Source: Armatimonadota bacterium
Lineage (GTDB): Bacteria; Armatimonadota; Zipacnadia; Zipacnadales; JABUFB01
Assembly: GCA_013314775.1 (NCBI GenBank)
Contig: JABUFB010000005.1
Coordinates: 186,001-250,000 of the forward strand
Length of the DNA stretch: 64,000 bases
Reading direction: 5' to 3'
A program made the position numbers and the translations under genes. The notes under the pieces are model-generated. The model was not told the DNA's origin and searched no databases. It saw only the letters and a list, made by a program, of their open reading frames with translations. Below, piece after piece: positions 1 through 64,000 of the stretch. Positions within the stretch are counted from its first letter, which is position 1, and every line of letters starts with the position of its first letter.

Positions 1-1198
1 CTTCGGTGGTGGCAAGGTCCGCGGCCAGGATTCTGAGTTGAGACTGATAGGCGATCAGCCGCTCCTCCGTCTCCTTGCGACGCTCAATATCCTGTTCCAG
101 CAAGCTGTTGGCCACCTGGAGTTCCCGCGAGCGTGCGGCCAGCGCCTGTTGGGCGTCTGCGAGTTGCGAGAGCATCTGGTCGAACTCCCGGGCGAGAAAC
201 CCGAGCTCATCGGTGCGCGATGTGCCGCTGCGCAGCATGAGGTCGCCTGTCTCCCGAACACTGCGGACCTGCCGCCCCAGCGCCTGAATTGGGGCGATGA
301 CGATGTATCGCATGAGAACGACCACCGCGCCCAGGACCAGCAGACCGCGGTACATCGCCGTGAGAATAGCATACCTGCCCACGTAATGCCCGCGTTGCGT
401 GATGGTCCGGGGGATGCTTGCTCGCACGAGCAGAGCCGGTTTGCCTTCGAGGTCGGCGACAGTGCGGAATGTATGCAAGTGGTCGCCGCTGTTGGCCACT
501 GTGATGAATTCAGGTTGCGACTGCAGGTTTGCCAGCGCCCAGCGCGACTGGGGGTCCAGGGGATGCCCGTCCAGGACGGATATTCGCAGCTGGGTTCCCG
601 CTTGCCGGGACCAGCGATCAGCCACGCTGGCCGTCAGGTAGCGTCCCATGATCAGTGTCCCGCGCGACGGGCCGCTTGTGTCGCTGCGGCGGATCGTTCT
701 TGCCACGAGAAGCATGGGGCCCTGTGCGGTCATCATCACTCCGGACAGGGTTCGCCCCCTGGTCCCCCCGAGCAGGGCGGGATGGTCTCTTGGCAGCTGA
801 ATGGGCGGGAACTCGGGCAGGACGATTGCGTTGGTCGATCCAGGGGCGAGAGCGCGCCCGTAGACCACCTTCCCGCTGACATCGCAGATGAATATCAGGT
901 CCAGATGGCTGTCGATGAAGGTGGACTCGACCAGGTTCGTACGAACGTACTTCGGGTCCCCGGTCACTACGTAGTCGTAGGTGCTATCCCAGGCGGCCCA
1001 GTCCTCGCACAGGATTCCGAGCTGCCGTAATTCCTCGTCCATGATGTTGATGCAGCGAGCCATGTCGGCCCGGGCCCAGTCCCGCTCCAGCTCGTGGAAA
1101 TGGGGCATGATGAGCCGCTGTTGGGCCACATAGTCAATCGCGGCCTGCACCAGAACCAGCGCGGTCAGAATTGCCACCATCTTGGCGGTGAGTGACAA
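1..1198 (-). CDS. Sensor histidine kinase, N-terminal part (CHASE4-HAMP), truncated by window edge
   Basis: About 399 N-terminal residues are visible; the catalytic half lies before position 1. I chose a TTG start at 1198 because GGGAGGAG lies 11 bases upstream and the TTG opens the transmembrane helix (LTAKMVAILTALVLVQ); an internal ATG at 1180 would cut into that helix. The extracytoplasmic part has the CHASE4-like pattern W..WD.TYDYV, then comes a second membrane helix, a HAMP linker (P-x-x-x-LGRQV and DELGFLAREFDQM) and a coiled coil ending QLRILAADLATTE. That ending is typical just before a HisKA_3 (NarX/DegS-type) dimerisation domain, so a histidine kinase is the likely identity, but the phosphoacceptor is not in view. 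It starts 25 bases after the GH31 stop and is probably co-transcribed with it; a role in sensing sugars is inference only. Confidence 0.75.
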   Translation of the reverse strand, partial: MSLTAKMVAILTALVLVQAAIDYVAQQRLIMPHFHELERDWARADMARCINIMDEELRQLGILCEDWAAWDSTYDYVVTGDPKYVRTNLVESTFIDSHLDLIFICDVSGKVVYGRALAPGSTNAIVLPEFPPIQLPRDHPALLGGTRGRTLSGVMMTAQGPMLLVARTIRRSDTSGPSRGTLIMGRYLTASVADRWSRQAGTQLRISVLDGHPLDPQSRWALANLQSQPEFITVANSGDHLHTFRTVADLEGKPALLVRASIPRTITQRGHYVGRYAILTAMYRGLLVLGAVVVLMRYIVIAPIQALGRQVRSVRETGDLMLRSGTSRTDELGFLAREFDQMLSQLADAQQALAARSRELQVANSLLEQDIERRKETEERLIAYQSQLRILAADLATTE

Positions 1199-1222
1199 GT
1201 GTGCCCCCGCTCCTCCCTGGGA

Positions 1223-4200
1223 TCATCCGTCAGCGTCGATGGTGTTGCTCAGTCCGTCGAGCGGCGCGCCATCGGGCCCGAGTACTTGCAAGTACAGTCC
1301 CCACTGCCCGAACTCATTGGCGACCTTGTACAGCACGGTGTTCTTCCCCCTTTTCAGGCGCACCGGCACCTGGTCCTGGCCGGGGTCCGGCGGCCGCGGT
1401 TCAGGATGGGAGAGCACCAGGTCTCCGTTGAGCCACACCTTGCAGCCATCGTCCGTGCCGACCCAGAGCACGGCATCCGTGTCCTGTTCCGCGACAAGAT
1501 ATGTCACGGCATACGCAATGGCCTGGTCCTTGGGCGTGATGAGCGGCTCGAGATTGACAAACATCGGCGCGTTTCCACTGGCTTCCGGAAGCCGCCAGCG
1601 GGTCTCGACCCACTTCGCCTGGCCGTCCATTCCCGAATAGCTGCGGGTCACGTCCAGGACGGTCTCTGGTTCATAGACAGTCTCCAGGCCCTTTCCGTCG
1701 CGGTTGCTGAAAGGACCGACGATTCGCCATTGCTGCACGAACGTGCAGTCAAGACCTGCGACGACCCGGACCGGCAGCGACGCACCAGCCCACGAGACGC
1801 CGCCCTCGGCGCCCAGTTCCAGCAGACCCACGGGCGGGTTCTGCTCTGTCCGCGGAGCAACTGCGACAAACTCCACCGTTCCCCCGGCCCCACGTTCGAA
1901 AAATGCTAACGACTGGTCAGCCTGCCCGGCCAACGTCCATCCCGGCGGAAGCACCGGCGTCAGCGCCAGTTCCGACCCGGGAAGGTTGATACTGCTGCTC
2001 ACCGCGACGTGCACCCGGCGAGTGCCGGCGTCCTGCCCGGGGCTGATTCCTGCGTGGGAATTGAGCCCGATGAGGGCGGACATCGCTGCGTGCCTCGCAT
2101 CCTCCTGGCCGGTGGCAGCAGCCAGCGCCTGCCAAGCCTCGCGCAGTGAGCGGCTGGGAGCTTCCTCGTCCAGGTCCCGGGCCATCGCTTTGCGGGTGTC
2201 TTCGACAACGCCCACAATGCGGGCCGCCAGATTTCGCGGCAGTCCGTTGTCTCGCGCAACGCGCTCGGCGTCCTCGGCGCAAGTGAGAAGACCCTTGAGC
2301 CTGGCGCGCCTGACCTGGGATTTCTCATCGGCGGCCCCGGTCACTGCGACTTTCAGGCCCTTCGCCGGGTCCACAGCCGGAAGGTTGATGGTGAGCAGGG
2401 CGTCTTGTGCGGAATACCGCGCCCAGGCCTGTTCGGCGTGGGAGTCGCTTCCGGCACCGGTCCGGACCGCGACGATCTCGCCGTCTGCTGTGACCAGCCC
2501 AGGCTCTTCGACCCCATGGAACACCAGCCGGTAGCACCGTGGGCCTGGAGCGCCCTCGAATGCCCCGGTCCGTGGCGCAATCTCGGCAGCAAGGTCGCCA
2601 TACGACTGGGATACGGAAATCCGTGTTCGAGTGAACGCCTCGCCAGTGTAGCCCATGCTCATGCCGTCATCTTCGTATAGGTCCAGCGACCCGTTCCCGC
2701 CCGGCCAGATGTGGACGGTGATGGGGTCGGCCGGCTTCTGGCCCATGTAATCCATATCAGGCTGCATGGGGACAATCGCGCCGGCGCGGGCGAAGATGGG
2801 GCAACGGTCGAGGGGCGCCTGGTATGCCACTATCCGGGGGCCCTGCATGGGTTCGCCGGTCCAGAAGTCCCACCACAGGCCTTCGGGGAGCCAGATCTGT
2901 TTCGTCGCTACACCGTCCCGGCCTGGTTCCGTGATGGGCGCGACCAGGAGGTTTGGCCCCAGCATATACTGGCCCATGAACCGGTAGGCCTCCTGCGCAC
3001 GTGGCCAGTGCATGTACATCGCACGGCAGAGCGGCATCCCCGTCTCGTACACTTCGCGCTGGCAGGTGTTCAGGTAGGGGTACATCCGGTGGCGCAGGCG
3101 AAAGAAGTCTCCCACAATCTTGAGCGCCTCGTCCCCGTATTCCCAGGGCTCGCGGACACCATGATTGCTGTGCAACCGCAGGACGGGGCTCAGGGCGCCG
3201 AACTGGCACCAGCGCACGTAAAGTTCGGGGTCCAGACGGTTGCCCATGAATCCGCCGATGTCGTGGGACCAGTACGGGAAGGCCACGTTCCCGGCTCTGA
3301 GAGTGAAAGGCACCTCGTAGTCCAGCACTTCCCATTGCGAATAGACATCGCCCGAGAAACCAGTGGGATACCGGTGCTGGCCAAGGTCACCGTACCGGCT
3401 GAAGGTGAGCGAGCGTTTCCCCGTGCGCCTGCCGGTGCCGTCGTAGTAGGTCTTCGCGCACCACATGGTGGCATTCAGCCCGCGCTTGTTGGCCGCCGGG
3501 TTGCCGTCGATCCACCAGAAGTCGACACCCATCGCCTCCAGCGGCCAATGCACCGCTTCCACGAAAGCGCGGTTCAGGCTCTGGTTCGCAAGGTCCCAGG
3601 CCAGGGGCTTGTCCTTCGCCTCGTCGCCCAGCCCGGCAACCCTGACCGCTTCGGCGTGGTGAGTGTCCTCCACAGGCAGTGGGCTGCCCGGATGGTTATT
3701 GAGGGTCACATACGCGCCCTGGTCATGTACCCACGCGAGAAAGCCCTCGGGATCGGGGAAGTACTTCTCCTCCCAGTCGTAACCCTCCCAACCGTACTTG
3801 TGCCAGTCCACGTCCACCACGAGTACATCAAGCGGGATGTCCAGTTCGCGGAAGCGCTCCACGATCGCCTTCAGTTCGCTGTCGGTGTACTGCCAGTATC
3901 GAGAAAACCAGGGCCCCCAGGCATAGCGGGGCAACATGGGGATGCGGCCGCAGAGGCGCACGTACTCGGCCAGCATGTGGCCGTAATCGGTGCCGTAGGC
4001 GAAGAAGTACCAGTCTCGGCAGTCGTAGTCCGGGCGGTCCTGGAGCCAGCCTTCCTCGCCCAGCCACAGCGGGCGCTGGGAATCATCCAGCAGTGTCCAA
4101 CCTGCGCGGCTGAGCAGCCCGTCGCCCACTGGCGGCAGGTTGGTCCGGTTCACGCCGTCCAGTGCGCCGCGGGTGCCCCCTAGGTCGCCGGTATCTTTCG

Positions 4201-4567
4201 TTCCCGGTCGCCAGGCTCCGGAATTGCCCCCGTGATGCCAGCTGATCATGAGGTTGGTGTCATTCCAGGGCCAGGCACCCGCAAGCCAGCGCAGTTCGGC
4301 CTGTCCCGTGTTCACTACCAGCCACTCGTCCTGCTCCTCCACTTCGAAAGGGCATTCGGGGAAATCGCGGTCCAGCACGAGGACCGTGGGCTGGTCCACG
4401 AACTGGCCCTTCGGTGAGTATTCCAGGCGCAGCAAGGTGGGGGACAGGACGGTGAAACGCGCCTGGCCGCAGGTGATGCGGCTCCCGTCGACGCTGTACG
4501 GTATGGCCGCCGCAGCGAGACTGCAAAGGCTGAACAGCAATGCCACAAGACCCAGTCTGCGCAGCAT
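1223..4567 (-). CDS. Secreted glycoside hydrolase family 31 (alpha-glucosidase/xylosidase-like) with C-terminal accessory domain
   Basis: 1114 residues. The start at 4567 is chosen because it opens a signal peptide (MLRRLGLVALLFSLCSLAAA) and has AGGGAGG upstream; the frame stays open further upstream, through the neighbouring gene, but that part is not the protein. An N-terminal GH31 beta-sandwich is followed by the TIM barrel: the nucleophile region reads VDFWWIDGNP, the probable acid/base is the Asp in GFSGDVYSQW, and DIGGFMG is a conserved GH31 site. A GH31 C-terminal sandwich follows. About 350 further residues end in a galactose-binding-like domain (QQWRIVGPFSN, VWLNGDLV, LYKVANEFG). Substrate cannot be fixed; alpha-xyloside or alpha-glucoside cleavage is expected for the family. 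Confidence 0.88.
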   Translation of the reverse strand: MLRRLGLVALLFSLCSLAAAAIPYSVDGSRITCGQARFTVLSPTLLRLEYSPKGQFVDQPTVLVLDRDFPECPFEVEEQDEWLVVNTGQAELRWLAGAWPWNDTNLMISWHHGGNSGAWRPGTKDTGDLGGTRGALDGVNRTNLPPVGDGLLSRAGWTLLDDSQRPLWLGEEGWLQDRPDYDCRDWYFFAYGTDYGHMLAEYVRLCGRIPMLPRYAWGPWFSRYWQYTDSELKAIVERFRELDIPLDVLVVDVDWHKYGWEGYDWEEKYFPDPEGFLAWVHDQGAYVTLNNHPGSPLPVEDTHHAEAVRVAGLGDEAKDKPLAWDLANQSLNRAFVEAVHWPLEAMGVDFWWIDGNPAANKRGLNATMWCAKTYYDGTGRRTGKRSLTFSRYGDLGQHRYPTGFSGDVYSQWEVLDYEVPFTLRAGNVAFPYWSHDIGGFMGNRLDPELYVRWCQFGALSPVLRLHSNHGVREPWEYGDEALKIVGDFFRLRHRMYPYLNTCQREVYETGMPLCRAMYMHWPRAQEAYRFMGQYMLGPNLLVAPITEPGRDGVATKQIWLPEGLWWDFWTGEPMQGPRIVAYQAPLDRCPIFARAGAIVPMQPDMDYMGQKPADPITVHIWPGGNGSLDLYEDDGMSMGYTGEAFTRTRISVSQSYGDLAAEIAPRTGAFEGAPGPRCYRLVFHGVEEPGLVTADGEIVAVRTGAGSDSHAEQAWARYSAQDALLTINLPAVDPAKGLKVAVTGAADEKSQVRRARLKGLLTCAEDAERVARDNGLPRNLAARIVGVVEDTRKAMARDLDEEAPSRSLREAWQALAAATGQEDARHAAMSALIGLNSHAGISPGQDAGTRRVHVAVSSSINLPGSELALTPVLPPGWTLAGQADQSLAFFERGAGGTVEFVAVAPRTEQNPPVGLLELGAEGGVSWAGASLPVRVVAGLDCTFVQQWRIVGPFSNRDGKGLETVYEPETVLDVTRSYSGMDGQAKWVETRWRLPEASGNAPMFVNLEPLITPKDQAIAYAVTYLVAEQDTDAVLWVGTDDGCKVWLNGDLVLSHPEPRPPDPGQDQVPVRLKRGKNTVLYKVANEFGQWGLYLQVLGPDGAPLDGLSNTIDADG

Positions 4568-4661
4568 GGTGGGCCTCCCTGATCGCGGACCCCGAACACC
4601 GTGATCCGTGACCGCCTGTGGGGAATGGTTGTCTCCGAGCATGGCCCGGTCCTCGTCACTA

Positions 4662-5204
4662 TTACTGCGCGAAACGCTCCTCGAAATCCGGGTCGGCATG
4701 GCAGGCAAGCACTTCGCCGAAGAAGACTCGGTGATAGTCGCCCCTCGGGTAGGAGCCCTCGCAGATGCCGGCCGCAAGATTGTCGGGCAGAAGGTCGGAG
4801 TGGCCCACCGTTCGGCACTCCCAGGCCACCCCGCACTCGGCAATGTACGGAGATGCGACCTCCTTGGACTGCGCGGGGACAGCAGTGAATCCGCATTCCT
4901 TGAACTTGTCGTAGTCGCGGCCCGACCGGCTGCCACAGAAGAGCACCTCGTCGGCCTGGGCGGGGTAAGGGATGTTGACCGTGAAGTCACCCGTGGAATT
5001 GCAGCAGTTGTAAGTATAGCGGGACGGACGCACCAGCACGGTACAGATGGGCTTGCCCCAGATGATCCCTAACTGCGCCCAGCCGATGGTCATCGGATTG
5101 GGCCGGTTGTCCTCGTCCAGGGAGACCAGGAGCGCTCCCCCGCTCTCCAGGGCTTGGCAGAGCTCGGCGAAGTACCTGTCGAACAGCACATTCACGCGCG
5201 ACAT
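4662..5204 (-). CDS. Flavin reductase-like, FMN-binding split-barrel protein
   Basis: 180 residues; ATG at 5204 is preceded by GAGGTGATTCCGCG, a good ribosome site. The N-terminal half (ALLVSLDEDNRPNPMTIGWAQLGIIWGKP followed by VRPSRYTYN) is the flavin-reductase/FMN split-barrel pattern, in which the backbone around NPMTIGW and the RPSR..YN segment contacts FMN and the dimer partner. The family reduces flavins or acts as small flavoprotein oxidoreductases; the electron partner here is unknown. It lies 94 bases upstream of the GH31 gene on the same strand, with no obvious functional link. Confidence 0.8.
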   Translation of the reverse strand: MSRVNVLFDRYFAELCQALESGGALLVSLDEDNRPNPMTIGWAQLGIIWGKPICTVLVRPSRYTYNCCNSTGDFTVNIPYPAQADEVLFCGSRSGRDYDKFKECGFTAVPAQSKEVASPYIAECGVAWECRTVGHSDLLPDNLAAGICEGSYPRGDYHRVFFGEVLACHADPDFEERFAQ

Positions 5205-5246
5205 CGCGGAATCACCTCGCGTTTTGGCCGGCTTGGGGGCCGGGCG

Positions 5247-5393
5247 TCAGTCCGTCCACGCATCCCGCAGGACGCGCCACAAGTCGCCATCTAGGGCGTC
5301 GCCTTCGACGGTCACGGCGGTCTGCGGCAGGCCATCCACAGAGAAGCCAAGGGCAGCAATAACGAGAATGCCGGGAAGACTCACAGCTCGCAC
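5247..5393 (-). CDS. Possible small protein, 48 residues
   Basis: Weak candidate. A GTG at 5393 follows GGGGGAG by about 8 bases and gives a 48-residue product with a hydrophobic stretch (LPGILVIAALGF) and an acidic C-terminus. The frame stays open upstream to 5594, but that part is Arg/Ser/Gln-rich and not protein-like. I recognise no family. It could be a short gene ahead of the flavin reductase gene (43 bases) or a chance ORF. Confidence 0.22.
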   Translation of the reverse strand: MRAVSLPGILVIAALGFSVDGLPQTAVTVEGDALDGDLWRVLRDAWTD

Positions 5394-5588
5394 ACGGACC
5401 ACTCCCCCTTGTTCAAGCTTCGTGGAGCGGGCACGGTGGTTAGGGCTATGCTGTTGGACTACTAGACTTCGGTGCAGACTGCGGGCATACCTCCCCGCTG
5501 TAGTACCCTGCGGCCCGTTTCGCGCACCAGGAAGCCCTGAAATCTCGCTCAGAAGTGGCATTTTGGCGCGATTCTTGGCGAATTGCGC

Positions 5589-5617
5589 TTGCATGGGCGC
5601 GACTTTGCGGGTATAAT
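5589..5617 (+). promoter_or_regulatory. Sigma-70-type promoter of the rimP-nusA-infB operon
   Basis: TTGCAT (5589-5594), 17-base spacer, then a perfect TATAAT (5612-5617). It is the only strong promoter match between the divergent genes, and lies about 90 bases before the rimP start. Confidence 0.75.
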
Positions 5618-5654
5618 CTGGTCCAGTAGCAAAAGTCTCAGGCGCCGTTTCCTG

Positions 5655-5686
5655 GGAGTGGGTGATACGCCCACTCCGTTTTGTTT
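5655..5686 (+). terminator. Attenuator-like hairpin in the rimP leader
   Basis: GGAGTGGG (5655-5662) and CCCACTCC (5670-5677) form a perfect 8-bp stem with a 7-base loop, followed directly by GTTTTGTTT. It lies inside the transcribed leader, about 30 bases after the predicted transcription start and 22 bases before the rimP start codon, so it fits a premature terminator or leader regulator rather than the end of a gene. Confidence 0.55.
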
Positions 5687-5707
5687 GGGCGGACGGATGA
5701 GGGACGC

Positions 5708-6292
5708 ATGAAGCGCAAGGCCAACCCGCTCGAGGACAAGATCTTTGGCGAGATCGACCAGACGCTCACCGTGTTCGGTTTCGAACTGGTTGATCTAAAG
5801 GTCGGCGGGCGCAGGGGCAACCGCACCGTAACGGTGCTCATGGACAAGCCCGGAGGCGTCACAGTTGCCGACTGCCAGTATATGTCCAGCCGCCTGTCGT
5901 TGCTGCTGGACGCGGTTGACCCGATTGAGGGTCGCTACACGCTGGTGGTATCATCGCCCGGCGTCGAGAGGCCTCTCGTGAAGGACGCGGACTTCCAGCG
6001 GTTCGCCGGCGAGAAAGCCGCGGTGCGCCACATTGGCCCGGACGGTAAGCGCCGCACGGACACAGGCGTGATCAAGGGGCTCGCCGGTCAGTACGTGGAG
6101 CTTGATATTGAGGGTCAAGGGGTGCGCATCGCCACCGACGACATTGAGTCCGCCCGCCTCGTTTACGACTGGGACGCCGAACTTGGAGCCCACGAAGAAG
6201 CCGGCGAAGAGGTGCAGTTTGACGTCGAAGACCTGGATGAGATTGACGACCTGGAACCCGAAGAAGACGACGAAGACCCAGAGGAAGACTGA
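5708..6292 (+). CDS. rimP: Ribosome maturation factor RimP
   Basis: 194 residues. The ATG at 5708 follows GATGAGGGACGC; an in-frame TTG at 5681 would overlap the leader hairpin tail. The RimP N-terminal alpha/beta domain (FGFELVDLKVGGRRGNRTVTVLMDKPGGV), the hallmark YTLVVSSPGVERPL and the C-terminal SH3-like barrel are all present. RimP binds the nascent 30S subunit and promotes its assembly. The protein is longer than usual because of an unusual acidic tail of about 35 residues (EEDDEDPEED at the end). First gene of the operon, 123 bases before nusA, the classical rimP-nusA-infB order. Confidence 0.95.
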   Translation: MKRKANPLEDKIFGEIDQTLTVFGFELVDLKVGGRRGNRTVTVLMDKPGGVTVADCQYMSSRLSLLLDAVDPIEGRYTLVVSSPGVERPLVKDADFQRFAGEKAAVRHIGPDGKRRTDTGVIKGLAGQYVELDIEGQGVRIATDDIESARLVYDWDAELGAHEEAGEEVQFDVEDLDEIDDLEPEEDDEDPEED

Positions 6293-6415
6293 TCCGGAAC
6301 GTTTTGCCTGGCGTGATCGTCGGGCTTGTGCGGCTGGTACGAGGGCTCGGAACGCCGACTCTTGGCGGGATGGCGCTCGCGACAACGTAAACACGCAGGG
6401 AGCTGACTGACTGAC

Positions 6416-7786
6416 ATGAACGGGGAGTTCCTCGAGGCGCTGGACCAGTTGGAGAAGGCAAAAGGGATCCCGAAAGCCTCTCTGATCCAGACGGTTGAGG
6501 CGGCGATGCAGTCCGCCTACCGCAAGCATTTCGGCACCACTGAGGAAGTGCGGCTGGATATTGATGAAGCCCGCGGGACGGTTCGTATGATCGCCCGAAA
6601 GCCCATCTATCCGCAAGTGGAACTTGAGGGCGGGGAGACCATGGAGGCCCTCGCCGCTCAGCAGGAAGTCCGCTACGAAGAGCACGAGATCGACACCAAG
6701 GAGTTCGGCCGCATCGCCGCCCAGACCGCCAAGCAGGTGGTCATGCAGCGGATTCGTGAGGCCGAACGCGAAATCGTGTACGACGTCTTCAGTGGTCGCG
6801 TCGGCGAAGTCCGGACCGGTGAGGTCCAAAGGCGCGACGCCCGAAACGTGTACATCGCTGTGGACGGGGTCGAGGCGATCCTGCCGGCGCACGAGCAGAT
6901 ACCCGGCGAGCCGTACCGTTTCGGCGATCGAGTCAAGGTGTACGTGCTGGACGTCAAGCGCACCACGAAGAACCCGCAGGTCATCGTCTCGCGCACTCAT
7001 CCGCATCTTGTGGTGAGACTGTTCGAACTTGAGGTGCCGGAAGTCTACGACGGCATCGTGGAGATCAAGTCCGTGGCCCGCGAGTCCGGGGCCCGCTCCA
7101 AGGTCGCGGTCCTCAGCCGTGACCCGCAGGTGGATCCAGTCGGTGCGTGCGTGGGGCATCGCGGAGCCCGGGTGCAGGCAATCGTCGACGAACTGCGCGG
7201 CGAGAAGATCGACATTGTTCGCTACAATGACAATGTTGAGGAGTACCTCAGGAGCGCACTGTCGCCGGCCAAGGTCAGCAAGGTCATGGTGAATAAGGCG
7301 GAGCGCGCAGCCATCGTCATCGCCCCTGACAACCAGCTTTCCCTGGCCATCGGCCGACGCGGACAGAACGTGCGCCTCGCGGCGCAGTTGACCGGCTGGC
7401 GCATTGACATCCGCAGCGAGACTCAGTGGGCCGAAGCGCCGGAAGAGATCGTCGAGGCGATCGAGACCACCCGACCCGTGCCCGAAGAGAAGCCCATAGA
7501 GGGCGGGACCGAAGGTCGCATCCGGATCTACGAGTTGGCCCGACAGCTTGAAGTCGAGAGCAAGGACCTGGTGGAGATCCTCCAGGAGGAGGGTATCGAG
7601 GTCACGAGCCACGCCAGCAGCATCGATATCGAGCAGGCGGAGCGCATCCGCGACATGCTCCTGGGTGGCGAGGCAACTCTCGAGGATCTGGAGACCGGCG
7701 ATCTGCTCATCGACCTGGAAGCGGATGTCTCCGCGCCGGCACACATGTCCGATGATATGCCGCCGGACCCCGATGACGTGATATAG
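6416..7786 (+). CDS. nusA: Transcription termination/antitermination factor NusA with C-terminal IF2_N-like module
   Basis: 456 residues. The RNA-polymerase-binding N-terminal domain (1-125), S1 domain (about 130-200, [23 protein letters not shown]) and two KH domains ([15 protein letters not shown] and [17 protein letters not shown]) are all canonical. It modulates pausing, termination and antitermination. Odd feature: residues about 368-418 ([21 protein letters not shown] and onward) match the IF2_N module that opens the downstream infB product, followed by an acidic tail ([17 protein letters not shown]). The ylxR and ylxQ genes often found between nusA and infB are absent here. Confidence 0.95.
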
Positions 7787-7895
7787 GGCCTGCCGATTCT
7801 GGCGGAGCAAGGCCGTACCAACAAACGACAATCCAGACGCACGGCGCCCTGTGCGCCAACAGGTAAGCGGGACGTTTCCGCGGAGGTGTCCGATC

Positions 7896-10022
7896 TTGGC
7901 GAAGGTTCGCGTATTCGCACTTGCAACGCAACTTGGGCTCCAGAGCCAGGCGCTCGTGGCCGCTCTTCAACAATTGGGCATGACCAAGGTTAGTCCGGCT
8001 ACGTCCATTGATGAGGAGACCGCGCGAGCCGTCCAGGAACTTCTGGCCGAGCAGGCGCGCGCGGCGCGTGAGGCGAGCCAGAAGGCGGCGGAAGAAGCCG
8101 CCGCCAGGGAAGCCGCCGCTGCTGCAGCCCAACAGAAGGAGGCGGCCGGCGCCGTCCTGGAGGTCCCTTCGCCACAGGCTGAAGTCTTGGTGGAGCCCGA
8201 GGTGGAAGTCGTGGTCGAGACTGGCTCGAAGAAGGATGAGGACGAAGACGAGGACGTCCTCACCCGCGAGGACAAGGAGACGGAGAAGTACTATCGTCGC
8301 CGGGGACAGTCGCGGATTGACGACGAGCAGGATGGCCTCGCCGAACTGGAGCGCCAGTTGGCCGAACTCGCAAAGCAGGAGGAAGAGGAGCGTGCCCGGC
8401 GCGCGAAAGCGGGCGAAGTGGTACCCCTGCCCGAATTGGTGCGGCGGTCTACAGGCCAGCGGCCCCCGGATGCCATCGAGTTGCCTCCCGTTGTGACCGT
8501 TCTCGGACACGTTGACCACGGCAAGACGACCCTGCTTGATTCACTTCGCAAGACAAACGTCGTTGCGGGTGAAAGCGGCGGCATCACCCAACACATCGGC
8601 GCATCCGAGATCGAGACGGAGAACGGCAAGCGCATTGTCTTCATCGACACCCCGGGCCACGAAGCGTTCACTGCCATGCGCGCCCGTGGCGCCATGGTCA
8701 CCGACATCGCGATTCTGATCGTGGCGGCCGATGACGGCGTCATGCCGCAGACTGTGGAAGCCATCAAGCACGTGAAAGCCGCCAAAGTCCCGGTCATTGT
8801 CGCCATCAACAAGATCGATCATCCCAGCGCCAATGTGGAGCGCACCAAGCAGCAGCTTCTCGAGCATGATCTGGTGCCGGAAGAGTGGGGCGGCGACACC
8901 GTGGTTGTCCCGATTTCAGCACTCACCGGGGAAGGACTCGACGAGCTGGTAGACATGATCCTGCTCGTCGCCGAAGTCCAGGACCTGTGGGTGGAGCCCA
9001 ATGCCGACTTTGCAGGGATCGTCATCGAGAGCAGCATGGACAGCAGCCAGGGAACGATCTGCACGGTTCTCATCCGCAAGGGCGAGCTCAAGGTGGGTGA
9101 TTCCGTGGTCTGCGGCACCGCCCACGGCCGAATCCGCCGCTTGCGCACCTGGACGGGTCGCTCTGTCAAGGAGATGGGCGTTGGGTCGCCGGTGGAAGTC
9201 ATCGGTCTCACCGGAATGCCCGAAGCGGGCGAGGTCATGATCCGCGTCAAGAACCCCAAGGAAGCCCGTCGCATCGCCGAGGAGCGCGAGCAGGCCCTGC
9301 GCGCTCAGGAAATGGCCGGCGTCAGCGGAATCTCCCTGCGCGACCTGTTCCAGGACGCCGAAGGCGCAGCCCACGCCGCACTCAATGTCATCGTCAAGGG
9401 CGACGTCTGGGGCACTGTGCAGGCGCTGGAGAGCAAGCTGGCCGAGTTCGACGCGCGGCTTGACGGGCTGGACATCAACGTCGTTGCCACGGGAGTCGGC
9501 GACGTCACTGAATCCGACGTCATGCTTGCGAGGGCCTCCGAGGCTATCATCATCGGCTTCCATGTGGATGTGGACGCGAATACCCGCCAGACCGCGCAGA
9601 GCGAGGGCGTCGAGATCCGCCTGTACCAGGTCATCTACGAGGTGCTCGACGACATTCAGCACGCGCTTCTCGGACTGCTTGAGCCGGTGTACGAGGACGT
9701 TCTCCTTGGCAAAGCTCAGGTCCTGGAACTGTTTCGGGTCTCGCGCATCGGCGTCATCGCGGGTTGCCGCATCACCGACGGAACTATACGGCGCGGCGCT
9801 GAAATGCGTGTCATCCGGGGCGGTGAGGAGATCTTCCGCGGACCGCTTCAGTCGCTCAAGCACTTCGACCAGGATGTGCGGTCGCTGGACGCGCCCAACG
9901 AGTGCGGTATCTCCACTTCGGCGTTCCGCGGCTGGGAGCGCGGCGACATTGTGGAGATCTGGGACAAGGTGGAGAAGGAACGCAAGCTCCCACTCCGTCC
10001 TATGAACGAGTCGGCTCGCTGA
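7896..10022 (+). CDS. infB: Translation initiation factor IF-2
   Basis: 708 residues. A TTG start at 7896 is chosen because GGAGGTG sits about 8 bases upstream and it gives [14 protein letters not shown] at once, the IF2_N module; the frame stays open to 7851 but without a ribosome site. After the IF2_N module comes an Ala/Glu-rich charged linker (about 50-190), then the GTPase domain (GHVDHGKTT about residue 204, [19 protein letters not shown]) and domains II-IV to the C-terminus. IF-2 positions initiator fMet-tRNA on the 30S subunit and drives subunit joining. The N-terminus is compact, with one IF2_N copy. Confidence 0.96.
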
Positions 10023-10059
10023 GAGAGCGTGACCCTGCCCGCGCTCCAGGTGAAAGCCA

Positions 10060-10347
10060 ATGCCCGCCCGTGTGGGATTGCTGACCGTTGACATCACGGT
10101 CACGGACTCGATCACTCTGAAAGACAAGCGGCAGGTGGTCCGCAGTCTCCTGGACCGCCTGGCGGCCCGCTTCAATGTTTCGGCCGCCGAAGTCGACCGC
10201 CTCGACAGCCGCCGCCGCGCACAGCTGGGTTTCAGTTGTGTCTCAAATGACGGCGGGCATGTGCGCGAGATGCTCCAGGCGGTGCTCGACGCAGTGCGGA
10301 GTGATCCCCGGGCGGTCGTGGAGGACAGCGAGATCGATGTCTTCTGA
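10060..10347 (+). CDS. DUF503 (YlxP-like) small protein
   Basis: 95 residues beginning VGLLTVDITVTDSITLKDKRQVV, the DUF503/YlxP signature, and containing FNVSAAEVD and AQLGFSCVSND as in the family. Members are small alpha/beta proteins nearly always encoded between infB and rbfA, as here; a role in ribosome assembly is presumed from that context and not proven. Spacing is 37 bases from infB and 30 to rbfA. Confidence 0.9.
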   Translation: MPARVGLLTVDITVTDSITLKDKRQVVRSLLDRLAARFNVSAAEVDRLDSRRRAQLGFSCVSNDGGHVREMLQAVLDAVRSDPRAVVEDSEIDVF

Positions 10348-10377
10348 TCCATTCGCACCCGTACAGGATTGACCGCC

Positions 10378-10749
10378 ATGCCCACTCAGCGACAACTCCG
10401 CGTCAACAAGCTCCTGCAGGAAGAGATCGCCGACATCTTGCAGCGCGAGTTGCAGGATCCACTGATCGGGTTCGCAACGATCACCGGCGTCGAGGTGACC
10501 CCGGACCTGAAGCACGCGAAAGTGTTCGTCAGCGTTCTGGGGGATGATGAGGCCAAGCATTCCACGATGAAGGCTCTGCGGCGTGGGCACAAGTATGTCC
10601 GCGCGGTGCTGGCGGACCGCATCACGCTCAAGAGCATCCCCGAACTGAACTTCCGCCTTGATGAAACCGCCGAGCGGGCTCAGCGAATCGAGATACTGTT
10701 GAGACAATCGGCCGAGGAGCTTTCCCGCAAAGATGAGCCAGAGCCCTGA
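10378..10749 (+). CDS. rbfA: Ribosome-binding factor A
   Basis: 123 residues. ATG at 10378 follows AGGA by about 9 bases; an in-frame TTG 9 bases earlier is less convincing. The typical opening RQLRVNKLLQEEIADILQRELQDP, the KH-like core with DLKHAKVFVSVLG, and the end of the fold (FRLDETAERAQRIEILL) are present. It binds the 30S head and acts late in 16S rRNA 5'-end maturation and cold adaptation. It overlaps the next gene by 17 bases, suggesting translational coupling. Confidence 0.95.
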   Translation: MPTQRQLRVNKLLQEEIADILQRELQDPLIGFATITGVEVTPDLKHAKVFVSVLGDDEAKHSTMKALRRGHKYVRAVLADRITLKSIPELNFRLDETAERAQRIEILLRQSAEELSRKDEPEP

Positions 10750-11731
10750 GAGCAGTCCCGCCGAAAGCCTCCAGCCCACCGGCGCACGGGTTATCGCGGA
10801 TCGGCTTGCGGGTTGCCGGCGCGTCCTCGTTGCCACCCACGAGAACCCCGACGGTGACGGCATCGGCAGCATGCTGGCTCTGCGTCTGGCGCTATCACGG
10901 CTGGGCTGTGATGCCGTATGCGTCCTGCCGCAGGGCTGCCCAAGACGCTACCGATTCCTCCCGGCAACGGAAACCATTCTGGCCGAGCCGCCGCCTCAAG
11001 CCTTCGATTGCGCCATAGCCCTGGACTGCGACGCACCGGGTCGGCTTGGGGACCTGGAGCAGGCGTTCTTCGCGTCACCCCTCACCCTGAACGTTGATCA
11101 CCATGCGGCCGAGAATGAGTTCGCGCAGGTCAACTGGTGCGATGGCACGAAAGCGGCTACAGGCCTGATGGTCCTCGAACTGATACGGGCGATGGGCGTG
11201 GACATCGACGCCGCGATTGCCACGTGCCTGTACTGCGCGATTGTTGCGGATACCGGGGTTTTCCGGTTTCAGAATACAAGTTCGGAGGCCCTGCGGGCTG
11301 CGGCGGATCTCCTTGAAGCGGGGGCGAATCCCGCTGAGATCGCCCGTCGGGCGGCAGAGGAAATGCCGCTTGCGAAGGCGCGCCTGCTCGGCCGCGCGCT
11401 GGCGTCGGCGCGGCTCGAGGCGGGGGTGGTGCTGATCGCCACGCTCAGTCTCGACGACTTCCAGGCGGCGGAAGCACTCCCCGAGCATACCGACGGGATC
11501 ATCGACGACCTCAAGCGCATTTCGGAGGCCCGGGTGACCATGCTTTTGAGGGAAGAGCGTCCCGGATCCTGGCGCGTCAGCCTCCGCTCCCAGGATGCGG
11601 ACGTCGCCACCGTCTGCCGCAAGTTCGGCGGAGGTGGGCACCGACTGGCGGCGGGTTGCGAACTCGAGGCGAGCCCCGAGGAAGTCACGGCGTCAGTATT
11701 GCGCGAGATCCTTGCCGAGCTTTTCCCATGA
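10733..11731 (+). CDS. nrnA: DHH/DHHA1 phosphoesterase, NrnA-type oligoribonuclease/pAp phosphatase
   Basis: 332 residues. DHH motifs: NPDGDGIGS (metal-binding Asp), ALDCDAPGRLGD, the defining DHH in NVDHHAAENEF and DTGVFRFQNTS; the DHHA1 domain ends with FGGGGHRLAAG. This is the architecture of NrnA, which degrades nano-RNA and dephosphorylates 3'-phosphoadenosine 5'-phosphate. The location between rbfA and truB is typical in many phyla. Its start lies inside rbfA, and its TGA overlaps the truB ATG. Confidence 0.92.
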   Translation: MSQSPESSPAESLQPTGARVIADRLAGCRRVLVATHENPDGDGIGSMLALRLALSRLGCDAVCVLPQGCPRRYRFLPATETILAEPPPQAFDCAIALDCDAPGRLGDLEQAFFASPLTLNVDHHAAENEFAQVNWCDGTKAATGLMVLELIRAMGVDIDAAIATCLYCAIVADTGVFRFQNTSSEALRAAADLLEAGANPAEIARRAAEEMPLAKARLLGRALASARLEAGVVLIATLSLDDFQAAEALPEHTDGIIDDLKRISEARVTMLLREERPGSWRVSLRSQDADVATVCRKFGGGGHRLAAGCELEASPEEVTASVLREILAELFP

Positions 11732-12639
11732 GTCAGTCCATCTGCGGGATCGTCAATGTTCTGAAGCCGCCGGGGATGACTTCCCACGACGTTGTCGCCC
11801 GAGTGCGTCGAATAAGCGGTGCGAAGGTCGGGCACACGGGCACACTCGACCCCCTGGCCGCCGGCGTCCTCGTCCTCGCTCTTGGCGGGGCTACCCGCGT
11901 GAGCGAGTTCATTCTGCAGGAAGACAAGACGTACCGGGCCGAGTTCATCCTGGGCCTGTCCACCGATTCGTTGGACCTCGAAGGCGAGCTAGTGAGTGAG
12001 ACTTCCAGCGCGTCTGTCCAACGGGAAGACGTGGAGCAGGTGCTTCGGACTCTCACGGGCGAGATTGAGATGATCCCGCCGATGTTCTCCGCCGTGCGCC
12101 ACGGAGGCCGGAAGCTATACGATCTCGCGCGCCAGGGGCAGGACGTGGAGCGTCCTGCGCGCACGGTTCAGGTCTTCCGCTTTGAGCTGCTGGACTTCGC
12201 TCCGGGTCACCGCGCCCGAGCGCTGTGCGAAGTCCACTGCTCCAAGGGCACGTATATCCGCAGTCTCGCCGAGATGGTGGGGGATAGGCTGGGCTGCGGC
12301 GCCTGCCTTGGGTTCCTGCTTCGCACATCCCAGGGAGACCACCGCATCGAAGACAGCAACACTCTCGAGGAGCTTTCCGACCGGGAAAGCATTGCGGCGC
12401 GCGTGGTGCCCCTAGTCCGGGCCCTGCCGCAGATTCCGGCGGTGAGCGTTGACCTGGCAGCCGCTGGGGTACTCGCCAACGGCAATCCGGTTGCCTTGCC
12501 TGATGATGCCGCTGCTAGACCCGACCTGCGCCCGGGAGGATGGGCGATGGTGACCTGCGGCGAAAACGCGGTTTGCCTTGCCGAGGTGAGCGGGGAGGGT
12601 GCGGCGAAACAGCTACTGCCCCGGAGGGTCTTTCAGTAG
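11728..12639 (+). CDS. truB: tRNA pseudouridine(55) synthase TruB
   Basis: 303 residues from the ATG overlapping the nrnA stop (ATGA). KPPGMTSHDVV and GHTGTLDPLAAGVL carry the catalytic Asp, and KTYRAEFILGLSTDSLD and KGTYIRSLAEMVGDRLG are further conserved blocks. It isomerises U55 in the T-loop of tRNAs. A C-terminal extension of about 70 residues resembles the PUA-like tail of longer TruBs. The frame stays open about 70 bases upstream inside nrnA, but the coupled start is more credible. Confidence 0.95.
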   Translation: MSQSICGIVNVLKPPGMTSHDVVARVRRISGAKVGHTGTLDPLAAGVLVLALGGATRVSEFILQEDKTYRAEFILGLSTDSLDLEGELVSETSSASVQREDVEQVLRTLTGEIEMIPPMFSAVRHGGRKLYDLARQGQDVERPARTVQVFRFELLDFAPGHRARALCEVHCSKGTYIRSLAEMVGDRLGCGACLGFLLRTSQGDHRIEDSNTLEELSDRESIAARVVPLVRALPQIPAVSVDLAAAGVLANGNPVALPDDAAARPDLRPGGWAMVTCGENAVCLAEVSGEGAAKQLLPRRVFQ

Positions 12640-12706
12640 CGCGAATTCTGCCGGGACCTTCGTGCTTCCGGATCTCGACTGTATCTTCGAAAGCGCCTTT
12701 TCAGCC

Positions 12707-13663
12707 ATGCTTGTCTACAATGGTCTCGATGACCCTGCCCTCACGCGCACCGATCGCGTTCTCGCGGTAGGGGCCTTCGATGGCGTCCACCGCGGACACC
12801 AGCGGCTGCTCAACCACATCTGCCGCATTGCCCACGAATACGGCGTGCAGTCGTCGGTGATGACCTTCGAGCCGATCCCGGCGCAGGTGTTCCGGCCCGC
12901 GGGGCCCAATAATGTGCGCCTCACCACCCGCGAAGAACGCGACCGGGAGCTGTCCAAGCATTGCATCGACGCGGCACTGGTGGTGGATTTCGACCAGAAG
13001 TTCCGGGCTATCTCAGCGGTGGAGTTCGCGCGGGACATCCTGGTGGAGCGCCTCGGCGTCATCGCCCTGGTGGCCAGCAAGACCCACAGCTTCGGCCGCA
13101 ATGCCGAGGCCGACGTGAGACGCATCACCGAACTCGGGATGGAGTTCGGCTTCGAAGTCCACGTGCTGCCGCCGATTCTGGTGGATGATCGCAGGATCAA
13201 CAGTACCGAGGTGCGGCGGCAGTTGTGGGCGGGTGACGTGGAGACGTCGAATACGTGGCTGGGGCGGCCTTACGAGCTGTCCGGCGAGGTGATACAGGGG
13301 CGGCACGTTGGCCGGCAGCTTGGCTTCCCCACGGCCAACGTGCAGCCGACACCCGAGAAGCTCGTGCCGGGTGACGGAGTCTATGCCTGCGCGGCGTATG
13401 TGGACGATGGGTCGGCGGAACTGCCTGACTGGGTCCCCGCTGCGGTGAGCATCGGCGCCCCGAGCACCTTCGGCATCCAGGAGCGCACCATCGAGGCACA
13501 TCTGTTAGCGGGGAATGACCTGGACCTGGTGGGCCGGCGCTTGCGGCTGTTATTCCTGGCGCGGTTGCGGGATGTGCGTACATTCCACAGCCCGGATGCC
13601 CTCGCGCGCCAGATTGCCCGCGACGTGGAACAGGTACGCGCCGAGTTCAAGGAGCGCCTCTAG
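12707..13663 (+). CDS. ribF: Bifunctional riboflavin kinase/FAD synthetase RibF
   Basis: 318 residues from the ATG at 12707; the frame is open upstream into truB but without family-like sequence. The N-terminal adenylyltransferase domain shows VGAFDGVHRGHQRLL and MTFEPIPAQVF; the C-terminal flavokinase domain has GRQLGFPTANV and VSIGAPSTFG. It converts riboflavin to FMN and FAD. Odd: the usual G-x-G-R-x-G stretch of the first domain reads SFGRNAEADV. It is the last gene of the operon, 67 bases after truB, facing the M60 gene head-on. Confidence 0.94.
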   Translation: MLVYNGLDDPALTRTDRVLAVGAFDGVHRGHQRLLNHICRIAHEYGVQSSVMTFEPIPAQVFRPAGPNNVRLTTREERDRELSKHCIDAALVVDFDQKFRAISAVEFARDILVERLGVIALVASKTHSFGRNAEADVRRITELGMEFGFEVHVLPPILVDDRRINSTEVRRQLWAGDVETSNTWLGRPYELSGEVIQGRHVGRQLGFPTANVQPTPEKLVPGDGVYACAAYVDDGSAELPDWVPAAVSIGAPSTFGIQERTIEAHLLAGNDLDLVGRRLRLLFLARLRDVRTFHSPDALARQIARDVEQVRAEFKERL

Positions 13664-13735
13664 CTTCTTCAGGCGCAACGCATCATCTTCACTCGCGCCG
13701 TTCGCCTTGCGCTTGCAGCACCCTCCCCCGAATCC

Positions 13736-16384
13736 TCAGTCGGCCGGAATCACATCAAGCTCCGCCAAGGATGCCCAGGGTTGCCCGTCGAAGGCCTCCT
13801 GTGCCACGAACCTCAAGTAACGGGCCTTCACCGTTTCCGCGAACTGCACAGTCTTCAGCTCTGGCGTCTTGTCCCAGGTCCCCGCGGCGACCGCCGATCC
13901 CCACTGGTCGGGGTCATTCGAAGCGTACAGGGCGAACTTCGCGATATACCCGTTCACACCGCTCTGGCGCGGCAGGACGGTGATACCCTTGAGCGCCATC
14001 TCCTCGCCGAGGTCCACCACGAGCTCATGCGGGTACTGCGGAACCTCACCTCGCCAGCGGGTGTGCCAGATGGTGTCCGCGAAGCCGTCCAGCGCATTGG
14101 ATGCCTCGCCATCCCCCTCGTTCTCGCTGGACACCCGCAGCACCGTAGCCTTCGGTGCCTTGCGCTTGTCGCGGGGGTTCTCGGGTGGGAAGTCGGCGGG
14201 CATCCATACGGGCAGGTCTTCGATGGACCTGCGCGCGTCTTCGGATGTGGGTACTCCCCAGGCCACAAAGAACGGTCCCAGGTTGCGTCCCACCTGGCGG
14301 CTGAAGCGGGTCAGCCACTGGTCGCGCTTCTCATCGTCGCTCTTCGGCCGCTGGCCTTCGGGCAGATCTCGGTAGACCGCGAACACCTGCTTGAAAGCGT
14401 CCCAGCCGAACCCGTCGATGAGTTGGGTGTACATGGTCAAGGCCAGGAACGGGTCGCGCTTCCAGCGGTCGAAGTCGCAGCCCGAAGCGATGTGCTTGAG
14501 GACCATTGACTGGGTTTTGTCCGCGGATACCCGGGTGTCCGCCAGGCGCATTCCGCACAGCCGGTCCAGCACGTAGAGCGTGAACAGGTTCACGGTCACC
14601 TCGCCAGTGCCGCCGAAGGTCCAGTCACTGTTCTGGTGCATGTGCCCGGTCTCGTGATAAAGCCCCCAGTCGCCCTCGTTCACCAGATGCGCCACGTTCA
14701 CCAGGTCCGGCGCGGCGCTGTTGGGGATCATAATCGGGTTGCCCGCGTGCATGTACCCGGCGCAAATCTGTGCATCGGCGCAGTACCGCTGTGGCTTTAC
14801 GCGATCGCGCGTGGGGAAGGCGGCCAGGTCTGCACAGTGGTCGAGAATCTGGTCCCAGACCCGCAGGAGGCTGGCGGGGTTGTCGAGTGTACGGATCACC
14901 GCGGAGGGAACAGTGAGGATAGCCTTGTCCGACGCGATCTCGGCTCGGGGAGCGGGAAGGTTGCGCACCGTGCTCTTCCACTGCTCCAGCGTGGTCTGTC
15001 CCGCCACGAAGTACGGCGCCTCAACTGCATTCTCAATCCGGACCGCGATCTCCCGCGGCTCACACTTGTCCGGCACGACAATGTACACCAACCCGCCAAA
15101 GGCGTTGGCAATCGGTGTTTCGGGGTCCTTCAGGGCGAATTGCCGATCGACTTCCGGCGCTCGGGTCCATTTCGCATGGTTCCACAGGCGGCAGGTGGTA
15201 GAGCCGATGCGGGCTTCCAGCTTCAACTCGGTCGCGTCCGCGGGAATGCTCACGGTGAGCAGTTCGCCCGGCGCGGCGTACAGCCCGGTGCTGTGCCAGC
15301 CGGGGGTGGATGTATGGATGGTCACCTCGCGGCTCACGCGTGGAGCATCAGCCGGGACTTCGCCGGGAAATGTCGCGGCTGCCGGATGCGCTTTCACTTG
15401 GTCCGCCGGCGCGCTCTTGGCATTGCGTATTGCGACGGTCATCGCCAGACGGTCCAGCACATCCTCCTGGCGAATCGGCTTCTCGCGGGTCGGCACCAGG
15501 TTGCGCGCGGCATCGCTGACCACCGCCTCAATGCGCGGCAGCAGGATTGTGTCGCTGGGCGGCATGGCCTGGAGCGTGCTCGAGATGATCGCGCCGGCCT
15601 GGGCGAGTTCTGCGTTACTGAGCTTGACCTCGCCGCGCTCATGGGCGATGGTGCGGTCAAGTGCGGTGCCGGCATTGGTGAGCTCGCTCGGTACCTCGCC
15701 GGCGACGTACCCGTCTTTGGCGGTGCGGTCAAGGATGCCGTCGAGTATGATTAGACCCATGGGCGCGAGGAGCAAGTTAGCGTGATTGTCCCGGGGTAGC
15801 GTCTTGCCGGGGTTGATCTGCAGCCAGCCCCAACCCAGGTCCCCGGCAACCAAGCCCCCGCCCGCCCTCACGAAATCGGAGATCATGGGCAGTTTTTCCG
15901 CCGGGGCATGCGTCGGGTTGAGCACCAGGACGTCTACGCCGTCCAGACTTGAGAGATCGGTCTGCCGGGCCTGGATACCATCACGGCTGAGGGCCTGCGT
16001 GAGACCGTCGTGGCGAAGAACTGCGGCGACGATTTCGCCCTCCTTGCCCGAAGCCCAACGGATCGCGTTCCGAAGCAAGCGGCCTGTGTCATGCAGGTCC
16101 ATGGTGCCGGCATCGAGGAACTCGCCTTTGCCGAAGAGCACCGCGCGGCCCTGGCCGAAACGGGTCGCGGCAACCAACGGAAGCTTCGTGCCGCCGTCCG
16201 CTCCACCGACGACCACCGCGAAGGCATTGGGGCCGAAAGCCGAGACGGGACCGGGCAGTCCGGGTGCGTCGATGAGCTTGACGCCCTCCAGGATCTGGCG
16301 GACGTCTTGCTCGGATGCATGAAGGGCGATGATGGAGTTGATTGCCAGAGCCGCCAGGGCGAGGGTGATCCAGTTGCGAGTCAT
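13736..16384 (-). CDS. Secreted TCAF-like M60 metallopeptidase with C-terminal F5/8 type C domain
   Basis: 882 residues. The ATG at 16384 opens a signal peptide (ITLALAALAINSIIALHA) and is preceded by GAGGAG; the frame is open far upstream by chance. Residues about 30-230 form a class I glutamine-amidotransferase-like domain (VSAFGPNAFAVVVGG, GGGLVAGDLGWGW). The M60 peptidase core follows with the zinc motif HETGHMHQ and downstream GEVTVNLF supplying the third ligand. The last 130 residues look like a discoidin/CBM32 domain (ASNALDGFADTIWHTRW, LVVDLG, RYLRFVAQE). M60 enzymes cleave O-glycosylated mucin-type proteins and TCAF proteins share the two-domain layout. Convergent with ribF. Confidence 0.85.
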   Translation of the reverse strand: MTRNWITLALAALAINSIIALHASEQDVRQILEGVKLIDAPGLPGPVSAFGPNAFAVVVGGADGGTKLPLVAATRFGQGRAVLFGKGEFLDAGTMDLHDTGRLLRNAIRWASGKEGEIVAAVLRHDGLTQALSRDGIQARQTDLSSLDGVDVLVLNPTHAPAEKLPMISDFVRAGGGLVAGDLGWGWLQINPGKTLPRDNHANLLLAPMGLIILDGILDRTAKDGYVAGEVPSELTNAGTALDRTIAHERGEVKLSNAELAQAGAIISSTLQAMPPSDTILLPRIEAVVSDAARNLVPTREKPIRQEDVLDRLAMTVAIRNAKSAPADQVKAHPAAATFPGEVPADAPRVSREVTIHTSTPGWHSTGLYAAPGELLTVSIPADATELKLEARIGSTTCRLWNHAKWTRAPEVDRQFALKDPETPIANAFGGLVYIVVPDKCEPREIAVRIENAVEAPYFVAGQTTLEQWKSTVRNLPAPRAEIASDKAILTVPSAVIRTLDNPASLLRVWDQILDHCADLAAFPTRDRVKPQRYCADAQICAGYMHAGNPIMIPNSAAPDLVNVAHLVNEGDWGLYHETGHMHQNSDWTFGGTGEVTVNLFTLYVLDRLCGMRLADTRVSADKTQSMVLKHIASGCDFDRWKRDPFLALTMYTQLIDGFGWDAFKQVFAVYRDLPEGQRPKSDDEKRDQWLTRFSRQVGRNLGPFFVAWGVPTSEDARRSIEDLPVWMPADFPPENPRDKRKAPKATVLRVSSENEGDGEASNALDGFADTIWHTRWRGEVPQYPHELVVDLGEEMALKGITVLPRQSGVNGYIAKFALYASNDPDQWGSAVAAGTWDKTPELKTVQFAETVKARYLRFVAQEAFDGQPWASLAELDVIPAD

Positions 16385-16447
16385 ATTCCGAAGGGGCTCC
16401 TCACGGCGCGTTGAGCCTGCCGGTAGGTTTGATGTTGAGTAGACAAC

Positions 16448-16476
16448 ATAATGTGGGAATATATCCATTGAGTCAA
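16448..16476 (-). promoter_or_regulatory. Predicted promoter of the M60 gene
   Basis: On the minus strand TTGACT (16471-16476), 17-base spacer, CATTAT (16448-16453), followed by a leader of about 60 bases to the start at 16384. The -35 box matches 5 of 6 and the -10 box 4 of 6. Confidence 0.45.
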
Positions 16477-16561
16477 GATGCGCGCAGCCGGATCCGCTCG
16501 TTGCGCGGTTTTCTGACGCGTGGTAACCTGCCGCCAGATCATTCCCGGAGAGTGCGCCCCA

Positions 16562-17728
16562 ATGGACCTGACCCCCAAAGCCCTGCGCGCCCAGTTCCCC
16601 ATCAAGCAGCACTGCGCGTTCTTCAACCACGCCGCCGTGGCGCCGATCCCCGCCTGCACTGCGGATGCCGTGGCCCTTCTGGCGGCCCAGCAGCGCGACA
16701 AGGTGTACTCGAAGTATGGCGACTGGGTGGCACGGCTGGCTGAAGCGCGGAGGAATCTCGCGGCGCTTCTGGGCACGAAGCGGCGCAATATCGCCTTCAC
16801 GAAAAACACCACCAGCGGCCTGATTCTCGCTACCCAGGGCATTCCCTTCGAGCCCGGCGACAATGTGATCATTTCCTCCATCGAGTTCCCGGCCAACGTG
16901 TACCCGTGGCTGGCGCTGGAAGCACAGGGTGTCGAGACCCGCATGGTCCAGCCGCGTGAGGGACGCATTCTGCTGGACGATGTGGCCGCCGCCATGGATG
17001 CGAACACCCGCGCGGTCTCGCTGAGCTGGGTGCAGTACTCCAACGGCTTCCGCGTCGACCTCGCTTCCCTCTCCCAGCTCTGCGCGGACCGCGGCGCGTG
17101 GCTCGTTGTGGACGCCATTCAGGGCCTGGGCGCGATCCCCATCGACGTGGACAGCCTGGGCATCGATTTCCTGTGTGCGGACGGGCACAAGTGGTTGCTC
17201 TCGGTGGAAGGCTGCGGGGTGCTGTATGTGTCGGACCGCGCCATGGAGCAGATGCGGCCGGCGAATGTGGGCTGGATGAGCGTCAAAGGTGCCCAGGACT
17301 ACGGCGAGTACCGGCTGGAATTGCGGGACGATGCCGGGCGCTTCGAGGAGGGCACCCACAACATGCTGGGCGGCCATGCGCTGGGGGCATCGGCGGGGTT
17401 GCTGCTTGACGTCGGTCCGGAGCGCGTCTGGGAGCGCATCCAGCAGCTCACCGGGCGACTGGTGGAGGGCCTGCTGGGGGCGGGGTGCGAGATTCTCTCT
17501 CCGCGCGGGGAAGGGGCAACATCGGGCATCATCAGCTTCCGCCTGCCGGGGATGGCACCGGAGACGGTGGTGGAGCAGCTTGCGAAGCGGGACATTGTTG
17601 TCTGCGCCCGGGCAGGTGGCGTGCGTGTTTCGCCCCATTTCTACAATGACGAGGCCGAGATTGATCGGCTGGTTGAGGAAGTGCGCAGGCTATCTCCTGA
17701 AATGGGTACAGGCACCATCCTCCGGTAG
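16562..17728 (+). CDS. PLP-dependent class V aminotransferase (cysteine desulfurase/isopenicillin-N-epimerase-like)
   Basis: 388 residues; the ATG at 16562 follows CGGAGAG. Class V features: FFNHAAVAPIP at the N-terminus, FTKNTTSGLIL for phosphate binding, VDAIQGLGAIPIDVDSLGIDFLCADGHKWLL with the PLP-binding Lys, and GTHNMLGGHALGAS. The family includes cysteine desulfurases, isopenicillin-N epimerases and kynureninase relatives; a loop with the desulfurase catalytic Cys is not obvious, so general aminotransferase/lyase is the safe name. It is divergent from the M60 gene and is a single-gene unit. Confidence 0.85.
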   Translation: MDLTPKALRAQFPIKQHCAFFNHAAVAPIPACTADAVALLAAQQRDKVYSKYGDWVARLAEARRNLAALLGTKRRNIAFTKNTTSGLILATQGIPFEPGDNVIISSIEFPANVYPWLALEAQGVETRMVQPREGRILLDDVAAAMDANTRAVSLSWVQYSNGFRVDLASLSQLCADRGAWLVVDAIQGLGAIPIDVDSLGIDFLCADGHKWLLSVEGCGVLYVSDRAMEQMRPANVGWMSVKGAQDYGEYRLELRDDAGRFEEGTHNMLGGHALGASAGLLLDVGPERVWERIQQLTGRLVEGLLGAGCEILSPRGEGATSGIISFRLPGMAPETVVEQLAKRDIVVCARAGGVRVSPHFYNDEAEIDRLVEEVRRLSPEMGTGTILR

Positions 17729-17739
17729 AGCTGGGAATT

Positions 17740-18200
17740 GGATGCCGGTCCCCCATTTGCCGGTTGCCGCCTCGTCTTCTACCACGGCGCGCCCTGTCCT
17801 GCTCGCGCCGGTCCTGGTTCCCGCCGACCTGCCGAGCCCCCATCAGCTTGACTTGCTCGATGAGGAACGAGGTCGGTTTGCCGGTGGTCCGGGTGATGCT
17901 CTTTGCGATGTCCATGCGCCACGTGCCGTCCTCCTGTTTCGCGAGGACGAACTGTGTCTGCGCCGGAGCCGTCGGGACCCGCGTGATCGCCCTCGTTAGC
18001 CTGCTGTTCCACCATCACGTCCGCTTCGCCGCCACGCTGGAGGCAGCATGGAAACCCCGGTGAGCATGGTTCTCATGTCCACCGCCGACGCTGCGTCCTG
18101 AGCCGGGCAGTGCGTGGTGGCGCCGAAGAGAAACGAACCGGCGAGAAGGATCGCGAGCGAGTTGCCGGGTTCGCAGAATATGACAGTGCCCGTCCCGTCT
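17740..18200 (-). pseudogene. Decayed gene for a small secreted protein
   Basis: The 484-base gap between the class V aminotransferase and M19 genes contains protein-like sequence broken over three minus-strand frames: a signal-peptide-like stretch without a start codon (LAILLAGSFLFGATTHCPAQ, about 18170-18110), then EADVMVEQQANEGDHAG in a second frame (about 18030-17985), then AQTQFVLAKQEDGTWRMDIA and FLIEQVKLMG in a third (about 17960-17830). The KQEDGTWRMDIA phrase resembles the end of NTF2-like or DUF4878-type secreted proteins. No intact ORF spans it, so frameshift decay is likely; parent family unproven. Confidence 0.4.
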
Positions 18201-18212
18201 GTGATGACCGAT

Positions 18213-19430
18213 CTACCTGCGCAGTACCGCCTTCGCCACCCGCAGCACATTCCCCCCCAGAATCTTGCGGATGTCCTCGTCGCTGTAGCCTCGCTGCACC
18301 ATGCCCACGGTGAACAGCGGCCAGTTGGTCCACGCGAGGCTCTCCTGCATCTGCGGCTCGTGCCACTTTCTGTCGAAGAGAGGGTCATTGGGCTGCCAGA
18401 AGTTCTCCCAGCGTGGGCGGGATTTGTGCCGGGGCACGCCGCCCTTCTGGGCTGCCGGGGTGCGCGAAGAGTAAGCGGTGTCGGTGCCGATGGTGACGTG
18501 GTCCGCGCCGAACACCTTGACAACGTGGTCGATGTGATTCAGAAAAGCATTGATGTCCCCGCTGCCGCCCAGGAATGCCGGGATGCAGCAGATGCCAATG
18601 TACCCGCCCGTGTCGCAGATGGCGCGGATCACCTCGTCGGGCTTGCAGCGATGGTGCGCGTTGAGTTCGGCGCAGCCCGAGTGGCTGCATACCATGGGCA
18701 TCGAGGATGCCCGCGCGGCCTCAAGGCTGGTCTGCCAGCCGGAGTGGGCGCAGTCTACGATGACGCCCACGCGGTTCATCTCGGCGATCACCGCGCGGCC
18801 GAAATCGCTCAGGCCGGCATTGGCCGGTTCAGCGCACCCGTCGCCGATCATGTTCCGGCGGTTGTAGGTCAGATGCATCATGCGGATGCCAAGCTGGAAG
18901 AAGACCCGGATGTAGCGCAGCTCCTCATGCACCGAGTTCCAGTCTTCAGCCAGTGGAACGCCGTTTCCGGAGAAGTACAGGCACCGCTTGCCGTCGCGTT
19001 TCGCCTGTTCCACGTCCTCCGGCAGGGAAGCCCGGGAAAGCACGTCGCGCCCGAAATCCGCTGCATAGGTGAACCGCGCGAGGCGTTTGAGGAGCCGGGA
19101 GATCGACTGGCTCTCCTCGCCCGCATTCTGGAAGATGCAGTCGACCCCGGCGTACTCCCAGGCCCTGCGGTACTCTTGCTTCTCGGTCTCGTCCTCCACC
19201 CAGCGGGACAAGCTCATGTCCTCGGAAAGGTCTTGCAGTTCGAGGTCGGAAGCGCCGGCTTCAGCGGCCTCACTCAGGACCTCGGAATCCACGGCTGCTC
19301 TTGGCGCGAAACCGTAGGAGTCGAAAACCAGGCTCTCCTCGTGGAGCTTGAGGCCGTAGTTCAGGTCTCGCTGCGAGGGCTTCAGGATAGAGATTCCAAC
19401 TTCGCGGCAGTGGTCAACGAATGGGTTCAC
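18213..19430 (-). CDS. Membrane dipeptidase family (peptidase M19), divergent
   Basis: 405 residues from a GTG at 19430 preceded by CAGGAGACAACCC; the frame is open further but runs through the tandem repeat. M19 features: LTYNRRNMIGDGCAE, GLSDFGRAVIAEMNRVG followed by IVDCAHSGW, PMVCSHSGCAELNAHHRCKPDE and GADHVTIGTDTAY. M19 enzymes are zinc dipeptidases cleaving dipeptides, often with D-residues. Odd: the N-terminal DGHND motif supplying two zinc ligands is replaced by VFDSYGF, so metal binding or activity may differ. No signal peptide; the product is probably cytoplasmic. Its upstream region is occupied by the 251-bp tandem duplication. Confidence 0.8.
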   Translation of the reverse strand: MNPFVDHCREVGISILKPSQRDLNYGLKLHEESLVFDSYGFAPRAAVDSEVLSEAAEAGASDLELQDLSEDMSLSRWVEDETEKQEYRRAWEYAGVDCIFQNAGEESQSISRLLKRLARFTYAADFGRDVLSRASLPEDVEQAKRDGKRCLYFSGNGVPLAEDWNSVHEELRYIRVFFQLGIRMMHLTYNRRNMIGDGCAEPANAGLSDFGRAVIAEMNRVGVIVDCAHSGWQTSLEAARASSMPMVCSHSGCAELNAHHRCKPDEVIRAICDTGGYIGICCIPAFLGGSGDINAFLNHIDHVVKVFGADHVTIGTDTAYSSRTPAAQKGGVPRHKSRPRWENFWQPNDPLFDRKWHEPQMQESLAWTNWPLFTVGMVQRGYSDEDIRKILGGNVLRVAKAVLRR

Positions 19431-19466
19431 GGGTTGTCTCCTGATTCGGCGGTCACAAGAGGCCGA

Positions 19467-19989
19467 CCGGGACGGTCGGCCTACGCGAAAACCGCATTCC
19501 CCATCAATCCGCGTGGGGCGTCGTCTCGCCCGCCGGCCGGTGCCGCCGATTTTCTGCCGCCCCCTTCGGGGGCTCTTATAATCTCGATGGCGGCCTGGTT
19601 CCACCAGCTCACGCTGGTGGCAAAAGGCTTACGCCCCTTCGGGGCTGGACGGAGAACGGCAATATGCCAAGGGAGCCAACCGGGACGGTCGGCCTACGCG
19701 GGACCGGAAGGTTCCCGCCGGGACGGTCGGCCTACGCGAAAACCGCATTCCCCATCAATCCGCGTGGGGCGTCGTCTCGCCCGCCGGCCGGTGCCGCCGA
19801 TTTTCTGCCGCCCCCTTCGGGGGCTCTTATAATCTCGATGGCGGCCTGGTTCCACCAGCTCACGCTGGTGGCAAAAGGCTTACGCCCCTTCGGGGCTGGA
19901 CGGAGAACGGCAATATGCCAAGGGAGCCAACCGGGACGGTCGGCCTACGCGGGACCGGAAGATTCCCGCCGGGACGGTCGGCCTACGCG
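19467..19989. repeat. 251-bp tandem duplication with partial third copy
   Basis: Unit 1 (19467-19717) and unit 2 (19718-19968) are nearly identical; the difference I saw is GGTTCC against GATTCC near the unit end. A third copy is only the first 21 bases (19969-19989). Each unit starts and ends with the 20-base string CGGGACGGTCGGCCTACGCG, present five times, and holds three hairpins: CCCCCTTCGGGGG, CCACCAGCTCACGCTGGTGG and GCCCCTTCGGGGC. Non-coding; lies between the M19 start and the UroD-like stop. Confidence 0.93.
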
Positions 19990-19990
19990 T

Positions 19991-21049
19991 TCAGTACCAG
20001 CCCTCTTCCCAGGCCGTCTCATACATGGCGATAATGTTCTCCACCGGCGTGACTGCCTGGATGTTGTGGCATGGGGCGAGGATGTACCCGCCGCCCCTGC
20101 CCAGTGTGCGGATGCAGTGGCGCACTTCCTCGCGCACCTCGTCCACGGTTCCGAAAGGCAGGATAGACTGATTCTCGATGCCTCCGTGGAAGCAGAGCCG
20201 ATCGCCGTACGTGTTCTTCAACCAGTCCAGATCCACGTTCCCGCAGACATACTGCACAGGGTTGAGCACATTCATCCCCAGGTCGAGCAGCCGCGGGATC
20301 AGCTCCCACATGGCCCCGTCATCGTGGTGGAAGATACGCACTCCGTGGTCCTGCATGAGCTTCGCGAGGCGCTGGTAGCCCTCCAGGAAGTACTCGTCGA
20401 ACATGGACGCGGAGATCATAAGCCCGGTCTGCGAGCCGAAATCATCGGTGAGCTGAGACATGTCGATGAGCCCGCCGCCGGCCTCGAAGAGACGCTCGCA
20501 GTAGTCGTAGAAGAAATCGCACAGGCGGCGGATGATCTCGTGAGAAAGCTCGGGGTTCAGCGCCAAGTCCAGCAGCGACTGCTCGAGCCCGCGCAGCTTG
20601 TTGAAAAAGTAGAATGGCGCGCTGTAGCCTGACTCGATGACCGCGGTCTCGCAAACTGCCTCGCACTGGGCCCGGACGCCGCTGAAGTCGAACCAGTCGG
20701 CGCGGGGCCAGTTGTACTCGTCCAGATCAGCAACGGTCTTCGCCGATGCCAACGGATGATGGCACATCTCATAGTAGGTGCCGGTCTCATACTGGATGGG
20801 CCGCGAACGGATGCCCCAGTAGTCCTCAATGGTGCCGTCTGAGTACGTCGGCACAGGCGGGCCTATGTAGGCCGGACCGACGCCGGCGAACCCGTCGATG
20901 TGCAGTTCGCGGCGGATCGCCCCGATGTCGTCGGTCTGGAAATGGGCCTGCAGCTTGGCCCAGACTTCCCCGGTGGCCCATATATCCAGAGGCACGCGGT
21001 CGGGCTTGCCCAGATCGATTGCGGCCAAGACGCGCTCGCGCGAGGTCAT
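19991..21049 (-). CDS. UroD-superfamily protein (uroporphyrinogen decarboxylase / corrinoid methyltransferase-like)
   Basis: 352 residues, ATG at 21049 directly after the stop of the upstream oxidoreductase gene (TGAATG), so coupled. The opening MTSRERVLAAIDLGKPDRVP is characteristic of the URO-D/MtaA superfamily, as are FHHDDGAMWELIPRLLDLG, LNPVQYVCGNVDLDWLKNTYGDRLCFHGGIENQ and the GRGGGYILAPCHNIQAVTP ending. In true UroD these residues hold coproporphyrinogen; here no other haem genes are nearby, so a methyltransferase-type or unknown activity is equally possible. Members next to Gfo/Idh/MocA genes are common in environmental bacteria. Confidence 0.83.
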   Translation of the reverse strand: MTSRERVLAAIDLGKPDRVPLDIWATGEVWAKLQAHFQTDDIGAIRRELHIDGFAGVGPAYIGPPVPTYSDGTIEDYWGIRSRPIQYETGTYYEMCHHPLASAKTVADLDEYNWPRADWFDFSGVRAQCEAVCETAVIESGYSAPFYFFNKLRGLEQSLLDLALNPELSHEIIRRLCDFFYDYCERLFEAGGGLIDMSQLTDDFGSQTGLMISASMFDEYFLEGYQRLAKLMQDHGVRIFHHDDGAMWELIPRLLDLGMNVLNPVQYVCGNVDLDWLKNTYGDRLCFHGGIENQSILPFGTVDEVREEVRHCIRTLGRGGGYILAPCHNIQAVTPVENIIAMYETAWEEGWY

Positions 21050-22135
21050 TCAATAGATCCCCTCTTCCCGCAGGACGTCCAGCATTCGCCGGGGCTCCTC
21101 GAAGGGGAGGTGTATCTTCTCGTGCCCCCGCCGCTCGGATTCATACAGCGCCATGATAACTTCGATGGCAGCGCGGCCGTCCTCTCCCGTGGAGCGCGTC
21201 TCGGTGCCGAGTTCCATGGACGTCACCAGGTCGCGCACTGCATTGAGTATCCCCGTGCCGTCCCAGACCGGAGGCGGGAACTCGTCCTCGGCAAGCGTGT
21301 ACCACCAGGTCTCATCGGTATCCGCGCGCACGGACTTGCGCGCTTCGAACACCGGGCCGACTTTGACCAACCCGCGTTCGAAGTGAAGCTCCAGCCAGAA
21401 GCGGGAGTCTTCGGTAAGCTCGTCCACGATGGTCACGCCCTGCACGCCGCTGGAAAACTGGAGTATCGCCAGGCTGGTGTCCTCCACGCGCAGGTCATGG
21501 CGCTTGCGTCGCGACGCGGTGCCCATCACCCACTCCACATCGCCGGCGAAAAACCGCATGAGATCGTACAGATGTACGGCGTCGTGGAGCATTGGGCCCT
21601 CGAACTCGGCTTCCCAGTCGGGAAGTGGTTTGCAGCCCTGACAGCAACCCACCATGTGGAGGAGCTCGCCCCATCTTCCCGCGGTGATCTCGCGCCGCAA
21701 TGCCTCGTACTGCCCGATCCAGCGCCGGGTGCAATTGATGAGAAGCTTCGCGCCCGACGCCCTGCAGGCGGCGATCATGTCGTCACATTCGCCGATGCTC
21801 AGCCCCATGGGCTTCTCGCAGAAGATGCCCTTGACGCCGGCCTCGGCAGCCGCAATCACCTGGTCGCGATGCGCACCAGGCGGCGTCGCGATCCCCACGA
21901 TGTCAAGGTTCTCGTGGGACAGCATAGCCCGGTGGTCGTGGTAGAGTGCGGTCACTCCCCAGCGCTTGCCGAACCTCTGCAAGCGCTCTTCGCCGCGGTT
22001 GCAGCCCGCCACAAGCTCGCAGTCGGGGTGCATGGTGAATGCCCCGGCGATACTGGATGGCTTTTCAGGGAAGAGATCCTCGAACTCGCTTCCGATTCTG
22101 CCGCAGCCGATGAGGCCCACGCGGTACTTGCCCAT
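21050..22135 (-). CDS. Gfo/Idh/MocA family oxidoreductase
   Basis: 361 residues from ATG at 22135 with GGAGGCAAGAC upstream. The Rossmann nucleotide site is VGLIGCGRIGSEFED, the conserved EKP motif is FCEKPMGLSIGECD, and the C-terminal sheet carries the substrate pocket (NCTRRWIGQY, MLHDAVHLYDLMRFF). Enzymes of this family oxidise or reduce sugars and inositols with NAD(P). Substrate not assignable. It heads a two-gene unit with the UroD-like gene. Confidence 0.87.
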   Translation of the reverse strand: MGKYRVGLIGCGRIGSEFEDLFPEKPSSIAGAFTMHPDCELVAGCNRGEERLQRFGKRWGVTALYHDHRAMLSHENLDIVGIATPPGAHRDQVIAAAEAGVKGIFCEKPMGLSIGECDDMIAACRASGAKLLINCTRRWIGQYEALRREITAGRWGELLHMVGCCQGCKPLPDWEAEFEGPMLHDAVHLYDLMRFFAGDVEWVMGTASRRKRHDLRVEDTSLAILQFSSGVQGVTIVDELTEDSRFWLELHFERGLVKVGPVFEARKSVRADTDETWWYTLAEDEFPPPVWDGTGILNAVRDLVTSMELGTETRSTGEDGRAAIEVIMALYESERRGHEKIHLPFEEPRRMLDVLREEGIY

Positions 22136-22228
22136 GTCTTGCCTCCATTCACAGGTACGGAGCGGTCTTCGGCGCAGAACTACGACCCCTTCGAGCGCCT
22201 CGGGCCCGCCGCGCAGCCACTTACCTGT

Positions 22229-22308
22229 TGTGACAGGAATCGAACCGAGGTCCCGTGTGGGAATGGGATTACATCAGCAAACCCGTTCCACTGGAAGCCT
22301 CGGTCACA
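22229..22308 (-). repeat. 80-bp imperfect inverted repeat with tRNA T-loop-like segment
   Basis: On the minus strand TGTGA (22308-22304) pairs with TCACA, CCGAGG with CCTCGG, and GTGGAA.GGG with CCC.TTC.CAC, around a TTTGCTGATGTAAT loop. The 3' side contains GGTTCGATTCCTG, which looks like a tRNA T-loop, but the expected T-stem does not pair and there is no CCA end. It may be a tRNA-derived remnant or a structured RNA. Confidence 0.35.
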
Positions 22309-22499
22309 GCCACGTTCGTCCATCGCTACCTCAATACCTTCTATCTGTGCGTGGTGCTCGTCTACGCAGGGCGCGGTTCACCCACCTGTGCCGGGGTCTG
22401 TTCGGCGTGCAATGCAACGGGCTTGGCGGTCTGTCCGCAACGGCATGAAGGGTGGGTTTCGGCCCTGAACGCATCAACGCGTCATCGGATCGGCGCCCC

Positions 22500-22700
22500 A
22501 ATTCTGTCTGGACCTGCCGCAATCAGACGGTCTCCCTGTTTGGTATGACTTCGGCGGGCCCAAGCGTGTCTCGAACAGCTGGCACCAGGCGCTCTGCGTG
22601 TTTGGCGCGAGACCGGCCGGCGCGATGGGTCTGGACCTGCCCGAACCAGGCGCTCTCCCTGTTTGGCGGGGGCTCCACTGGCCGAGCGTGTTGCCATCTC
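22500..22700 (-). repeat. Three degenerate 61-62 bp tandem repeats (copy A)
   Basis: Units contain CAGACGGTCTCCCTGTTTGG, CAGGCGCTCTGCGTGTTTGG and CAGGCGCTCTCCCTGTTTGG, starting at 22524, 22586 and 22647 (period 62 and 61). The flank GGTCTGGACCTGCC recurs in two units. No ORF of protein-like composition. A related array lies at 54244-54420 in the opposite orientation. Confidence 0.7.
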
Positions 22701-22850
22701 GCTGCTGGGCCTTTTGCCTCACAGCCCGCGAAGCGGGCGGCAGCCTATAGCCACGGGTGGAGTGGAGCGAAGCGGAACGGAACCCGTGGACCCGGTGCAC
22801 CTCGGATCACTTGAGCCCCCAACGGGGGCGACAGAAATGTACAAGATGCT
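22701..22850 (-). repeat. Dispersed palindrome-rich repeat, copy A
   Basis: Inverted copy of the element at 54090-54240. Positions 22742-22784 are identical, reverse-complemented, to 54154-54196 (43 bases), with scattered differences over about 150 bases. Internal hairpins: GCCCGCGAAGCGGGC, and CCACGGGT (22751-22758) with ACCCGTGG (22782-22789). Non-coding, and adjoins the tandem repeats on the same side in both copies. Confidence 0.88.
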
Positions 22851-23045
22851 GTGCCGTTGTTCCCCCCTTCCGGGGGCTCTTGGGTGGTCTTCCGGGGCCC
22901 GGTGTCCTGGGGCTGCGCCTCGCTTCGGGGACTATGAAACAACGGCAGGGGCATCCTGCGTCTCGGGATACAGCAGACGATGGGGATAAGGACTGGGCTC
23001 GACCGAGGCCACCTGCTCCAGGTAAACGCGAAGCGATGGGTAGCC
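22851..23045. other. Non-coding stretch upstream of the tRNA promoter
   Basis: Between the palindromic repeat and the tRNA promoter I see short hairpins (CCCCCCTTCCGGGGG at about 22862) but no gene-like reading frame or recognised RNA. Confidence 0.4.
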
Positions 23046-23074
23046 TTGACAACCTCGCAAGGCGGCAGTATAAT
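23046..23074 (+). promoter_or_regulatory. Consensus sigma-70 promoter of tRNA-Glu
   Basis: Perfect TTGACA (23046-23051), 17-base spacer, perfect TATAAT (23069-23074), placed 20 bases before the mature tRNA 5' end. Confidence 0.9.
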
Positions 23075-23093
23075 CCTGCCTGTTGTGAGCGGT

Positions 23094-23168
23094 GCGCCCA
23101 TAGTCTAGCGGTCAGGACGGCGGGTTCTCAGCCCGCTAGCCGGGGTTCGAATCCCCGTGGGCGTACCA
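23094..23168 (+). tRNA. tRNA-Glu (CTC anticodon)
   Basis: Cloverleaf: acceptor GCGCCCA with TGGGCGT (one G-U pair), D-arm with AGCGGTCAGGA, anticodon stem GCGGG/CCCGC with loop TTCTCAG (anticodon CTC), T-arm CGGGG-TTCGAAT-CCCCG and an encoded CCA end. It decodes GAG. Confidence 0.95.
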
Positions 23169-23229
23169 AATATCGTCCACTATGCTTGCCGGTCGCGGCC
23201 CCTCGGGTCGTGCGGGAAGTATTCCTGAA

Positions 23230-23258
23230 GGCCACGCATGGGCGTGGTCTTTGCTGTT
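23230..23258 (+). terminator. Probable terminator after tRNA-Glu
   Basis: GGCCACGC (23230-23237), loop ATGG, GCGTGGTC (23242-23249) with one G-U pair, followed by TTTGCTGTT. About 60 bases after the tRNA. Confidence 0.5.
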
Positions 23259-23345
23259 ACAGCTGGTGTTTTGTCGCGGTACGGGGCGCTTGGATGCTGG
23301 TCAAGCGCCTTCTCGCACCACGGCTGGGGGACGATGGGAGTCGCT

Positions 23346-24515
23346 ATGCACCGAGTCTGCACGGGCATCCTCGCGTTGGTCATCTCAGTCGCTCTTGCCG
23401 CCGACCTACCCCTGTTTTCGTCCTATCCCACCGAACCAGGGCAGGCTCTCGCCGCGTACTCGCGGGTCCGTGAGGCTCTCAACCCGGCCTCCGGCGTGGG
23501 GAAAGGGCCGGCTCCCGCGCCGTCGGACTACTCAGGGAAGGCGCTGGAGCTGTCCGGCGAACTGGCGGGGCGCATCGCGGTCAACGCCACCGGTTCCACC
23601 CGCGCCAGTGTTATAGTCCGTCTGAAACTGGGTGACGGCTCCACGGTGTGCGCGAGTTCGACCAGTGAGCTTTCCGGGCTGGACGACGGTGAACCGGTGC
23701 GGGCGATCCTGGACGTCACCACGACCGCTGGGGATCCCCCTCGTTTCCGTCTGCGCGCAATCATCAGCGAATTCGACCTCCCTTCCGTAGCCCCTGCTCC
23801 TCAGCCCGCCGCCGCAGGCTCTGCGTCCGTAACCAGACCACCATCGACGGCGCGACTCACTCCCGGGTTGAGCGCGCCGACCCACGGCAGCATGGCACTT
23901 CCCCCGGAATTGCGTGGACAGGCGCCAAGCGTTCCCGGTCTCGCACCTTTCGCGCTTGGGGTCGTGGGGAACCCCAGGGACGGCAAGGACGGCGCATGGG
24001 ATCCGGTCGGCAATGCAGGCTTCCCCATCGTTGAGACAGCTGTTCTTGAGCCTTGGAAAGCCTGGGTGCGACGCCAGAACTCAAACCTTGACGATTGGCA
24101 GGCGGACTGGATCGTTCGCTGGGTGACCTACTACTCCGGGCTGTACGGCGTGGATCACCGACTGATATTCGCGATGATCAAGTGCGAGTCCAGCTTCAAC
24201 CCATTCGCCGTTTCCAGCGCGGGGGCCGTGGGCCTCACGCAGTTGATGCCCTGCAACATTGTCGACTACAAAGTCTCGAACAAGTGGAACGTGCAGGAGC
24301 AGATCCGCGCGGGCGTGCGGCATTTCCGGGACATGCTCGACATCTGGGAAGGCCGCAGTCCATACGAGCAGTTCGCTCTCGCAGCCGCGTCCTATAACGC
24401 CGGCCCAAATCGCGTCAAGCGGGACGGCGGCATCCCCAACATCCCCGAGACTCGTAACTACGTGAAGAAGCTCGGCGATCTGTTCTACCAGCTCGTGAAA
24501 GACGGGTATCCGTAG
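23346..24515 (+). CDS. Secreted lytic transglycosylase (SLT domain)
   Basis: 389 residues. ATG at 23346 opens a signal peptide (HRVCTGILALVISVALAA) with GGGAG just upstream; another in-frame ATG 12 bases earlier is possible. The middle is Pro/Ala/Ser-rich; the C-terminal 140 residues are the SLT fold: FAMIKCESSFNPFAVSSAGA with the catalytic Glu, GLTQLMP, and ALAAASYNAGPNRVKR. It cleaves peptidoglycan glycan strands to 1,6-anhydro ends. Stands alone on the plus strand after the tRNA. Confidence 0.9.
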   Translation: MHRVCTGILALVISVALAADLPLFSSYPTEPGQALAAYSRVREALNPASGVGKGPAPAPSDYSGKALELSGELAGRIAVNATGSTRASVIVRLKLGDGSTVCASSTSELSGLDDGEPVRAILDVTTTAGDPPRFRLRAIISEFDLPSVAPAPQPAAAGSASVTRPPSTARLTPGLSAPTHGSMALPPELRGQAPSVPGLAPFALGVVGNPRDGKDGAWDPVGNAGFPIVETAVLEPWKAWVRRQNSNLDDWQADWIVRWVTYYSGLYGVDHRLIFAMIKCESSFNPFAVSSAGAVGLTQLMPCNIVDYKVSNKWNVQEQIRAGVRHFRDMLDIWEGRSPYEQFALAAASYNAGPNRVKRDGGIPNIPETRNYVKKLGDLFYQLVKDGYP

Positions 24516-24546
24516 AACCTCGTCGCACAATTCCGCGGACGCGCAA

Positions 24547-24573
24547 ACGCCCGCCTTCACCATTGGCGGGCGT
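24547..24573. terminator. Bidirectional hairpin between convergent genes
   Basis: Perfect 9-bp stem ACGCCCGCC (24547-24555) and GGCGGGCGT (24565-24573). On the minus strand it is followed by a short T-run, fitting an intrinsic terminator of the amidotransferase gene; on the plus strand it lacks a T-run. Confidence 0.55.
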
Positions 24574-24609
24574 AGCTGTGACTTGGGCAGTCTGCCGTTG
24601 CCGGCGGGG

Positions 24610-25338
24610 TCAGGCCGTGGCGCGTGCCTCCTCAACAAGGCGTTGGAACAGCGCCATCATTGGCCCGCCGCACTCTGCCATGAGCTCCGGGTGAAACTGC
24701 ACACCCAGGCAGAGGCGCGCATCCTGGCGCTCGATGGCCTCCACGATGCCGTCGCTGGCCCTTGCCACCACGCGGAACCCCGATGCAACAGAATCCACCG
24801 CCTGGTGATGAAAACTGTTGGTGCGGATCGTGGTCGCACCGAGTGTCCGGGCAAGCTCACAGTCAGCCTCGATCTGGACCTCGTGCGTCCCGTACCAGCC
24901 GGGCGCCTGCTGCGAGTGCTGCAGCTTGCTGCCGGTGCAGGAGGGGATATCCTGGTGCAACGTTCCTCCCGCGAAGACATTCAGTGTCTGAATGCCCCGG
25001 CAAATCCCGAGCACTGGGACCTCAGGATGCTGCAAAACCCACTCAACGACGGCCCGATCCTGTGTGTCCCGCTCCGGGCTGATGCGCCCCAGTTCCCGCG
25101 CAGGTTCCTGACCGTACAGTGCCGGGTCCAGGTCGACGCCCCCCGTAATGATCAGCCCCCCGACCGCTCCCAGAGCATCCTCCGCGACTGCTGGATCGTC
25201 CATGCAAGGGATCAGGATCGGTACCCCGCCGGACCGGGTCACGCACCGGCCGTATGCGTGGGGAACCGTGTCGCTGCCCGAAACAGCCGAACCCTCGGGC
25301 GACGAGTAGGAGCAGCAGACGGCGATCAGGGGTCTCAT
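24610..25338 (-). CDS. Class I glutamine amidotransferase, gamma-glutamyl-GABA hydrolase (PuuD)-like
   Basis: 242 residues. Peptidase C26 features: VGGLIITGGVDLDPALYG, the nucleophile in PVLGICRGIQTLNV, AGGTLHQDIP, SFHHQAVDSV and GVQFHPE for the catalytic His/Glu. Members hydrolyse gamma-glutamyl bonds, for instance of gamma-glutamyl-GABA in putrescine breakdown. No other polyamine genes are near, so the substrate is open. The start overlaps the lnt stop by 4 bases, so it is the last gene of an operon. Confidence 0.85.
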   Translation of the reverse strand: MRPLIAVCCSYSSPEGSAVSGSDTVPHAYGRCVTRSGGVPILIPCMDDPAVAEDALGAVGGLIITGGVDLDPALYGQEPARELGRISPERDTQDRAVVEWVLQHPEVPVLGICRGIQTLNVFAGGTLHQDIPSCTGSKLQHSQQAPGWYGTHEVQIEADCELARTLGATTIRTNSFHHQAVDSVASGFRVVARASDGIVEAIERQDARLCLGVQFHPELMAECGGPMMALFQRLVEEARATA

Positions 25339-26879
25339 GGCGCGCGGTTACCTCGCAGGAACGCCAGGCAGTAGAGGGCAGCCCAGATCAGCACCAGCGG
25401 CAGATCGCCCATGCGGTGGTAGGGAGTGATCGCGTCTCGCGCGTAGATTGTCTCGGTCGCGATGCCCTCGGTGAAAACGGGCACGCTGGCGATCTGCTCG
25501 CCGTAGGGGTCGTAGATAGCGCTCTCCCCGGATGTGGCGGCTCGGCAGACATACCGCCTGCTCTCGACTGCTCGAATGGGCGCGGTGTGGCTGTGCTGGG
25601 CGGGTTCGATCGTCTGCCCTTCCCAGGGATCACCCGTCATGAAGACAATGGCCTGGGCGCCCAGAGCGCAGATCTCCCGGCTCGCGTCCGGGAACATCGC
25701 CTCGAAGCAGATGAGCGGCGCTACCTTCACGCCTTTGACGTCCATGAGTGTGCGCTCGTGTCCCGGGGTAAAGTCCCTCTGCCGGATCGGGTAGCGGTTC
25801 AGGAACTGGAGATGCTCCCGGAAGGGCACATACTCCCCGAAAGCCACAAGGTCAACTTTGTAGTACTCATCGACGCGCTGGCCAGTCGGGTCGTAGAGTA
25901 TGGCGGCGTTGTAGTACACGCCATCAATGTCCTCCAAGGCGCCGGCCAGAAGGTAGCCCCCAGTCTCGCGGGCTGCATCGCGCGCTGCGAGATCCAACTC
26001 GGGCCACTGCTGGATGTAGCTGGGAAGCGCGGCCTCGGGCCAAACGGTCAGGTCGGTCTCGTCCGGCACCAGTTGCGAGAGCCGCAGGTAGGTTAGGCGG
26101 GAGCGCTCCATGTCCTCCTCAGTCACGCTGGCGCGAGGCGAGCAGTTGCCTTCGGCCACCGTCACCTCCAGCGACTGACCCTCCTCAGGGCTCCGAACCT
26201 TTATGGTGAAAGCTCCCCAAATGTAAGAGAGGATGAGCAGGACGTAGCAGGCTACGGCCACCCGCGCAGATGCTTGCGACCACCACTTCAGGGGAGCGTC
26301 GGCACGCAGCAGGGGCATCGGCAGCACACCGAGCAGGGCCTGGGAGAGCGCCGCGTTCACGCAGGCGATCGCGAAAGTCAAGCCGAACTGGCCGACAATG
26401 CTGACCACCTGAAGGATCGGTATCTGGTCGAATTGCGAGAAGGCGAGGTCGCCGCCAGTGAATGGGATCGGGATCGCGTGGGCACGCAGATAGGCGCATA
26501 GCGTCCAGGCAGTCGCGCCGCCTAACACCCTCCAGCCCGGCCGGACCAGGCGCATGGCAGGCCCTGCCGCGACACCAAATATGAACCCGAAGAACGCCTG
26601 ATACAGGGCCGCAATCGCCCAAGGGAAGGTTCCGTAGGGCAGCAAGAACTGAACGTAGTGCCCAAAGAACACCAGCGCAAAGACGAAGCCGCACAGCCCC
26701 CCCTGCAGGACTGTGCGGGTCTGGCTCAGCGCGAAGAAAAGCGGCACGAGCGCGACCCAGGCCAACGGTCCCAGGTCGGTCGGGGGGAAGGCCAGGATCA
26801 GCAGTACCGCTGAGATCATCGAATACCCCACTAGCGCGGGAACGCTGATGTACCGGGGCAGGGGAGAGGCTTCGTTCAT
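25335..26879 (-). CDS. lnt: Apolipoprotein N-acyltransferase
   Basis: 514 residues with at least six N-terminal membrane helices followed by a periplasmic nitrilase-fold domain and a final helix. The catalytic triad is visible: Glu in TVWPEAALP, Lys in YYKVDLVAFGEYVP, Cys in LICFEAMFP. Lnt adds the third acyl chain to lipoproteins in the inner membrane and is typical of didermic bacteria; lipoprotein substrates include the product at 34183-35268. Starts 25 bases after the aminotransferase stop. Confidence 0.93.
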   Translation of the reverse strand: MNEASPLPRYISVPALVGYSMISAVLLILAFPPTDLGPLAWVALVPLFFALSQTRTVLQGGLCGFVFALVFFGHYVQFLLPYGTFPWAIAALYQAFFGFIFGVAAGPAMRLVRPGWRVLGGATAWTLCAYLRAHAIPIPFTGGDLAFSQFDQIPILQVVSIVGQFGLTFAIACVNAALSQALLGVLPMPLLRADAPLKWWSQASARVAVACYVLLILSYIWGAFTIKVRSPEEGQSLEVTVAEGNCSPRASVTEEDMERSRLTYLRLSQLVPDETDLTVWPEAALPSYIQQWPELDLAARDAARETGGYLLAGALEDIDGVYYNAAILYDPTGQRVDEYYKVDLVAFGEYVPFREHLQFLNRYPIRQRDFTPGHERTLMDVKGVKVAPLICFEAMFPDASREICALGAQAIVFMTGDPWEGQTIEPAQHSHTAPIRAVESRRYVCRAATSGESAIYDPYGEQIASVPVFTEGIATETIYARDAITPYHRMGDLPLVLIWAALYCLAFLRGNRAP

Positions 26880-26904
26880 TAGCGTCGCCCCTCGCAGGGC
26901 GCCA

Positions 26905-28107
26905 TCACTCCTCGATCCTGACCTTGCCAGCCTTGAGCTTGTCGAGGAAGCGCTCCATCCGCACGAGCGCCTCCTTCAGGTTCTCCATGCTTGTGGCGTA
27001 GGTGCAGCGAAGATAGCCTTCACCCGACTTGCCGAATGCGGTGCCCGGGACCGCTGCGACGTTCTCCTCGAACAGCAGCGCCCGTGAGAACTGTTTGGAC
27101 GTCAGGCCCGTGTGAGAGATCGACGGGAAGGCGTAGAACGCGCCTTTGGCCTCGAAGCAGGGCAGGCCAATGTCATTGAGGCCTTTGATGAAGACGCGCC
27201 TGCGCTGATCATACTGGCGTACCATGTCCTGCATTTCGCGTTCGCAGTTGGTCAACGCCTCGATCGCCCCGATCTGACCCATGATTGGCGCGCACAGGGC
27301 CGTATAGGCGTGGAGCCGCACCATGCCCTCGATCACCTGGGCTGGGCCACATGCGTACCCGATGCGCCAACCTGTCATCGCGTAGGCCTTTGAGAAGCCG
27401 TTCATCAGCAGCGTGCGTTCGCGCGCTCCCGGCAGCGCCGGGAAACACGTATGCTCGCCAACGTAGGTCATGTGGCAGTAGATCTCATCTGAGACGACGA
27501 ACAGGTCGTGCGCGGCGGCCAGTTCAGCAATCGCGGCCAAGTCTTTCCGCGGCATGATGGTCCCCGTCGGGTTGCTCGGGTAACCCAGGATGATCCCCCT
27601 GGTTCGCTCCGTGATCGCTCTTTTCAGGTCGCCAGCCGTAGGCCGGAAATCGGTGTCAATCGTGGTGGGTATGGTCACTGGCACCCCGCCGGCCATCGAA
27701 ACGCATGCCGGGTAGGAGACATAACATGGCTCCGGCACGAGCACCTCATCGCCCGGGTTGAGCAGGGCGCGCATCGCGGCGTCCATGGCCTCGCTGACGC
27801 CCATGGTGACGACGATCTCGGTCTCCGGATCGTACTCCACGCCGTAACGAGACTGGATGTCAGCGGCGATTGCGCGTCGCAGCTCGATCATCCCGTAGTT
27901 GCTGGTGTAGGACGTCATGCCCCTGCGAAGACTGTCGATCACCGCGTCGCATATCTTCCACGGGGTCGCAAAATCGGGTTCGCCCACGCCCAGGCTGATG
28001 ACGTTATCCATCCCCAGGACGAGGTCGAAGAACTCGCGGATGCCGGACGGCGGCATCTCTTCAACCGCCCGCGATATTCGCAAGGCCTGGCACGGACCGG
28101 TGTTCAT
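26905..28107 (-). CDS. Class I/II PLP-dependent aminotransferase
   Basis: 400 residues. SLGVGEPDFATPW, YTSNYGMIELRRAIA, GYPSNPTGTI, VVSDEIYCHMTY, the PLP Lys in MNGFSKAYAMTGWRIGYA and the C-terminal LRCTYATS with the carboxylate-binding Arg are all present. The closest pattern is AspC/PatA-like (aspartate, N-acetyl-diaminopimelate or aromatic amino acids). Its ATG overlaps the stop of the Lrp-type regulator gene by 4 bases, a frequently conserved pair that suggests amino-acid-responsive control. Confidence 0.9.
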   Translation of the reverse strand: MNTGPCQALRISRAVEEMPPSGIREFFDLVLGMDNVISLGVGEPDFATPWKICDAVIDSLRRGMTSYTSNYGMIELRRAIAADIQSRYGVEYDPETEIVVTMGVSEAMDAAMRALLNPGDEVLVPEPCYVSYPACVSMAGGVPVTIPTTIDTDFRPTAGDLKRAITERTRGIILGYPSNPTGTIMPRKDLAAIAELAAAHDLFVVSDEIYCHMTYVGEHTCFPALPGARERTLLMNGFSKAYAMTGWRIGYACGPAQVIEGMVRLHAYTALCAPIMGQIGAIEALTNCEREMQDMVRQYDQRRRVFIKGLNDIGLPCFEAKGAFYAFPSISHTGLTSKQFSRALLFEENVAAVPGTAFGKSGEGYLRCTYATSMENLKEALVRMERFLDKLKAGKVRIEE

Positions 28108-28583
28108 GGGCTCACCGCCAGTCGGTTGGTGGCATGCCGGCCATCAATGGATATGCCTTCCAGCTTGTAGGTCTTCAGCACGAAAGCAGTAGTCGTGCTG
28201 CGCACCCCAGGTATCGGTGCGAGCTTCTCAGCCACGAACCGCGCTATCTCGCGGAAGTCCTCACCTTCAACCACAACGTGCAGGTCGAAGCCGCCAGACA
28301 TCAGATACACGGAGTGGACCTCTTCGAACTGGCTGATGTACTCTGCGATCTTGTCAAAGCCCGTCCCGTGCTCCGGGCTCGCACCCACATTGATGAAGGC
28401 GAAAACCTTGGGGTTGTCGGTGCTTTCCCAGTTCACAACGGCCGTGTGCCCGAGCAGTATCTTCCGCGACTGGGCTTCACCGATCGCCGCTTCGACTTGC
28501 TTCACATCGATCCCGAGCCGATCGGCGATCTCCTGCGTCGAAAGACGGGCATCGCTCTCGAGGAGTTCGAGTATCTCACGCAA
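28104..28583 (-). CDS. Lrp/AsnC family transcriptional regulator
   Basis: 159 residues. TTG start at 28583 with GGAGGTGACAGGTC upstream. A short N-terminal winged HTH (LSTQEIADRLGIDVKQVEAAIGEAQSRKIL) leads into a RAM/AsnC effector domain (VFAFINVGASPEHGTGFDKIAEYI, VYLMSGGFDLHVVVEG). Such proteins form octamers that sense amino acids. First gene of the unit with the aminotransferase, lnt and PuuD-like genes. Confidence 0.9.
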   Translation of the reverse strand: MREILELLESDARLSTQEIADRLGIDVKQVEAAIGEAQSRKILLGHTAVVNWESTDNPKVFAFINVGASPEHGTGFDKIAEYISQFEEVHSVYLMSGGFDLHVVVEGEDFREIARFVAEKLAPIPGVRSTTTAFVLKTYKLEGISIDGRHATNRLAVSP

Positions 28584-28640
28584 GACCTGTCACCTCCATG
28601 ATGCTCTGCGGGGCCGAAAGTGCCGGCCCGAGTGGGTCAG

Positions 28641-29606
28641 CTATCTGGCAGACGGCGCTGGCGGCGCGCTCGACTCCGGGCAATCCTCGGGGCACGCCCC
28701 ATCGAGGCAAGGCTCAACATGAATCATCACCTGGGCGCTGGGGAATGCGCTCCTGATGTCCTGCTCAAGATGGTCGGTCAGCGCATGGGCTGTGCTGACG
28801 GGCACATCGCGGCAGACCACGAGATGCAGATCGATGTGCCGCTCGTGTCCCGCCTGACGAGTCCGCAACTCATGATACTCCACGAACATCCCCGAATGCG
28901 CGCTGATGATCGCCTCGATGCGTGCGATCTCCTCCGTCGGCAGCGCGCGGTCGACCAGTTGCGCAAGTGACTGCGACGCGATCCTCCAGCCCTGACCCAT
29001 CACCAAGAGCCCGACCAGTATGGCCAGTGCAGGGTCTACCCAGTGAACGGCTCGCCCCGCCTGATCGAATCCGTAAGCGACCGAAAGGCCGACAAACACC
29101 CCTGCAGAAGTCCAGACATCCGCTGTCAGATGAGCCGCGTCCGCGTGCAGAGCGATTGACTCGTGGCGGTTCGCGACGTGGCGCAGGTGCGCTGAGACCA
29201 CGATGTTTGCGAGCGCAGACACGCCCATGACCGCGATCGCCGGGCCGTGCTCAAGCTCGTGCCCCTGCCCCAGAAGCATGTCGCGTATGGCAGTGGCGAT
29301 TATCGCCAGGGCGGCCACCACTATCAGTGCCGCCTCGATGGCTCCCGAGAGCGCCTCAAACTTGCCGTGACCGAAGGCATGTCTTCGGTCTGCCGGCTGG
29401 CTGGCCTTGCGCACGCTGAACAGCGCAAGTAGCGCGGCTACAAGGTCATTCCCCGAATGGAGTGCTTCAGAGATAACACTCACCGATCCGGTGAGAAGGC
29501 CTATAGTCAGTTTGGCGCCGGTTAGAAGGCTATTCGACAGAACTGAGACCATGGCCGCACGGCCCGTCTCTCTGCCCCGGACGTCTGGCCCCTGTTCTGA
29601 CGACAT
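28641..29606 (-). CDS. Cation diffusion facilitator (CDF) family transporter
   Basis: 321 residues from ATG at 29606 (GAGGAGCAG before it). Six membrane helices and a C-terminal cytoplasmic domain. Helix 2 site reads ISEALHSGNDLV and helix 5 site HADAAHLTADVW, the HxxxD of CDF proteins; in helix 2 the usual first Asp is Glu. The cytoplasmic domain contains HELRTRQAGHERHIDLHLVV. The last 20 residues are Cys/Pro-rich (CLDGACPEDCPESS), a possible extra metal site. Exports divalent cations such as Zn, Fe or Mn. Confidence 0.88.
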   Translation of the reverse strand: MSSEQGPDVRGRETGRAAMVSVLSNSLLTGAKLTIGLLTGSVSVISEALHSGNDLVAALLALFSVRKASQPADRRHAFGHGKFEALSGAIEAALIVVAALAIIATAIRDMLLGQGHELEHGPAIAVMGVSALANIVVSAHLRHVANRHESIALHADAAHLTADVWTSAGVFVGLSVAYGFDQAGRAVHWVDPALAILVGLLVMGQGWRIASQSLAQLVDRALPTEEIARIEAIISAHSGMFVEYHELRTRQAGHERHIDLHLVVCRDVPVSTAHALTDHLEQDIRSAFPSAQVMIHVEPCLDGACPEDCPESSAPPAPSAR

Positions 29607-29645
29607 CTGCTCCTCACCTCCGCCTCGCGTTGACGGGTTGCGAAA

Positions 29646-29676
29646 CTGGGCGGTGGCCCAGGAGCCGACCGCCCAG
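29646..29676 (-). terminator. Hairpin after secF
   Basis: Perfect 9-bp stem CTGGGCGGT and ACCGCCCAG with a 13-base loop, followed on the minus strand by TTTCGC. It separates secF (stop 29713) from the CDF transporter gene. Confidence 0.5.
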
Positions 29677-29712
29677 CTATCTTGGTACGCATCCAGGCTT
29701 GAGAAGAAGCCG

Positions 29713-30909
29713 CTAGAACCGGCGCTTCTTGCTCTTCCGCGCCTTCTCCTTGGCCCTTTTCTCACGGCGTTCCTCACGCTTCTGGGCCGTCTCCTCGTCC
29801 ACCTCACGCGAACGCTCCGCCTGCTCTTCCTGCTTGAGCCGCGCGATCACGCTGTCCTGGCTGACCTTGGAAGCACCAGAGTCATGCGGCGCGTCAGATA
29901 CATCCGAGCCCCCGTTCCCGGCGGCGGACCTGACCGTTCGCCCACGTGCCGCCGCGACTGCCTGGGCCCGCTCACGGGCTGCTTTCCCCTCCCAAAGGAC
30001 CACGATCGGGCTGCTGATGAAGATCGACGAGTAGGCGCCAACGGTGATCCCGAACAGCAGTGCCAGTGAGAAGCTGGCGATGGACTGGCCACCCAGGAAA
30101 TACAGGGAGATCAAGGGTAGCAAAGTAGTCAACGTCGTGTTGATCGAGCGCGCCATCGTCTGCAGAAGGCTTGAGTTCACCGTCTCCGCGAAATTCGCGC
30201 GGCGTCGCAGACGCATGTTCTCGCGGATGCGGTCGAAGATGATGACGGCATCGTTGATGGAGTAACCGAGAATGGTCAGAATTGCCGCCACGAAAGACGA
30301 GTCCAGTTCCACCTGGAGCAGGGCCATCATGCCGATCGTGAAGAAAGCATCGTGAACCAGGCCGATCACACCCGCCACCGCGAAGCGGAACTCGTAGCGA
30401 ACCGTGATATAGATCAGAATCAGGGCCCAGCCGAGCACCAGCGCCAGTATTGCATTATTCTGTAGGTCGCGACCCACCACGGGACCCACCGTCTCGCGTC
30501 CCAGGTCCCGGATCTGGCCTTTGTCGGGAAACAGCTCTTTGAGGCCTGCAACGATCTGCGCGTCGCGCTTCGCAGCTTCCTCGTCATTGGCGACGGCGGG
30601 GGCACGCAGGTAGAGGGCGGTCAGTGCACCCTGTTGGTCGCCGACGATCTGCAACTGGGAGCTCTCCAGACCGATGCCGGCCAGCATGCCACGGACCTTC
30701 GCGAGCGTTGCCGGGACATCCGACTCGCTCTGTGCGAGCGGCTGCTCAAAGGAGTACCGGTGCAGGCTTCCGCCGGTGAAGTCGATGCCCAGGTTGAGGC
30801 CGCGGACACCCAGGGCGATCAGGCCGGCCAGAATCAGAAAGCCCGTGATAGAAAACCAGAGCTTGGTTTTGCCAATGATATCCCACTGTCTTGTGCGGAA
30901 GTACTCCAC
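29713..30909 (-). CDS. secF: Protein translocase subunit SecF
   Basis: 398 residues. GTG at 30909 with GGAGG 10 bases upstream; the frame is open further but without protein-like sequence. One N-terminal helix, the GIDFTGG motif, a periplasmic domain, then five helices with NDAVIIFDRIRENMRLRR. The Lys/Arg/Glu-rich C-terminus (EERREKRAKEKARKSKKRRF) is longer than usual. SecDF uses the proton gradient to pull proteins through SecYEG. Separate from but adjacent to secD, 76 bases apart. Confidence 0.94.
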   Translation of the reverse strand: MEYFRTRQWDIIGKTKLWFSITGFLILAGLIALGVRGLNLGIDFTGGSLHRYSFEQPLAQSESDVPATLAKVRGMLAGIGLESSQLQIVGDQQGALTALYLRAPAVANDEEAAKRDAQIVAGLKELFPDKGQIRDLGRETVGPVVGRDLQNNAILALVLGWALILIYITVRYEFRFAVAGVIGLVHDAFFTIGMMALLQVELDSSFVAAILTILGYSINDAVIIFDRIRENMRLRRRANFAETVNSSLLQTMARSINTTLTTLLPLISLYFLGGQSIASFSLALLFGITVGAYSSIFISSPIVVLWEGKAARERAQAVAAARGRTVRSAAGNGGSDVSDAPHDSGASKVSQDSVIARLKQEEQAERSREVDEETAQKREERREKRAKEKARKSKKRRF

Positions 30910-30985
30910 GTCGCAAGAACCTCCTTGGGCCCGGCAAAGAGACGCTGTCTGCGCCCAGATCGTGGACGGTTTTTGGTCGCTGCTC

Positions 30986-33019
30986 TTACTCGCGATCGAC
31001 GCCAAACAGTTTCAGATTGCGTCCGAGGCTGGACTCGGCCACCATGGTCACGAGCCAACGGGTGACTGTCACCGCGCTGAAGAGCGAGCAGAGAATACCG
31101 ATCGCAAGCACGGTTGCGAAGCTCTTGATGAGGCTGGTCCCGAGGAAGTACAGGACTGCCGTGACGATGAGCGTCGTAACGTTGGAGTCCAGGATTGCTG
31201 TCCAGGCGCGGTCGAAGCCGGCCGAGACGGCAGCCCGCAGGGACTTTCCGGCCCACAGCTCCTCTTTCATACGCTCAAAGATCAACACGTTGGCGTCCAC
31301 TGCCATGCCTATTGACAGGATGATCCCGGCAATACCCGGAAGCGTCAGGGTGATCCCGCCAACCCCTTTGATGGCCTGTGACGCGGCCATGACAGCGATC
31401 ACGAGCAACACGTAGATTATCAGGGCGATATCCGCAAGCAGGCCGGGAAGCTTGTAGTAGAGCACCATGAACGCGAGTACCAGGAGCAGCCCGAGCATCC
31501 CTGCTTTGACGCTGCGCTCAACCGAGTCCTGCCCGAGGGTCGCGCTGACGGTCCGGTTCTCCGCGATCTCCAGCGGCACCGGCAGCGCGCCTGCGTTCAG
31601 AAGCAGGCGAAGGTCGCCGGCCTCTTCGGCGCTGAAGTTGCCCTCGATGACGCCCTCACCGGGAATCGGGCTCTTGATTACCGGGGCCATCTGGCACTGG
31701 TCATCGAGCACGATCGCCATCAAGCGCCCGACATTCTTCCGGGTGAACTCGTGGAATGCTCTCTTTCTGTTGGCCTTCAACTCGAAGGTGACTTCCCACT
31801 CACCAGCGCCGTCACCGGGCACAACCCTGGACGTTGGTACAAGATCAGAACCGCGGAACTCCGCCTTCGACTCTGCAAGCACCCGGTCCCAACCCACAAG
31901 TTGGCCGCTGCGCTTGTCGCGCCACTCATCATACATTTCGCCGCCAGGCGATGCGTTCTCATACTGCTGAGGGATGAGCCGGAATTCGAGCATCGCGGTG
32001 CTCTTCAGGATCGAGGTAACGCGTTCCGGGTCCTTGACGCCCGGGATTTCAACGATGATCTGATCCCTGCCCTGTTTCTGTATCACCGGTTCGCGGATTT
32101 CGCCCATGGCGTACAGGCGGCGATCGATGACGTTCTTCACCTTGTCGGCCGTATCCTCGGCAATGGTGATGACCTCGAACTCTTCGTCGGGAGGGTTGAT
32201 CGTCTTGTAGTTGGGGTAGATGCTCTGCAGTGTGCGCAACACAAGGCTTCGCTGCTGCTTGGCCAGCCGCTCATCGCCAGCGTGGGTCTTGACGATCAGC
32301 CTGTGCGGGGAGACCGCACTGGCCTCAACCGTTCCGGCCTCGGCAAGCCCGGCCCGCACGAGTTCGGTGACCACGCGCTTTTCCAACTCGGCGCGGGTCA
32401 TCTTGGGCGCTTGGGCCGCGCCAGATTCTGATGCCTCGGGCGTCTGTGCATCGCTCGGGGACGAATAAAGCGGTTCGGCACGGCCCTCTTCTTCCGAGGT
32501 CACGAAAGCCATGCTCGCGTAGGGAAGACAGCGCAGGACAACATGCAGGCCGCCCTGAAGGTCGAGACCCAGCTTCACTTTCGGGGAAGGCGGGTAGAAG
32601 GCGAGGATGCCACCAAGTTGGCTGATGGGCTGCTCAACCTCTTCCTGCTGCACACGCCCGACCAACTGAACCGACGAGTACTTGGCCTTCAGCGCCTCGA
32701 GGATCTTCTGCTCATCGGCCTTCGCCTGCTCTTCATCCAGCGCATAGGTCTTCACACGCACGAGATCGTTCGCGAGGAGAGTAACTTCCTCAATGTCCTC
32801 ATCGTTGAAGCCGCCGGCAACGAGAGCCTGCAGGACTTCGTCCGCCTTGGCCTCATACTCGCTCTTGGCTTCTGCGATGGGTTTGTCGAAGCGATACTCG
32901 AAGGCCGCTTCGGGGGCGACTGGAGCCGGCGGGCGGCGGATCGGCTGGAAGCCGATTAGAAAGGAGATCACCGCTATGAGGACGAGCATCAGCAGCCACA
33001 GCCTGGTCCGTGCTTGCAT
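30986..33019 (-). CDS. secD: Protein translocase subunit SecD
   Basis: 677 residues from ATG at 33019 with GGGGAG 8 bases upstream. An N-terminal helix, the conserved KLGLDLQGGLHVVL block, a large periplasmic domain with ITIAEDTADKVKNVIDRR and the P1 head, and the six-helix RND core with GMAVDANVLIFERMKEEL. A variable insert around residues 180-200 is acidic and Ala-rich. Works with SecF in late export. Confidence 0.94.
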   Translation of the reverse strand: MQARTRLWLLMLVLIAVISFLIGFQPIRRPPAPVAPEAAFEYRFDKPIAEAKSEYEAKADEVLQALVAGGFNDEDIEEVTLLANDLVRVKTYALDEEQAKADEQKILEALKAKYSSVQLVGRVQQEEVEQPISQLGGILAFYPPSPKVKLGLDLQGGLHVVLRCLPYASMAFVTSEEEGRAEPLYSSPSDAQTPEASESGAAQAPKMTRAELEKRVVTELVRAGLAEAGTVEASAVSPHRLIVKTHAGDERLAKQQRSLVLRTLQSIYPNYKTINPPDEEFEVITIAEDTADKVKNVIDRRLYAMGEIREPVIQKQGRDQIIVEIPGVKDPERVTSILKSTAMLEFRLIPQQYENASPGGEMYDEWRDKRSGQLVGWDRVLAESKAEFRGSDLVPTSRVVPGDGAGEWEVTFELKANRKRAFHEFTRKNVGRLMAIVLDDQCQMAPVIKSPIPGEGVIEGNFSAEEAGDLRLLLNAGALPVPLEIAENRTVSATLGQDSVERSVKAGMLGLLLVLAFMVLYYKLPGLLADIALIIYVLLVIAVMAASQAIKGVGGITLTLPGIAGIILSIGMAVDANVLIFERMKEELWAGKSLRAAVSAGFDRAWTAILDSNVTTLIVTAVLYFLGTSLIKSFATVLAIGILCSLFSAVTVTRWLVTMVAESSLGRNLKLFGVDRE

Positions 33020-33179
33020 GAACAGACTCCCCTTCTGGACATCGACCACGATCAGCGGTCATATCATGAGACAGGCCCGAACTGCGGAGCCCTGTGACTC
33101 GAGAACTCCCGCCCGGGGAAAAAAGTTCGCGCTGGCGATACCCGGCGCGAACTCCGGTCATCTCGTTTGAACACGGCAA

Positions 33180-33205
33180 GGCCGGGACAGGCGACCGTCC
33201 CGGCC
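33180..33205 (-). terminator. Hairpin after the pseudopilin gene
   Basis: Perfect 9-bp stem GGCCGGGAC (33180-33188) and GTCCCGGCC (33197-33205), 8-base loop, 26 bases after the stop codon. The minus-strand sequence contains CGGGACGGTCG as in the 251-bp repeat. Confidence 0.55.
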
Positions 33206-33230
33206 CATACCGACTGCGCAGACGTACAGT

Positions 33231-33941
33231 CTAGTCCAGTTCCGGAGTGAAATCGCTGGCCGCTGCCGTCTTCTGGAACTTGACGTGACCGTCGTAGTAA
33301 GCAACGTTGACGCCATCGTTGTGCCGGTGCATGCGATCCAAAACCTGGAGCGAGTTGACGTAGCTCGTGGTCTGGTTGTTGACCCAGGATGCGAAGGTTT
33401 GGGGCACCGGAGTGCTTCCCTCGCCCACGAAGTAGAACATGAAGGCGTTCCAGCTGGCCGCTGCCGCCGAACCCTCGAAATACCACCCATCCATGACCAT
33501 GAAGGTGCCCGCCGGGTCCTTGACCGCAGTCTCAGACAGAACTTCGCCCCGCTGCCCCATGACGGAACCCAGCGTGTAGAGATAGCTGGTCTCCGGAAGT
33601 GGAGAGTTGCGGTTGGGGCGTGAAATGTCATTGGCGTCCTTCGCGACCTCATTGCTTGGGCACTCGAAGATCTGGTCGTTGTTCACGTACGGGTACACGC
33701 AGTGGATCCAGCGGTACGGAATGCGGTTTTGGGCCATGTAGGCCATGACCGGCAGTTTTCCGTCATAATCAACGCGATACGAAGCGAAGGCAAGACCCAT
33801 CTGTTGGAGATTGCTGGCGCAGGACGCCTGCCGTGCTTTCTCCTTGGTCCTGGCGAAGACCGGGAAAAGAATGGCCGCCAGGATGGCGATAATGGCAATG
33901 ACCACGAGCAGTTCGATGAGCGTGAAACCTCTGGACCGCAT
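33231..33941 (-). CDS. Type II secretion-type pseudopilin (DUF1559-like)
   Basis: 236 residues beginning [17 protein letters not shown], a perfect prepilin peptidase site (Gly-Phe) and hydrophobic helix, then [20 protein letters not shown] and a variable globular domain ending [19 protein letters not shown]. Families with this ending are expanded in Armatimonadota and Planctomycetota and are thought to be pseudopilin or secretion-linked. Own promoter and terminator make it a single-gene unit. Confidence 0.92.
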
Positions 33942-34027
33942 GACGTGTCACCGTCCCCCATAGTGTGGGTGTTATGCCTACAAACAACGGATGCTGCACG
34001 CCAAAGTTCGCCACCAAACGAGGGCAA

Positions 34028-34056
34028 ATTATAGGCCGCCCCCCATATGGTGTCAA
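34028..34056 (-). promoter_or_regulatory. Consensus promoter of the pseudopilin gene
   Basis: On the minus strand TTGACA (34056-34051), 17 bases, TATAAT (34033-34028), all perfect. The 5' leader is about 80 bases to the start at 33941. Confidence 0.9.
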
Positions 34057-34182
34057 GCAATTCACCCCCTGCAAGACCCTCGGCGGGGCCTTTCCCAGTC
34101 ACCTCCGTTCCGCCACCCGGGCAGCGGTGCAGGGGCACATTGCCGGCTGACGCCGATTGTCCCCCGCACCCCATCCAGGTGT

Positions 34183-35268
34183 CTACCGGCCTCGCATCTT
34201 GATGTGTCGAAGCACGGCCTGCCCGGCGACTTCCACGATCTCGTCCTCCTCAATGTCCGCCAGGGCCTGCCATGTTCCCGTGAGATGCCGGGCTGTAACG
34301 TCATCCGCATTCAGCTTCAGGCCCCGGACAACACGCTCGGCTACTGCGCCGCCCAGCACGTTTTCAAGCGCCGCCAGGGTGCTGATCGCGCTGTCATAGG
34401 CCGCTGTATCAAGGCCGGCCTTGAGCGGGTCTTCCTTGGGCGGGTTAGGAAGCAGGCCGCGCGAGACATACTCGGCGATCAGTGCAGCCATATCCGGCAT
34501 GTTGCGCTCGGCCGCGAGCTTGTCGGCGAGCCGCCCGATGCTCTGCTGATTGAGCAACTGGGTCCGAAGATAGACGGAGATACCTTGCTGCGGCCCCTTA
34601 CTCATCATCGAAGCCATGTCGATTGCCCATTCCACGCTGCCGGCGCCTGTCGGGCGACCATTGGTCTCAACGATGCGGCCAGGCGCGCGGATTGTCAGCG
34701 AAAAGCTCGGCTGCTGGCCCATCGCGCCCATGAGCCCCATTAGCGCATCACTGTCGAATCCCTCCTCGCCTCCATTGGCATCGTCGGCGGGCACGCCATC
34801 GGCCTGGGCGATCCGCTCGCCTGAGTGCAGCCATGCCTCGGAAGGCGCACCCATCGGTGATGTGGGCTCCAGCGGGATCTCGCCCTGGATCGTGTATTCG
34901 GTGGAGAACAGCCGCTGCACTACCTTGACATCAATATCGGCACCCGCGTCCTCGGGAACCGGCAGGAAAGCGGCCCCGGCAGGAGACGTTCCCCTGAGTA
35001 TCAGGCCCCGCCACCCCTCCTCCTGCAGCTCTTCTACCTGCCAATCGCCCGCGGGCAGGTTTTTCCTCATCTCTTCCAGTGGGTTCTCGCCCTCGGGCCC
35101 TTCACCGAGAGAAGCCAGCGCGTCGCTGATGCCGATTTCCAGCACTGTCTGGGCGGACCCATCCACCTTGAGCTGGACATCGGCCCGCACCCGGAAACAA
35201 CCAGTCATGAGACTCGCCAGGGCTGCCACTGCAATCAGCGTGAGGATGACCCGGCTAGTACCGACCAT
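34183..35268 (-). CDS. Putative lipoprotein, LppM/DUF3153-like
   Basis: 361 residues. ATG at 35268 opens a lipoprotein signal (RVILTLIAVAALASLMTGC, lipobox LMTG-C). The sequence after Cys, FRVRADVQLKVDGSAQTVLEIGIS, resembles LppM/DUF3153 membrane-anchored domains. A low-complexity DSDALMGLMGAMGQQP segment sits in the middle; the C-terminal third is helical. Function unknown. It overlaps the UroD-like stop by 14 bases. Substrate of Lnt encoded nearby. Confidence 0.7.
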   Translation of the reverse strand: MVGTSRVILTLIAVAALASLMTGCFRVRADVQLKVDGSAQTVLEIGISDALASLGEGPEGENPLEEMRKNLPAGDWQVEELQEEGWRGLILRGTSPAGAAFLPVPEDAGADIDVKVVQRLFSTEYTIQGEIPLEPTSPMGAPSEAWLHSGERIAQADGVPADDANGGEEGFDSDALMGLMGAMGQQPSFSLTIRAPGRIVETNGRPTGAGSVEWAIDMASMMSKGPQQGISVYLRTQLLNQQSIGRLADKLAAERNMPDMAALIAEYVSRGLLPNPPKEDPLKAGLDTAAYDSAISTLAALENVLGGAVAERVVRGLKLNADDVTARHLTGTWQALADIEEDEIVEVAGQAVLRHIKMRGR

Positions 35269-36310
35269 ATTTGTCCACCGCCTCGAAGAACGCCTCGATG
35301 TTTTCCCACGGCACTTCAGGTTCAAGAACATGCGTGGGGGCCAGGAATAACCCGCCGCCCCGCCCCACCGTCTCGATCAGGTGCTTCACCGTCTGCCGCA
35401 TCTCCTCCGGGGTTCCGAAGGGAAATGTGGTCTGCGTGCCGACACAACCCCAAAAGGCCAGCCTGTCGCCATACTGGGCCTTGATCTTCTCGGGGTCCAT
35501 GCACTCGGGCTGCACAGGATTCAGAATATCCAGACCGATCTCGATCAGGTCCGGGATGATCTCCTCGATGTTCCCGTCTGAGTGGTAGAAAATCTGCACT
35601 TCCGGCGCAACGTCCCGGACCGTACGCCAGACCCGGGCCCACAAGGGTTTGAGCCATTGCCGCCACATGTCCGGGTGCATCATCAGCTTATGCTGCATGC
35701 CCACGTCATCGCCACACAGGATGCTGTCGCATCCGGCTTCGGCAAACCGTCGGGCCTTGAATTCCGCATCCGCCGCAAGTTTTGAGAGAACAAAATCGGC
35801 GAGTTCTGGCTTCTCGATGAAGAACATCATGATATTCTCCATCGATGTGATCTGCCAGGCAGTCTCCCAAATGTGACCCACGCCGCCCTGCACATACCAG
35901 CCATCGGCGTGCAACTGGCGGACCTGATCTTCCAAGTGCTCATGGCGGTACGCGGGGGTGATGTCAGGCCAGGGGAATTCCTCGAATTCCTTCAACGTCT
36001 GAGCGTGGCGGAGGGGGTAATCATGCTGCCAGAAGTGTTCGAAGGTGCCGGGCTTGTGAGCCGTGCCGTACTCGGAAAAGGTGGTACCCTCCGGCATACC
36101 CTGAGGGTAGTAGTCTGACCAGTCCTGCGCAGTCTGTGGCCCCTTGAAACCAACTCCGGCGACGTCGTAGTCGAAGTACTGGCTGGGATTGGTCTGTCCC
36201 GTGGCCTCCTCGAACTTCCGCTGGATCGCAGGGGTGAACGCGGCCGCCTTGGGGACGCGGTCCGGAACCTCGCGGCTCATCGCGATACGGACACGCTCTC
36301 TCTTGGTCAT
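35255..36310 (-). CDS. UroD-superfamily protein, second copy
   Basis: 351 residues. MTKRERVRIAMSREVPDRVP, FYHSDGNIEEIIPDLIEIGLDI, LNPVQPECMDPEKIKAQYGDRLAFWGCVGTQTTFPFGTPEEM and GRGGGLFLAPTHVLEPEVPWENI follow the superfamily pattern exactly as in the copy at 19991-21049, with the same spacing. It differs in the N-terminal half, so the two are paralogues, not a recent duplicate. No haem pathway genes in view; a substrate-degrading or methyl-transfer role is as likely as porphyrin decarboxylation. Confidence 0.83.
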   Translation of the reverse strand: MTKRERVRIAMSREVPDRVPKAAAFTPAIQRKFEEATGQTNPSQYFDYDVAGVGFKGPQTAQDWSDYYPQGMPEGTTFSEYGTAHKPGTFEHFWQHDYPLRHAQTLKEFEEFPWPDITPAYRHEHLEDQVRQLHADGWYVQGGVGHIWETAWQITSMENIMMFFIEKPELADFVLSKLAADAEFKARRFAEAGCDSILCGDDVGMQHKLMMHPDMWRQWLKPLWARVWRTVRDVAPEVQIFYHSDGNIEEIIPDLIEIGLDILNPVQPECMDPEKIKAQYGDRLAFWGCVGTQTTFPFGTPEEMRQTVKHLIETVGRGGGLFLAPTHVLEPEVPWENIEAFFEAVDKYGRY

Positions 36311-36352
36311 TTGCCCTCCTCAAGACTGCTCTCTCGTCCCGAGTGTTCAGGT

Positions 36353-37054
36353 TCAGATGCCCAACTTTCTACGATGGAACGCGATTGCCTCCTGCACGTG
36401 CTCATCCCAGTAGTCCCAGGAGTGCCCGCCCGGGAATTCCTCGTATTCGTGGGGGATGTTCAGGCTGTCGAGGTGTCGGTGGAACTCCCGATTATGCTCG
36501 ATCAGGAAATCGTCGACCCCGCAGTCGAAGCGGATCGCCGGTGCAGTGCCCGGCTCCAGAGCCGAAGCCAGCTCCAGGCAGCAGTCGATATAGTCGAGCT
36601 TGCGGGTCGGATCATTGCGCAGCCCGAAAGCCCCGCTGTGAGCGGTTACACTGCAAAACAGGTGCGGGTACTTGAGTGCCAGTTTCATTGCCCCGTAACC
36701 GCCCATGGACAGACCACCGATGACCCGGCCATCCCGGCTGGCAACAGTAGGGAGATAGCGATCTACAAAGGGAAGGAGGCCCTCAATGAGCGACTTCTCA
36801 TACGCGGGCCCATCCGGAACGTCCGAGTACCAGTGGCGGTCGCCGTCCGGGAGGACAACAATGATCGGCAACTCGCGCACGTATCGCTCAATGTTGCTCC
36901 ACCGCAGCCATGCCGTGTAGTCGTCGGACAGGCCGTGCAGCAGGTAAAAGACCGGATAGGGACCGGGCTTGTCCTGACGGTCAGGAAGAAGCGCCAGAAA
37001 CGCGACTTCCTTCTGGAGCGGGCCGTTGAAATAGTTCAGGTGGGCGACAGCCAT
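36353..37054 (-). CDS. Esterase of the esterase D/feruloyl-esterase type
   Basis: 233 residues from ATG at 37054 with GAGAGGCACTGCG upstream. Alpha/beta hydrolase: PVFYLLHGLSDDYTAWLRWSNIERY, nucleophile in VIGGLSMGGYGAM, acid Asp in FDCGVDDFLI, catalytic His in EEFPGGHSWDYWDEHV. The family (PF00756) includes S-formylglutathione hydrolases, acetyl-xylan and feruloyl esterases. No signal peptide, so an intracellular role is likely. Plausible partner of the carbohydrate genes; not shown. Confidence 0.85.
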   Translation of the reverse strand: MAVAHLNYFNGPLQKEVAFLALLPDRQDKPGPYPVFYLLHGLSDDYTAWLRWSNIERYVRELPIIVVLPDGDRHWYSDVPDGPAYEKSLIEGLLPFVDRYLPTVASRDGRVIGGLSMGGYGAMKLALKYPHLFCSVTAHSGAFGLRNDPTRKLDYIDCCLELASALEPGTAPAIRFDCGVDDFLIEHNREFHRHLDSLNIPHEYEEFPGGHSWDYWDEHVQEAIAFHRRKLGI

Positions 37055-37110
37055 CGCAGTGCCTCTCGAGTACAGTGGACGCTCTCGCGCCAGCGCCCCG
37101 TGCAAGAATC

Positions 37111-37141
37111 GAAAACGGCCCCCGATTTCGGTGGCCGTTTC
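37111..37141 (-). terminator. Intrinsic terminator after the response regulator
   Basis: GAAACGGCC/GGCCGTTTTC stem with a 12-base loop; on the minus strand the 3' arm ends in TTTTCGATTC. It sits 23 bases past the stop. Confidence 0.65.
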
Positions 37142-37164
37142 AGATACAGAAAGCCCAGGCGAAC

Positions 37165-37590
37165 TCAGACTTCCCAGACGTTGCCGCCGGCGGAGTCATA
37201 TCCGCCGCCACGGCTATCCTCAAGGCTCTGGAAGATGCGCTCCACGAAGGTGAGCAGTTCGCGGGGGTTGAAAGGTTTGGTCAGATATGAACTGACCCCC
37301 TGCTGCCAACCTTTGAAGATGTCCGCGTCCTGAGCCTTCGCGGTCAGCATGATCACTGGAATCTCCGCCGTGTCCGGATTGGCCTGGAGATTCTGCAGCA
37401 CCTCAAAACCATCCATGCGCGGCATCATCACGTCCAGCACGATCATGTCTGGCTTGGAGGCCCTGACCTTTTCAAGCGCTTCGACACCGTCGTAGGCAGT
37501 GTCGACATTGTAGCCGGCTCGCTGGAGATTCACCTCAACCAGCCGTACAATATGGCGCTCGTCGTCAACGACCAGAATTGTCTTCGCCAT
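37165..37590 (-). CDS. Single-domain response regulator (CheY/Spo0F-like)
   Basis: 141 residues from ATG at 37590. The receiver fold shows VVDDERHIVRLVEVNL, phosphoacceptor Asp in DMIVLDVMMPRMDGFEV, Thr in MLTAKAQ and Lys in SSYLTKPFNPRELL, followed by a 25-residue tail with no output domain. It probably acts in a phosphorelay or by protein-protein interaction. The partner kinase is not adjacent. It has a dedicated consensus promoter and terminator. Confidence 0.9.
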   Translation of the reverse strand: MAKTILVVDDERHIVRLVEVNLQRAGYNVDTAYDGVEALEKVRASKPDMIVLDVMMPRMDGFEVLQNLQANPDTAEIPVIMLTAKAQDADIFKGWQQGVSSYLTKPFNPRELLTFVERIFQSLEDSRGGGYDSAGGNVWEV

Positions 37591-37697
37591 TTGGTGACGG
37601 GGCCTCCTCACACTTAAGGCCGCGCAGGCTGCCACGCCAGGACACCTCAGAGGATGGGTGACCTGACTGTCCCGATGGATTGCTTGCGGACTTGCCG

Positions 37698-37726
37698 ATT
37701 ATAGCAATACCCGTGGGGGGTGTCAA
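37698..37726 (-). promoter_or_regulatory. Consensus promoter of the response regulator
   Basis: On the minus strand TTGACA (37726-37721), 17 bases, TATAAT (37703-37698); leader about 100 bases. It lies between the xylB stop and the regulator start, so the regulator is transcribed separately. Confidence 0.88.
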
Positions 37727-37772
37727 ACCCGCAAGTGCCGGCTCTTTGCTCCCCGACCGGGAACCACGCGCC

Positions 37773-39302
37773 TTAGCCGATAAGGGACTGTACTTCCTCG
37801 AAACAGCCCACCAACTGATGGTACAAGCGGCGATACAGACCAAAGTACCTGTCGTAGGCGCTCTTATTGTCCGCATCCGGGTCTCTCCGGTCCATGACGC
37901 GGATGGTTTCCCGACATGCTTCCGGCACGCTGGACCAGATACCGGCGCCAACCCCCGCGAGTAGCGCGACCCCGTAGGCCGGCCCCTCGTCGACATTAAT
38001 CGTGCAGTGCGGCCGTCCGGTCACATCCGCCTGGATCTGCCGCCACAGCGGGCTCCTCGCTCCACCACCGGATGCGCGGACCTGCTCGATCCGGACACCC
38101 ATTGCCTCGATGATCTCAAAGGAGTCCCGCAGACCGAAGGCCACGCCCTCGAGAACCGCGCGGGTCAGGTGGCGTTTGTCGTGCCGCAGATGCAGGCCAA
38201 AAAACACGCCCTTTGCGTTTGGGTTCGGGTACGGGGTGCGTTCGCCGGTGAGATAGGGGAGAAAGACGAGCCCCTCCGAACCCAACGGAGCCTGCGCCGC
38301 GGCGTCTGTCATGTACTCATACGGGTCGCGGCCGGTCAGCGCCGCAACAGCACGTTCATCAGAGCACAGTGCGTCCCGCAACCACCTGAGGGATCCACCT
38401 GCGGACAGCATAACGCCCATGACATGCCACTTGCCCGGCACCGCATGGCAGAAAGTGTGTGTCCGCAGTTCGGGGTCCATGAGAGGCTCGTCGAGGTGCG
38501 CGAAGACCACACCCGAAGTGCCCGTCGTGGAGGACACGATGCCTTGCTCTACGATCCCGTTGCCCACAGCTCCCGCCGCCTGATCGCCGCCGCCGCCAAC
38601 AACCGGCGTGCCCGCAGCCAGACCGGTAAGTGCTGCGACTTCCTGGGTTATCCGGCCGCTGATCTCCTGCGATTCGAACACCGTGGGCAGCAAATCGGTC
38701 GCCAGGCCGATACGGTCCAGCACGACGCTTGACCAGCGGCGCTCACGCACATTCAGCAGCGCCGTGCCGGAGGCATCGCTCACCTCCGTTGCGAACTCGC
38801 CGGTGAGCATGAATCTGATGTAGTCCTTCGGGAGCAGGACTTTCCGGAGCCGCTCGAAGTTGCCCGGCTCCTCATCACGCAGCCAGATGATCTTCGGCGC
38901 CGTAAAGCCCGTCAGCACCGGGTTACACGTCTCAGAGACGAGATCCTGTGCGCCGACCGCATCGGTAATCCAGCGGCACTGGGCCGCTGTGCGCTGATCG
39001 CACCAGAGCAGGGCCGGGCGTATGACCTGGTGGGCGTCGTCCAGGAAGACCGAGCCGTGCATCTGGCCGGACAGCCCGACGCCTTTGATGTCCGAGGCAG
39101 CCACGCCGCTCCTGGCGAGTACCGCTCGGATGGTCTCCACCGTCGCCCTCCACCAGTCTGCTGGGTCCTGTTCAGCCCAGTTCGGACGCGGCGTGTGAAG
39201 AGGATATTCCGCGCTGGCGCTGGCTATCACTCGCCCCGTCTCGTCGATGAGCAGCGTTTTCGTGCCCGACGTGCCGATGTCGATGCCGATGAGGAAGGCC
39301 AT
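37773..39302 (-). CDS. xylB: Xylulokinase (FGGY family)
   Basis: 509 residues from ATG with GGAGGACAGAGC before it. The ASKHA phosphate motif is GIDIGTSGTKTLLID; substrate-binding GLSGQMHGSVFLD, LLWCDQRT, and the ATP-side GGGGDQAAGAVGNG are diagnostic for xylulokinase, as is SGGGARSPLWRQIQADV. It phosphorylates D-xylulose for the pentose phosphate pathway. It is the last gene of a unit with the cyclophilin-like protein and a TIM-barrel isomerase-like gene, suggesting pentose use. Confidence 0.92.
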   Translation of the reverse strand: MAFLIGIDIGTSGTKTLLIDETGRVIASASAEYPLHTPRPNWAEQDPADWWRATVETIRAVLARSGVAASDIKGVGLSGQMHGSVFLDDAHQVIRPALLWCDQRTAAQCRWITDAVGAQDLVSETCNPVLTGFTAPKIIWLRDEEPGNFERLRKVLLPKDYIRFMLTGEFATEVSDASGTALLNVRERRWSSVVLDRIGLATDLLPTVFESQEISGRITQEVAALTGLAAGTPVVGGGGDQAAGAVGNGIVEQGIVSSTTGTSGVVFAHLDEPLMDPELRTHTFCHAVPGKWHVMGVMLSAGGSLRWLRDALCSDERAVAALTGRDPYEYMTDAAAQAPLGSEGLVFLPYLTGERTPYPNPNAKGVFFGLHLRHDKRHLTRAVLEGVAFGLRDSFEIIEAMGVRIEQVRASGGGARSPLWRQIQADVTGRPHCTINVDEGPAYGVALLAGVGAGIWSSVPEACRETIRVMDRRDPDADNKSAYDRYFGLYRRLYHQLVGCFEEVQSLIG

Positions 39303-39340
39303 GCTCTGTCCTCCGATGGATCGCCGGCCGAACCGGCAGG

Positions 39341-39715
39341 CTACTCTGCAGCCTCGATGGTCACCTTCGCCCCCGACCGAACAGACTTGAACACCGTGGC
39401 ATCTCCCTCAACCGTGCCCAACGTGTTCACCGGGCTGGCCGCAACGGGGGCGTCCCCCGAACTCATGGGCGTAGGGCCAAAGAAGATGCAGAATGCGTTT
39501 CCGGGGGGCCAGTAGGCAATGTCTCCCACCGCCCTCTCGGCCCTGGCATCCGGCTCCGTATTGGCCTGCACGGGGATGCCGAAGTAGATCTCGTCTCCCC
39601 AGGTCTGTGCGGATGCCTCGATGGGCAGCGCTTCCCAGACCTTCTTCGCGGTGGGCCCATCGCCCAGTTGCGCATAGGCTGATACGTCACCAGCAGTGAT
39701 TTTGATGCGTGGCAT
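39341..39715 (-). CDS. Cyclophilin-like fold protein (TM1367/DUF369 family)
   Basis: 124 residues from ATG at 39715 after GGGAGGCTCAGGAT. The sequence RIKITAGDVSAYAQLGDGPTAKKVWEALPIEASAQTWGDEIYFGIPV and the later VGDIAYWPPGNAFCIFFGPTP are the signature of the archaeal/bacterial TM1367 cyclophilin-like family (PF04126). Molecular role unknown in the family. It sits 38 bases before xylB and 19 bases after the isomerase-like gene, tightly operonic. Confidence 0.85.
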   Translation of the reverse strand: MPRIKITAGDVSAYAQLGDGPTAKKVWEALPIEASAQTWGDEIYFGIPVQANTEPDARAERAVGDIAYWPPGNAFCIFFGPTPMSSGDAPVAASPVNTLGTVEGDATVFKSVRSGAKVTIEAAE

Positions 39716-39734
39716 ATCCTGAGCCTCCCTGCTG

Positions 39735-40568
39735 CTACGATCCGTCGGCGAACTGACGCAGGAAATTGAGTCCCAGCCGGAAACCTTCCTCGCGTCCCAG
39801 CGCACTATCCTCGTGCTCGATGGACAGGACGCCGTTGAACCCGTTCCGGCGCAGGCGAGCGCAGTAGACGCCCCAGTCGATATCGCCGAAGCCCGGAATA
39901 ACGTACCTCCACCAGCCGCCGGCCTGGGAGCCTACGAAGGCCTTCTTGTGCGCCACGACTTCAGTATCCTTGGCGTGGGTGTGGAAAATGCGCGAGGCGT
40001 AGCGTTCCACGGCCATCAGGTAGTCGATGTCCTGCCAGTACAGGTGGGATGGGTCGAAGTTCAGCCCGAAGTTGTCCGCATCCACCAGCTCGAAGATCAT
40101 GTCCCACTGCCCGAGATGCTGGATATTCGTGGCATACCAGTTCTCCATGGCGATTTTGACGCCTTTATCCGCGGCCTTCTTGCAGAACTTGCGATAGAAC
40201 GGCGCGGCCATGTCGCGGATGCAGTCTTCCTTGCTCATCCCGGCCGGAGGGAGCCCCGCCATGGTGCACAGAACGTCGACACCGATCTTTTCGCAGACAC
40301 TCAGGGCCTTATTGAGGGTATCCTGATGCATCTTCCGCTCGGCCTCGTCGCCTGCGGTGATGTTGATGTACGCGGCGAGACTGGAGACTTGGATACCCGC
40401 TTCGTCGAAGGCGGCCTTGAACTTGGCAGCGTCGAACTTCCCGGACAGGTCGCAGTGTTTGGCTCCAACGCGGACCTCGCAGGCGTCGAAACCGGCGGAC
40501 TTGGCGAAACTGATGACGGTGTCGAGGTCGTCACCACTGAACGGCGCGGTCAGCATCCCGACTTTCAT
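39735..40568 (-). CDS. Sugar phosphate isomerase/epimerase (xylose-isomerase-like TIM barrel)
   Basis: 277 residues with GGGAGG upstream of ATG. AP endonuclease 2/xylose-isomerase-like barrel: SAGFDACEVRVGAKH, GIQVSSLAAYINI, VKIAMENWYATNIQHLGQW, NFGLNFDPSHLYWQDIDY (metal-binding Asp/His), FHTHAKDTE and a final Glu in NGVLSIEHEDSA. These enzymes isomerise or epimerise keto sugars in a metal-dependent way; substrate not assignable. Heads the unit ending with xylulokinase. Confidence 0.85.
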   Translation of the reverse strand: MKVGMLTAPFSGDDLDTVISFAKSAGFDACEVRVGAKHCDLSGKFDAAKFKAAFDEAGIQVSSLAAYINITAGDEAERKMHQDTLNKALSVCEKIGVDVLCTMAGLPPAGMSKEDCIRDMAAPFYRKFCKKAADKGVKIAMENWYATNIQHLGQWDMIFELVDADNFGLNFDPSHLYWQDIDYLMAVERYASRIFHTHAKDTEVVAHKKAFVGSQAGGWWRYVIPGFGDIDWGVYCARLRRNGFNGVLSIEHEDSALGREEGFRLGLNFLRQFADGS

Positions 40569-40750
40569 GTCCTTCGTCCTCCCTGAATGGCGCAGCCTGG
40601 CGCCCTGCTGGTGTGACTGGCAAAGTGGCCAACACGGATCTGGTTCGCTCGCGGGTCATCAGAAACGCTGCGCGAGCGCTATCCCGCGGCAAAGTTCGCT
40701 GCCCGCATGACTTCCCCTCCGTCATCTTGCATGATTCCGCGCACCTTTGC

Positions 40751-41905
40751 CTACATCCTCCTCCCAACGCCCAAGAGGTATGTTCGGAGCACCTGCTCGG
40801 CAATGAAAGCCAGCAAGTCCCGTGCGCGGACGGGTTCCATGGCCTCCTCCAGTGTCATTGGTTCGTTCACGATGGGGAAGAGGGCGTGGAAGCCACGCGA
40901 GTGCAGTTCTGTGGCGTTCAGAGCGACCCCGCCGCCGATAGCCACCACGGGGATTCCAAGGTCCTTCGCCACATCCGCCACGCCGCTTGGCGTCTTGCCA
41001 AAAGCTGTCTGGAAGTCGATCCTACCCTCTCCCGTGATGACAAGCTCCGATCCCGCCATTTTCTCACGCAAACCAACGGCCTCGACCACGATCTTTACAC
41101 CACTCTCGAGCTTTGCCCCGCAGAATGCCATAAGTCCCGCACCGAGTCCGCCTGCTGCTCCTGCCCCGGGGACTTCGGCCACGTTACATCCAAGGTCCCG
41201 GGCCATCAGATCGGCGAAGTGCCTCAGGCCGTCGTCCAGTGCCCTGACCATCTCCGGAGTAGCCCCCTTCTGCGGCCCATAGACGTGGGCTGCGCCCCGT
41301 TCGCCGAACAGTGGGTTATCGACGTCGCAGGCCACTCGGAAGGTGGCTTCTCGCACGCGCGGGTCCAGCCCTGACACGTCGATCCGCGCCACGTCCGCCA
41401 TGCGCCCGCCGGTCACGCGGTTGATCTCGGCTCCATCCTCGCCCAGCATCTTCACCCCGAGCGCCTGGGCCATCCCGGCGCCGCAGTCAGTGGTGGCACT
41501 TCCGCCGATGCCCACGATCAGGTTCCGGCAGCCCATCTCGAGCGCCGCGAGGATCAGCTGGCCAGTTCCGAAGGTGCTTGTGAGCAGCGGGTTTCGCATG
41601 TCCGCAGGCACCAGCGGAAGCCCGGATGCAGCGGCCATCTCGATGACCGCGGTCTCGCCGTCTCCAAGCACCCCGAACACCGCGTCAACGGCTTCGCCGA
41701 GAGGTCCCTCGACAGTCCTGGTCACGAACTGCCCGGCTGTTGCCTCAACCAGCGACTGCACCGTTCCCTCTCCACCGTCGGCCATGGGGACGCTCTCGAT
41801 TTCGACGTCGGGCAGCACTGTCCGCAAGCCCTTTTCGATGGCCTGGCAGACTTCCAGGGCGGTGAGACATCCCTTGAAGGAATCGGGAGCGATGGTGGTT
41901 TTCAC
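40751..41905 (-). CDS. glxK: Glycerate kinase (GckA/GlxK type)
   Basis: 384 residues. GTG at 41905 chosen because GGAGG lies 8 bases upstream and it gives KTTIAPDSFKGCLTALEV, the family start; the longer open frame is not family-like. VPMADGGEGTVQSLV, MAAASGLPLVP, GIGGSATTDCGAGMAQALG, and SELVITGEGRIDFQTAFGKTP are hallmark sites. It phosphorylates glycerate to 2-phosphoglycerate, feeding glyoxylate, glucarate or serine breakdown into glycolysis. Follows the isomerase-like gene by 74 bases. Confidence 0.92.
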   Translation of the reverse strand: MKTTIAPDSFKGCLTALEVCQAIEKGLRTVLPDVEIESVPMADGGEGTVQSLVEATAGQFVTRTVEGPLGEAVDAVFGVLGDGETAVIEMAAASGLPLVPADMRNPLLTSTFGTGQLILAALEMGCRNLIVGIGGSATTDCGAGMAQALGVKMLGEDGAEINRVTGGRMADVARIDVSGLDPRVREATFRVACDVDNPLFGERGAAHVYGPQKGATPEMVRALDDGLRHFADLMARDLGCNVAEVPGAGAAGGLGAGLMAFCGAKLESGVKIVVEAVGLREKMAGSELVITGEGRIDFQTAFGKTPSGVADVAKDLGIPVVAIGGGVALNATELHSRGFHALFPIVNEPMTLEEAMEPVRARDLLAFIAEQVLRTYLLGVGRRM

Positions 41906-41979
41906 TGTGTTGACCTCCAAAACAGACGGGGCAGCGACTTCGCGCCGCTGCCCCGGTTCATACTGGACAAGTTGACCAC

Positions 41980-42915
41980 TTACAGGCCGGCCCACGCACG
42001 CTTCCAAATCCGCTTGGTCTGTGCAAGCACGATCTCGGATGTCTCGCCGGGCATGGGCTTGACTTCTACGGTGACGATGGGCTTCGCCGTGGGAAGGTCG
42101 CGCTCGAAGTAGCCGGAGTATTTGAGCGCCGAGAGGAATTGGCGCAGCTCCTCAGTCCCGTTCTCGCCACCGGGGTACTCGAAGCGGGGGTGGTAATCGC
42201 CATAGCCTTCCTGTGAGGGGTCGGCGCAGACGCAGTTGCCGACATGGACGTGAATGAGGTGGTCGCCCGCTGCCATGAGTGCGTCTGCGTAATCTTCGCG
42301 GAGCATCGGGATATGCGACAAGTCCAGCGTCAACCCGGTGTTCGAGATGCCCTCCGCCTTGAGTCTCTCCATAACCTCCGCCGCACGCGGGGTCGGGCCG
42401 AGCAGGCACGCTTTGTCGGTCTCGTGGTCGAATGTTTCGATGGACACCCAGCACACGTAGTTCTGCGCCTTGTCCTGCGAGTACTGGCAGACCTGTTTCA
42501 TTGAATCAACGAGCAGGTCAAGCTCGATCTTCCGGGCCTCATCATTGCCTGGATCCTTGCCGGTCAGCACAGCGCAAATGCGGCAGTCCATCTCGTAAGC
42601 CGCGTCGATCGCCTTCTTGACCTCGTCGATGGCCGCCTTGCGTCCGTCCTCGTCTTGGTCATTGAGGCTGAGCTTGGCTCCCAGGAGTCCGGGCTGGGCT
42701 CCGAGACCCAGCTTCATGCCCGCCTCCTCGGCGATAGCCTTGAGCTTCGCGTGTACGCCGGGCTTCTCGCTGCGCCGCACTTCGAGAATGTCCCAGAAAT
42801 CGTCTCGTGCGAGGTACTCCGCGCTTTGGATTACGTAGTCCGCATCCTGGCTTGCGGGAAACGCCATGAAATGGACGATCCCGACATCCATGCTGTTACG
42901 CCATGATTCCGTCAT
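41980..42915 (-). CDS. Sugar phosphate isomerase/epimerase, second TIM-barrel protein
   Basis: 311 residues; ATG at 42915 after GGAGGCCAAGTG (a GTG codon just before it is also possible). Barrel features: DFWDILEVRRSEKPG, CRICAVLTGKDPGND, YVCWVSIETFDHE, NTGLTLDLSHIPMLREDY, LIHVHVGNCV and the terminal Glu in IVTVEVKPMPGE. Related to the xylose-isomerase-like superfamily but clearly distinct from the paralogue at 39735. Has its own promoter at 43019-43048, probably driving glxK as well. Confidence 0.82.
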   Translation of the reverse strand: MTESWRNSMDVGIVHFMAFPASQDADYVIQSAEYLARDDFWDILEVRRSEKPGVHAKLKAIAEEAGMKLGLGAQPGLLGAKLSLNDQDEDGRKAAIDEVKKAIDAAYEMDCRICAVLTGKDPGNDEARKIELDLLVDSMKQVCQYSQDKAQNYVCWVSIETFDHETDKACLLGPTPRAAEVMERLKAEGISNTGLTLDLSHIPMLREDYADALMAAGDHLIHVHVGNCVCADPSQEGYGDYHPRFEYPGGENGTEELRQFLSALKYSGYFERDLPTAKPIVTVEVKPMPGETSEIVLAQTKRIWKRAWAGL

Positions 42916-43018
42916 CACTTGGCCTCCATGATATGGCTAAGCCTGCTGGCAGGTCTTCCGTCAGCAGCCTGTTACGCACACGCACGTCTCCCCGCGTGTG
43001 GGCCGGGGAACGTCTGGC

Positions 43019-43048
43019 ATTATATGGGGGGCGCGGAGCGAAAGTCAA
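43019..43048 (-). promoter_or_regulatory. Predicted promoter of the isomerase-glxK unit
   Basis: On the minus strand TTGACT (43048-43043), 18-base spacer, TATAAT (43024-43019). About 100 bases before the start at 42915. Confidence 0.75.
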
Positions 43049-43079
43049 TTTCAGCCGTTCCACGCGCCGTCATTGTCCA

Positions 43080-45257
43080 TCATCCCTCCCAAGGTATCTC
43101 CCTCACCCGCAGCACCTCGAGCTCAGGCAGGGCCGTGATCCGGTGCGACATGATCTGCTCGCGGATTACGTTCAGGCTCCCCAGGAGGGTGGTCATGAAC
43201 CTGCGCATGAATGACAGCTCGCGCAGCATGTGCGGTTGCACGTAGTGCTCGCGGTGCTCCTCAATCGACGCCAGCAACCCCTCCATCTCCTCGAGTGCCG
43301 CTCCGAGACGGTCCGAACTCTCGGCGAGAGTCTGTCCGGAGCGTATCGCCTCATCCGCGGCCACGCCCATCGAGAGTTTGTGGTAGGCCGCGATGATGTT
43401 CATGCACGTGGTGAAAGCCCCGGCCATGACTGCGATCCGCTCACACTCAACCAGATATATCTGCTTGAGTTGCTCGTCCAACCAGTGCGCCTTGCTTAGC
43501 TCTCTGGCTGCACGGCGCGCCTCGGACCGCAGCCCCTCCAACTGGCTGGCGGACATTCCCGGAGGGGTATCCCAGATCGCCTCAAGCTGCGCCTGGGGGT
43601 AATTGTCCCGGGCCCGGGCCTGCTCGTGTGACTGGCCGTAGTCGTAGGCATACCGAAACAGGCTCCCGGCGAGAGAGACGCAGACGGGATCATCCACGAT
43701 GCCGCTGAAATAGCGCAGACCCCGCAGCCCTTGGCGCCAGTCGTCCCCGAAAAGCGCCTTCGCATACTTGATTGCGAACTCCTCGGGCTCCCCGCCTCCC
43801 GCGTTGTTCCAGCTCCATTCGCTCAGTGCGCAGAAGTGACGGTGGAATGCGTTGTCGAAGACGCCGTAGCTCTCCGTCCCCTCGGCCTTTTCGGCCACAC
43901 CAAGCCTCTCGGCCAGGAAGATGTTGTCAATGTGGCCTCGGTAGGGCATCTGGTAGAAGTAACCGGTCATCGGCGTCACCCAGCGCCGGAAGCCCAGCTC
44001 GGGCATGGTGGTCTCGAAGAAGTCTGAATACCTCCACCAGTGCAGGATGATGTTTCGGGTGAGGCCGGCCTGCTCGAATTTCGTGACCAAACTCTTGTTC
44101 ATGGTTCCCCCACGAACTAGTTGGTCATGCCACATGCTGATGTGCTCGATGCCTTTCTCCTTGAGGTGGGACGCGATGCGCACTATGTAGTCCACATACC
44201 ACTCGGCGTCTGGCCTCTGTCGGCATCTTGCGCATTTGCACCATGGGTCGATGCGCCGGTAGGGATAGTCCGGGTGCATGCCCACCAGCGGATATACTTC
44301 ATCCGCCGCAATGTGGTACGAACGCACGCCGTGGGGCAGAAGGTAACGGTCACAGATCTCGTCGATGATCTGGAACATCACTTCATAGGTCCGCTCGTTG
44401 GACAGGCAAAAGCCATATCCTGTTGGTTCGCCATTTTCGTCCAACGCTGATATCTCCGGGATCAACCGCGGTATGAGGGTGTTGTGGCCCGGCGTATTGA
44501 AATGCGGGCGCACCATAACACCACGCGTCTGGCCGTAGGCTACAACTTCTCCGAAGAAATCATCCTCCACCATCCGGGGCAGGTACTTGAGGGTCTTCCA
44601 CTCCCCGGCCTTGCGGGAGTAGTACTCGATCGTCTGGGGGCGGTTGAGCTCCGGGAATCCCTTCAGCGGTACGAGCAGGAACTCGGAGACTTCGCCCTCG
44701 TACTGGATCGGCCAGCAGTTGTAGATGCCGATGGTCAGCACGTTGAGCTTCATCCTCGACAGGATGTCGATGGCGTTTTTCCAGTCTTCGAGGGTCATCA
44801 GGTCCTGTCCCCAGCGCGACTCTGCGAACAGGCCGCGCCACGCAAGATCTGGCCAGTCGCGGATCACGCCTGCCGGCGCGATAATGCTCTCACCATCCCT
44901 GCACATTAGATTGCAGAGTGTCACTGCGCCGTAATATGCCCCAAGCGCCGCTGATGCCCGGATCGTCGCCCCCTGTCCATCGATACGCAACTCGTAGGCC
45001 TGTTCGCGGTTTTGGGGGGCGAACTCGGCCGCGTCGTCGTAGATTTCTATCCGGATTTGGCCTCCAACTTCGCGCACGAGGTCGCGGCCCAATTTCGTGG
45101 CCGTGCGCTCCAGTTCGAGGATCGCAGACTGAATCAGTGGTCCGGCTTGATCATCCGCGAAAACGCTGAGAGCGGCCGGTCCTGATGCCAATGCAACTGT
45201 GTCGCCCGACCATTGCTGAAATTGCGGCTCGGGGAAGATTACGACCTCACTTGGCAT
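43080..45257 (-). CDS. Glycoside hydrolase family 20-like beta-hexosaminidase
   Basis: 725 residues, no signal peptide seen. An N-terminal GH20b-like domain (ALGAYYGAVTLCNLM before VIRDWPDLAWRGLFAESRWG) leads to the TIM barrel. The catalytic Asp-Glu pair is in SYHIAADEVYPLVG; HPDYPYRRIDPWCKC contributes further barrel residues. Substrate Trp positions read ISMWHDQLVRGG and LHWWRYSDF. The C-terminal 250 residues are helical. Expected to cleave terminal N-acetylhexosamines by substrate-assisted catalysis. Cytoplasmic location would imply action on imported fragments. Confidence 0.8.
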   Translation of the reverse strand: MPSEVVIFPEPQFQQWSGDTVALASGPAALSVFADDQAGPLIQSAILELERTATKLGRDLVREVGGQIRIEIYDDAAEFAPQNREQAYELRIDGQGATIRASAALGAYYGAVTLCNLMCRDGESIIAPAGVIRDWPDLAWRGLFAESRWGQDLMTLEDWKNAIDILSRMKLNVLTIGIYNCWPIQYEGEVSEFLLVPLKGFPELNRPQTIEYYSRKAGEWKTLKYLPRMVEDDFFGEVVAYGQTRGVMVRPHFNTPGHNTLIPRLIPEISALDENGEPTGYGFCLSNERTYEVMFQIIDEICDRYLLPHGVRSYHIAADEVYPLVGMHPDYPYRRIDPWCKCARCRQRPDAEWYVDYIVRIASHLKEKGIEHISMWHDQLVRGGTMNKSLVTKFEQAGLTRNIILHWWRYSDFFETTMPELGFRRWVTPMTGYFYQMPYRGHIDNIFLAERLGVAEKAEGTESYGVFDNAFHRHFCALSEWSWNNAGGGEPEEFAIKYAKALFGDDWRQGLRGLRYFSGIVDDPVCVSLAGSLFRYAYDYGQSHEQARARDNYPQAQLEAIWDTPPGMSASQLEGLRSEARRAARELSKAHWLDEQLKQIYLVECERIAVMAGAFTTCMNIIAAYHKLSMGVAADEAIRSGQTLAESSDRLGAALEEMEGLLASIEEHREHYVQPHMLRELSFMRRFMTTLLGSLNVIREQIMSHRITALPELEVLRVREIPWEG

Positions 45258-45319
45258 GGGATAGTCGCCATCCTATTTGAGCTTGCTCTCTACTGCCCGG
45301 CTAGTCACACCCGGTCATC

Positions 45320-45700
45320 TCAGTCCCGGCTCGCCAGTTCCTTCTCTTTCTGGTCAGCCAGCGCCTCCTGGCGTAACGCAGCAACGCGCTCCATCTCCAT
45401 CGGCTCCCAGTGAGGGCAGCGATCTTGGCCGCACTGCCCGAAATCGGAGAGCCTCTCCACGAGTTTCTCGCAACTCGCGTAGTAGACGTTCACATCATGG
45501 GCCCCACCGTACTGGTCCACCTCAACACCCATGTTCAGGTGAGCGCACCGGACTTCATCAACGATGGCCCTGGCTCTGCAACCGCCGCAAGCGCTGGGCA
45601 CAACCTCGGCGGTTGTATACCGACGGTCGCGGATGGCAATGGCGCAAAATGTGCGCCCCTTGTAGATGTAGCGAAAGGGACATGGAGCGTGCTCAGGCAT
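45320..45700 (-). CDS. Conserved-looking Cys-rich protein of unknown function
   Basis: 126 residues, ATG at 45700. Cysteines occur in a patterned way: CPF near the start, FCAI, SACGGC, RCAHL, ASC, GQCGQDRC, ending in a charged helix (EMERVAALRQEALADQ). Zinc or Fe-S binding is likely from the CxxC-type spacing but unproven. I do not recognise the family. It precedes the GH20-like gene by 62 bases on the same strand. Confidence 0.6.
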   Translation of the reverse strand: MPEHAPCPFRYIYKGRTFCAIAIRDRRYTTAEVVPSACGGCRARAIVDEVRCAHLNMGVEVDQYGGAHDVNVYYASCEKLVERLSDFGQCGQDRCPHWEPMEMERVAALRQEALADQKEKELASRD

Positions 45701-45780
45701 CGAGGGGCTTCTGCCTCCATTTCAGGGTCTGGACGGTGCTTTCTGCGACGGCTCCACGGTGACCTGCCCCGGATGTGGAA

Positions 45781-45806
45781 GAGCCGACCGTGTCTACGGT
45801 CGGCTC
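45781..45806 (-). terminator. 11-bp perfect hairpin after the outer-membrane barrel gene
   Basis: GAGCCGACCGT (45781-45791), 4-base loop, ACGGTCGGCTC (45796-45806). Located between two minus-strand genes, 59 bases after the barrel gene stop. Same GCCGACC/GGTCGGC core as the hairpin at 19461-19481. Confidence 0.55.
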
Positions 45807-45864
45807 CTGTGGATCACTCTCGTGGATGCGGCCACCGTTCACCTGACGCGCGGGTGGCAACGGC

Positions 45865-48630
45865 CTAGAATTTGTAGTCGAACTTCAGGCGACCCTCGTA
45901 ATTGTCCTTCACATCAGGAAGGCCGTCTGTGACATCCGTCTTGTTGAATTGAAGAGTGAGCTTATTGCCCTCTTCATCCCACTGCTTCTCATACTGGAGC
46001 GAGAAGGTCGACGTGGGCGTGTTGGCCGGTTTGTTCGCGACCAACTCCACAAAGTCGCCGGAAGCGTACGCGAACTGGATAGCGCCGCCCCGGTTCACCT
46101 TACCACCTGTGAGCTTCATCTGGAGCCACTGGTCAACGCGGTCATCGACTGTGGCCTTCTCGGGATACTCGCAATACCGATAGGAGAGCCCCAAAGCCAC
46201 ATCACTGAACACCGTGCTCTCCAGACTGGCGTCGTACATGTCCGCGCCGCGGATGCGTTGCTTCTTGGGATCCCTGGGGTCAATGACGTTCTGTGACAGT
46301 TTCAGTCCCAGCCGGGCATCGCCCAGGGGCAGACCCAAGCCGTATTCGCGTCGGGGATCGGGCCGCCCCTTCGCATCCTCGTAGGCCAGGGAATACTGAA
46401 CCTCATTCGCGTCCCCGTGAACCATATCCACCTGGATGGTCGGTTCGCCGAGATCCGTCAGCTTCGTTTCATCGTACTCCTGGTAGCGAACGCTGGTCTC
46501 TACGTTGCGCTTGCGGTCGCCGAAGCCCACCTCAACTACTTTCATCAGGTCGCCGTCCGCATTATGGTCGTCCGTGGAGGTGAGCGCTGCGCGCAGACGC
46601 AGATCCGATGGTTTCTCGTTCTTATGCTGCAACACCAGCGTCCTCTGGATCAATGGGCTCTTATCAAGCTGCTCCTTCTCCAGGTAACGCCAGTTCAGCG
46701 CGAGCCGCTTCGAAAGGCTGTAGCCCATGTCCACGCGGCGCTCATCGGTCTCTTTGAGCGGGCCGAGATCGACGATCCGGTAATCACCGGTGATTTGCAG
46801 GGCTTCCGTCGGTTTGGCCTCGACCGCAAAATGCGTCGTCCGGTGCTCGATGTCTCCCGGCAGGTCCTTCGCTTCCCAGTCCGCCTGGATCGACGCGGTC
46901 TGGGCAATCGGGACCTTCGGGCTGGTCACGTTGACTACTCGCGTCTGCTTTTCCTGGCCGCTGGGGGTAACCTCGGTCACCGCCTGGCGCCTCACGGTTA
47001 CCTGCCCCGGCTTGGTCGGGATCGCAAACTGCGTCACGAGGCTGTTCTGCTCGCTGCCGTCGGCCCGGTTCAGCGCCGCATACTCATACTGGGTCTGCAC
47101 CTTGCGGTCGATGACCATTATCGGCGCCGCAGCGCTTGCCAGGAACCGTATGGACTTGCCGTCGGGGCCACGCTCGGTGATGCGCTGCAGGTCCGGGGTG
47201 ACCGGCGTTCCGAACAGCGTCAGAGGCATCAGAAGGTGAGCAGTCCGGATCTCCTTGAAGGGCTGGCCTGGCTTGGGTTGCAGGCCCTGGATATCATACG
47301 TGAAGCTCGAGCCCTTCACGAAATGGGAAAGCGGCAGGTTCAGCTTCGCGATCCTTTCCTTGCTCACCAGTGCAGTGTCCGCCTGTACGCTCTTGGACGT
47401 GTAGCTGATGCCGGCATCCGTCCCAAAGAAGCGGAACGGGAGACTGAAGGCCATGTTGGTCGTCTTGTTGTCCTTGCCCTTGTCGTACCGCATCGCCCGG
47501 GTCCACGACGCGGAGACGTCGTAGCCTCCGAGCTTGGTCGTGAAACTCGCGGCGCGGTCCTCGGCCATCAGCTTCTCATCCTGCTGGACGGTGCTCGCAT
47601 CATATTTCATTGCGAGGACCGTGCCATCGAACCGGAACGGAATCTGGTAAGACTGCTTCTTCGTTTCAGTGACCGACATGTTCTGGCGCTTGGCCTCGTT
47701 GGCGATCGAGAAGACAGCCGCGCCGCTGTTGAACTGTCTCGTCAGGCTGATGTTCCGGCTCTGTGAGTGAAGTCCCGTCTCCCGGTTCGCATGCGCCTGG
47801 GCGTAGCCGGCCGTCAACTTCGTCTGCGCCCAGAGGCCGGTGTCCAGCTGAAAGCTCTCTGTGCGGAGTTCATCCGGTTGCTGGTCGGGCTTCGCAATGG
47901 ACGTGAGACCGCGCCGGTATTGCAGATTAGCCTGGCCGCCGAGTATCGACAGGCCCTGCTTTATGCCCATCTCCTCGGTGGTGTTGGTCTGCGTGTTCTG
48001 CAAAGGCGCGAAGGGATCGTCTGCCGAGGCTGTGAGCGTCTTGACAACGCTGCGCTTGTAGTCCAGCGTGCCGGTGCTCTTGCCGCTCCCATAGCCCTGC
48101 TGGAGGGACATGGTCGTCTTCTCGCTGCCACCCAGGCTCATCCCGGCGAGGTCAATCGTTTCAGTGCGTTCGCGGTTGAACCCCATCACGAGACCTTCGA
48201 GGGCTGAGAAGGTGACGCCTTCCTGGGTCACCCCGCGGATACCCATCCCGAAAGGCCTGCCCTTGGCATCCACCCGGTCCTCATCGAACTTGCGGGTGAC
48301 TGTCAGGCCTTCGGCGGCACCCCATTCGAGGTCAAACTGGTACAGGTCAAGCTGGTGCTTCCCTCGGACCCAGTCGTGGCTCTCGTCGTACAGGATGCTC
48401 TCCAGTGGGTTGTTCAGAGGCTGCAGGCTCTCAAACCCTGCCTGTCCGGAAGGCTGCAGACTCTCCTGCTGGAAACTCTCGGTATCCGCCACTGGAGGGA
48501 CTGTGGGGGTCGGCCGGATGCTTTCCACGTTGATGCGCAGACCCGCATGCTGCGCGGTCGCACTCACAGACACGATCGCAAGCAGGAAGATCAGCGACAG
48601 TTGCAGATTAGTTTTGATGAGTTTTGCCAT
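45865..48630 (-). CDS. Large secreted outer-membrane beta-barrel-like protein
   Basis: 921 residues from ATG at 48630 with a signal peptide (LIKTNLQLSLIFLLAIVSVSATA); another ATG 6 bases upstream is possible. After a Gln/Pro-rich linker, the rest is almost entirely alternating polar/hydrophobic short strands (GTLDYKRSVVKTLTA, ISLTRQFNSGAAVFSIANEAK, LGLSYRYCEYPEKATV) ending NYEGRLKFDYKF, with the terminal Phe expected for BAM-inserted barrels. No family recognised; a porin- or autotransporter-like function is inferred from the strand pattern only. Follows the OmpR-type regulator gene on the same strand. Confidence 0.65.
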   Translation of the reverse strand: MAKLIKTNLQLSLIFLLAIVSVSATAQHAGLRINVESIRPTPTVPPVADTESFQQESLQPSGQAGFESLQPLNNPLESILYDESHDWVRGKHQLDLYQFDLEWGAAEGLTVTRKFDEDRVDAKGRPFGMGIRGVTQEGVTFSALEGLVMGFNRERTETIDLAGMSLGGSEKTTMSLQQGYGSGKSTGTLDYKRSVVKTLTASADDPFAPLQNTQTNTTEEMGIKQGLSILGGQANLQYRRGLTSIAKPDQQPDELRTESFQLDTGLWAQTKLTAGYAQAHANRETGLHSQSRNISLTRQFNSGAAVFSIANEAKRQNMSVTETKKQSYQIPFRFDGTVLAMKYDASTVQQDEKLMAEDRAASFTTKLGGYDVSASWTRAMRYDKGKDNKTTNMAFSLPFRFFGTDAGISYTSKSVQADTALVSKERIAKLNLPLSHFVKGSSFTYDIQGLQPKPGQPFKEIRTAHLLMPLTLFGTPVTPDLQRITERGPDGKSIRFLASAAAPIMVIDRKVQTQYEYAALNRADGSEQNSLVTQFAIPTKPGQVTVRRQAVTEVTPSGQEKQTRVVNVTSPKVPIAQTASIQADWEAKDLPGDIEHRTTHFAVEAKPTEALQITGDYRIVDLGPLKETDERRVDMGYSLSKRLALNWRYLEKEQLDKSPLIQRTLVLQHKNEKPSDLRLRAALTSTDDHNADGDLMKVVEVGFGDRKRNVETSVRYQEYDETKLTDLGEPTIQVDMVHGDANEVQYSLAYEDAKGRPDPRREYGLGLPLGDARLGLKLSQNVIDPRDPKKQRIRGADMYDASLESTVFSDVALGLSYRYCEYPEKATVDDRVDQWLQMKLTGGKVNRGGAIQFAYASGDFVELVANKPANTPTSTFSLQYEKQWDEEGNKLTLQFNKTDVTDGLPDVKDNYEGRLKFDYKF

Positions 48631-48772
48631 GGTCATCAGGCCATGCCGACTATATTTTGTAGTAGACGTGAGCAGACTCCTCCGCCCTGTATAACTATAG
48701 ACACCGCCTGCCCCATTATTGTTTCGTGGTTCGGCGGAAAACTGCACCAAATCCCCCGGCGGCCGGAGCATT

Positions 48773-49456
48773 CTACACGGCGAGTTTGTAGCCCAGGCCC
48801 TTGACCGTCAGGATCACCCGCGGCCTTCGGGGGTCCGGCTCGATCTTCTGTCGCAGGTTCGAAATGTGCACCTGGACCGCGTGGGCATCTCTGTCCTGGG
48901 GCCAGAGCGCTTCAAGAAGGCGCTCTTTGGAGAACACCCACCCGGGGTGCTCGGCAAAGAACATGAGCAGCCGAAGCTCGGTTGCACTCAGCTCGACCAG
49001 CCGCCCATCAACCTTCACCAGGGCGCGGTCTGGGTCGATCTCCAGCGGCCCCACTCGCATAACCCCCTGGCTCGGCAGGGACCTCCGGCGCAGAGCGGCG
49101 CGAACACGGGCCCGCAGTTCATTCAGATGGAAAGGTTTGCGTACATAGTCGTCGGCGCCCAACTCCAACGCCGTCTCCGCTGTTCGCGCGTCGTCCCGCC
49201 CGGTGATGACGATGACGCGGGGCCCCTGAAGCCCCACGATCTCCTTGCAGACCGACATGCCGTCAATGTCCGGCAGGCCCAGGTCAAGCAGCACAAGTGC
49301 GGGAGGGTGTTCGCGAACGCTGAGAAGGGCCTGCGCCCCGGTCACCGCTGTCCGGACCCGTTCGCACACACCCTTCACCATCTGGGCAAGGGTGTTCGCC
49401 AGATCGACGTCGTCCTCGACGATGAGCACGTCCCAGTCCCGGCGAGTATCTGCCAT
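48773..49456 (-). CDS. OmpR/PhoB-type DNA-binding response regulator
   Basis: 227 residues from ATG at 49456 with GAGGG 9 bases upstream; the frame is open earlier. Receiver: VLIVEDDVDLANTLAQM, Asp in ALVLLDLGLPDIDGMSV, Thr in VIVITGRD, Lys in DDYVRKPFHLNEL. Winged helix: LSATELRLLMFFAEHPGWVFSKERLLEALW and AVQVHISNLRQKI, VILTVKGLGYKLAV. No kinase is adjacent; with the barrel gene 142 bases downstream a role in controlling surface proteins is plausible. Confidence 0.92.
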   Translation of the reverse strand: MADTRRDWDVLIVEDDVDLANTLAQMVKGVCERVRTAVTGAQALLSVREHPPALVLLDLGLPDIDGMSVCKEIVGLQGPRVIVITGRDDARTAETALELGADDYVRKPFHLNELRARVRAALRRRSLPSQGVMRVGPLEIDPDRALVKVDGRLVELSATELRLLMFFAEHPGWVFSKERLLEALWPQDRDAHAVQVHISNLRQKIEPDPRRPRVILTVKGLGYKLAV

Positions 49457-49893
49457 TCTATTTTTGCCCTCGGACCTGCGGCTGTGGCCCATCAGCGCAA
49501 CCGTGAACTCGACAACCTCTCTCGGACCAGACGCGCGCCACTGGTCCGCTTCCCCAGGGAAGTTGCAGCCAAATTGAACCTGTCTGGAAGCGGAGTGAAC
49601 CTCCGTCACCTACACTGATCGCCGTCAGTTTTCGGGAGGGCACGGGTTTTCGCCGTTCGCTGCACCGACCCGGCATCGGTGCACTGCGGCCAATCGGGGG
49701 GCGAGCCCACAACTCGATGCTACCATACTCACAGAGGTAGTTCAAGGCCGCGCCCTGGGGCAGATCACGCTCCGGGGCTTGCGAACAGAGACCCTGGCCC
49801 TCCCGACCTTCTACCTGACGCCGCTTCGGTCCTGCTTTTCCCACCGCCACTGCCCGCATTTCTTGCCTGCGCGACGCCGCATCGCAGACAGGC
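49457..49893 (-). other. 437-base region with long leader of the response regulator
   Basis: Contains the predicted promoter at 49717-49745 and a leader of about 250 bases with hairpins, including TGCACCGA/TCGGTGCA, and repeated GAAAAC words. I see no coding frame and no recognised riboswitch class. Confidence 0.35.
49717..49745 (-). promoter_or_regulatory. Predicted promoter of the OmpR-type regulator
   Basis: On the minus strand TTGAAC, 17-base spacer, TAGCAT. 5 of 6 and 4 of 6 matches; lies 260 bases before the start at 49456. Confidence 0.5.
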
Positions 49894-50871
49894 CTACAGA
49901 CTCACGCCTTTCGCCTGTGCGTCCGCGTAAGCCGCCGCGATCACCCTATGGGTGTGCAGGGCCGTCTCGGCGTTGCTGATCAGCTCTTGCTGCCCTCTCA
50001 CCGCCGCCAGGAAGTTGGCGAACTCGCCTTCGAAGCGATCGCCAGGTTGCACCTCGTGGTCCAGCCATTCTCCCGATCCCTTGGGCTGGAAGCGAACCGG
50101 GCCCGCGAAGTAGTTGTCGATGCGGATGACACCCTTCTCGCCGATGATCTTGAACTCCGTGTGGTCGCCGGGCAGGGAGTAGCCCACGAGGATCTCTCCG
50201 AAGCAGCCATTCTCTCCCTCGAAGATCATCACGGCAACGTCATCGGTCTCCATATCCTGCAGGAGCGTCCCCGCGCGGCAGGAGACATTCGCAACCTTCC
50301 CCATGAGGAACTGGTATATGTCGGCTGCGTGTGAGCCATTGTCAATCAGCGCACCGCCACCAGCCTGTGCCTTGCTGGCCCGGTGGTTGCCCGAGAACTC
50401 AACCCAACCCGCGAAAGCGCAGCGGAAGAACAGGGGCTTGCCGAGAACGCCCGAGTCCAGCAGCTGCTTCACCTTGAGAATCGGCGGGTGCCAGCGGTGG
50501 CAGTAGGCGATCATGAGCTTCGCGTCCATATCTCGCGCTGCCTGGGCCATCGCCTCGGCGTCCTCGGTGGTCGCCGCGATGGGTTTCTCGCACATCACGT
50601 GGACTCCGCGCTGCATGGCCTCGATCGCCATCTCCCGGTGCAGGAAGGGCGGCGTGCAGATGCTGACGACGTCGAGGCTCTCCTCATCCAGCATCTTCTT
50701 CCAGTCGGTATACCCCTTGAAGCCATACTTGTGGGAGACGCTCTTGGCGAGTTCCTCGCTGATGTCGGCTCCTGCCACAAGCTGGACACCCTCGGCCTTG
50801 CGGTAGTTGGAGATATGCTGCCCGGAGATGCCCCCGAGCCCGATCACGCCTGCTCTGAGTGTCTCTGACAC
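49894..50871 (-). CDS. Gfo/Idh/MocA family oxidoreductase, second copy
   Basis: 325 residues. GTG start at 50871 (AGGTGAAGTAGCCT before). NAD site GVIGLGGISGQHI, EKP motif MCEKPIAATTEDAEAMAQ, catalytic Lys neighbourhood, and GGGALIDNGSHAADIYQF for the substrate His. Oxidises or reduces a sugar with NAD(P); substrate unknown. Sits downstream of the beta-helix protein gene, 120 bases apart, so both may serve one carbohydrate pathway. Confidence 0.9.
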   Translation of the reverse strand: MSETLRAGVIGLGGISGQHISNYRKAEGVQLVAGADISEELAKSVSHKYGFKGYTDWKKMLDEESLDVVSICTPPFLHREMAIEAMQRGVHVMCEKPIAATTEDAEAMAQAARDMDAKLMIAYCHRWHPPILKVKQLLDSGVLGKPLFFRCAFAGWVEFSGNHRASKAQAGGGALIDNGSHAADIYQFLMGKVANVSCRAGTLLQDMETDDVAVMIFEGENGCFGEILVGYSLPGDHTEFKIIGEKGVIRIDNYFAGPVRFQPKGSGEWLDHEVQPGDRFEGEFANFLAAVRGQQELISNAETALHTHRVIAAAYADAQAKGVSL

Positions 50872-50991
50872 AGGCTACTTCACCTTCCCACTGCTGGTAG
50901 TGTGCGGCCGTCGGTTGGCCGTTCGCATCGTCAACGCTTTTTCGCCGCCATCTCTCGTGTTACCTCTTAGCGCCGGCGTCTCGCCTCAACG

Positions 50992-53415
50992 TTACCTCAC
51001 GTTCTGCTGTTGCCATTCATAGATGGAAGGCACCGGGGGCACGGGCCGCGCTGCATCCTGCAACTCCAGCGCCTGATTCCCCTCAGTAACCAGCGGCTTG
51101 CCCAACCCGGCCGCGAACTTCCCGCTTCCTCCGTAGACACGGTTGCCGATGATCTCCACCCCGCTGCAGTCCGGAGTGGCAAGCATCACCATCGGGGAAG
51201 TGCTGTCCTTCAGTACGAAGACATTGCCCTTGATGATATGGTCGAAACTGGCGGTCTTCATGAATACACCACGACCGGCGGCCACGGTGAAGCGGTTATA
51301 CAGGATCAGCCAGTTCTCGTTCATCCCGCCCATCCACAGGCCGTCTTTCGGCGATGTCACGTCGCAGTTGTAAACCACATTCCGCGGCCCGTTGGGGCCA
51401 TGGGCCGTATCTTCCGGAGGCGATGCCCACATCCCGAAACCGTAGCCCCCATTGCCGTAAGTGGACTCGATAATGCAGTTCTCGAACAGGTTCTCGTTTG
51501 TCCAGCCGGAATGCCACTGGCCGTCACTGTCGTGGAACACGCTGTTTCGGATAACGCATCCGCTGGCGGCCCACTGGTACAACGGCGCGTGGCGGAACTT
51601 GAAGGTCTCACAGTCCTCCATGAGGCAGTCGAAGCAGTTCTCCCAGCCGGTATAGGCCGTCCCGCCTCCACCCTTGTACCAGGCATCATCGAAAACGCAA
51701 TCCCTAATCTCGCAGAACTTTGCATTCCCTCCATAGACCGGATTGCGTCCGCACTTCCTGACCGTAACCCCTCGCGCCCAGCAGTTCCAGGCCCAGTTGA
51801 ACTGTGCGGTGGTGATCCACAGGTCCTCAGTCTGCTCGATGCTGAGGCCCTCCAGCCCGCAGTTCTCTGTCGCGACCAGTTTCTGAACATACGAGCCGTC
51901 GATCACCGGGAACTCGATCCGCAGAGGCTGGGCCAGCGACACCTTGTTCCCGTCGACACCCGTGATCTCTACCATGTAGCGCCGGTATGTGCCCCACGGG
52001 CACTTGTTTCTTGTGAGCTCCTTCCAGCGTTCCGTTGCCGGGCCATCAATCAGGATGCGGTCTCCCGCCTTCAGGTCGCCGGCGTCCTGGAGCTCAATCT
52101 GTGTCGCGCCGCGCTTGCCGTCCTGCGCGAGGAGCCTCTTCGGCCCGACCAACCCCTGGCCCGAGAACGTGATGGCCGCCTGCGACCAGGGAACCAGGTT
52201 CTTCTCGGTGTAGGCTGAATCAACATCAATAGTAATCTGGCCTGTTCTCTCCGAACCGTCCTGGTATTCCGCGACGCCTCTGAGTGTGTGCTTGCCGTCC
52301 GGTACCTTGCCGACCACCTGGCTACCCCAGGCCGTCATTGCAAATGTATTGCCTGAGTGCGCGCTGCGTTCCCAGCTCTTGATTACCACGTCGTCCACCA
52401 TGAGTCGCATCTTCATCAGCTTCGCGGGAACGGCGTGCATCTCAAGCTGCGTGTTCCTGCCTACCTTCGCCCCGTCCTGAGGCGCGTAGATTGCCACACC
52501 GCTTTCGGGAAGCGCATATCGGAAGATGATTCTGGTCTTGCCTGCTCCCTGTCCCCGGATGACCACGCCGGAGTCGCGGATGGTCACCGGCCGATCCATG
52601 TAGTAAATGCCCTCCCCCAGCACCACCGCTCCGCCGCCCGCCTTGCCGCAGGCCACGCAAGCCCTGTCCAGGGCTGCCGCGTCATCCTCATCGTCGTTGG
52701 CCACACCACCAAAGTCCGCGAGGTTCGCGAACGCCCGGACTTGCGGGATGCCCCCCTGCACTCCACACTTCGTCCAGTTCGGGTATACGATGCCATCAGG
52801 CCCGACGACATCGGCGGCCGTGAGGCGACCAGTCTCTTCCGGGCGGATCTTGTACTGGGGTTCCCAGGGAGGCTTCAGCGCATCCGCTCCCAGGGACACG
52901 AAATGCAAATCATCGAGATACGCCTCCACGATAGCGTGGCTGTAACTGTGCACCCACAACTCCAGGAAAGCGGCTTCGTCGCCCACATAGATCGGCAAGG
53001 TGAAATCTACCCACTGCTTCCCCGAGCCTCCAAGGCCCATCTGGAAAGTATCCCCCGGCGCAACCAGGGCCCCGTCCTTTCCCTGGACACGCACGTACAT
53101 CCCCAGGCCGGAACCGGAGACCGGAAAGAGCTTCCCGCGCAGTTCATAGACCCCCGCGCCCGGGATAGCGACCTTGGTCGCCACTGCATGGGAACCGTTC
53201 TTGTCGTGAGAGTCCACCACTTTGAGGGAGTACTTCCCACTCGCGGCCTGTTCGTCCGATACGACCGTCTTGACGCCGTCGAACTCCTGGATCTGCCAGC
53301 CTTTGGCTCCAGCCTCGAAGTCGCCGTTGGGTATGGGGATTACCTCCGGCGCGGGCGACGCTACGGCAGCGAGCAACGCAAGCGCCAGACTCAGAGAGAT
53401 TCTCGTGGAATGCAT
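50992..53415 (-). CDS. Secreted right-handed beta-helix protein (pectate-lyase-like) with N-terminal carbohydrate-binding-like domain
   Basis: 807 residues with a signal peptide (TRISLSLALALLAAVASPA). Residues about 25-170 form a jelly-roll domain (IPNGDFEAGAKGWQIQEFDG) like CBM4/9. Then LADFGGVANDDEDDAAALDRAC matches the pectate_lyase_3 opening, AVVLGEGIYYMDRPVTIRDSGVVIRGQGAGKT follows, and the C-terminal half is repetitive beta-helix with Asn/Cys ladders (CVIRNSVFHDS, NVVYNCDVTS). Uronide or polysaccharide lyase/hydrolase is the likely class; the active-site residues are not clear. Preceded by the structured leader at 53777-53944. Confidence 0.8.
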   Translation of the reverse strand: MHSTRISLSLALALLAAVASPAPEVIPIPNGDFEAGAKGWQIQEFDGVKTVVSDEQAASGKYSLKVVDSHDKNGSHAVATKVAIPGAGVYELRGKLFPVSGSGLGMYVRVQGKDGALVAPGDTFQMGLGGSGKQWVDFTLPIYVGDEAAFLELWVHSYSHAIVEAYLDDLHFVSLGADALKPPWEPQYKIRPEETGRLTAADVVGPDGIVYPNWTKCGVQGGIPQVRAFANLADFGGVANDDEDDAAALDRACVACGKAGGGAVVLGEGIYYMDRPVTIRDSGVVIRGQGAGKTRIIFRYALPESGVAIYAPQDGAKVGRNTQLEMHAVPAKLMKMRLMVDDVVIKSWERSAHSGNTFAMTAWGSQVVGKVPDGKHTLRGVAEYQDGSERTGQITIDVDSAYTEKNLVPWSQAAITFSGQGLVGPKRLLAQDGKRGATQIELQDAGDLKAGDRILIDGPATERWKELTRNKCPWGTYRRYMVEITGVDGNKVSLAQPLRIEFPVIDGSYVQKLVATENCGLEGLSIEQTEDLWITTAQFNWAWNCWARGVTVRKCGRNPVYGGNAKFCEIRDCVFDDAWYKGGGGTAYTGWENCFDCLMEDCETFKFRHAPLYQWAASGCVIRNSVFHDSDGQWHSGWTNENLFENCIIESTYGNGGYGFGMWASPPEDTAHGPNGPRNVVYNCDVTSPKDGLWMGGMNENWLILYNRFTVAAGRGVFMKTASFDHIIKGNVFVLKDSTSPMVMLATPDCSGVEIIGNRVYGGSGKFAAGLGKPLVTEGNQALELQDAARPVPPVPSIYEWQQQNVR

Positions 53416-53776
53416 CAGAAACCATCCCCTGGGGTGTGAAAATCGCGCTGATCCATTCGCGCCGCCTGGAGATCAGCCGCCGGAGAACCGGCTTGGGCGA
53501 TCAGGATCGGCCTGCGCAGCCCCCCGCCGCCCTTGCCACATTGATGTTCCGCACTGGAAGCCACCAGACCTGCCGGACCTCGGAAGTCCGAAGGCCGGAC
53601 ATAGCAACGGCTCCCGCGGGAGGAACGGGAGCCGATAGAAAGGCGGGTGTCAGCCGGGAACAGTATCATGGCGTGATCATTGCTTCGTTTTTTCTCGCCG
53701 CTGACGCCCGCTCTTGGCCTATTTTTACCCACAGGCCAGCACAGGCAAACGCAGCACGCATCTCGAGGGGAGAGGG
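53416..53776 (-). other. Non-coding stretch between structured RNA and beta-helix gene
   Basis: No convincing frame on either strand. Holds a perfect hairpin GGCTCCCG (53609-53616) and CGGGAGCC (53626-53633), and a GGCCGG/CCGGCC-type inverted repeat near 53580. If transcription passes the terminator at 53777, this would be the rest of the leader. Confidence 0.35.
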
Positions 53777-53910
53777 AAAAAAGGAGCGCGCGGGCCCTGT
53801 GGGGGGTGACAGGGCTCGCGCTCACATGGAACGAAATCGCCGGGCGCTTGTCTTTGCGGGGCAACGCGGGTACCAGCGTGTCTCCGGCGACCTCATGCGT
53901 CCCATGTGTG
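53777..53910 (-). ncRNA. Candidate structured RNA ending in intrinsic terminator
   Basis: Between a promoter and a strong terminator on the minus strand. Nested stems: CACATGG pairs with CCATGTG (53902-53908 with 53823-53829); inside, TCGCCGG with CCGGCGA (53884-53890 with 53837-53843). The terminator stem GAGCGCG/CGCGCTC (53817-53823 with 53784-53790), extended by CCCTGT/ACAGGG, is followed by CTTTTTT. Length about 133 bases. No known riboswitch class recognised. Could be a small RNA or a transcription attenuator for the beta-helix gene. Confidence 0.55.
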
Positions 53911-53915
53911 TTCAG

Positions 53916-53944
53916 ATCATAGCACAATCTCAAGCTAGACTCAA
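53916..53944 (-). promoter_or_regulatory. Predicted promoter of the structured RNA
   Basis: On the minus strand TTGAGT (53944-53939), 17-base spacer, TATGAT (53921-53916). Five of six matches in the -10 box. Confidence 0.65.
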
Positions 53945-54089
53945 GGGCCAAATGGCAAAAAAGGTGCGTTCCCCGAAAACAGGTGCGTTTCGTGGAGCCC
54001 GAGCCTCATCTTTTTCCTCGGGCGTACCCGGCAATGAAAAAAGGCTTAGCTCCTACCCAACAGCCCGTGAAGCGGGCGGCACGACCCCG
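53945..54089. other. Short-repeat region upstream of the dispersed repeat
   Basis: Two AGGTGCGTT words in tandem (53964 and 53985) and an inverted repeat CCCGAG...CTCGGG around 53997-54020. No coding frame. Confidence 0.35.
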
Positions 54090-54240
54090 CAGCATGTCGA
54101 TCATTTCTGTCGCCTTCGGGGGCTTAGGCGATCCGAGGCGTACCGATTCCACAGGTTCCGTTCCGCTTCGCTCCACTCCACCCGTGGCTATAGGCTACCG
54201 CCCGCTTCGCGGACTGTGAGGCAATAGGCCCACCAGCGGG
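54090..54240 (+). repeat. Dispersed palindrome-rich repeat, copy B
   Basis: Reverse-complement relative of 22701-22850. 54154-54196 is identical to it over 43 bases; outside, differences include A/G at 54197 and T for C changes that keep the CCACGGGT stem (ACCTGTGG gives a G-U pair). The GCCCGCGAAGCGGGC hairpin is present in modified form. Confidence 0.88.
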
Positions 54241-54243
54241 ATT

Positions 54244-54420
54244 TCCACACGCTCCAGATCAGCGGAGCTCATGTCAGAGAGGGAGGCCGCCCGATTTCTG
54301 CGGGTCCAGAGACACTCCGTGACGGCGGAACTTATTCCAGACAGGCAGAGCGGATGCTTTTGTTGGGCCCAGAGACGCTCGGGACAGCGTCAGAAAACGC
54401 GCAGATGCTTACAGGACTGA
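54244..54420 (+). repeat. Degenerate ~62-bp tandem repeats (copy B)
   Basis: About 2.5 units: CAGAGAGGGAGG at 54275 and CAGACAGGCAGAG at 54338 (63 bases apart), each followed by a GGGTCCAGAGAC or GGGCCCAGAGAC word, and a partial unit with GCGCAGATGCTT. Orientation relative to the palindromic repeat is the same as at 22.5 kb. Confidence 0.5.
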
Positions 54421-54602
54421 AACGGCCTCAGCGAAAACTGCCTGTCGGTTATGTGCGGGCGGCAAATCATCGCGATGCCCGGCGGCAGTGGGGAGGACCT
54501 GCCCCGGATCCGGATGGACGCCCTGTTCGTCGCCAATGGGGTCGCTTCCCGAAAACCTGGCGGTGCTGCTGCGCTTCGCTTTCGTGAAGTGTCCGACGGA
54601 GC
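54421..54602. other. Non-coding stretch before the dxr promoter
   Basis: No protein-like frame seen and no recognised RNA; GC-rich with short hairpins only. Confidence 0.3.
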
Positions 54603-54632
54603 TTGACGAAGGCGGTGTGTCGCGTCTATCCT
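54603..54632 (+). promoter_or_regulatory. Predicted promoter of the dxr operon
   Basis: TTGACG (54603-54608), 18-base spacer, TATCCT (54627-54632), about 60 bases before the start of dxr. Confidence 0.55.
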
Positions 54633-54692
54633 TGCTCGAGTGCATCCGGCTCCGACAGGCCTGAATCCGGCTGGAAACCGGGAGCGAAGCAA

Positions 54693-55862
54693 TTGTCACC
54701 GAGCCCGCGACGGATATACATCTTGGGTTCCACCGGCTCTATCGGCCGACAGACGCTGGACGTTGTGGCGCGCCATCCCGGCGCCTTCGATGTCGTCGGC
54801 CTGGCTGCCGGAACAAGGGTGACCGCGCTCCTCGAGCAGGCGCGAGACCACGGCGTTCGGGCAGTCGGGGTCACAGGTGAGAGTGCGGGCACGGAACTGC
54901 GGGGCGGTGTGTCAGGACTGCAGACTGCCGTGGGCATGGATGAGATCTGTGCCCAGATGGTCTCTCTGAAGCCGGACCTGGTGGTCGCGGCCATGTCCGG
55001 GGTTGTCGGGCTCATACCGGTGATGGCCGCCGTCTCTGCCGGGCTTGACGTCGCTCTGGCCAACAAGGAGCCGCTGGTAGCCGCCGGCGAGCTCGTAACG
55101 GGCACAGCTGCCCGCACAGGCTCCCGCCTCATTCCCGTCGATTCCGAAATCTCCGCCGTGTTCCAGTGTCTTGAGGGGCCGTCCCGCCCATACCTGAAGC
55201 GTGTCCTGCTGACCGCCTCCGGTGGCGCCTTCCGTGACCTGTCGCGGGAGGAACTGGCGCGGGTCACTCCCGAGCAGGCGCTCAATCACCCGACCTGGAA
55301 CATGGGGCCGAAAATAACCGTTGATTCTGCTACACTGGCAAACAAAGGGTTCGAAGTCTTTGAACTCAAGTGGTTGTTTGACCTCGACTTCTCAGACATC
55401 GAGGTCCTCATACACCACCAGAGTATCATTCACTCCCTGGTAGAGTTCGTGGACGGGTCGATCCTTGCCCAGATGAGTCTGCCGGACATGCGCTTTGCGA
55501 TCCAGTACGCTCTCACCTGGCCGGAGCGCGTGGCGTCAGACTACCCGCGCCTGGACCTGGCGCAGGTCGGCAGTCTCACATTCGGACAACCGGATCTGGT
55601 CAAGTTCCCTTGCCTGCGTCTCGCCTTCGACGCCGGCAAAGCGGGCCGCAGTTACCCCGTGGCACTCAATGCCGCCAATGAAGAAGCGGTGGACCTGTTT
55701 CTGTCTCGCAGGATCGGGTTCACGACGATACCTGAACTGGTGGAAAGGGCGCTGGACGAGCATGATCCGGCTGATGTCAAGTCCCTCGATACCGTGCTCG
55801 CCGTGGACGCCGACACACGCAAGCGCGTGCGAGAGTTGGTCAAGAGTGACAGATACGTGTAG
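54693..55862 (+). CDS. dxr: 1-deoxy-D-xylulose 5-phosphate reductoisomerase
   Basis: 389 residues. TTG at 54693 chosen because GGGAG is just upstream and it directly precedes RRIYILGSTGSIGRQTLDVV, the NADPH-binding start; the open frame extends 90 bases earlier. Other sites: ANKEPLVAAGELV, the metal and substrate DSEISAVFQC, and NHPTWNMGPKITVDSATLANKGFEVFE. It makes 2-C-methyl-D-erythritol 4-phosphate in the MEP isoprenoid pathway. Followed by rseP and ispG. Confidence 0.95.
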   Translation: MSPSPRRIYILGSTGSIGRQTLDVVARHPGAFDVVGLAAGTRVTALLEQARDHGVRAVGVTGESAGTELRGGVSGLQTAVGMDEICAQMVSLKPDLVVAAMSGVVGLIPVMAAVSAGLDVALANKEPLVAAGELVTGTAARTGSRLIPVDSEISAVFQCLEGPSRPYLKRVLLTASGGAFRDLSREELARVTPEQALNHPTWNMGPKITVDSATLANKGFEVFELKWLFDLDFSDIEVLIHHQSIIHSLVEFVDGSILAQMSLPDMRFAIQYALTWPERVASDYPRLDLAQVGSLTFGQPDLVKFPCLRLAFDAGKAGRSYPVALNAANEEAVDLFLSRRIGFTTIPELVERALDEHDPADVKSLDTVLAVDADTRKRVRELVKSDRYV

Positions 55863-55907
55863 CTCATTACGAGATGTGGCCGGCGAAGCGGAGGTATCCT
55901 GAACTTC

Positions 55908-57332
55908 ATGGAATGGTTACTCTCGGGGGTGAACTCGGTTCTCGCAATTGGGGTAGTGCTGGGGTTGTGCCTGTTCTTCCACGAGGCGGGCCATTTCATC
56001 GCGGCCAAGGCCTTCCGGATGCGGGTCCACCAGTTCGGCCTGGGCTTTGGCCCTGCCATCTGGAAGCGGCGCATCGGCGAGACACTTTACAGCATCCGTC
56101 TGGCTCCATTGGGCGGCTTCGTGCAGATCGCCGGGATGGATGGCGAGGACCGGAGTGTCCCCGACAGTTTCTACAGCCGGCCCCGTTGGCAGGGCGCCAT
56201 TGTAATCTGTGCCGGCGTTTTCATGAATATCGTGCTCGCGGTTCTCGTATATTGGGCCGTCAACGTGGGCTCGGGCATGCCCATCCCGGGCGACCGCTCC
56301 GTGGTGATACGAAAGGTCTTCAGTGGCGGTCCTGCTGCGTCCGCCGGCATCCAGCCAAATGATGAGATCATCGGGCTGGCTGGAAGTCATCGGTCACTGG
56401 AAGTCACCGATGTCACCGCCGGATCAGTGGGTGACAAGATGGGGCTGCGACCCGGTAGCCGCATCTTCCAGATAGGCGACAAGCCCGTGGCTGTCCCAGC
56501 CGATGTCCTGCGCGTGCTCAGCGCGGGGCTGCCCAAAGGCCACCGTATCTGGGCGGTCAACGGTGAGGCCAAGGGCATCGAAGATGCGGTCATTCCCCTC
56601 AAGGCACCTTCCCCTGACGTGTTTGCCGGCGTGCCGGATAACATCACGAACCCCGAGGCTGACCGTCTGCTGGGGAAACTCCTGGGCGTGCGGTTTGCGC
56701 CCATGGACCAGTTTACCGCGCACCGGTTCATCTCTGCCAGACCCGGTGAGACCATCACTATTTCCATCCTGCGCGGGGACGAGACCGTCAATGTGCAACT
56801 CAAGCTCGCCAGCGACACCGATCGCGTGGAGATGGTGGCGTCTGACGGCAAGCTCACCAGCCCTCACAGGACGGTGGGGCGCATTGGGATCACTCTCGGG
56901 CCGGACGTGAAGCCAACCGGCGTATTCTACGGGCTGCAACTCGCCCTGGTGCAATCGTACAACGCCGTCGCTACAGTGTTCGTGGCCTTCAAGGCGATGG
57001 TACTTGGAAAAATCGCCGCCGAACCCGCGGGCCCCATCGGGATCATGGCGATGACTGCAGAGCGCGCCAAACTGGGCTGGGCATCGGTCTTGTCACTCTG
57101 CGGGCTGATCAGCGCCAATCTCGCGGTCATCAACATGCTGCCCATGCCCCCGTTTGATGGCGGGCATATCCTGCTCATATCTGTTGAATCGGTCCTCAAC
57201 CGCTTCGGGCGGCGACTCGACGAACGATTCGAAATGCTCGTCCGGGTCGCGGGACTTATCATCGTCGTGAACGTCTTCGTCCTGCTCACCTACAAGGACA
57301 TCGCCAATCTCGTGAAGTACGGGACGTACTGA
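55908..57332 (+). CDS. rseP: Site-2 protease RseP (M50 family, PDZ-containing)
   Basis: 474 residues from ATG at 55908 with GGAGG upstream. Zinc motif LFFHEAGHFIAAK, second site MPPFDGGH, and membrane helices before, between and at the end. Two PDZ-like domains: VIRKVFSGGPAASAGIQPNDEI, with DVTAGSVGDKMGLRPGSRIF close after it. It cleaves membrane-bound regulators such as anti-sigma factors. Between dxr and ispG, the conserved dxr-rseP-ispG cluster. Confidence 0.94.
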   Translation: MEWLLSGVNSVLAIGVVLGLCLFFHEAGHFIAAKAFRMRVHQFGLGFGPAIWKRRIGETLYSIRLAPLGGFVQIAGMDGEDRSVPDSFYSRPRWQGAIVICAGVFMNIVLAVLVYWAVNVGSGMPIPGDRSVVIRKVFSGGPAASAGIQPNDEIIGLAGSHRSLEVTDVTAGSVGDKMGLRPGSRIFQIGDKPVAVPADVLRVLSAGLPKGHRIWAVNGEAKGIEDAVIPLKAPSPDVFAGVPDNITNPEADRLLGKLLGVRFAPMDQFTAHRFISARPGETITISILRGDETVNVQLKLASDTDRVEMVASDGKLTSPHRTVGRIGITLGPDVKPTGVFYGLQLALVQSYNAVATVFVAFKAMVLGKIAAEPAGPIGIMAMTAERAKLGWASVLSLCGLISANLAVINMLPMPPFDGGHILLISVESVLNRFGRRLDERFEMLVRVAGLIIVVNVFVLLTYKDIANLVKYGTY

Positions 57333-57341
57333 GGGACCCGT

Positions 57342-58433
57342 ATGGCCCACGCAAGTTCGGCGGACTGGGTTCGCCGACCGACACGCGCGGTGTCGGTCGG
57401 CAGCGTTCTTATCGGGGGTGGGGCTCCCGTCTCCGTTCAGTCCATGACCAAAGCCGACACCGCTGACGTCGACGCTGTGCTCGCGCAGATCAGAGCCTGC
57501 CACGATGCAGGCGCACAGATCATCCGCGTCGCCATCCCCGGCCGCCACGTTCTCGACGGCTTCGCGCGTATCTGCGAACTAAGCCCGCTGCCCGTGGTTG
57601 CAGACATTCACTTCGACCACCGCCTGGCAGTTGAGGCCGCACGCTTGGGCGCTTCCAAGCTGCGGATCAATCCAGGGAATATCGGCGGCGATGATCGCCT
57701 GGGCCCCGTAGTCGAGGCGGCTGCCGCAGCCGGGATCCCCGTGCGCGTTGGTGTGAATGCGGGGTCACTGGAAGCCGATTTGTTGGATCAGTACGGCGGG
57801 CCCACCGCAGATGCCTGCGCCGCCAGCGCCTACCGCAGCGTGGAGCGCATGACCCGCCTGGGGTTCTCGAATCTGGTGGTATCCATCAAGGCGTCCGACG
57901 TCCCGCGCACCGTCCGGGCAAACCAGCTTTTCGCCAAAGACAGCGATCTGCCGCTGCATATCGGCATTACGGAAGCCGGCTTTGGCGAGTCCGGTCTGGT
58001 CAAGTCCGCAGTGGGGTTGGGCGCCTTGCTATCTCGGGGCATCGGGGATACCATACGGGTCTCATTGACCGGCCCCCCGGTGGAGGAAGTGCATGCGGGC
58101 AGGGACATACTCAAGAGCCTCGGACTGCTCTCCGGCCCTGAGCTTGTTTCCTGTCCCACCTGCGGGCGCTGTCGCGTGGATCTTGGCACCCTCGCGAGGC
58201 AGGTCGCCGGGCTCCTGCCCGGCATCGATGATGACATCGTGATCGCCGTCATGGGCTGCGAAGTCAACGGTCCGGGGGAGGCCCGAGAGGCCGACATCGG
58301 CCTGGCCGCCGGCAAGGACCGGGTCACGCTGTTCCGGGGCGGAGACGTCATTCGCTCTGTGCCCTTCGAACAGGCGCTCACTGCTCTGCAGGAAGAACTC
58401 GAGACCTTGCGCTCCGAGCGCAGTCGCGGGTAA
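57342..58433 (+). CDS. ispG: (E)-4-hydroxy-3-methylbut-2-enyl-diphosphate synthase
   Basis: 363 residues, ATG at 57342 nine bases after rseP. The TIM barrel begins VSVGSVLIGGGAPVSVQSMTKADT. Fe-S cluster Cys are in VSCPTCGRCRVDLG and VMGCEVNGPGEAREADIG, as required. Catalyses the reductive ring opening of MEcPP. This is the shorter, bacterial form without the central extra domain. Confidence 0.95.
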   Translation: MAHASSADWVRRPTRAVSVGSVLIGGGAPVSVQSMTKADTADVDAVLAQIRACHDAGAQIIRVAIPGRHVLDGFARICELSPLPVVADIHFDHRLAVEAARLGASKLRINPGNIGGDDRLGPVVEAAAAAGIPVRVGVNAGSLEADLLDQYGGPTADACAASAYRSVERMTRLGFSNLVVSIKASDVPRTVRANQLFAKDSDLPLHIGITEAGFGESGLVKSAVGLGALLSRGIGDTIRVSLTGPPVEEVHAGRDILKSLGLLSGPELVSCPTCGRCRVDLGTLARQVAGLLPGIDDDIVIAVMGCEVNGPGEAREADIGLAAGKDRVTLFRGGDVIRSVPFEQALTALQEELETLRSERSRG

Positions 58434-58496
58434 TGCCTGCGCTGCACAGTAGACCCTCGCGCTTGACCAGCGCTTAGGATTGCGGGGAAACCAACC

Positions 58497-61364
58497 GTGC
58501 GACTGAAAGTCGTTGCCTGTGGAGTGTTCGAGCCCGAACTCACCGCACTTGCGGAAGAGACCCCCAATGAGGTGCACCTGCATTTCCTTGATGCCGGGCT
58601 GCACGCCACGCCGGATCGTCTGCGCATTGAGACCCAGGCGCAGATCGACGCTGCGGTGGGGCAGGGATACGACGGTGTCGTCGCCGGATACGGCCTTTGT
58701 GGACGAGGCACTTCGGGGATACTTGCCGTGGATACCCCTGTCGTCATCCCCCGCGTACACGACTGCATGACTCTCTTCCTCGGTTCCCGCGAGGAGTACC
58801 GGCGCCAGTTCTCGCGGCACCCAGGAACTTTCTACACCACCCCCGGTTGGTACGAAAAGAAGTCCCTGGGGGATCGGCTCAGCGAGTCTCGCAACGAGAC
58901 CCTGGAAGATATTCACAACGACGTGCGATTCCCCGAACTCGCCGAGCGGTTTGGCGAGAGCAATGCAGAGCATATTATCTTCTTCTTCGATAGCTGGAAG
59001 CGCAACTACACTCGCGCCGCGTTCATCGACACCGGCGTCGGAGCCACCGGCCGGTATGAGGATTACGCGCGTCAGATGGCTGAAAGCTTCGGGTGGGAGT
59101 ACGAGCGCATCCCCGGCGACGTATCCCTCTTGCGTGAGATACTGGATGGACGGTGGGACCCCTCCCGTGTCCTCGTGCTGCAGCCCGGCCAGCGTTCGGT
59201 CCTCACTGGAGATGACAGCATCTTCGCCGCCGTGGACGTTCGCTCAGGCCAGGAGGCTACGGCGACCGCCACAGAGCCGGAGCAGCAGCAGGAGTCCGTC
59301 GCCGTTCCGGTTTTCTCGGGTTCATCCTGCACCAGTCCCGGACGCATCGTGCGTCCGAAGCGCAGGGGCGAGCCTCAGCCGTCGCTCACTCCGGGCAGTA
59401 TGCTTGGGCTCGGCATCGACGCCGGCGGCACCTACACTGACTGCGTGCTGTACGATCTCGCGTCGGAGCAGGTCGTGGCGAAGTCCAAGGCGCTCACCAC
59501 CCGCCATGCGTTGATGATCGGGATCGACGAGGCCCTCGACCGCCTGGACATCGCAGACCCATCCCGCGTAGTCCTGGTCGCTCTTTCTACGACCCTCGCC
59601 ACCAACTCAATCGTCGAGGGCAAGGGCGGCATTCCCGGCGCCCTGATCATGTCATCTGCAGTCGGTGGGACGCTGGACCTCGACTGGAAGCATACTCGCT
59701 TCATTGCCGGCCAGATGAGCATCGGCGGCCAGGAACTGGAACCTCCCGATCCCGACCAGATTGCGGCTGCGGTGGACGACCTTCTCGCCTCGGGCGTCGA
59801 CGCCTTCGCGGTCTCTGGCTACTCCAGCGTGAAGAACCCGGCGCATGAGATCCTGGTCCGCGACATCATCCGCCGTCGGTCAGACCTTCCCGTAGTCTGC
59901 GGGCATGAGCTGTCCAGCCGGCTCAATTTCGTGAGCCGCGCCAACACGGCGATTCTCAATGCGCGGCTCATGCCGGTCATTCGCGAGTTGCTCGACGCCG
60001 TTGAGGCCTCACTGCAGCGGCGCGAGATCCGTGGCACGCTCATGGTGGTCAAAGGTGACGGTGCGCTGGTTAACCGCGCCACCGCTCTTGAGCGGCCTAT
60101 CGAGACAATTCTCTCCGGCCCCGCAGCCAGTGTCTCCGGTGCCAAGCACCTCACCGGTCTTTCCGACGCCATCGTCCTCGACATGGGGGGCACCACCACC
60201 GACACCGCAATCATCGAAAACGGGCTGGTCCGCATCAGTCCCGAGGGCGCACGAGTTGGCGGTTGGTTCACCAGTGTGGAGGCAGCCGATATCTCCACCG
60301 TTGGCCTGGGCGGAGACTCTCACATCGACTTCACGGCCGACCGCAAGCTGCTTGTGGGGCCGCGCCGAGTCGTGCCGCTAGCCTATCTCTGCGGCCGGTA
60401 TCCTGAGGCGCGCCGGTTCCTCGAAACCATCGACCCGACCACACAGCAGGAGCGCTCTCGGGCAGCCGCCCTCGACTTCTTCATCCTCGTTCGCCCAGAC
60501 TACCGCGGGCCTTTGAGCGACCGCGAGCAGGCCATCTTGAAAGCCCTGTCTGACGGGCCGTTGTCCCGCAGTATTCTCGCGCTGCGCCTGGGCATCCAAT
60601 CCCCGAGCCTGCTGCGCACGGCCCGGCTCGAAGAACTGGGAATCGTACAGCGCTCCGGCTTCACGCCCACCGACGTCCTGCATGTCACCGGTGAGTTCAG
60701 CGCGTGGGATGCGGAGGCATCGAAACTCGCACTGGATATATTCGCAGGTCTTTACGGAGCCGCTCCTGACGAGGTGATCCGTGCGGTGAAGCAAGCGGTG
60801 GTGGAGCGCCTGGCAGGGCAGATTCTTGCCCGCGAGTTGCCCGACTGGCCCGCTGGCGATCCTGACGGCTGGCCGTCTCTGGTGCACACCGTGTTTCGTC
60901 CGAAACCTGGTGCACACTTGTCTGCGCAACTGGCGTACAAGCGCCCGATTGTCGCTCTTGGGGCGCCGGTGGAGCCTTTTTTCCCGGCGGTTGGCAGCTA
61001 CCTCGGTGCGCAAGTGGTCATTCCACAACACGCTGAAGTGGCCAATGCCATCGGCGCAATTGCCAGCGAAGTTGTGGTGCGCGAGCAGGCGGTCATCCGG
61101 CCCGGTGAAATTGTGAACTTCGTGCTGCACACCCGGGCTGGCCGGTACGAATACGACGACCTGCACGAGGCGATCGAGTCTGCAAAGAGCGAGACAGCCC
61201 AGTTGGCGCATGAACGAGCGCTGCGGTCTGGAACGGCTTCGGCGCAGGTCCGCCATATTGTCAACGAACGGCGGGCGCTTTCGGCAGACGGAGACAATGT
61301 GCTCATCGAGGTTCTCGTCGAGACAACCGTGAGCGGCAAGCCTGAATTGCGGGCGGCCACCTGA
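58497..61364 (+). CDS. DUF1638-hydantoinase/oxoprolinase A fusion with internal winged helix
   Basis: 955 residues from a GTG at 58497. Residues 1-245 are a DUF1638 domain (GYGLCGRGTSGI, VIPRVHDCMTLFLGSREEY, TPGWYEKKSLGDR). A low-complexity linker rich in Ala, Thr, Glu and Gln (about 245-300) follows. From residue 302 a hydantoinase A/oxoprolinase domain with ASKHA motifs begins: GLGIDAGGTYTDCVLYDL, ALSTTLATNSIVEGKG, IVLDMGGTTTDTAII. Residues about 672-735 form a winged helix (LSDREQAILKALSDGPLSRS). Biochemical role unknown; DUF1638 occurs beside corrinoid methyltransferases in some organisms, from memory. 63 bases after ispG. Confidence 0.82.
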   Translation: MRLKVVACGVFEPELTALAEETPNEVHLHFLDAGLHATPDRLRIETQAQIDAAVGQGYDGVVAGYGLCGRGTSGILAVDTPVVIPRVHDCMTLFLGSREEYRRQFSRHPGTFYTTPGWYEKKSLGDRLSESRNETLEDIHNDVRFPELAERFGESNAEHIIFFFDSWKRNYTRAAFIDTGVGATGRYEDYARQMAESFGWEYERIPGDVSLLREILDGRWDPSRVLVLQPGQRSVLTGDDSIFAAVDVRSGQEATATATEPEQQQESVAVPVFSGSSCTSPGRIVRPKRRGEPQPSLTPGSMLGLGIDAGGTYTDCVLYDLASEQVVAKSKALTTRHALMIGIDEALDRLDIADPSRVVLVALSTTLATNSIVEGKGGIPGALIMSSAVGGTLDLDWKHTRFIAGQMSIGGQELEPPDPDQIAAAVDDLLASGVDAFAVSGYSSVKNPAHEILVRDIIRRRSDLPVVCGHELSSRLNFVSRANTAILNARLMPVIRELLDAVEASLQRREIRGTLMVVKGDGALVNRATALERPIETILSGPAASVSGAKHLTGLSDAIVLDMGGTTTDTAIIENGLVRISPEGARVGGWFTSVEAADISTVGLGGDSHIDFTADRKLLVGPRRVVPLAYLCGRYPEARRFLETIDPTTQQERSRAAALDFFILVRPDYRGPLSDREQAILKALSDGPLSRSILALRLGIQSPSLLRTARLEELGIVQRSGFTPTDVLHVTGEFSAWDAEASKLALDIFAGLYGAAPDEVIRAVKQAVVERLAGQILARELPDWPAGDPDGWPSLVHTVFRPKPGAHLSAQLAYKRPIVALGAPVEPFFPAVGSYLGAQVVIPQHAEVANAIGAIASEVVVREQAVIRPGEIVNFVLHTRAGRYEYDDLHEAIESAKSETAQLAHERALRSGTASAQVRHIVNERRALSADGDNVLIEVLVETTVSGKPELRAAT

Positions 61365-61416
61365 TCGCCCCATCCTTCGTGCGCATCAACTCCCCGGATC
61401 CGCGGGTGTCCAGTCT

Positions 61417-64000
61417 GTGAAGAAAGAAAGCGACCTCACACCCATGTACCGCCAGTGGGCGCAGGCTAAGCGGGACTATCCCGATGTCCTGCTCCTGTTT
61501 CGCATGGGTGATTTTTACGAGATGTTCGATGAGGATGCCCGGGTGGCATCCGAGGCCCTCGGCCTTACGCTGACCAGCCGCAAGTACTCGGGCGATGAAC
61601 GAATCGCCATGTGTGGAGTGCCGTATCACGCCCTGGACCGATACCTGCGGCAGTTGGTTGCAAAAGGCTTCCGCGCCGCGATCTGCGACCAGGTGGAAGA
61701 CCCGAAATTGGCGCGCGGTCTGGTTCGTCGTCAGGTGACCCGGGTAATCACTCCCGGCACTCTCATGGAGGACGAACTCCTGCAGGGGGCTGACCACAAC
61801 TTCTTGCTCTCCCTGGACGTCGTCGGCGACCGTGCCGGCATCGCGGTGGTGGATGTGTCCACGGGAGACTTTCTGGTCACCGAGATACCCCTTGTCCCGC
61901 GACACACAGCAGGCCCGCAGACGCTGGAATCCGGGCTGGATGGGGGAGACGGCCGATTCCTTGCAGTTGCTGACGAGATTGCCCGCCTGCAGCCCGCCGA
62001 GATACTGGTCGCTTCCGAACTCGCCGAGCAGGATGGAATGGACGCTGTCCTATCGAAAGTAGGGCGGGCGCAGGTGACCACTCTGGACGCTGACCCGACG
62101 GAGTTCCGCTCCGCGAGCAGGCAGCTTCAGGAGTTCTTTGGGGTTGACTCACTGCGTGGATTCGGGTGCCAAGAGATGCCCGCTGCCCAGAGTGCCGCGG
62201 CTCTTGCGCTCCGGTACCTGAAGCAGAACCGCATGGACGCCTTACCGCATCTCACCGGTATCGCGACCTACTCAACAGCGCAGTTCATGGTCATCGATTC
62301 CGCGACCCGCCGGAATCTTGAGCTTGTACGCACCTTGCGCGATAACTCCCGCGACGGCAGCCTCCTGTCGCTCCTTGACCGCACCCTCACACCCATGGGC
62401 GCCCGGCTCCTGCAGCAGTGGCTCCTGCAGCCCTTGCTGGATGTGGACCAGATCTGTCGCAGGCTGGATGCCGTCGAGGCCCTCGTGCAGGACGCAGTCA
62501 TGGCGGAGAGTCTCCGGGGAGCGCTGCGCAGCGTTCGCGACCTTGAACGCCTCACTAACCGCGTCACTGCAGGTACCGCAAATGCCCGGGATTTGTCCGC
62601 TCTCGGCGCAAGCATCGCGTCCGTGCCGGAGGTTATCCGGTCCCTGGCTGCGGGGCGGAGCGGTTCCGCCGAAGACGGCCTCCTCGCAGACCTGCGCGAC
62701 CAACTCGATCCGCTCGAGGACGTTGCCAACCTGATCTCCCGGGCCATCGCAGACGAACCACCCGCCCAAATCACTGAGGGCAACGTCATCCGCGATGGTT
62801 ATTCCGCCGCACTTGATGAACTGCGGGACGCCATGATGAATGGGCGTGAGTGGATCGCACAGCTTCAGGAGAAGGAACGCCGGCGCACGGGGATCGAGAA
62901 GCTCAAGATCGGCTATAACAAGGTTTTCGGGTACTACCTCGAAGTCTCACGCGTCAACACTGATCGGGTGCCTGCAGACTACCTGCGCAAGCAGACCCTC
63001 GTGAACGCCGAGCGCTTCATCACCCCCGAGCTCAAGGAAATGGAGGACAGGATACTCGGCGCGGAGGAGAAGTCCCACGAGCTGGAATATGACCTGTTCT
63101 GCCAGGTGCGCGCACAGGTCGCCGCTGAGGCCGACCGTCTTTTGTCCACAGCCCGCTCAGTGGCCCAACTCGATGTGCTCCTTTCCCTGGCCCGGGTGGC
63201 GGTGGAATACAATTACACCCGCCCGGAGGTTGACAACTCGGACATCGTGGAAATCCGGGATGGCCGCCATCCCGTGGTGGAGCGCACCCAGTTGGCCGAA
63301 GCGTTCGTGCCCAATGACGCCCATCTCGACTGCGAGCATAGCCAGATGCTTATCGTGACCGGCCCCAACATGGCGGGGAAGAGCACGTATCTGCGGCAGG
63401 TTGCGCTCATCTGCCTCATGGCGCAGATGGGCAGCTTCGTCCCCGCCCGGTCTGCGCGCATCGGGGTGCTTGATCGCATCTTCACCCGCGTGGGAGCAAG
63501 CGACGACCTGGCCACCGGCCAGTCAACCTTCATGGTCGAAATGACCGAATCCGCCAATATCCTGCATAACGCCACGGCCCGGAGCCTCATCGTACTGGAT
63601 GAAATTGGCCGCGGGACAAGCACCTTTGACGGCCTGTCCATCGCTTGGGCGGTGGCCGAATATATCGTAAACCAGATCGGCGCGAAGACCCTCTTCGCGA
63701 CCCACTACCACCACCTGAACGAGCTGACTGAGACCGTGCCTCGGGTTCGCAATCTGCGCATTGCGGTCAAGGAGCAGGGGGAAGACATCGTCTTCCTGCG
63801 CAAGATTGTGCCGGGCGGAACCGATCGCAGCTACGGCATACAGGTTGCTCGGCTTGCGGGGCTGCCCCGAGCTGTCATTGAACGCGCGCGGGAGGTCCTG
63901 CACTCGCTGGAACAGGAGGATCTGGGCGCCGGTGTCGCCCCGTCTCGTGACGCTGCGGCGCGAGTGGCCCCGGCGATCCAGTTACAGCTCTTCGAGGCCG
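61417..64000 (+). CDS. mutS: DNA mismatch repair protein MutS, C-terminus beyond window
   Basis: About 861 residues seen, cut at position 64000. GTG at 61417 chosen as it gives KKESDLTPMYRQWAQAKRDYPD; an ATG at 61444 would shorten it by nine residues. Mismatch-binding GMDFYEMF-type site appears as LFRMGDFYEMF; the connector, lever and clamp domains follow; the ATPase has VTGPNMAGKSTYLRQV, VGASDDLATGQSTFMVEM, LIVLDEIGRGTSTFDG and FATHYHHL. It recognises mismatches and recruits MutL. Probably transcribed with the fusion gene 52 bases upstream. Confidence 0.95.
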   Translation, partial: MKKESDLTPMYRQWAQAKRDYPDVLLLFRMGDFYEMFDEDARVASEALGLTLTSRKYSGDERIAMCGVPYHALDRYLRQLVAKGFRAAICDQVEDPKLARGLVRRQVTRVITPGTLMEDELLQGADHNFLLSLDVVGDRAGIAVVDVSTGDFLVTEIPLVPRHTAGPQTLESGLDGGDGRFLAVADEIARLQPAEILVASELAEQDGMDAVLSKVGRAQVTTLDADPTEFRSASRQLQEFFGVDSLRGFGCQEMPAAQSAAALALRYLKQNRMDALPHLTGIATYSTAQFMVIDSATRRNLELVRTLRDNSRDGSLLSLLDRTLTPMGARLLQQWLLQPLLDVDQICRRLDAVEALVQDAVMAESLRGALRSVRDLERLTNRVTAGTANARDLSALGASIASVPEVIRSLAAGRSGSAEDGLLADLRDQLDPLEDVANLISRAIADEPPAQITEGNVIRDGYSAALDELRDAMMNGREWIAQLQEKERRRTGIEKLKIGYNKVFGYYLEVSRVNTDRVPADYLRKQTLVNAERFITPELKEMEDRILGAEEKSHELEYDLFCQVRAQVAAEADRLLSTARSVAQLDVLLSLARVAVEYNYTRPEVDNSDIVEIRDGRHPVVERTQLAEAFVPNDAHLDCEHSQMLIVTGPNMAGKSTYLRQVALICLMAQMGSFVPARSARIGVLDRIFTRVGASDDLATGQSTFMVEMTESANILHNATARSLIVLDEIGRGTSTFDGLSIAWAVAEYIVNQIGAKTLFATHYHHLNELTETVPRVRNLRIAVKEQGEDIVFLRKIVPGGTDRSYGIQVARLAGLPRAVIERAREVLHSLEQEDLGAGVAPSRDAAARVAPAIQLQLFEA

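Follow-up and report, generated by a model that had tools for sequence, protein, structure and literature searches.

Two copies of a hairpin-rich repeat, lying in inverse orientation in non-coding gaps of a 64,000-nucleotide stretch of an Armatimonadota genome (the window), raise the question of what kind of element they represent and how they reached their positions. An earlier reading made from the letters of the window alone (the sequence-only reading) had placed one copy at 22701-22850 and taken it for a stable, structured and dispersed element. Here, both copies, termed A and B, are compared with further loci in the window's own genome (G000, a MAG of 6.12 Mb in 37 contigs), in a sister species of the same genus (G001) and in other genomes of the phylum.

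Similarity and dispersal of the two copies

The longest exact run that A and B have in common is 43 bases, and they are 86% identical over 151 bases, in agreement with the perfect 43-base core and the identity of about 85% over 150 bases that had been estimated by eye. Their full alignment has 203 of 259 columns identical (207 bits). Palindromic hairpins are present in the letters as described earlier, and so is the CCACGGGT/ACCCGTGG stem. A substitution in this stem had been said to keep pairing as G-U; this is true of the opposite strand only, and on the strand originally considered CCACAGGT of B gives an A-C mismatch. The tandem array of ~62 bp that had been noticed beside the repeat is real, though diverged, and it belongs to the element instead of being its neighbour. 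Tandem Repeats Finder reported no such array in the window; when the element's right end is used as a profile, about 2-3 repeats of ~60 bp come to light in A (22450-22666, minus strand), and B has 2 of them (about 54272-54428).

Copy A has at least 41 dispersed matches in G000, a lower bound with 40 of 95 candidates scored. An exact 42-base match to the core was found in genome_contigs only in four contigs of the Armatimonadetes MAG Gw_SlDig_bin_68. The core is hence not unique to two loci, and segmental duplication or rearrangement of one locus can be dismissed, the copies being at least 41 in number with unrelated flanks. Together with compensatory changes in the stems and the relatives that occur in 25 of 291 Armatimonadota genomes (see below), this count bears out a structured, dispersed element. 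No orthologous insertion common to both species was seen among the loci compared by blastn.

Ends, target duplication and empty site

Alignment of 30 loci demonstrates that the element is about 460 columns long, not 150, and that the hairpins are enclosed in a shell that starts with GGGTGCGTTCCCCG and ends with GAAACGCACCC. Accordingly, A extends from 22450 to about 23033 (minus strand; profile matches to the left and right shell ends, letters checked), with the right terminal inverted repeat GGGTGGGTTTC at 22450 and a decayed left end at about 23033, and B occupies 53962-54429 (plus strand, 468 bp), from AGGTGCGTTCC to GAAACGGCCTC. Terminal inverted repeats of the form GGGTGCGTTC...GAAACGCACCC are seen both in the 30-copy alignment and in the paired ends, as in miniature inverted-repeat transposable elements (MITEs); the repeat itself reads GGGTGCGTT, and the two ends of the shell are GGGTGCGTT...AACGCACCC. 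The 18 elements with paired ends span 86-583 bp and have no coding capacity, which again fits a MITE.

Flanking target duplications, which the sequence-only reading had proposed to look for, are present. In the 18 paired elements, the 8 bases outside the two ends agree at a mean of 5.61 of 8 positions vs 3.68 in permuted pairs, pointing to a target duplication of 7-8 bp, fixed in length as expected of MITEs (z 8.1; the observed mean is reached in 0 of 300 permutations). Copy B provides the one clean empty site: the sister species has GGCGAAAG once (alignment with G001:C162), and the window has GGCAAAAA (53954-53961), the element and AGCGAAAA (54430-54437). Since G001 has the site without the element, B is a 468-bp insertion accompanied by an 8-bp target duplication. 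No clean empty site for A was found in G001, where the gene order differs between the genomes. Cut-and-paste transposases of the DDE type duplicate their target in this manner.

Seven elements were inspected together with their flanks and a transposase gene was seen in none of them, so that none of these seven is an autonomous copy, and DNA searches with the shell ends recognised no transposase-bearing copy. The shell also occurs without a core match, at C14:96973-97058 (86 bp), C1:10773 to about 10904, and C9:291724-291877. Its left ends have strongly diverged, many columns of the 30-locus alignment agreeing at 50-70%. In other genera no convincing match was obtained: 5 of 46 genomes gave matches at E<=0.01, and in three of these genomes the match was single and weak (E 0.003-0.007). 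At the sensitivity of these searches, the shell is restricted to G000 and G001.

The three-hairpin core unit

Three hairpins make up the core unit, in the order HP3 (CTGTCGCCCCC..GGGGGCTCA), HP1 (AATCC-stem-GGCTATAGGC) and HP2 (GCCCGCTTCGCGGGC). In copy A, the unit lies at 22718-22836 on the minus strand (134.5 bits, model R1) and comprises HP2, GCCCGCTTCGCGGGC, at 22724-22738, HP1, CCACGGGT...ACCCGTGG with a long loop, at 22751-22789, and HP3, GCCCCCgttGGGGGC, at 22815-22829, all on that strand. The unit of copy B is at 54105-54220 on the plus strand (111.1 bits), and a second, inverted HP2 is found in its left arm (54062-54077, minus strand). Two diverged units of 58 bits each are located at 19552-19651 and 19803-19902 (plus strand), in successive repeats of a 251-bp tandem repeat (19467-19989; 2.1 copies, 99% identical) that houses both.

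HP1 exists in at least three forms within one genus. In a sequence-only alignment of 55 units, 94.0% of the cells of the three stems are paired and 43 double changes are counted vs 14.6 after shuffling; the corresponding values for 85 units from several genera are 97.3% and 217 vs 55.7, although these lean towards structure because the alignment was fitted to the model. The units are often arranged as inverted pairs and at times as tandem arrays. A known RNA family is rejected as an identity for the unit, as the Rfam threshold was reached in the window by the tRNA alone.

Outside the genus the core is found without the shell. Unit matches are present in 25 of 291 Armatimonadota genomes when 12 candidates are scored in each. 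One of the 25, G023, has a single partial match and no homologue of the Y1 transposase described below. Seven loci of G274, which also has no such homologue at E<=0.001, yield equally scoring partial matches to model positions 46-86, i.e. to HP1 only, and perhaps represent a separate family with an HP1-type hairpin.

The core is about 90% conserved between copies vs near 50-70% for the shell ends, and the target duplications, through decay, now agree at 5.6 of 8 positions. Homogenisation by a Y1 enzyme, selection or later capture of the core could account for this gap.

Promoters beside the left ends

The left ends of the shell lie at a preferred distance from promoters. At 19 of 29 usable left ends, an outward, sigma70-like promoter is predicted with its -35 box 10-18 bp (mode 17) from the element, compared with 3 of 30 right ends (Fisher 1e-5). 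These ends remain from 30 left-shell matches, one of which was dropped for a missing end, and from 42 right-end matches, 12 of which were dropped as incomplete repeats. Over the outward 90 bases, 7 bits are reached at 21 of 29 left and 7 of 30 right ends, with a sigma70 matrix of E. coli values. The inward strand of the left flanks reaches the same score in 4 of 29 cases. For the 10-18 interval, 200 Markov shuffles give a mean of 1.0 and a maximum of 6 of 29, and 1.3% of random 90-mers of the window have a promoter there. A check independent of the matrix leads to the same result, TTGAC being located within 60 bp of 16 of 29 left and 2 of 30 right ends.

Units without a shell behave differently: such a promoter accompanies 2 of 32 of them (33 of 85 core matches hand-picked, one dropped for a short flank), so the preference is not a property of the hairpin core. 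Nor is the promoter carried by the element. When the flanks are aligned on the -35 box, the two hexamers have 69% and 64% pairwise identity and all other positions 26-30%, i.e. chance level, from which it follows that the flanks are unrelated and that the promoter lies outside the element. Moreover, the empty site of B in G001 already has the promoter TTGAGT-17-TATAGT. Because only the hexamers are alike between sites and the empty site has its promoter, we regard the promoter as host DNA and reject an element-borne one. The 9 bp adjoining the element have no common sequence, and thus no target motif is apparent.

In the window, the predicted promoter TTGACA-17-TATAAT (23046-23074, plus strand) is 12 bp outside the left end of A and serves a tRNA-Glu gene (23094-23165, plus strand), and TTGAGT-17-TATGAT (53916-53944, minus strand), 17 bp outside the left end of B, existed before the insertion. 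Ten proteins encoded downstream of such promoters were scanned and all ten have a Pfam match, among them a cold-shock protein, the RNA polymerase beta subunit (rpoB), MgtE, thymidylate kinase, a response regulator and an aldo/keto reductase. No good promoter is found at 10-18 bp for 10 of 29 left ends. In one reversed case (C9:291815), the 156-bp copy at C9:291724-291877, it is the right end that lies 17 bp from a perfect promoter. L227, the sole complete left end in the sister species, has TTGACG at 17 bp and TATAAT near it with a 12-bp spacer; L232, a 22-base match in that species, has no promoter by eye.

As a separate observation, window positions 23042-25400 are 98% identical to G001:C232:26491-28849, compared with an identity of 85-88% to that genome in the window's other syntenic stretches. 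The highly similar stretch starts at the tRNA-Glu promoter, possibly reflecting a recent transfer or exchange beside the tRNA gene.

A Y1 transposase associated with the core

G000 contains two Y1_Tnp genes, one of which (C16:55908-56348) has core units on both sides and the other none. Homologues at E<=1e-43 occur in 6 of 46 genomes of the class (G000, G001, G011, G013, G029 and G030), and these are exactly the genomes of the class with at least 9 units (Fisher 1e-7). Units are near all six of these genes, on both sides in five. A Y1 gene flanked by units on both sides, the layout of a TIRtron, also occurs in G235, G236 and G125. Throughout the phylum, 91 of 291 genomes have a Y1 homologue at E<=0.001, and they include 20 of the 25 unit-positive genomes (Fisher 2e-7); at this threshold no homologue was found in the other five (G023, G080, G234, G255 and G274). 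Among 30 Y1 loci examined, 13 have a unit nearby at E<=0.001 and 17 have none.

The protein matches PF01797 with 83 bits and the IS200 model NF033573 with 62.6 bits (cut-off 55), and is therefore IS200-like; the model of REP-type transposases, NF047646, has a cut-off of 80 bits and gives 20.4 and 21. H56-x-H58 (HUH), Y116, Q120, H123 and H124 are invariant in 10 of 10 homologues, as expected of Y1 enzymes of IS200/IS605, and the Y---Q--HH signature of TnpA-Y1 subclass 1.2 is likewise present in all ten. GT[AG]G is not seen at the foot of the hairpins, which by inspection of the 55-row consensus are preceded by CTGTC, AATCC and CTGCC.

Discussion

The repeat consists of two mobile parts, one within the other, with target duplications and an empty site, so that the sequence-only reading was incomplete; the position relative to promoters was invisible to it because only two copies were in view. 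We conclude that A and B are probably degenerate copies of a MITE, a non-autonomous transposon about 470-580 bp in length, in which a promoter-guided shell carries the ends of a Y1 element. The shell has terminal inverted repeats and 8-bp duplications, the hairpin unit flanks Y1 genes, and each part also occurs without the other.

The repeat might instead be a REP/BIME family of the usual kind, mobilised solely by a Y1 (RAYT-like) transposase, with the shell as a variable flank, as the units flank Y1 genes and occur in inverted pairs and tandem arrays. We consider this very improbable, because 8-bp duplications and an empty site are unexpected from Y1 enzymes and contradict it for shell-bearing copies like B, the shell exists alone down to 86 bp, and promoters are not favoured by units that lack it (2 of 32). 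The three conserved hairpins with their compensatory changes would also be explained by a structured RNA, regulatory or small, encoded at many loci. Such an RNA is hardly credible, however, given that the window has no Rfam match besides the tRNA, that the promoter near shell-bearing copies is directed away from the element, and that inverted pairs, tandem arrays, linkage to Y1 genes and the empty site are those of mobile DNA.

The fixed spacing itself can be read in two ways. Random intergenic insertion followed by selection would retain those copies whose left end, lying upstream of the -35 box by one or two turns of the helix, acts as an activator or insulator. A fixed orientation and spacing (19 of 29) are equally expected of such a functional upstream element, and housekeeping promoters are among the sites. 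Nevertheless, a selected activator should not have left ends as diverged as those seen here, with many columns at 50-70% agreement; the 156-bp copy presents its right end at the same distance of 17 bp, and the 9 bp next to the element are without common sequence. We thus regard selection for position as unlikely and, given the decayed left ends, the reversed copy at equal distance and the lack of a target motif, infer that insertion was targeted.

Targeted insertion by the composite MITE could proceed as follows. The putative transposase of the shell would be guided to the region upstream of a promoter, at about -45 to -53, which is occupied by RNA polymerase and its alpha C-terminal domains. 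Insertion there would leave the promoter intact, with the left end facing it. The hairpin unit would be the end structure that the Y1 transposase recognises as single-stranded DNA, and a gene-less inverted pair of such ends may have been captured by the shell and then carried to promoters. For the more specific proposal, that a DDE-type mini-transposon inserts at about -45 to -53 relative to sigma70 promoters with its left end turned towards them, RNA polymerase or promoter-bent DNA being the probable cue, and has thereby spread unrelated Y1 ends beside housekeeping genes, we find acceptance and doubt evenly balanced. Yeast Ty1 and Ty3 retrotransposons insert a short distance upstream of genes with the transcription machinery as guide, and as part of the same proposal the shell might be viewed as a bacterial counterpart of this targeting. 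The likeness is one of analogy only, as Ty1 and Ty3 are eukaryotic retroelements associated with RNA polymerase III, and the present element is bacterial, produces 8-bp target duplications and is found at sigma70-type promoters.

MITEs, TIRtrons and IS200-like enzymes are already known kinds, according to the portions of the literature cited here (PMC10969869, PMC3733652, PMC6006769). The BrickBuilt element of Porphyromonas gingivalis (PMC4596501) and MITEs (PMC10969869) are described, like the present element, as gene-less, intergenic and multi-copy with terminal inverted repeats, and BrickBuilt also holds a tandem repeat (PMC4596501). BrickBuilt and Correia elements are, however, reported to carry promoters of their own, in contrast to the host promoter at a fixed distance here; the cited sections describe an intergenic preference of MITEs and no fixed promoter spacing (PMC4596501, PMC10969869). 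The fixed distance upstream of promoters appears to be a new feature of this MITE: a limited literature search, on promoter-targeted insertion and on MITE or REP elements of Armatimonadota, found no such case.

As for the core, TIRtrons or TIRYTs as outlined by Di Nocera et al. (2013, PMC3733652) likewise have a Y1 gene between long inverted repeats, which are also dispersed as single, dimeric and grouped copies. TIRYTs are mostly assigned to subclass 2.1, whose proteins have HTH domains at the C terminus, and bear a GGGGWSAS motif in their repeats, in the account consulted (PMC6006769), unlike the short IS200-like protein and three-hairpin ends found here. The latter protein resembles TnpA-Y1 subclass 1.2 (Quentin et al. 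2018, PMC6006769) in Y---Q--HH, a short IS200-like core and low copy number. A specific C-terminal domain also belongs to the definition of that subclass. It is characterized in the text cited as mostly from Cyanobacteria and Bacteroidetes and generally devoid of typical terminal structures, whereas the Y1 gene considered here, from Armatimonadota, is bordered by inverted three-hairpin units that are also dispersed in tens of copies. REP, REPIN and BIME sequences with RAYT (TnpA-REP) have in common with the core dispersed hairpins, inverted pairs and arrays, and one or two repeat-flanked transposase genes per genome; they differ from the core, whose units comprise three hairpins in about 100-120 nt and have no visible GTAG/GTGG foot.

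Bacterial transposons are usually considered to choose their targets by sequence, DNA shape or replication, or through a dedicated targeting protein. A family that keeps one orientation and a fixed spacing above promoters would lend itself naturally to studying how a transposase is steered to transcription starts without breaking genes, and would yield a promoter map from sequence only in an uncultured phylum. For IS200-like enzymes resembling subclass 1.2, in which recognisable ends are said to be generally absent, the hairpin units provide a clear set of candidate ends.

A second, distinct Y1 transposase gene of G000 (C9:152051-152428) lies amid a different repeat family, whose translated frames repeat RPRAKARGYGPLAGRPPDGEA. 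GC-rich repeats resembling those around this gene are present in one flank sequence. Judged from these letters, the gene and its repeats look like a second REP-type system.

Follow-up and report, generated by a model that had tools for sequence, protein, structure and literature searches.

A single uninterrupted frame (58497 to 61364, forward strand; 955 residues, GTG start, stop included) joins a DUF1638 domain, through a disordered low-complexity linker, to a hydantoinase-A ASKHA domain with an internal winged helix. This fusion is real and conserved, and is no assembly artefact. It suggests that DUF1638 and the ATPase, a member of the winged-helix hydantoinase-A clade (HydA(wHTH)), work jointly to keep B12 methyl-carrier proteins active. 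Previous work connects DUF1638 with reactivation of B12-dependent methionine synthase (PMC5764234), and places a "HydA" in betaine clusters (PMC9768040); a search of the open-access literature found no paper on the fusion or on the winged helix within the ATPase. As a Rosetta stone, the fusion names a likely ATPase partner and energy source for DUF1638. It also makes directly testable a role for which the DUF1638 authors offered no specific proposal (PMC5764234).

An ATPase with an embedded winged helix

Pfam, an AlphaFold model, and profile matches agree on the three-part layout of the original prediction (DUF1638, linker, and hydantoinase A with a helix-turn-helix), with slightly shifted borders:

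58497..61364, + strand: whole fused gene; 955 aa, GTG start (Pfam, fused relatives)
58497..59237, + strand: DUF1638 domain, residues 1-247 (Pfam PF07796 at 30-215; conservation; model pLDDT 88)
59250..59393, + strand: low-complexity disordered linker, residues 252-299 (pLDDT <50; length varies among relatives)
59409..60365, + strand: ASKHA ATPase core, part 1, residues 305-623 (Pfam PF05378 and PF01968; motif conservation; fold match to acetone carboxylase beta, Z 28.2)
60507..60662, + strand: inserted winged helix, residues 671-722 (within the insert at about 628-722; AlphaFold model, profile matches)
60663..61361, + strand: ASKHA core, C-terminal part, residues 723-955 (FTPTDVLH, GAPVEPFFP; alignment, conservation, fold match)

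DUF1638, first drawn at residues 1-245, extends over about 1-247, and its profile (PF07796) matches residues 30-215 far over the cut-off (E 2.2e-39; 135.4 bits against 27; profile positions 1-160 of 161). The helix-turn-helix first placed at 672-735 is a winged helix at about 671-722; residues 723-735 are the TPTD motif of the core. Hydant_A_N (PF05378; residues 305-460, E 2.5e-31) and Hydantoinase_A (PF01968; residues 481-623, E 3.7e-33) also score far over their cut-offs. Together with the ASKHA motifs GIDAGGTYTD (306-315), DMGGTTTD (562-569), and GLGGDS (603-608), these matches place the protein in the hydantoinase-A fold family. Alignment of the clade finds the nucleotide motifs GIDxGGTxTD, DxGGTTTD, GLGGDS, and GAP intact and near invariant; judged by these motifs, the hydantoinase-A domain retains an intact ASKHA nucleotide site. 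The AlphaFold model, built from a 45-row alignment (mean pLDDT 88.5, pTM 0.70), is confident for the DUF1638 and ATPase parts, with pLDDT below 50 at linker residues 252-281 and 289-292. Relatives differ in linker length.

Acetone carboxylase beta is the best fold match (Z 28.2, rmsd 4.1 over 517 residues), followed by caprolactamase (Z 20.0), N-methylhydantoinase (Z 18.7), 2-hydroxyacyl-CoA dehydratase activators (Z about 17.7), and diol dehydratase reactivase (Z 15.6); RACo is present among the Foldseek matches. The strongest of these are enzymes, not reactivases, which tells against a corrinoid helper and favors a substrate-level enzyme. In that reading the protein would use ATP for a hydantoinase/lactamase- or carboxylase-like reaction on a methylated nitrogen compound (methylhydantoin, for example, or something creatinine-like) and so feed corrinoid methyltransferases, with DUF1638 as its helper. 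Betaine-fermenting anaerobes have a hydantoinase-A gene, "HydA", drawn in their glycine-betaine methyltransferase clusters (PMC9768040, Fig. 5), which would suit such an enzyme. Several features nevertheless make it unlikely. The protein shares fold, both Pfam domains, and ASKHA motifs with the hydantoinase A/acetone carboxylase beta/5-oxoprolinase family, but differs in its DUF1638 fusion, in an insert for the PGPACYG loop, and in a changed GGAGPLHA motif. The insert, of about 95 residues (about 628-722), lies where ordinary HyuA has a short loop, "GPESAGADPGPACYGKG..PTVTD", and runs into FTPTDVLH; it stands in place of the SAGADPGPACYG loop of ordinary HyuA. The GGAGPLHA motif reads GAPVEPFFP in the fused protein (pattern GAPxxxFxP). 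No HyuB-type subunit is encoded among the neighbours scanned, and the ATPase is tightly tied to DUF1638, whose mutants methionine rescues. Members of the winged-helix clade, usually annotated "hydantoinase/oxoprolinase", are probably not hydantoinases.

Three helices and a strand are modelled at 675-721, a block with pLDDT mostly 89-98. A profile of the insert retrieves Lrp/MarR/ArsR-type chains from the PDB (E down to 0.007). Searched singly against winged-helix Pfam models, 22 members match DprA_WH (15/22) and HVO_A0261_N (13/22), and also MarR, HTH_20, and HTH_24; each match is weak and below the curated cut-off, and the fold class is consistent throughout. Model and profiles together identify a winged helix. 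The original prediction had named, as a finding that would count against it, such residues folding inside the hydantoinase core of known relatives: ordinary hydantoinases have no such element, and one whole clade, fused or unfused, has it throughout.

Likeness to Lrp/MarR-type DNA-binding domains would fit a corrinoid- or ATP-sensing transcription regulator, its winged helix on DNA and its ASKHA and DUF1638 parts sensing the one-carbon state. ROK-family proteins provide a precedent, in that ASKHA and wHTH domains can form a repressor. Such a regulator is nonetheless very unlikely here. The net charge of helix 3 plus wing ranges from -4 to +4, with many members neutral or acidic; no conserved basic recognition helix or wing was found, R719 (29/34) being the only conserved Lys/Arg. 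The winged helix sits inside the ATPase core instead of at a terminus, and is kept there in unfused relatives; Rhodobacterales-type members have a shorter helix 2; and the ATPase motifs are conserved. The DNA-binding or sensing role first imagined for this element thus loses its footing, and a protein contact or lever is likelier than a DNA reader.

Conservation of the fusion

Among the matches listed, about 36 of 291 Armatimonadota genomes, spread over at least 10 families, carry the full-length fusion in a single frame (a count by eye, in which 17 show as a single match and the others as a pair of matches within one frame). These relatives keep the same frame with 46-92% identity along the full length. 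The genome under study (6.1 Mb, 98% complete) has one copy, with uniform GC3 across the DUF1638/hydantoinase join. A draft assembly of 37 contigs and the existence of unfused homologues could hint at chance or artefactual joining of two unrelated genes, or at the frameshift feared in the original prediction; the many fused relatives, on many contigs and in supported clades, together with the even GC3, rule this out for practical purposes. In one relative (G059; L029:1495-4091), the fusion is divided over two frames, owing to a genuine break or to a fault in the assembly.

Beyond the phylum, in Clostridia and Deltaproteobacteria, the two halves are separate neighbour genes, and Armatimonadota also hold unfused members of the winged-helix clade. 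In a tree of 34 winged-helix clade members plus ordinary hydantoinases, the clade stands apart from the latter (support 100/99), and the fused rows among the 34 are monophyletic (100/100). Once remoter members of the phylum are added, the fused or unfused state requires five changes, at least two of them forced by well-supported branches. The halves therefore probably have been joined or split more than once.

The two partners also travel together. DUF1638, fused or elsewhere, is present in 50 of the 52 Armatimonadota genomes with HydA(wHTH), as against at most 119 of the 239 without it, among the matches listed (hand count over 291 genomes, two candidates scored per genome; Fisher p 2e-11 at the 119/239 bound, kinship among genomes ignored). 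Dependence is one-sided, because DUF1638 alone is common in the phylum: the HydA(wHTH) clade goes with DUF1638, not the reverse. The fusion shows linkage of the two, and a mechanism is not thereby given.

DUF1638 and the corrinoid setting

Mutants of Phaeobacter inhibens in a DUF1638 gene and in a RamA-like gene are rescued by methionine (Price et al. 2018, PMC5764234). Both proteins are needed for B12-dependent methionine synthesis in this species, which ties DUF1638 to reactivation of the B12 methionine synthase, although the authors gave no specific mechanism. A Ruegeria DUF1638 homologue goes up on methylated N-osmolytes, and that 2025 study put it with RamA in cobalamin recharging (PMC12478193). 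P. inhibens PGA1_c13340 and Ruegeria SPO2162 belong, like the fused protein, to the PF07796 family, and the setting is common to all: a split, MtgC/MtbC-based methionine synthase with a RamA-like protein. These two proteins stand alone, whereas the Armatimonadota one is fused to the ASKHA hydantoinase-A domain.

Residues C8, H36, C68, D89, and C90 of DUF1638 are invariant in a 16-sequence set that includes stand-alone proteins. In the AlphaFold model they come after strands 1 to 4 of the domain, so by secondary structure they should lie together on one sheet edge. The domain is modelled as a two-lobed, Rossmann-like fold with no clear match in the PDB; the best, allantoin racemase (Z 8.2), is tied with LacI-type binding proteins, and the likeness appears to be a common two-lobed arrangement only. 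The DUF1638 alignment, searched against PDB sequences, gave hydantoinase and HTH matches only, arising from fused rows in the alignment.

Corrinoid genes do occur in the same genome, but elsewhere than beside the fused gene. A single MtgC/MtbC-type corrinoid protein (TIGR02370 over cut-off) adjoins a RamA-like protein. A stand-alone homocysteine S-methyltransferase gene is followed by BtuF/BtuD/BtuC-like genes (the latter named from sequence by eye), and there are a stand-alone methyl-THF:corrinoid methyltransferase-like pterin protein (by eye and by a Pterin_bind match) and seven MttB-type genes. The genome has no MetE, and no complete copy of the MetH activation domain (PF02965), of which only a 39-residue partial match was found. 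Phaeobacter and Ruegeria have a layout of the same kind in their split methionine synthase/betaine demethylase (PMC5764234, PMC12478193). The best Pterin_bind match (C2:64952) is an ordinary dihydropteroate synthase, outside the corrinoid system. In many genomes of the order, frames of about 180-400 aa match the MetH activation profile over some 40 residues, at profile positions 211-250 (for example, G000:C9:440578-440697); these perhaps represent a stand-alone activation-like protein.

The genome also has 79 URO-D (UroD/MtaA/CmuA-like) matches which, with the seven MttB genes, face only one B12-binding_2 corrinoid protein. Apparently either many methyltransferase-like proteins work round one corrinoid hub, or many of the UroD-like proteins are not corrinoid methyltransferases. 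Two UroD genes lie in the window (the whole 64-kb stretch of DNA analysed) and had been taken as support for a corrinoid role; they are uninformative because the genome has 79, with 0.83 expected per 64 kb and a probability of 0.20 for two or more.

The fused gene itself lies between ispG and mutS, in a one-strand run dxr–rseP–ispG–fusion–mutS (flanks 54603-58433 and 61417-63999) that is kept in its own family (L032, L034, L077), not beyond. No corrinoid genes adjoin it in the Armatimonadota loci, where synteny is only local (ispG–fusion–mutS). Stand-alone DUF1638 genes of the phylum can have such neighbours: one adjoins a corrinoid protein and UroD genes (G055), and another occurs with UroD and homocysteine S-methyltransferase genes (G047).

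Outside the phylum, the unfused halves are found among corrinoid genes. A deltaproteobacterium encodes, on one strand, corrinoid–UroD/MtaA–CobW–UroD/MtaA–RamA (Fer2–RACo)–HydA(wHTH)–DUF1638 (L035). The order in a clostridial locus is MttB–HydA–DUF1638–MttB (L036), and in Anaerolineales it is MttB–corrinoid–DUF1638–MttB–HydA–GntR–RamA–EamA–HydA (L038; some members named by sequence cluster with scanned genes). On a Mesorhizobium plasmid, HydA(wHTH) is near a trimethylamine-methyltransferase family gene (MttB) and a glycine-betaine transporter. The "HydA" of betaine fermenters such as strain DCMF (PMC9768040) also belongs to the hydantoinase-A family, and its gene accompanies those of MttB-type methyltransferases and corrinoid proteins; its report contains no DUF1638 fusion, the arrangement seen in Armatimonadota. 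Some other alphaproteobacterial HydA(wHTH) copies have unrelated neighbours and no corrinoid genes. One alphaproteobacterial HydA(wHTH) gene is followed by GATase and glutamate-synthase-domain genes (L040:10713-15169), of the sort that serves N-methylglutamate synthesis, a methylamine route.

A candidate maintenance role

The best explanation, and a reasonably probable one, is that the fused protein is an ATP-dependent maintenance or reactivation accessory of the MtgC/MtbC-type methyl-carrying corrinoid protein, acting beside the RamA-like reductase. Five lines of evidence argue for it: the DUF1638 genetics; the corrinoid context outside the phylum; the split set of the same genome; the co-occurrence with DUF1638 (50/52 versus at most 119/239); and membership of the ASKHA fold class, to which RACo, the 2-hydroxyacyl-CoA dehydratase activators, and diol dehydratase reactivase belong, all of them activators of corrinoid or radical enzymes. 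The first three also support one part of the original prediction, ATP-dependent activation of corrinoid one-carbon enzymes; the DNA-binding or sensing part is not supported. Against the helper role, besides the fold ranking, stand the distance of the fused gene from corrinoid genes within the phylum and the alphaproteobacterial genes that have no corrinoid neighbours. Several near relatives (G018 and G024 among them) also have the corrinoid protein and RamA with DUF1638/HydA not detected, so the latter pair is dispensable for the basic corrinoid system.

The protein would act likewise to RamA/RACo (DUF4445), an ASKHA ATPase that serves corrinoid proteins, but it belongs to a different ASKHA branch. 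It has neither a 2Fe-2S domain nor the RACo C-terminal domain (Pfam searches at E up to 1 gave no PF14574, PF17651, or PF00111), and its genome already holds a separate RamA-like gene. Diol dehydratase reactivase, EutA, and GlmL (MutL) are also ASKHA ATPases that service B12 enzymes, and the fused protein gives a weak PF13941 MutL match (29.9 bits against a cut-off of 27); it is, however, of a different subfamily, and cofactor exchange is putative.

Partner, chemistry, and direction of effect we infer as follows. The ASKHA domain would open and close in an ATP-driven cycle, with the winged helix, in place of the ordinary hydantoinase loop, presumably providing a protein contact or a lever. DUF1638 may have as its ligand the corrinoid, the protein that carries it, or a metal or Fe-S centre. 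ATP-driven motion of this module would bring inactive Co(II) or damaged corrinoid back into use, or else pass on electrons or cofactor; both the split methionine synthase and the MttB/MtaA-type methyltransferases would thereby be kept running.

A broader proposal is advanced more tentatively. RamA/RACo and the MetH activation domain would be joined by a further, so far unrecognised machine for corrinoid maintenance, in which a hydantoinase-fold ASKHA ATPase marked by the wHTH drives the three-cysteine DUF1638 and so repairs or reloads the one MtgC-type corrinoid protein that many methyltransferases share. Strict complementarity with the PF02965 MetH activation domain or with RamA was not seen; RamA and corrinoid protein also occur without DUF1638/HydA. 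In several relatives, a priA-like gene is a conserved neighbour of ramA and the corrinoid gene (for example, L057:12686-15103).
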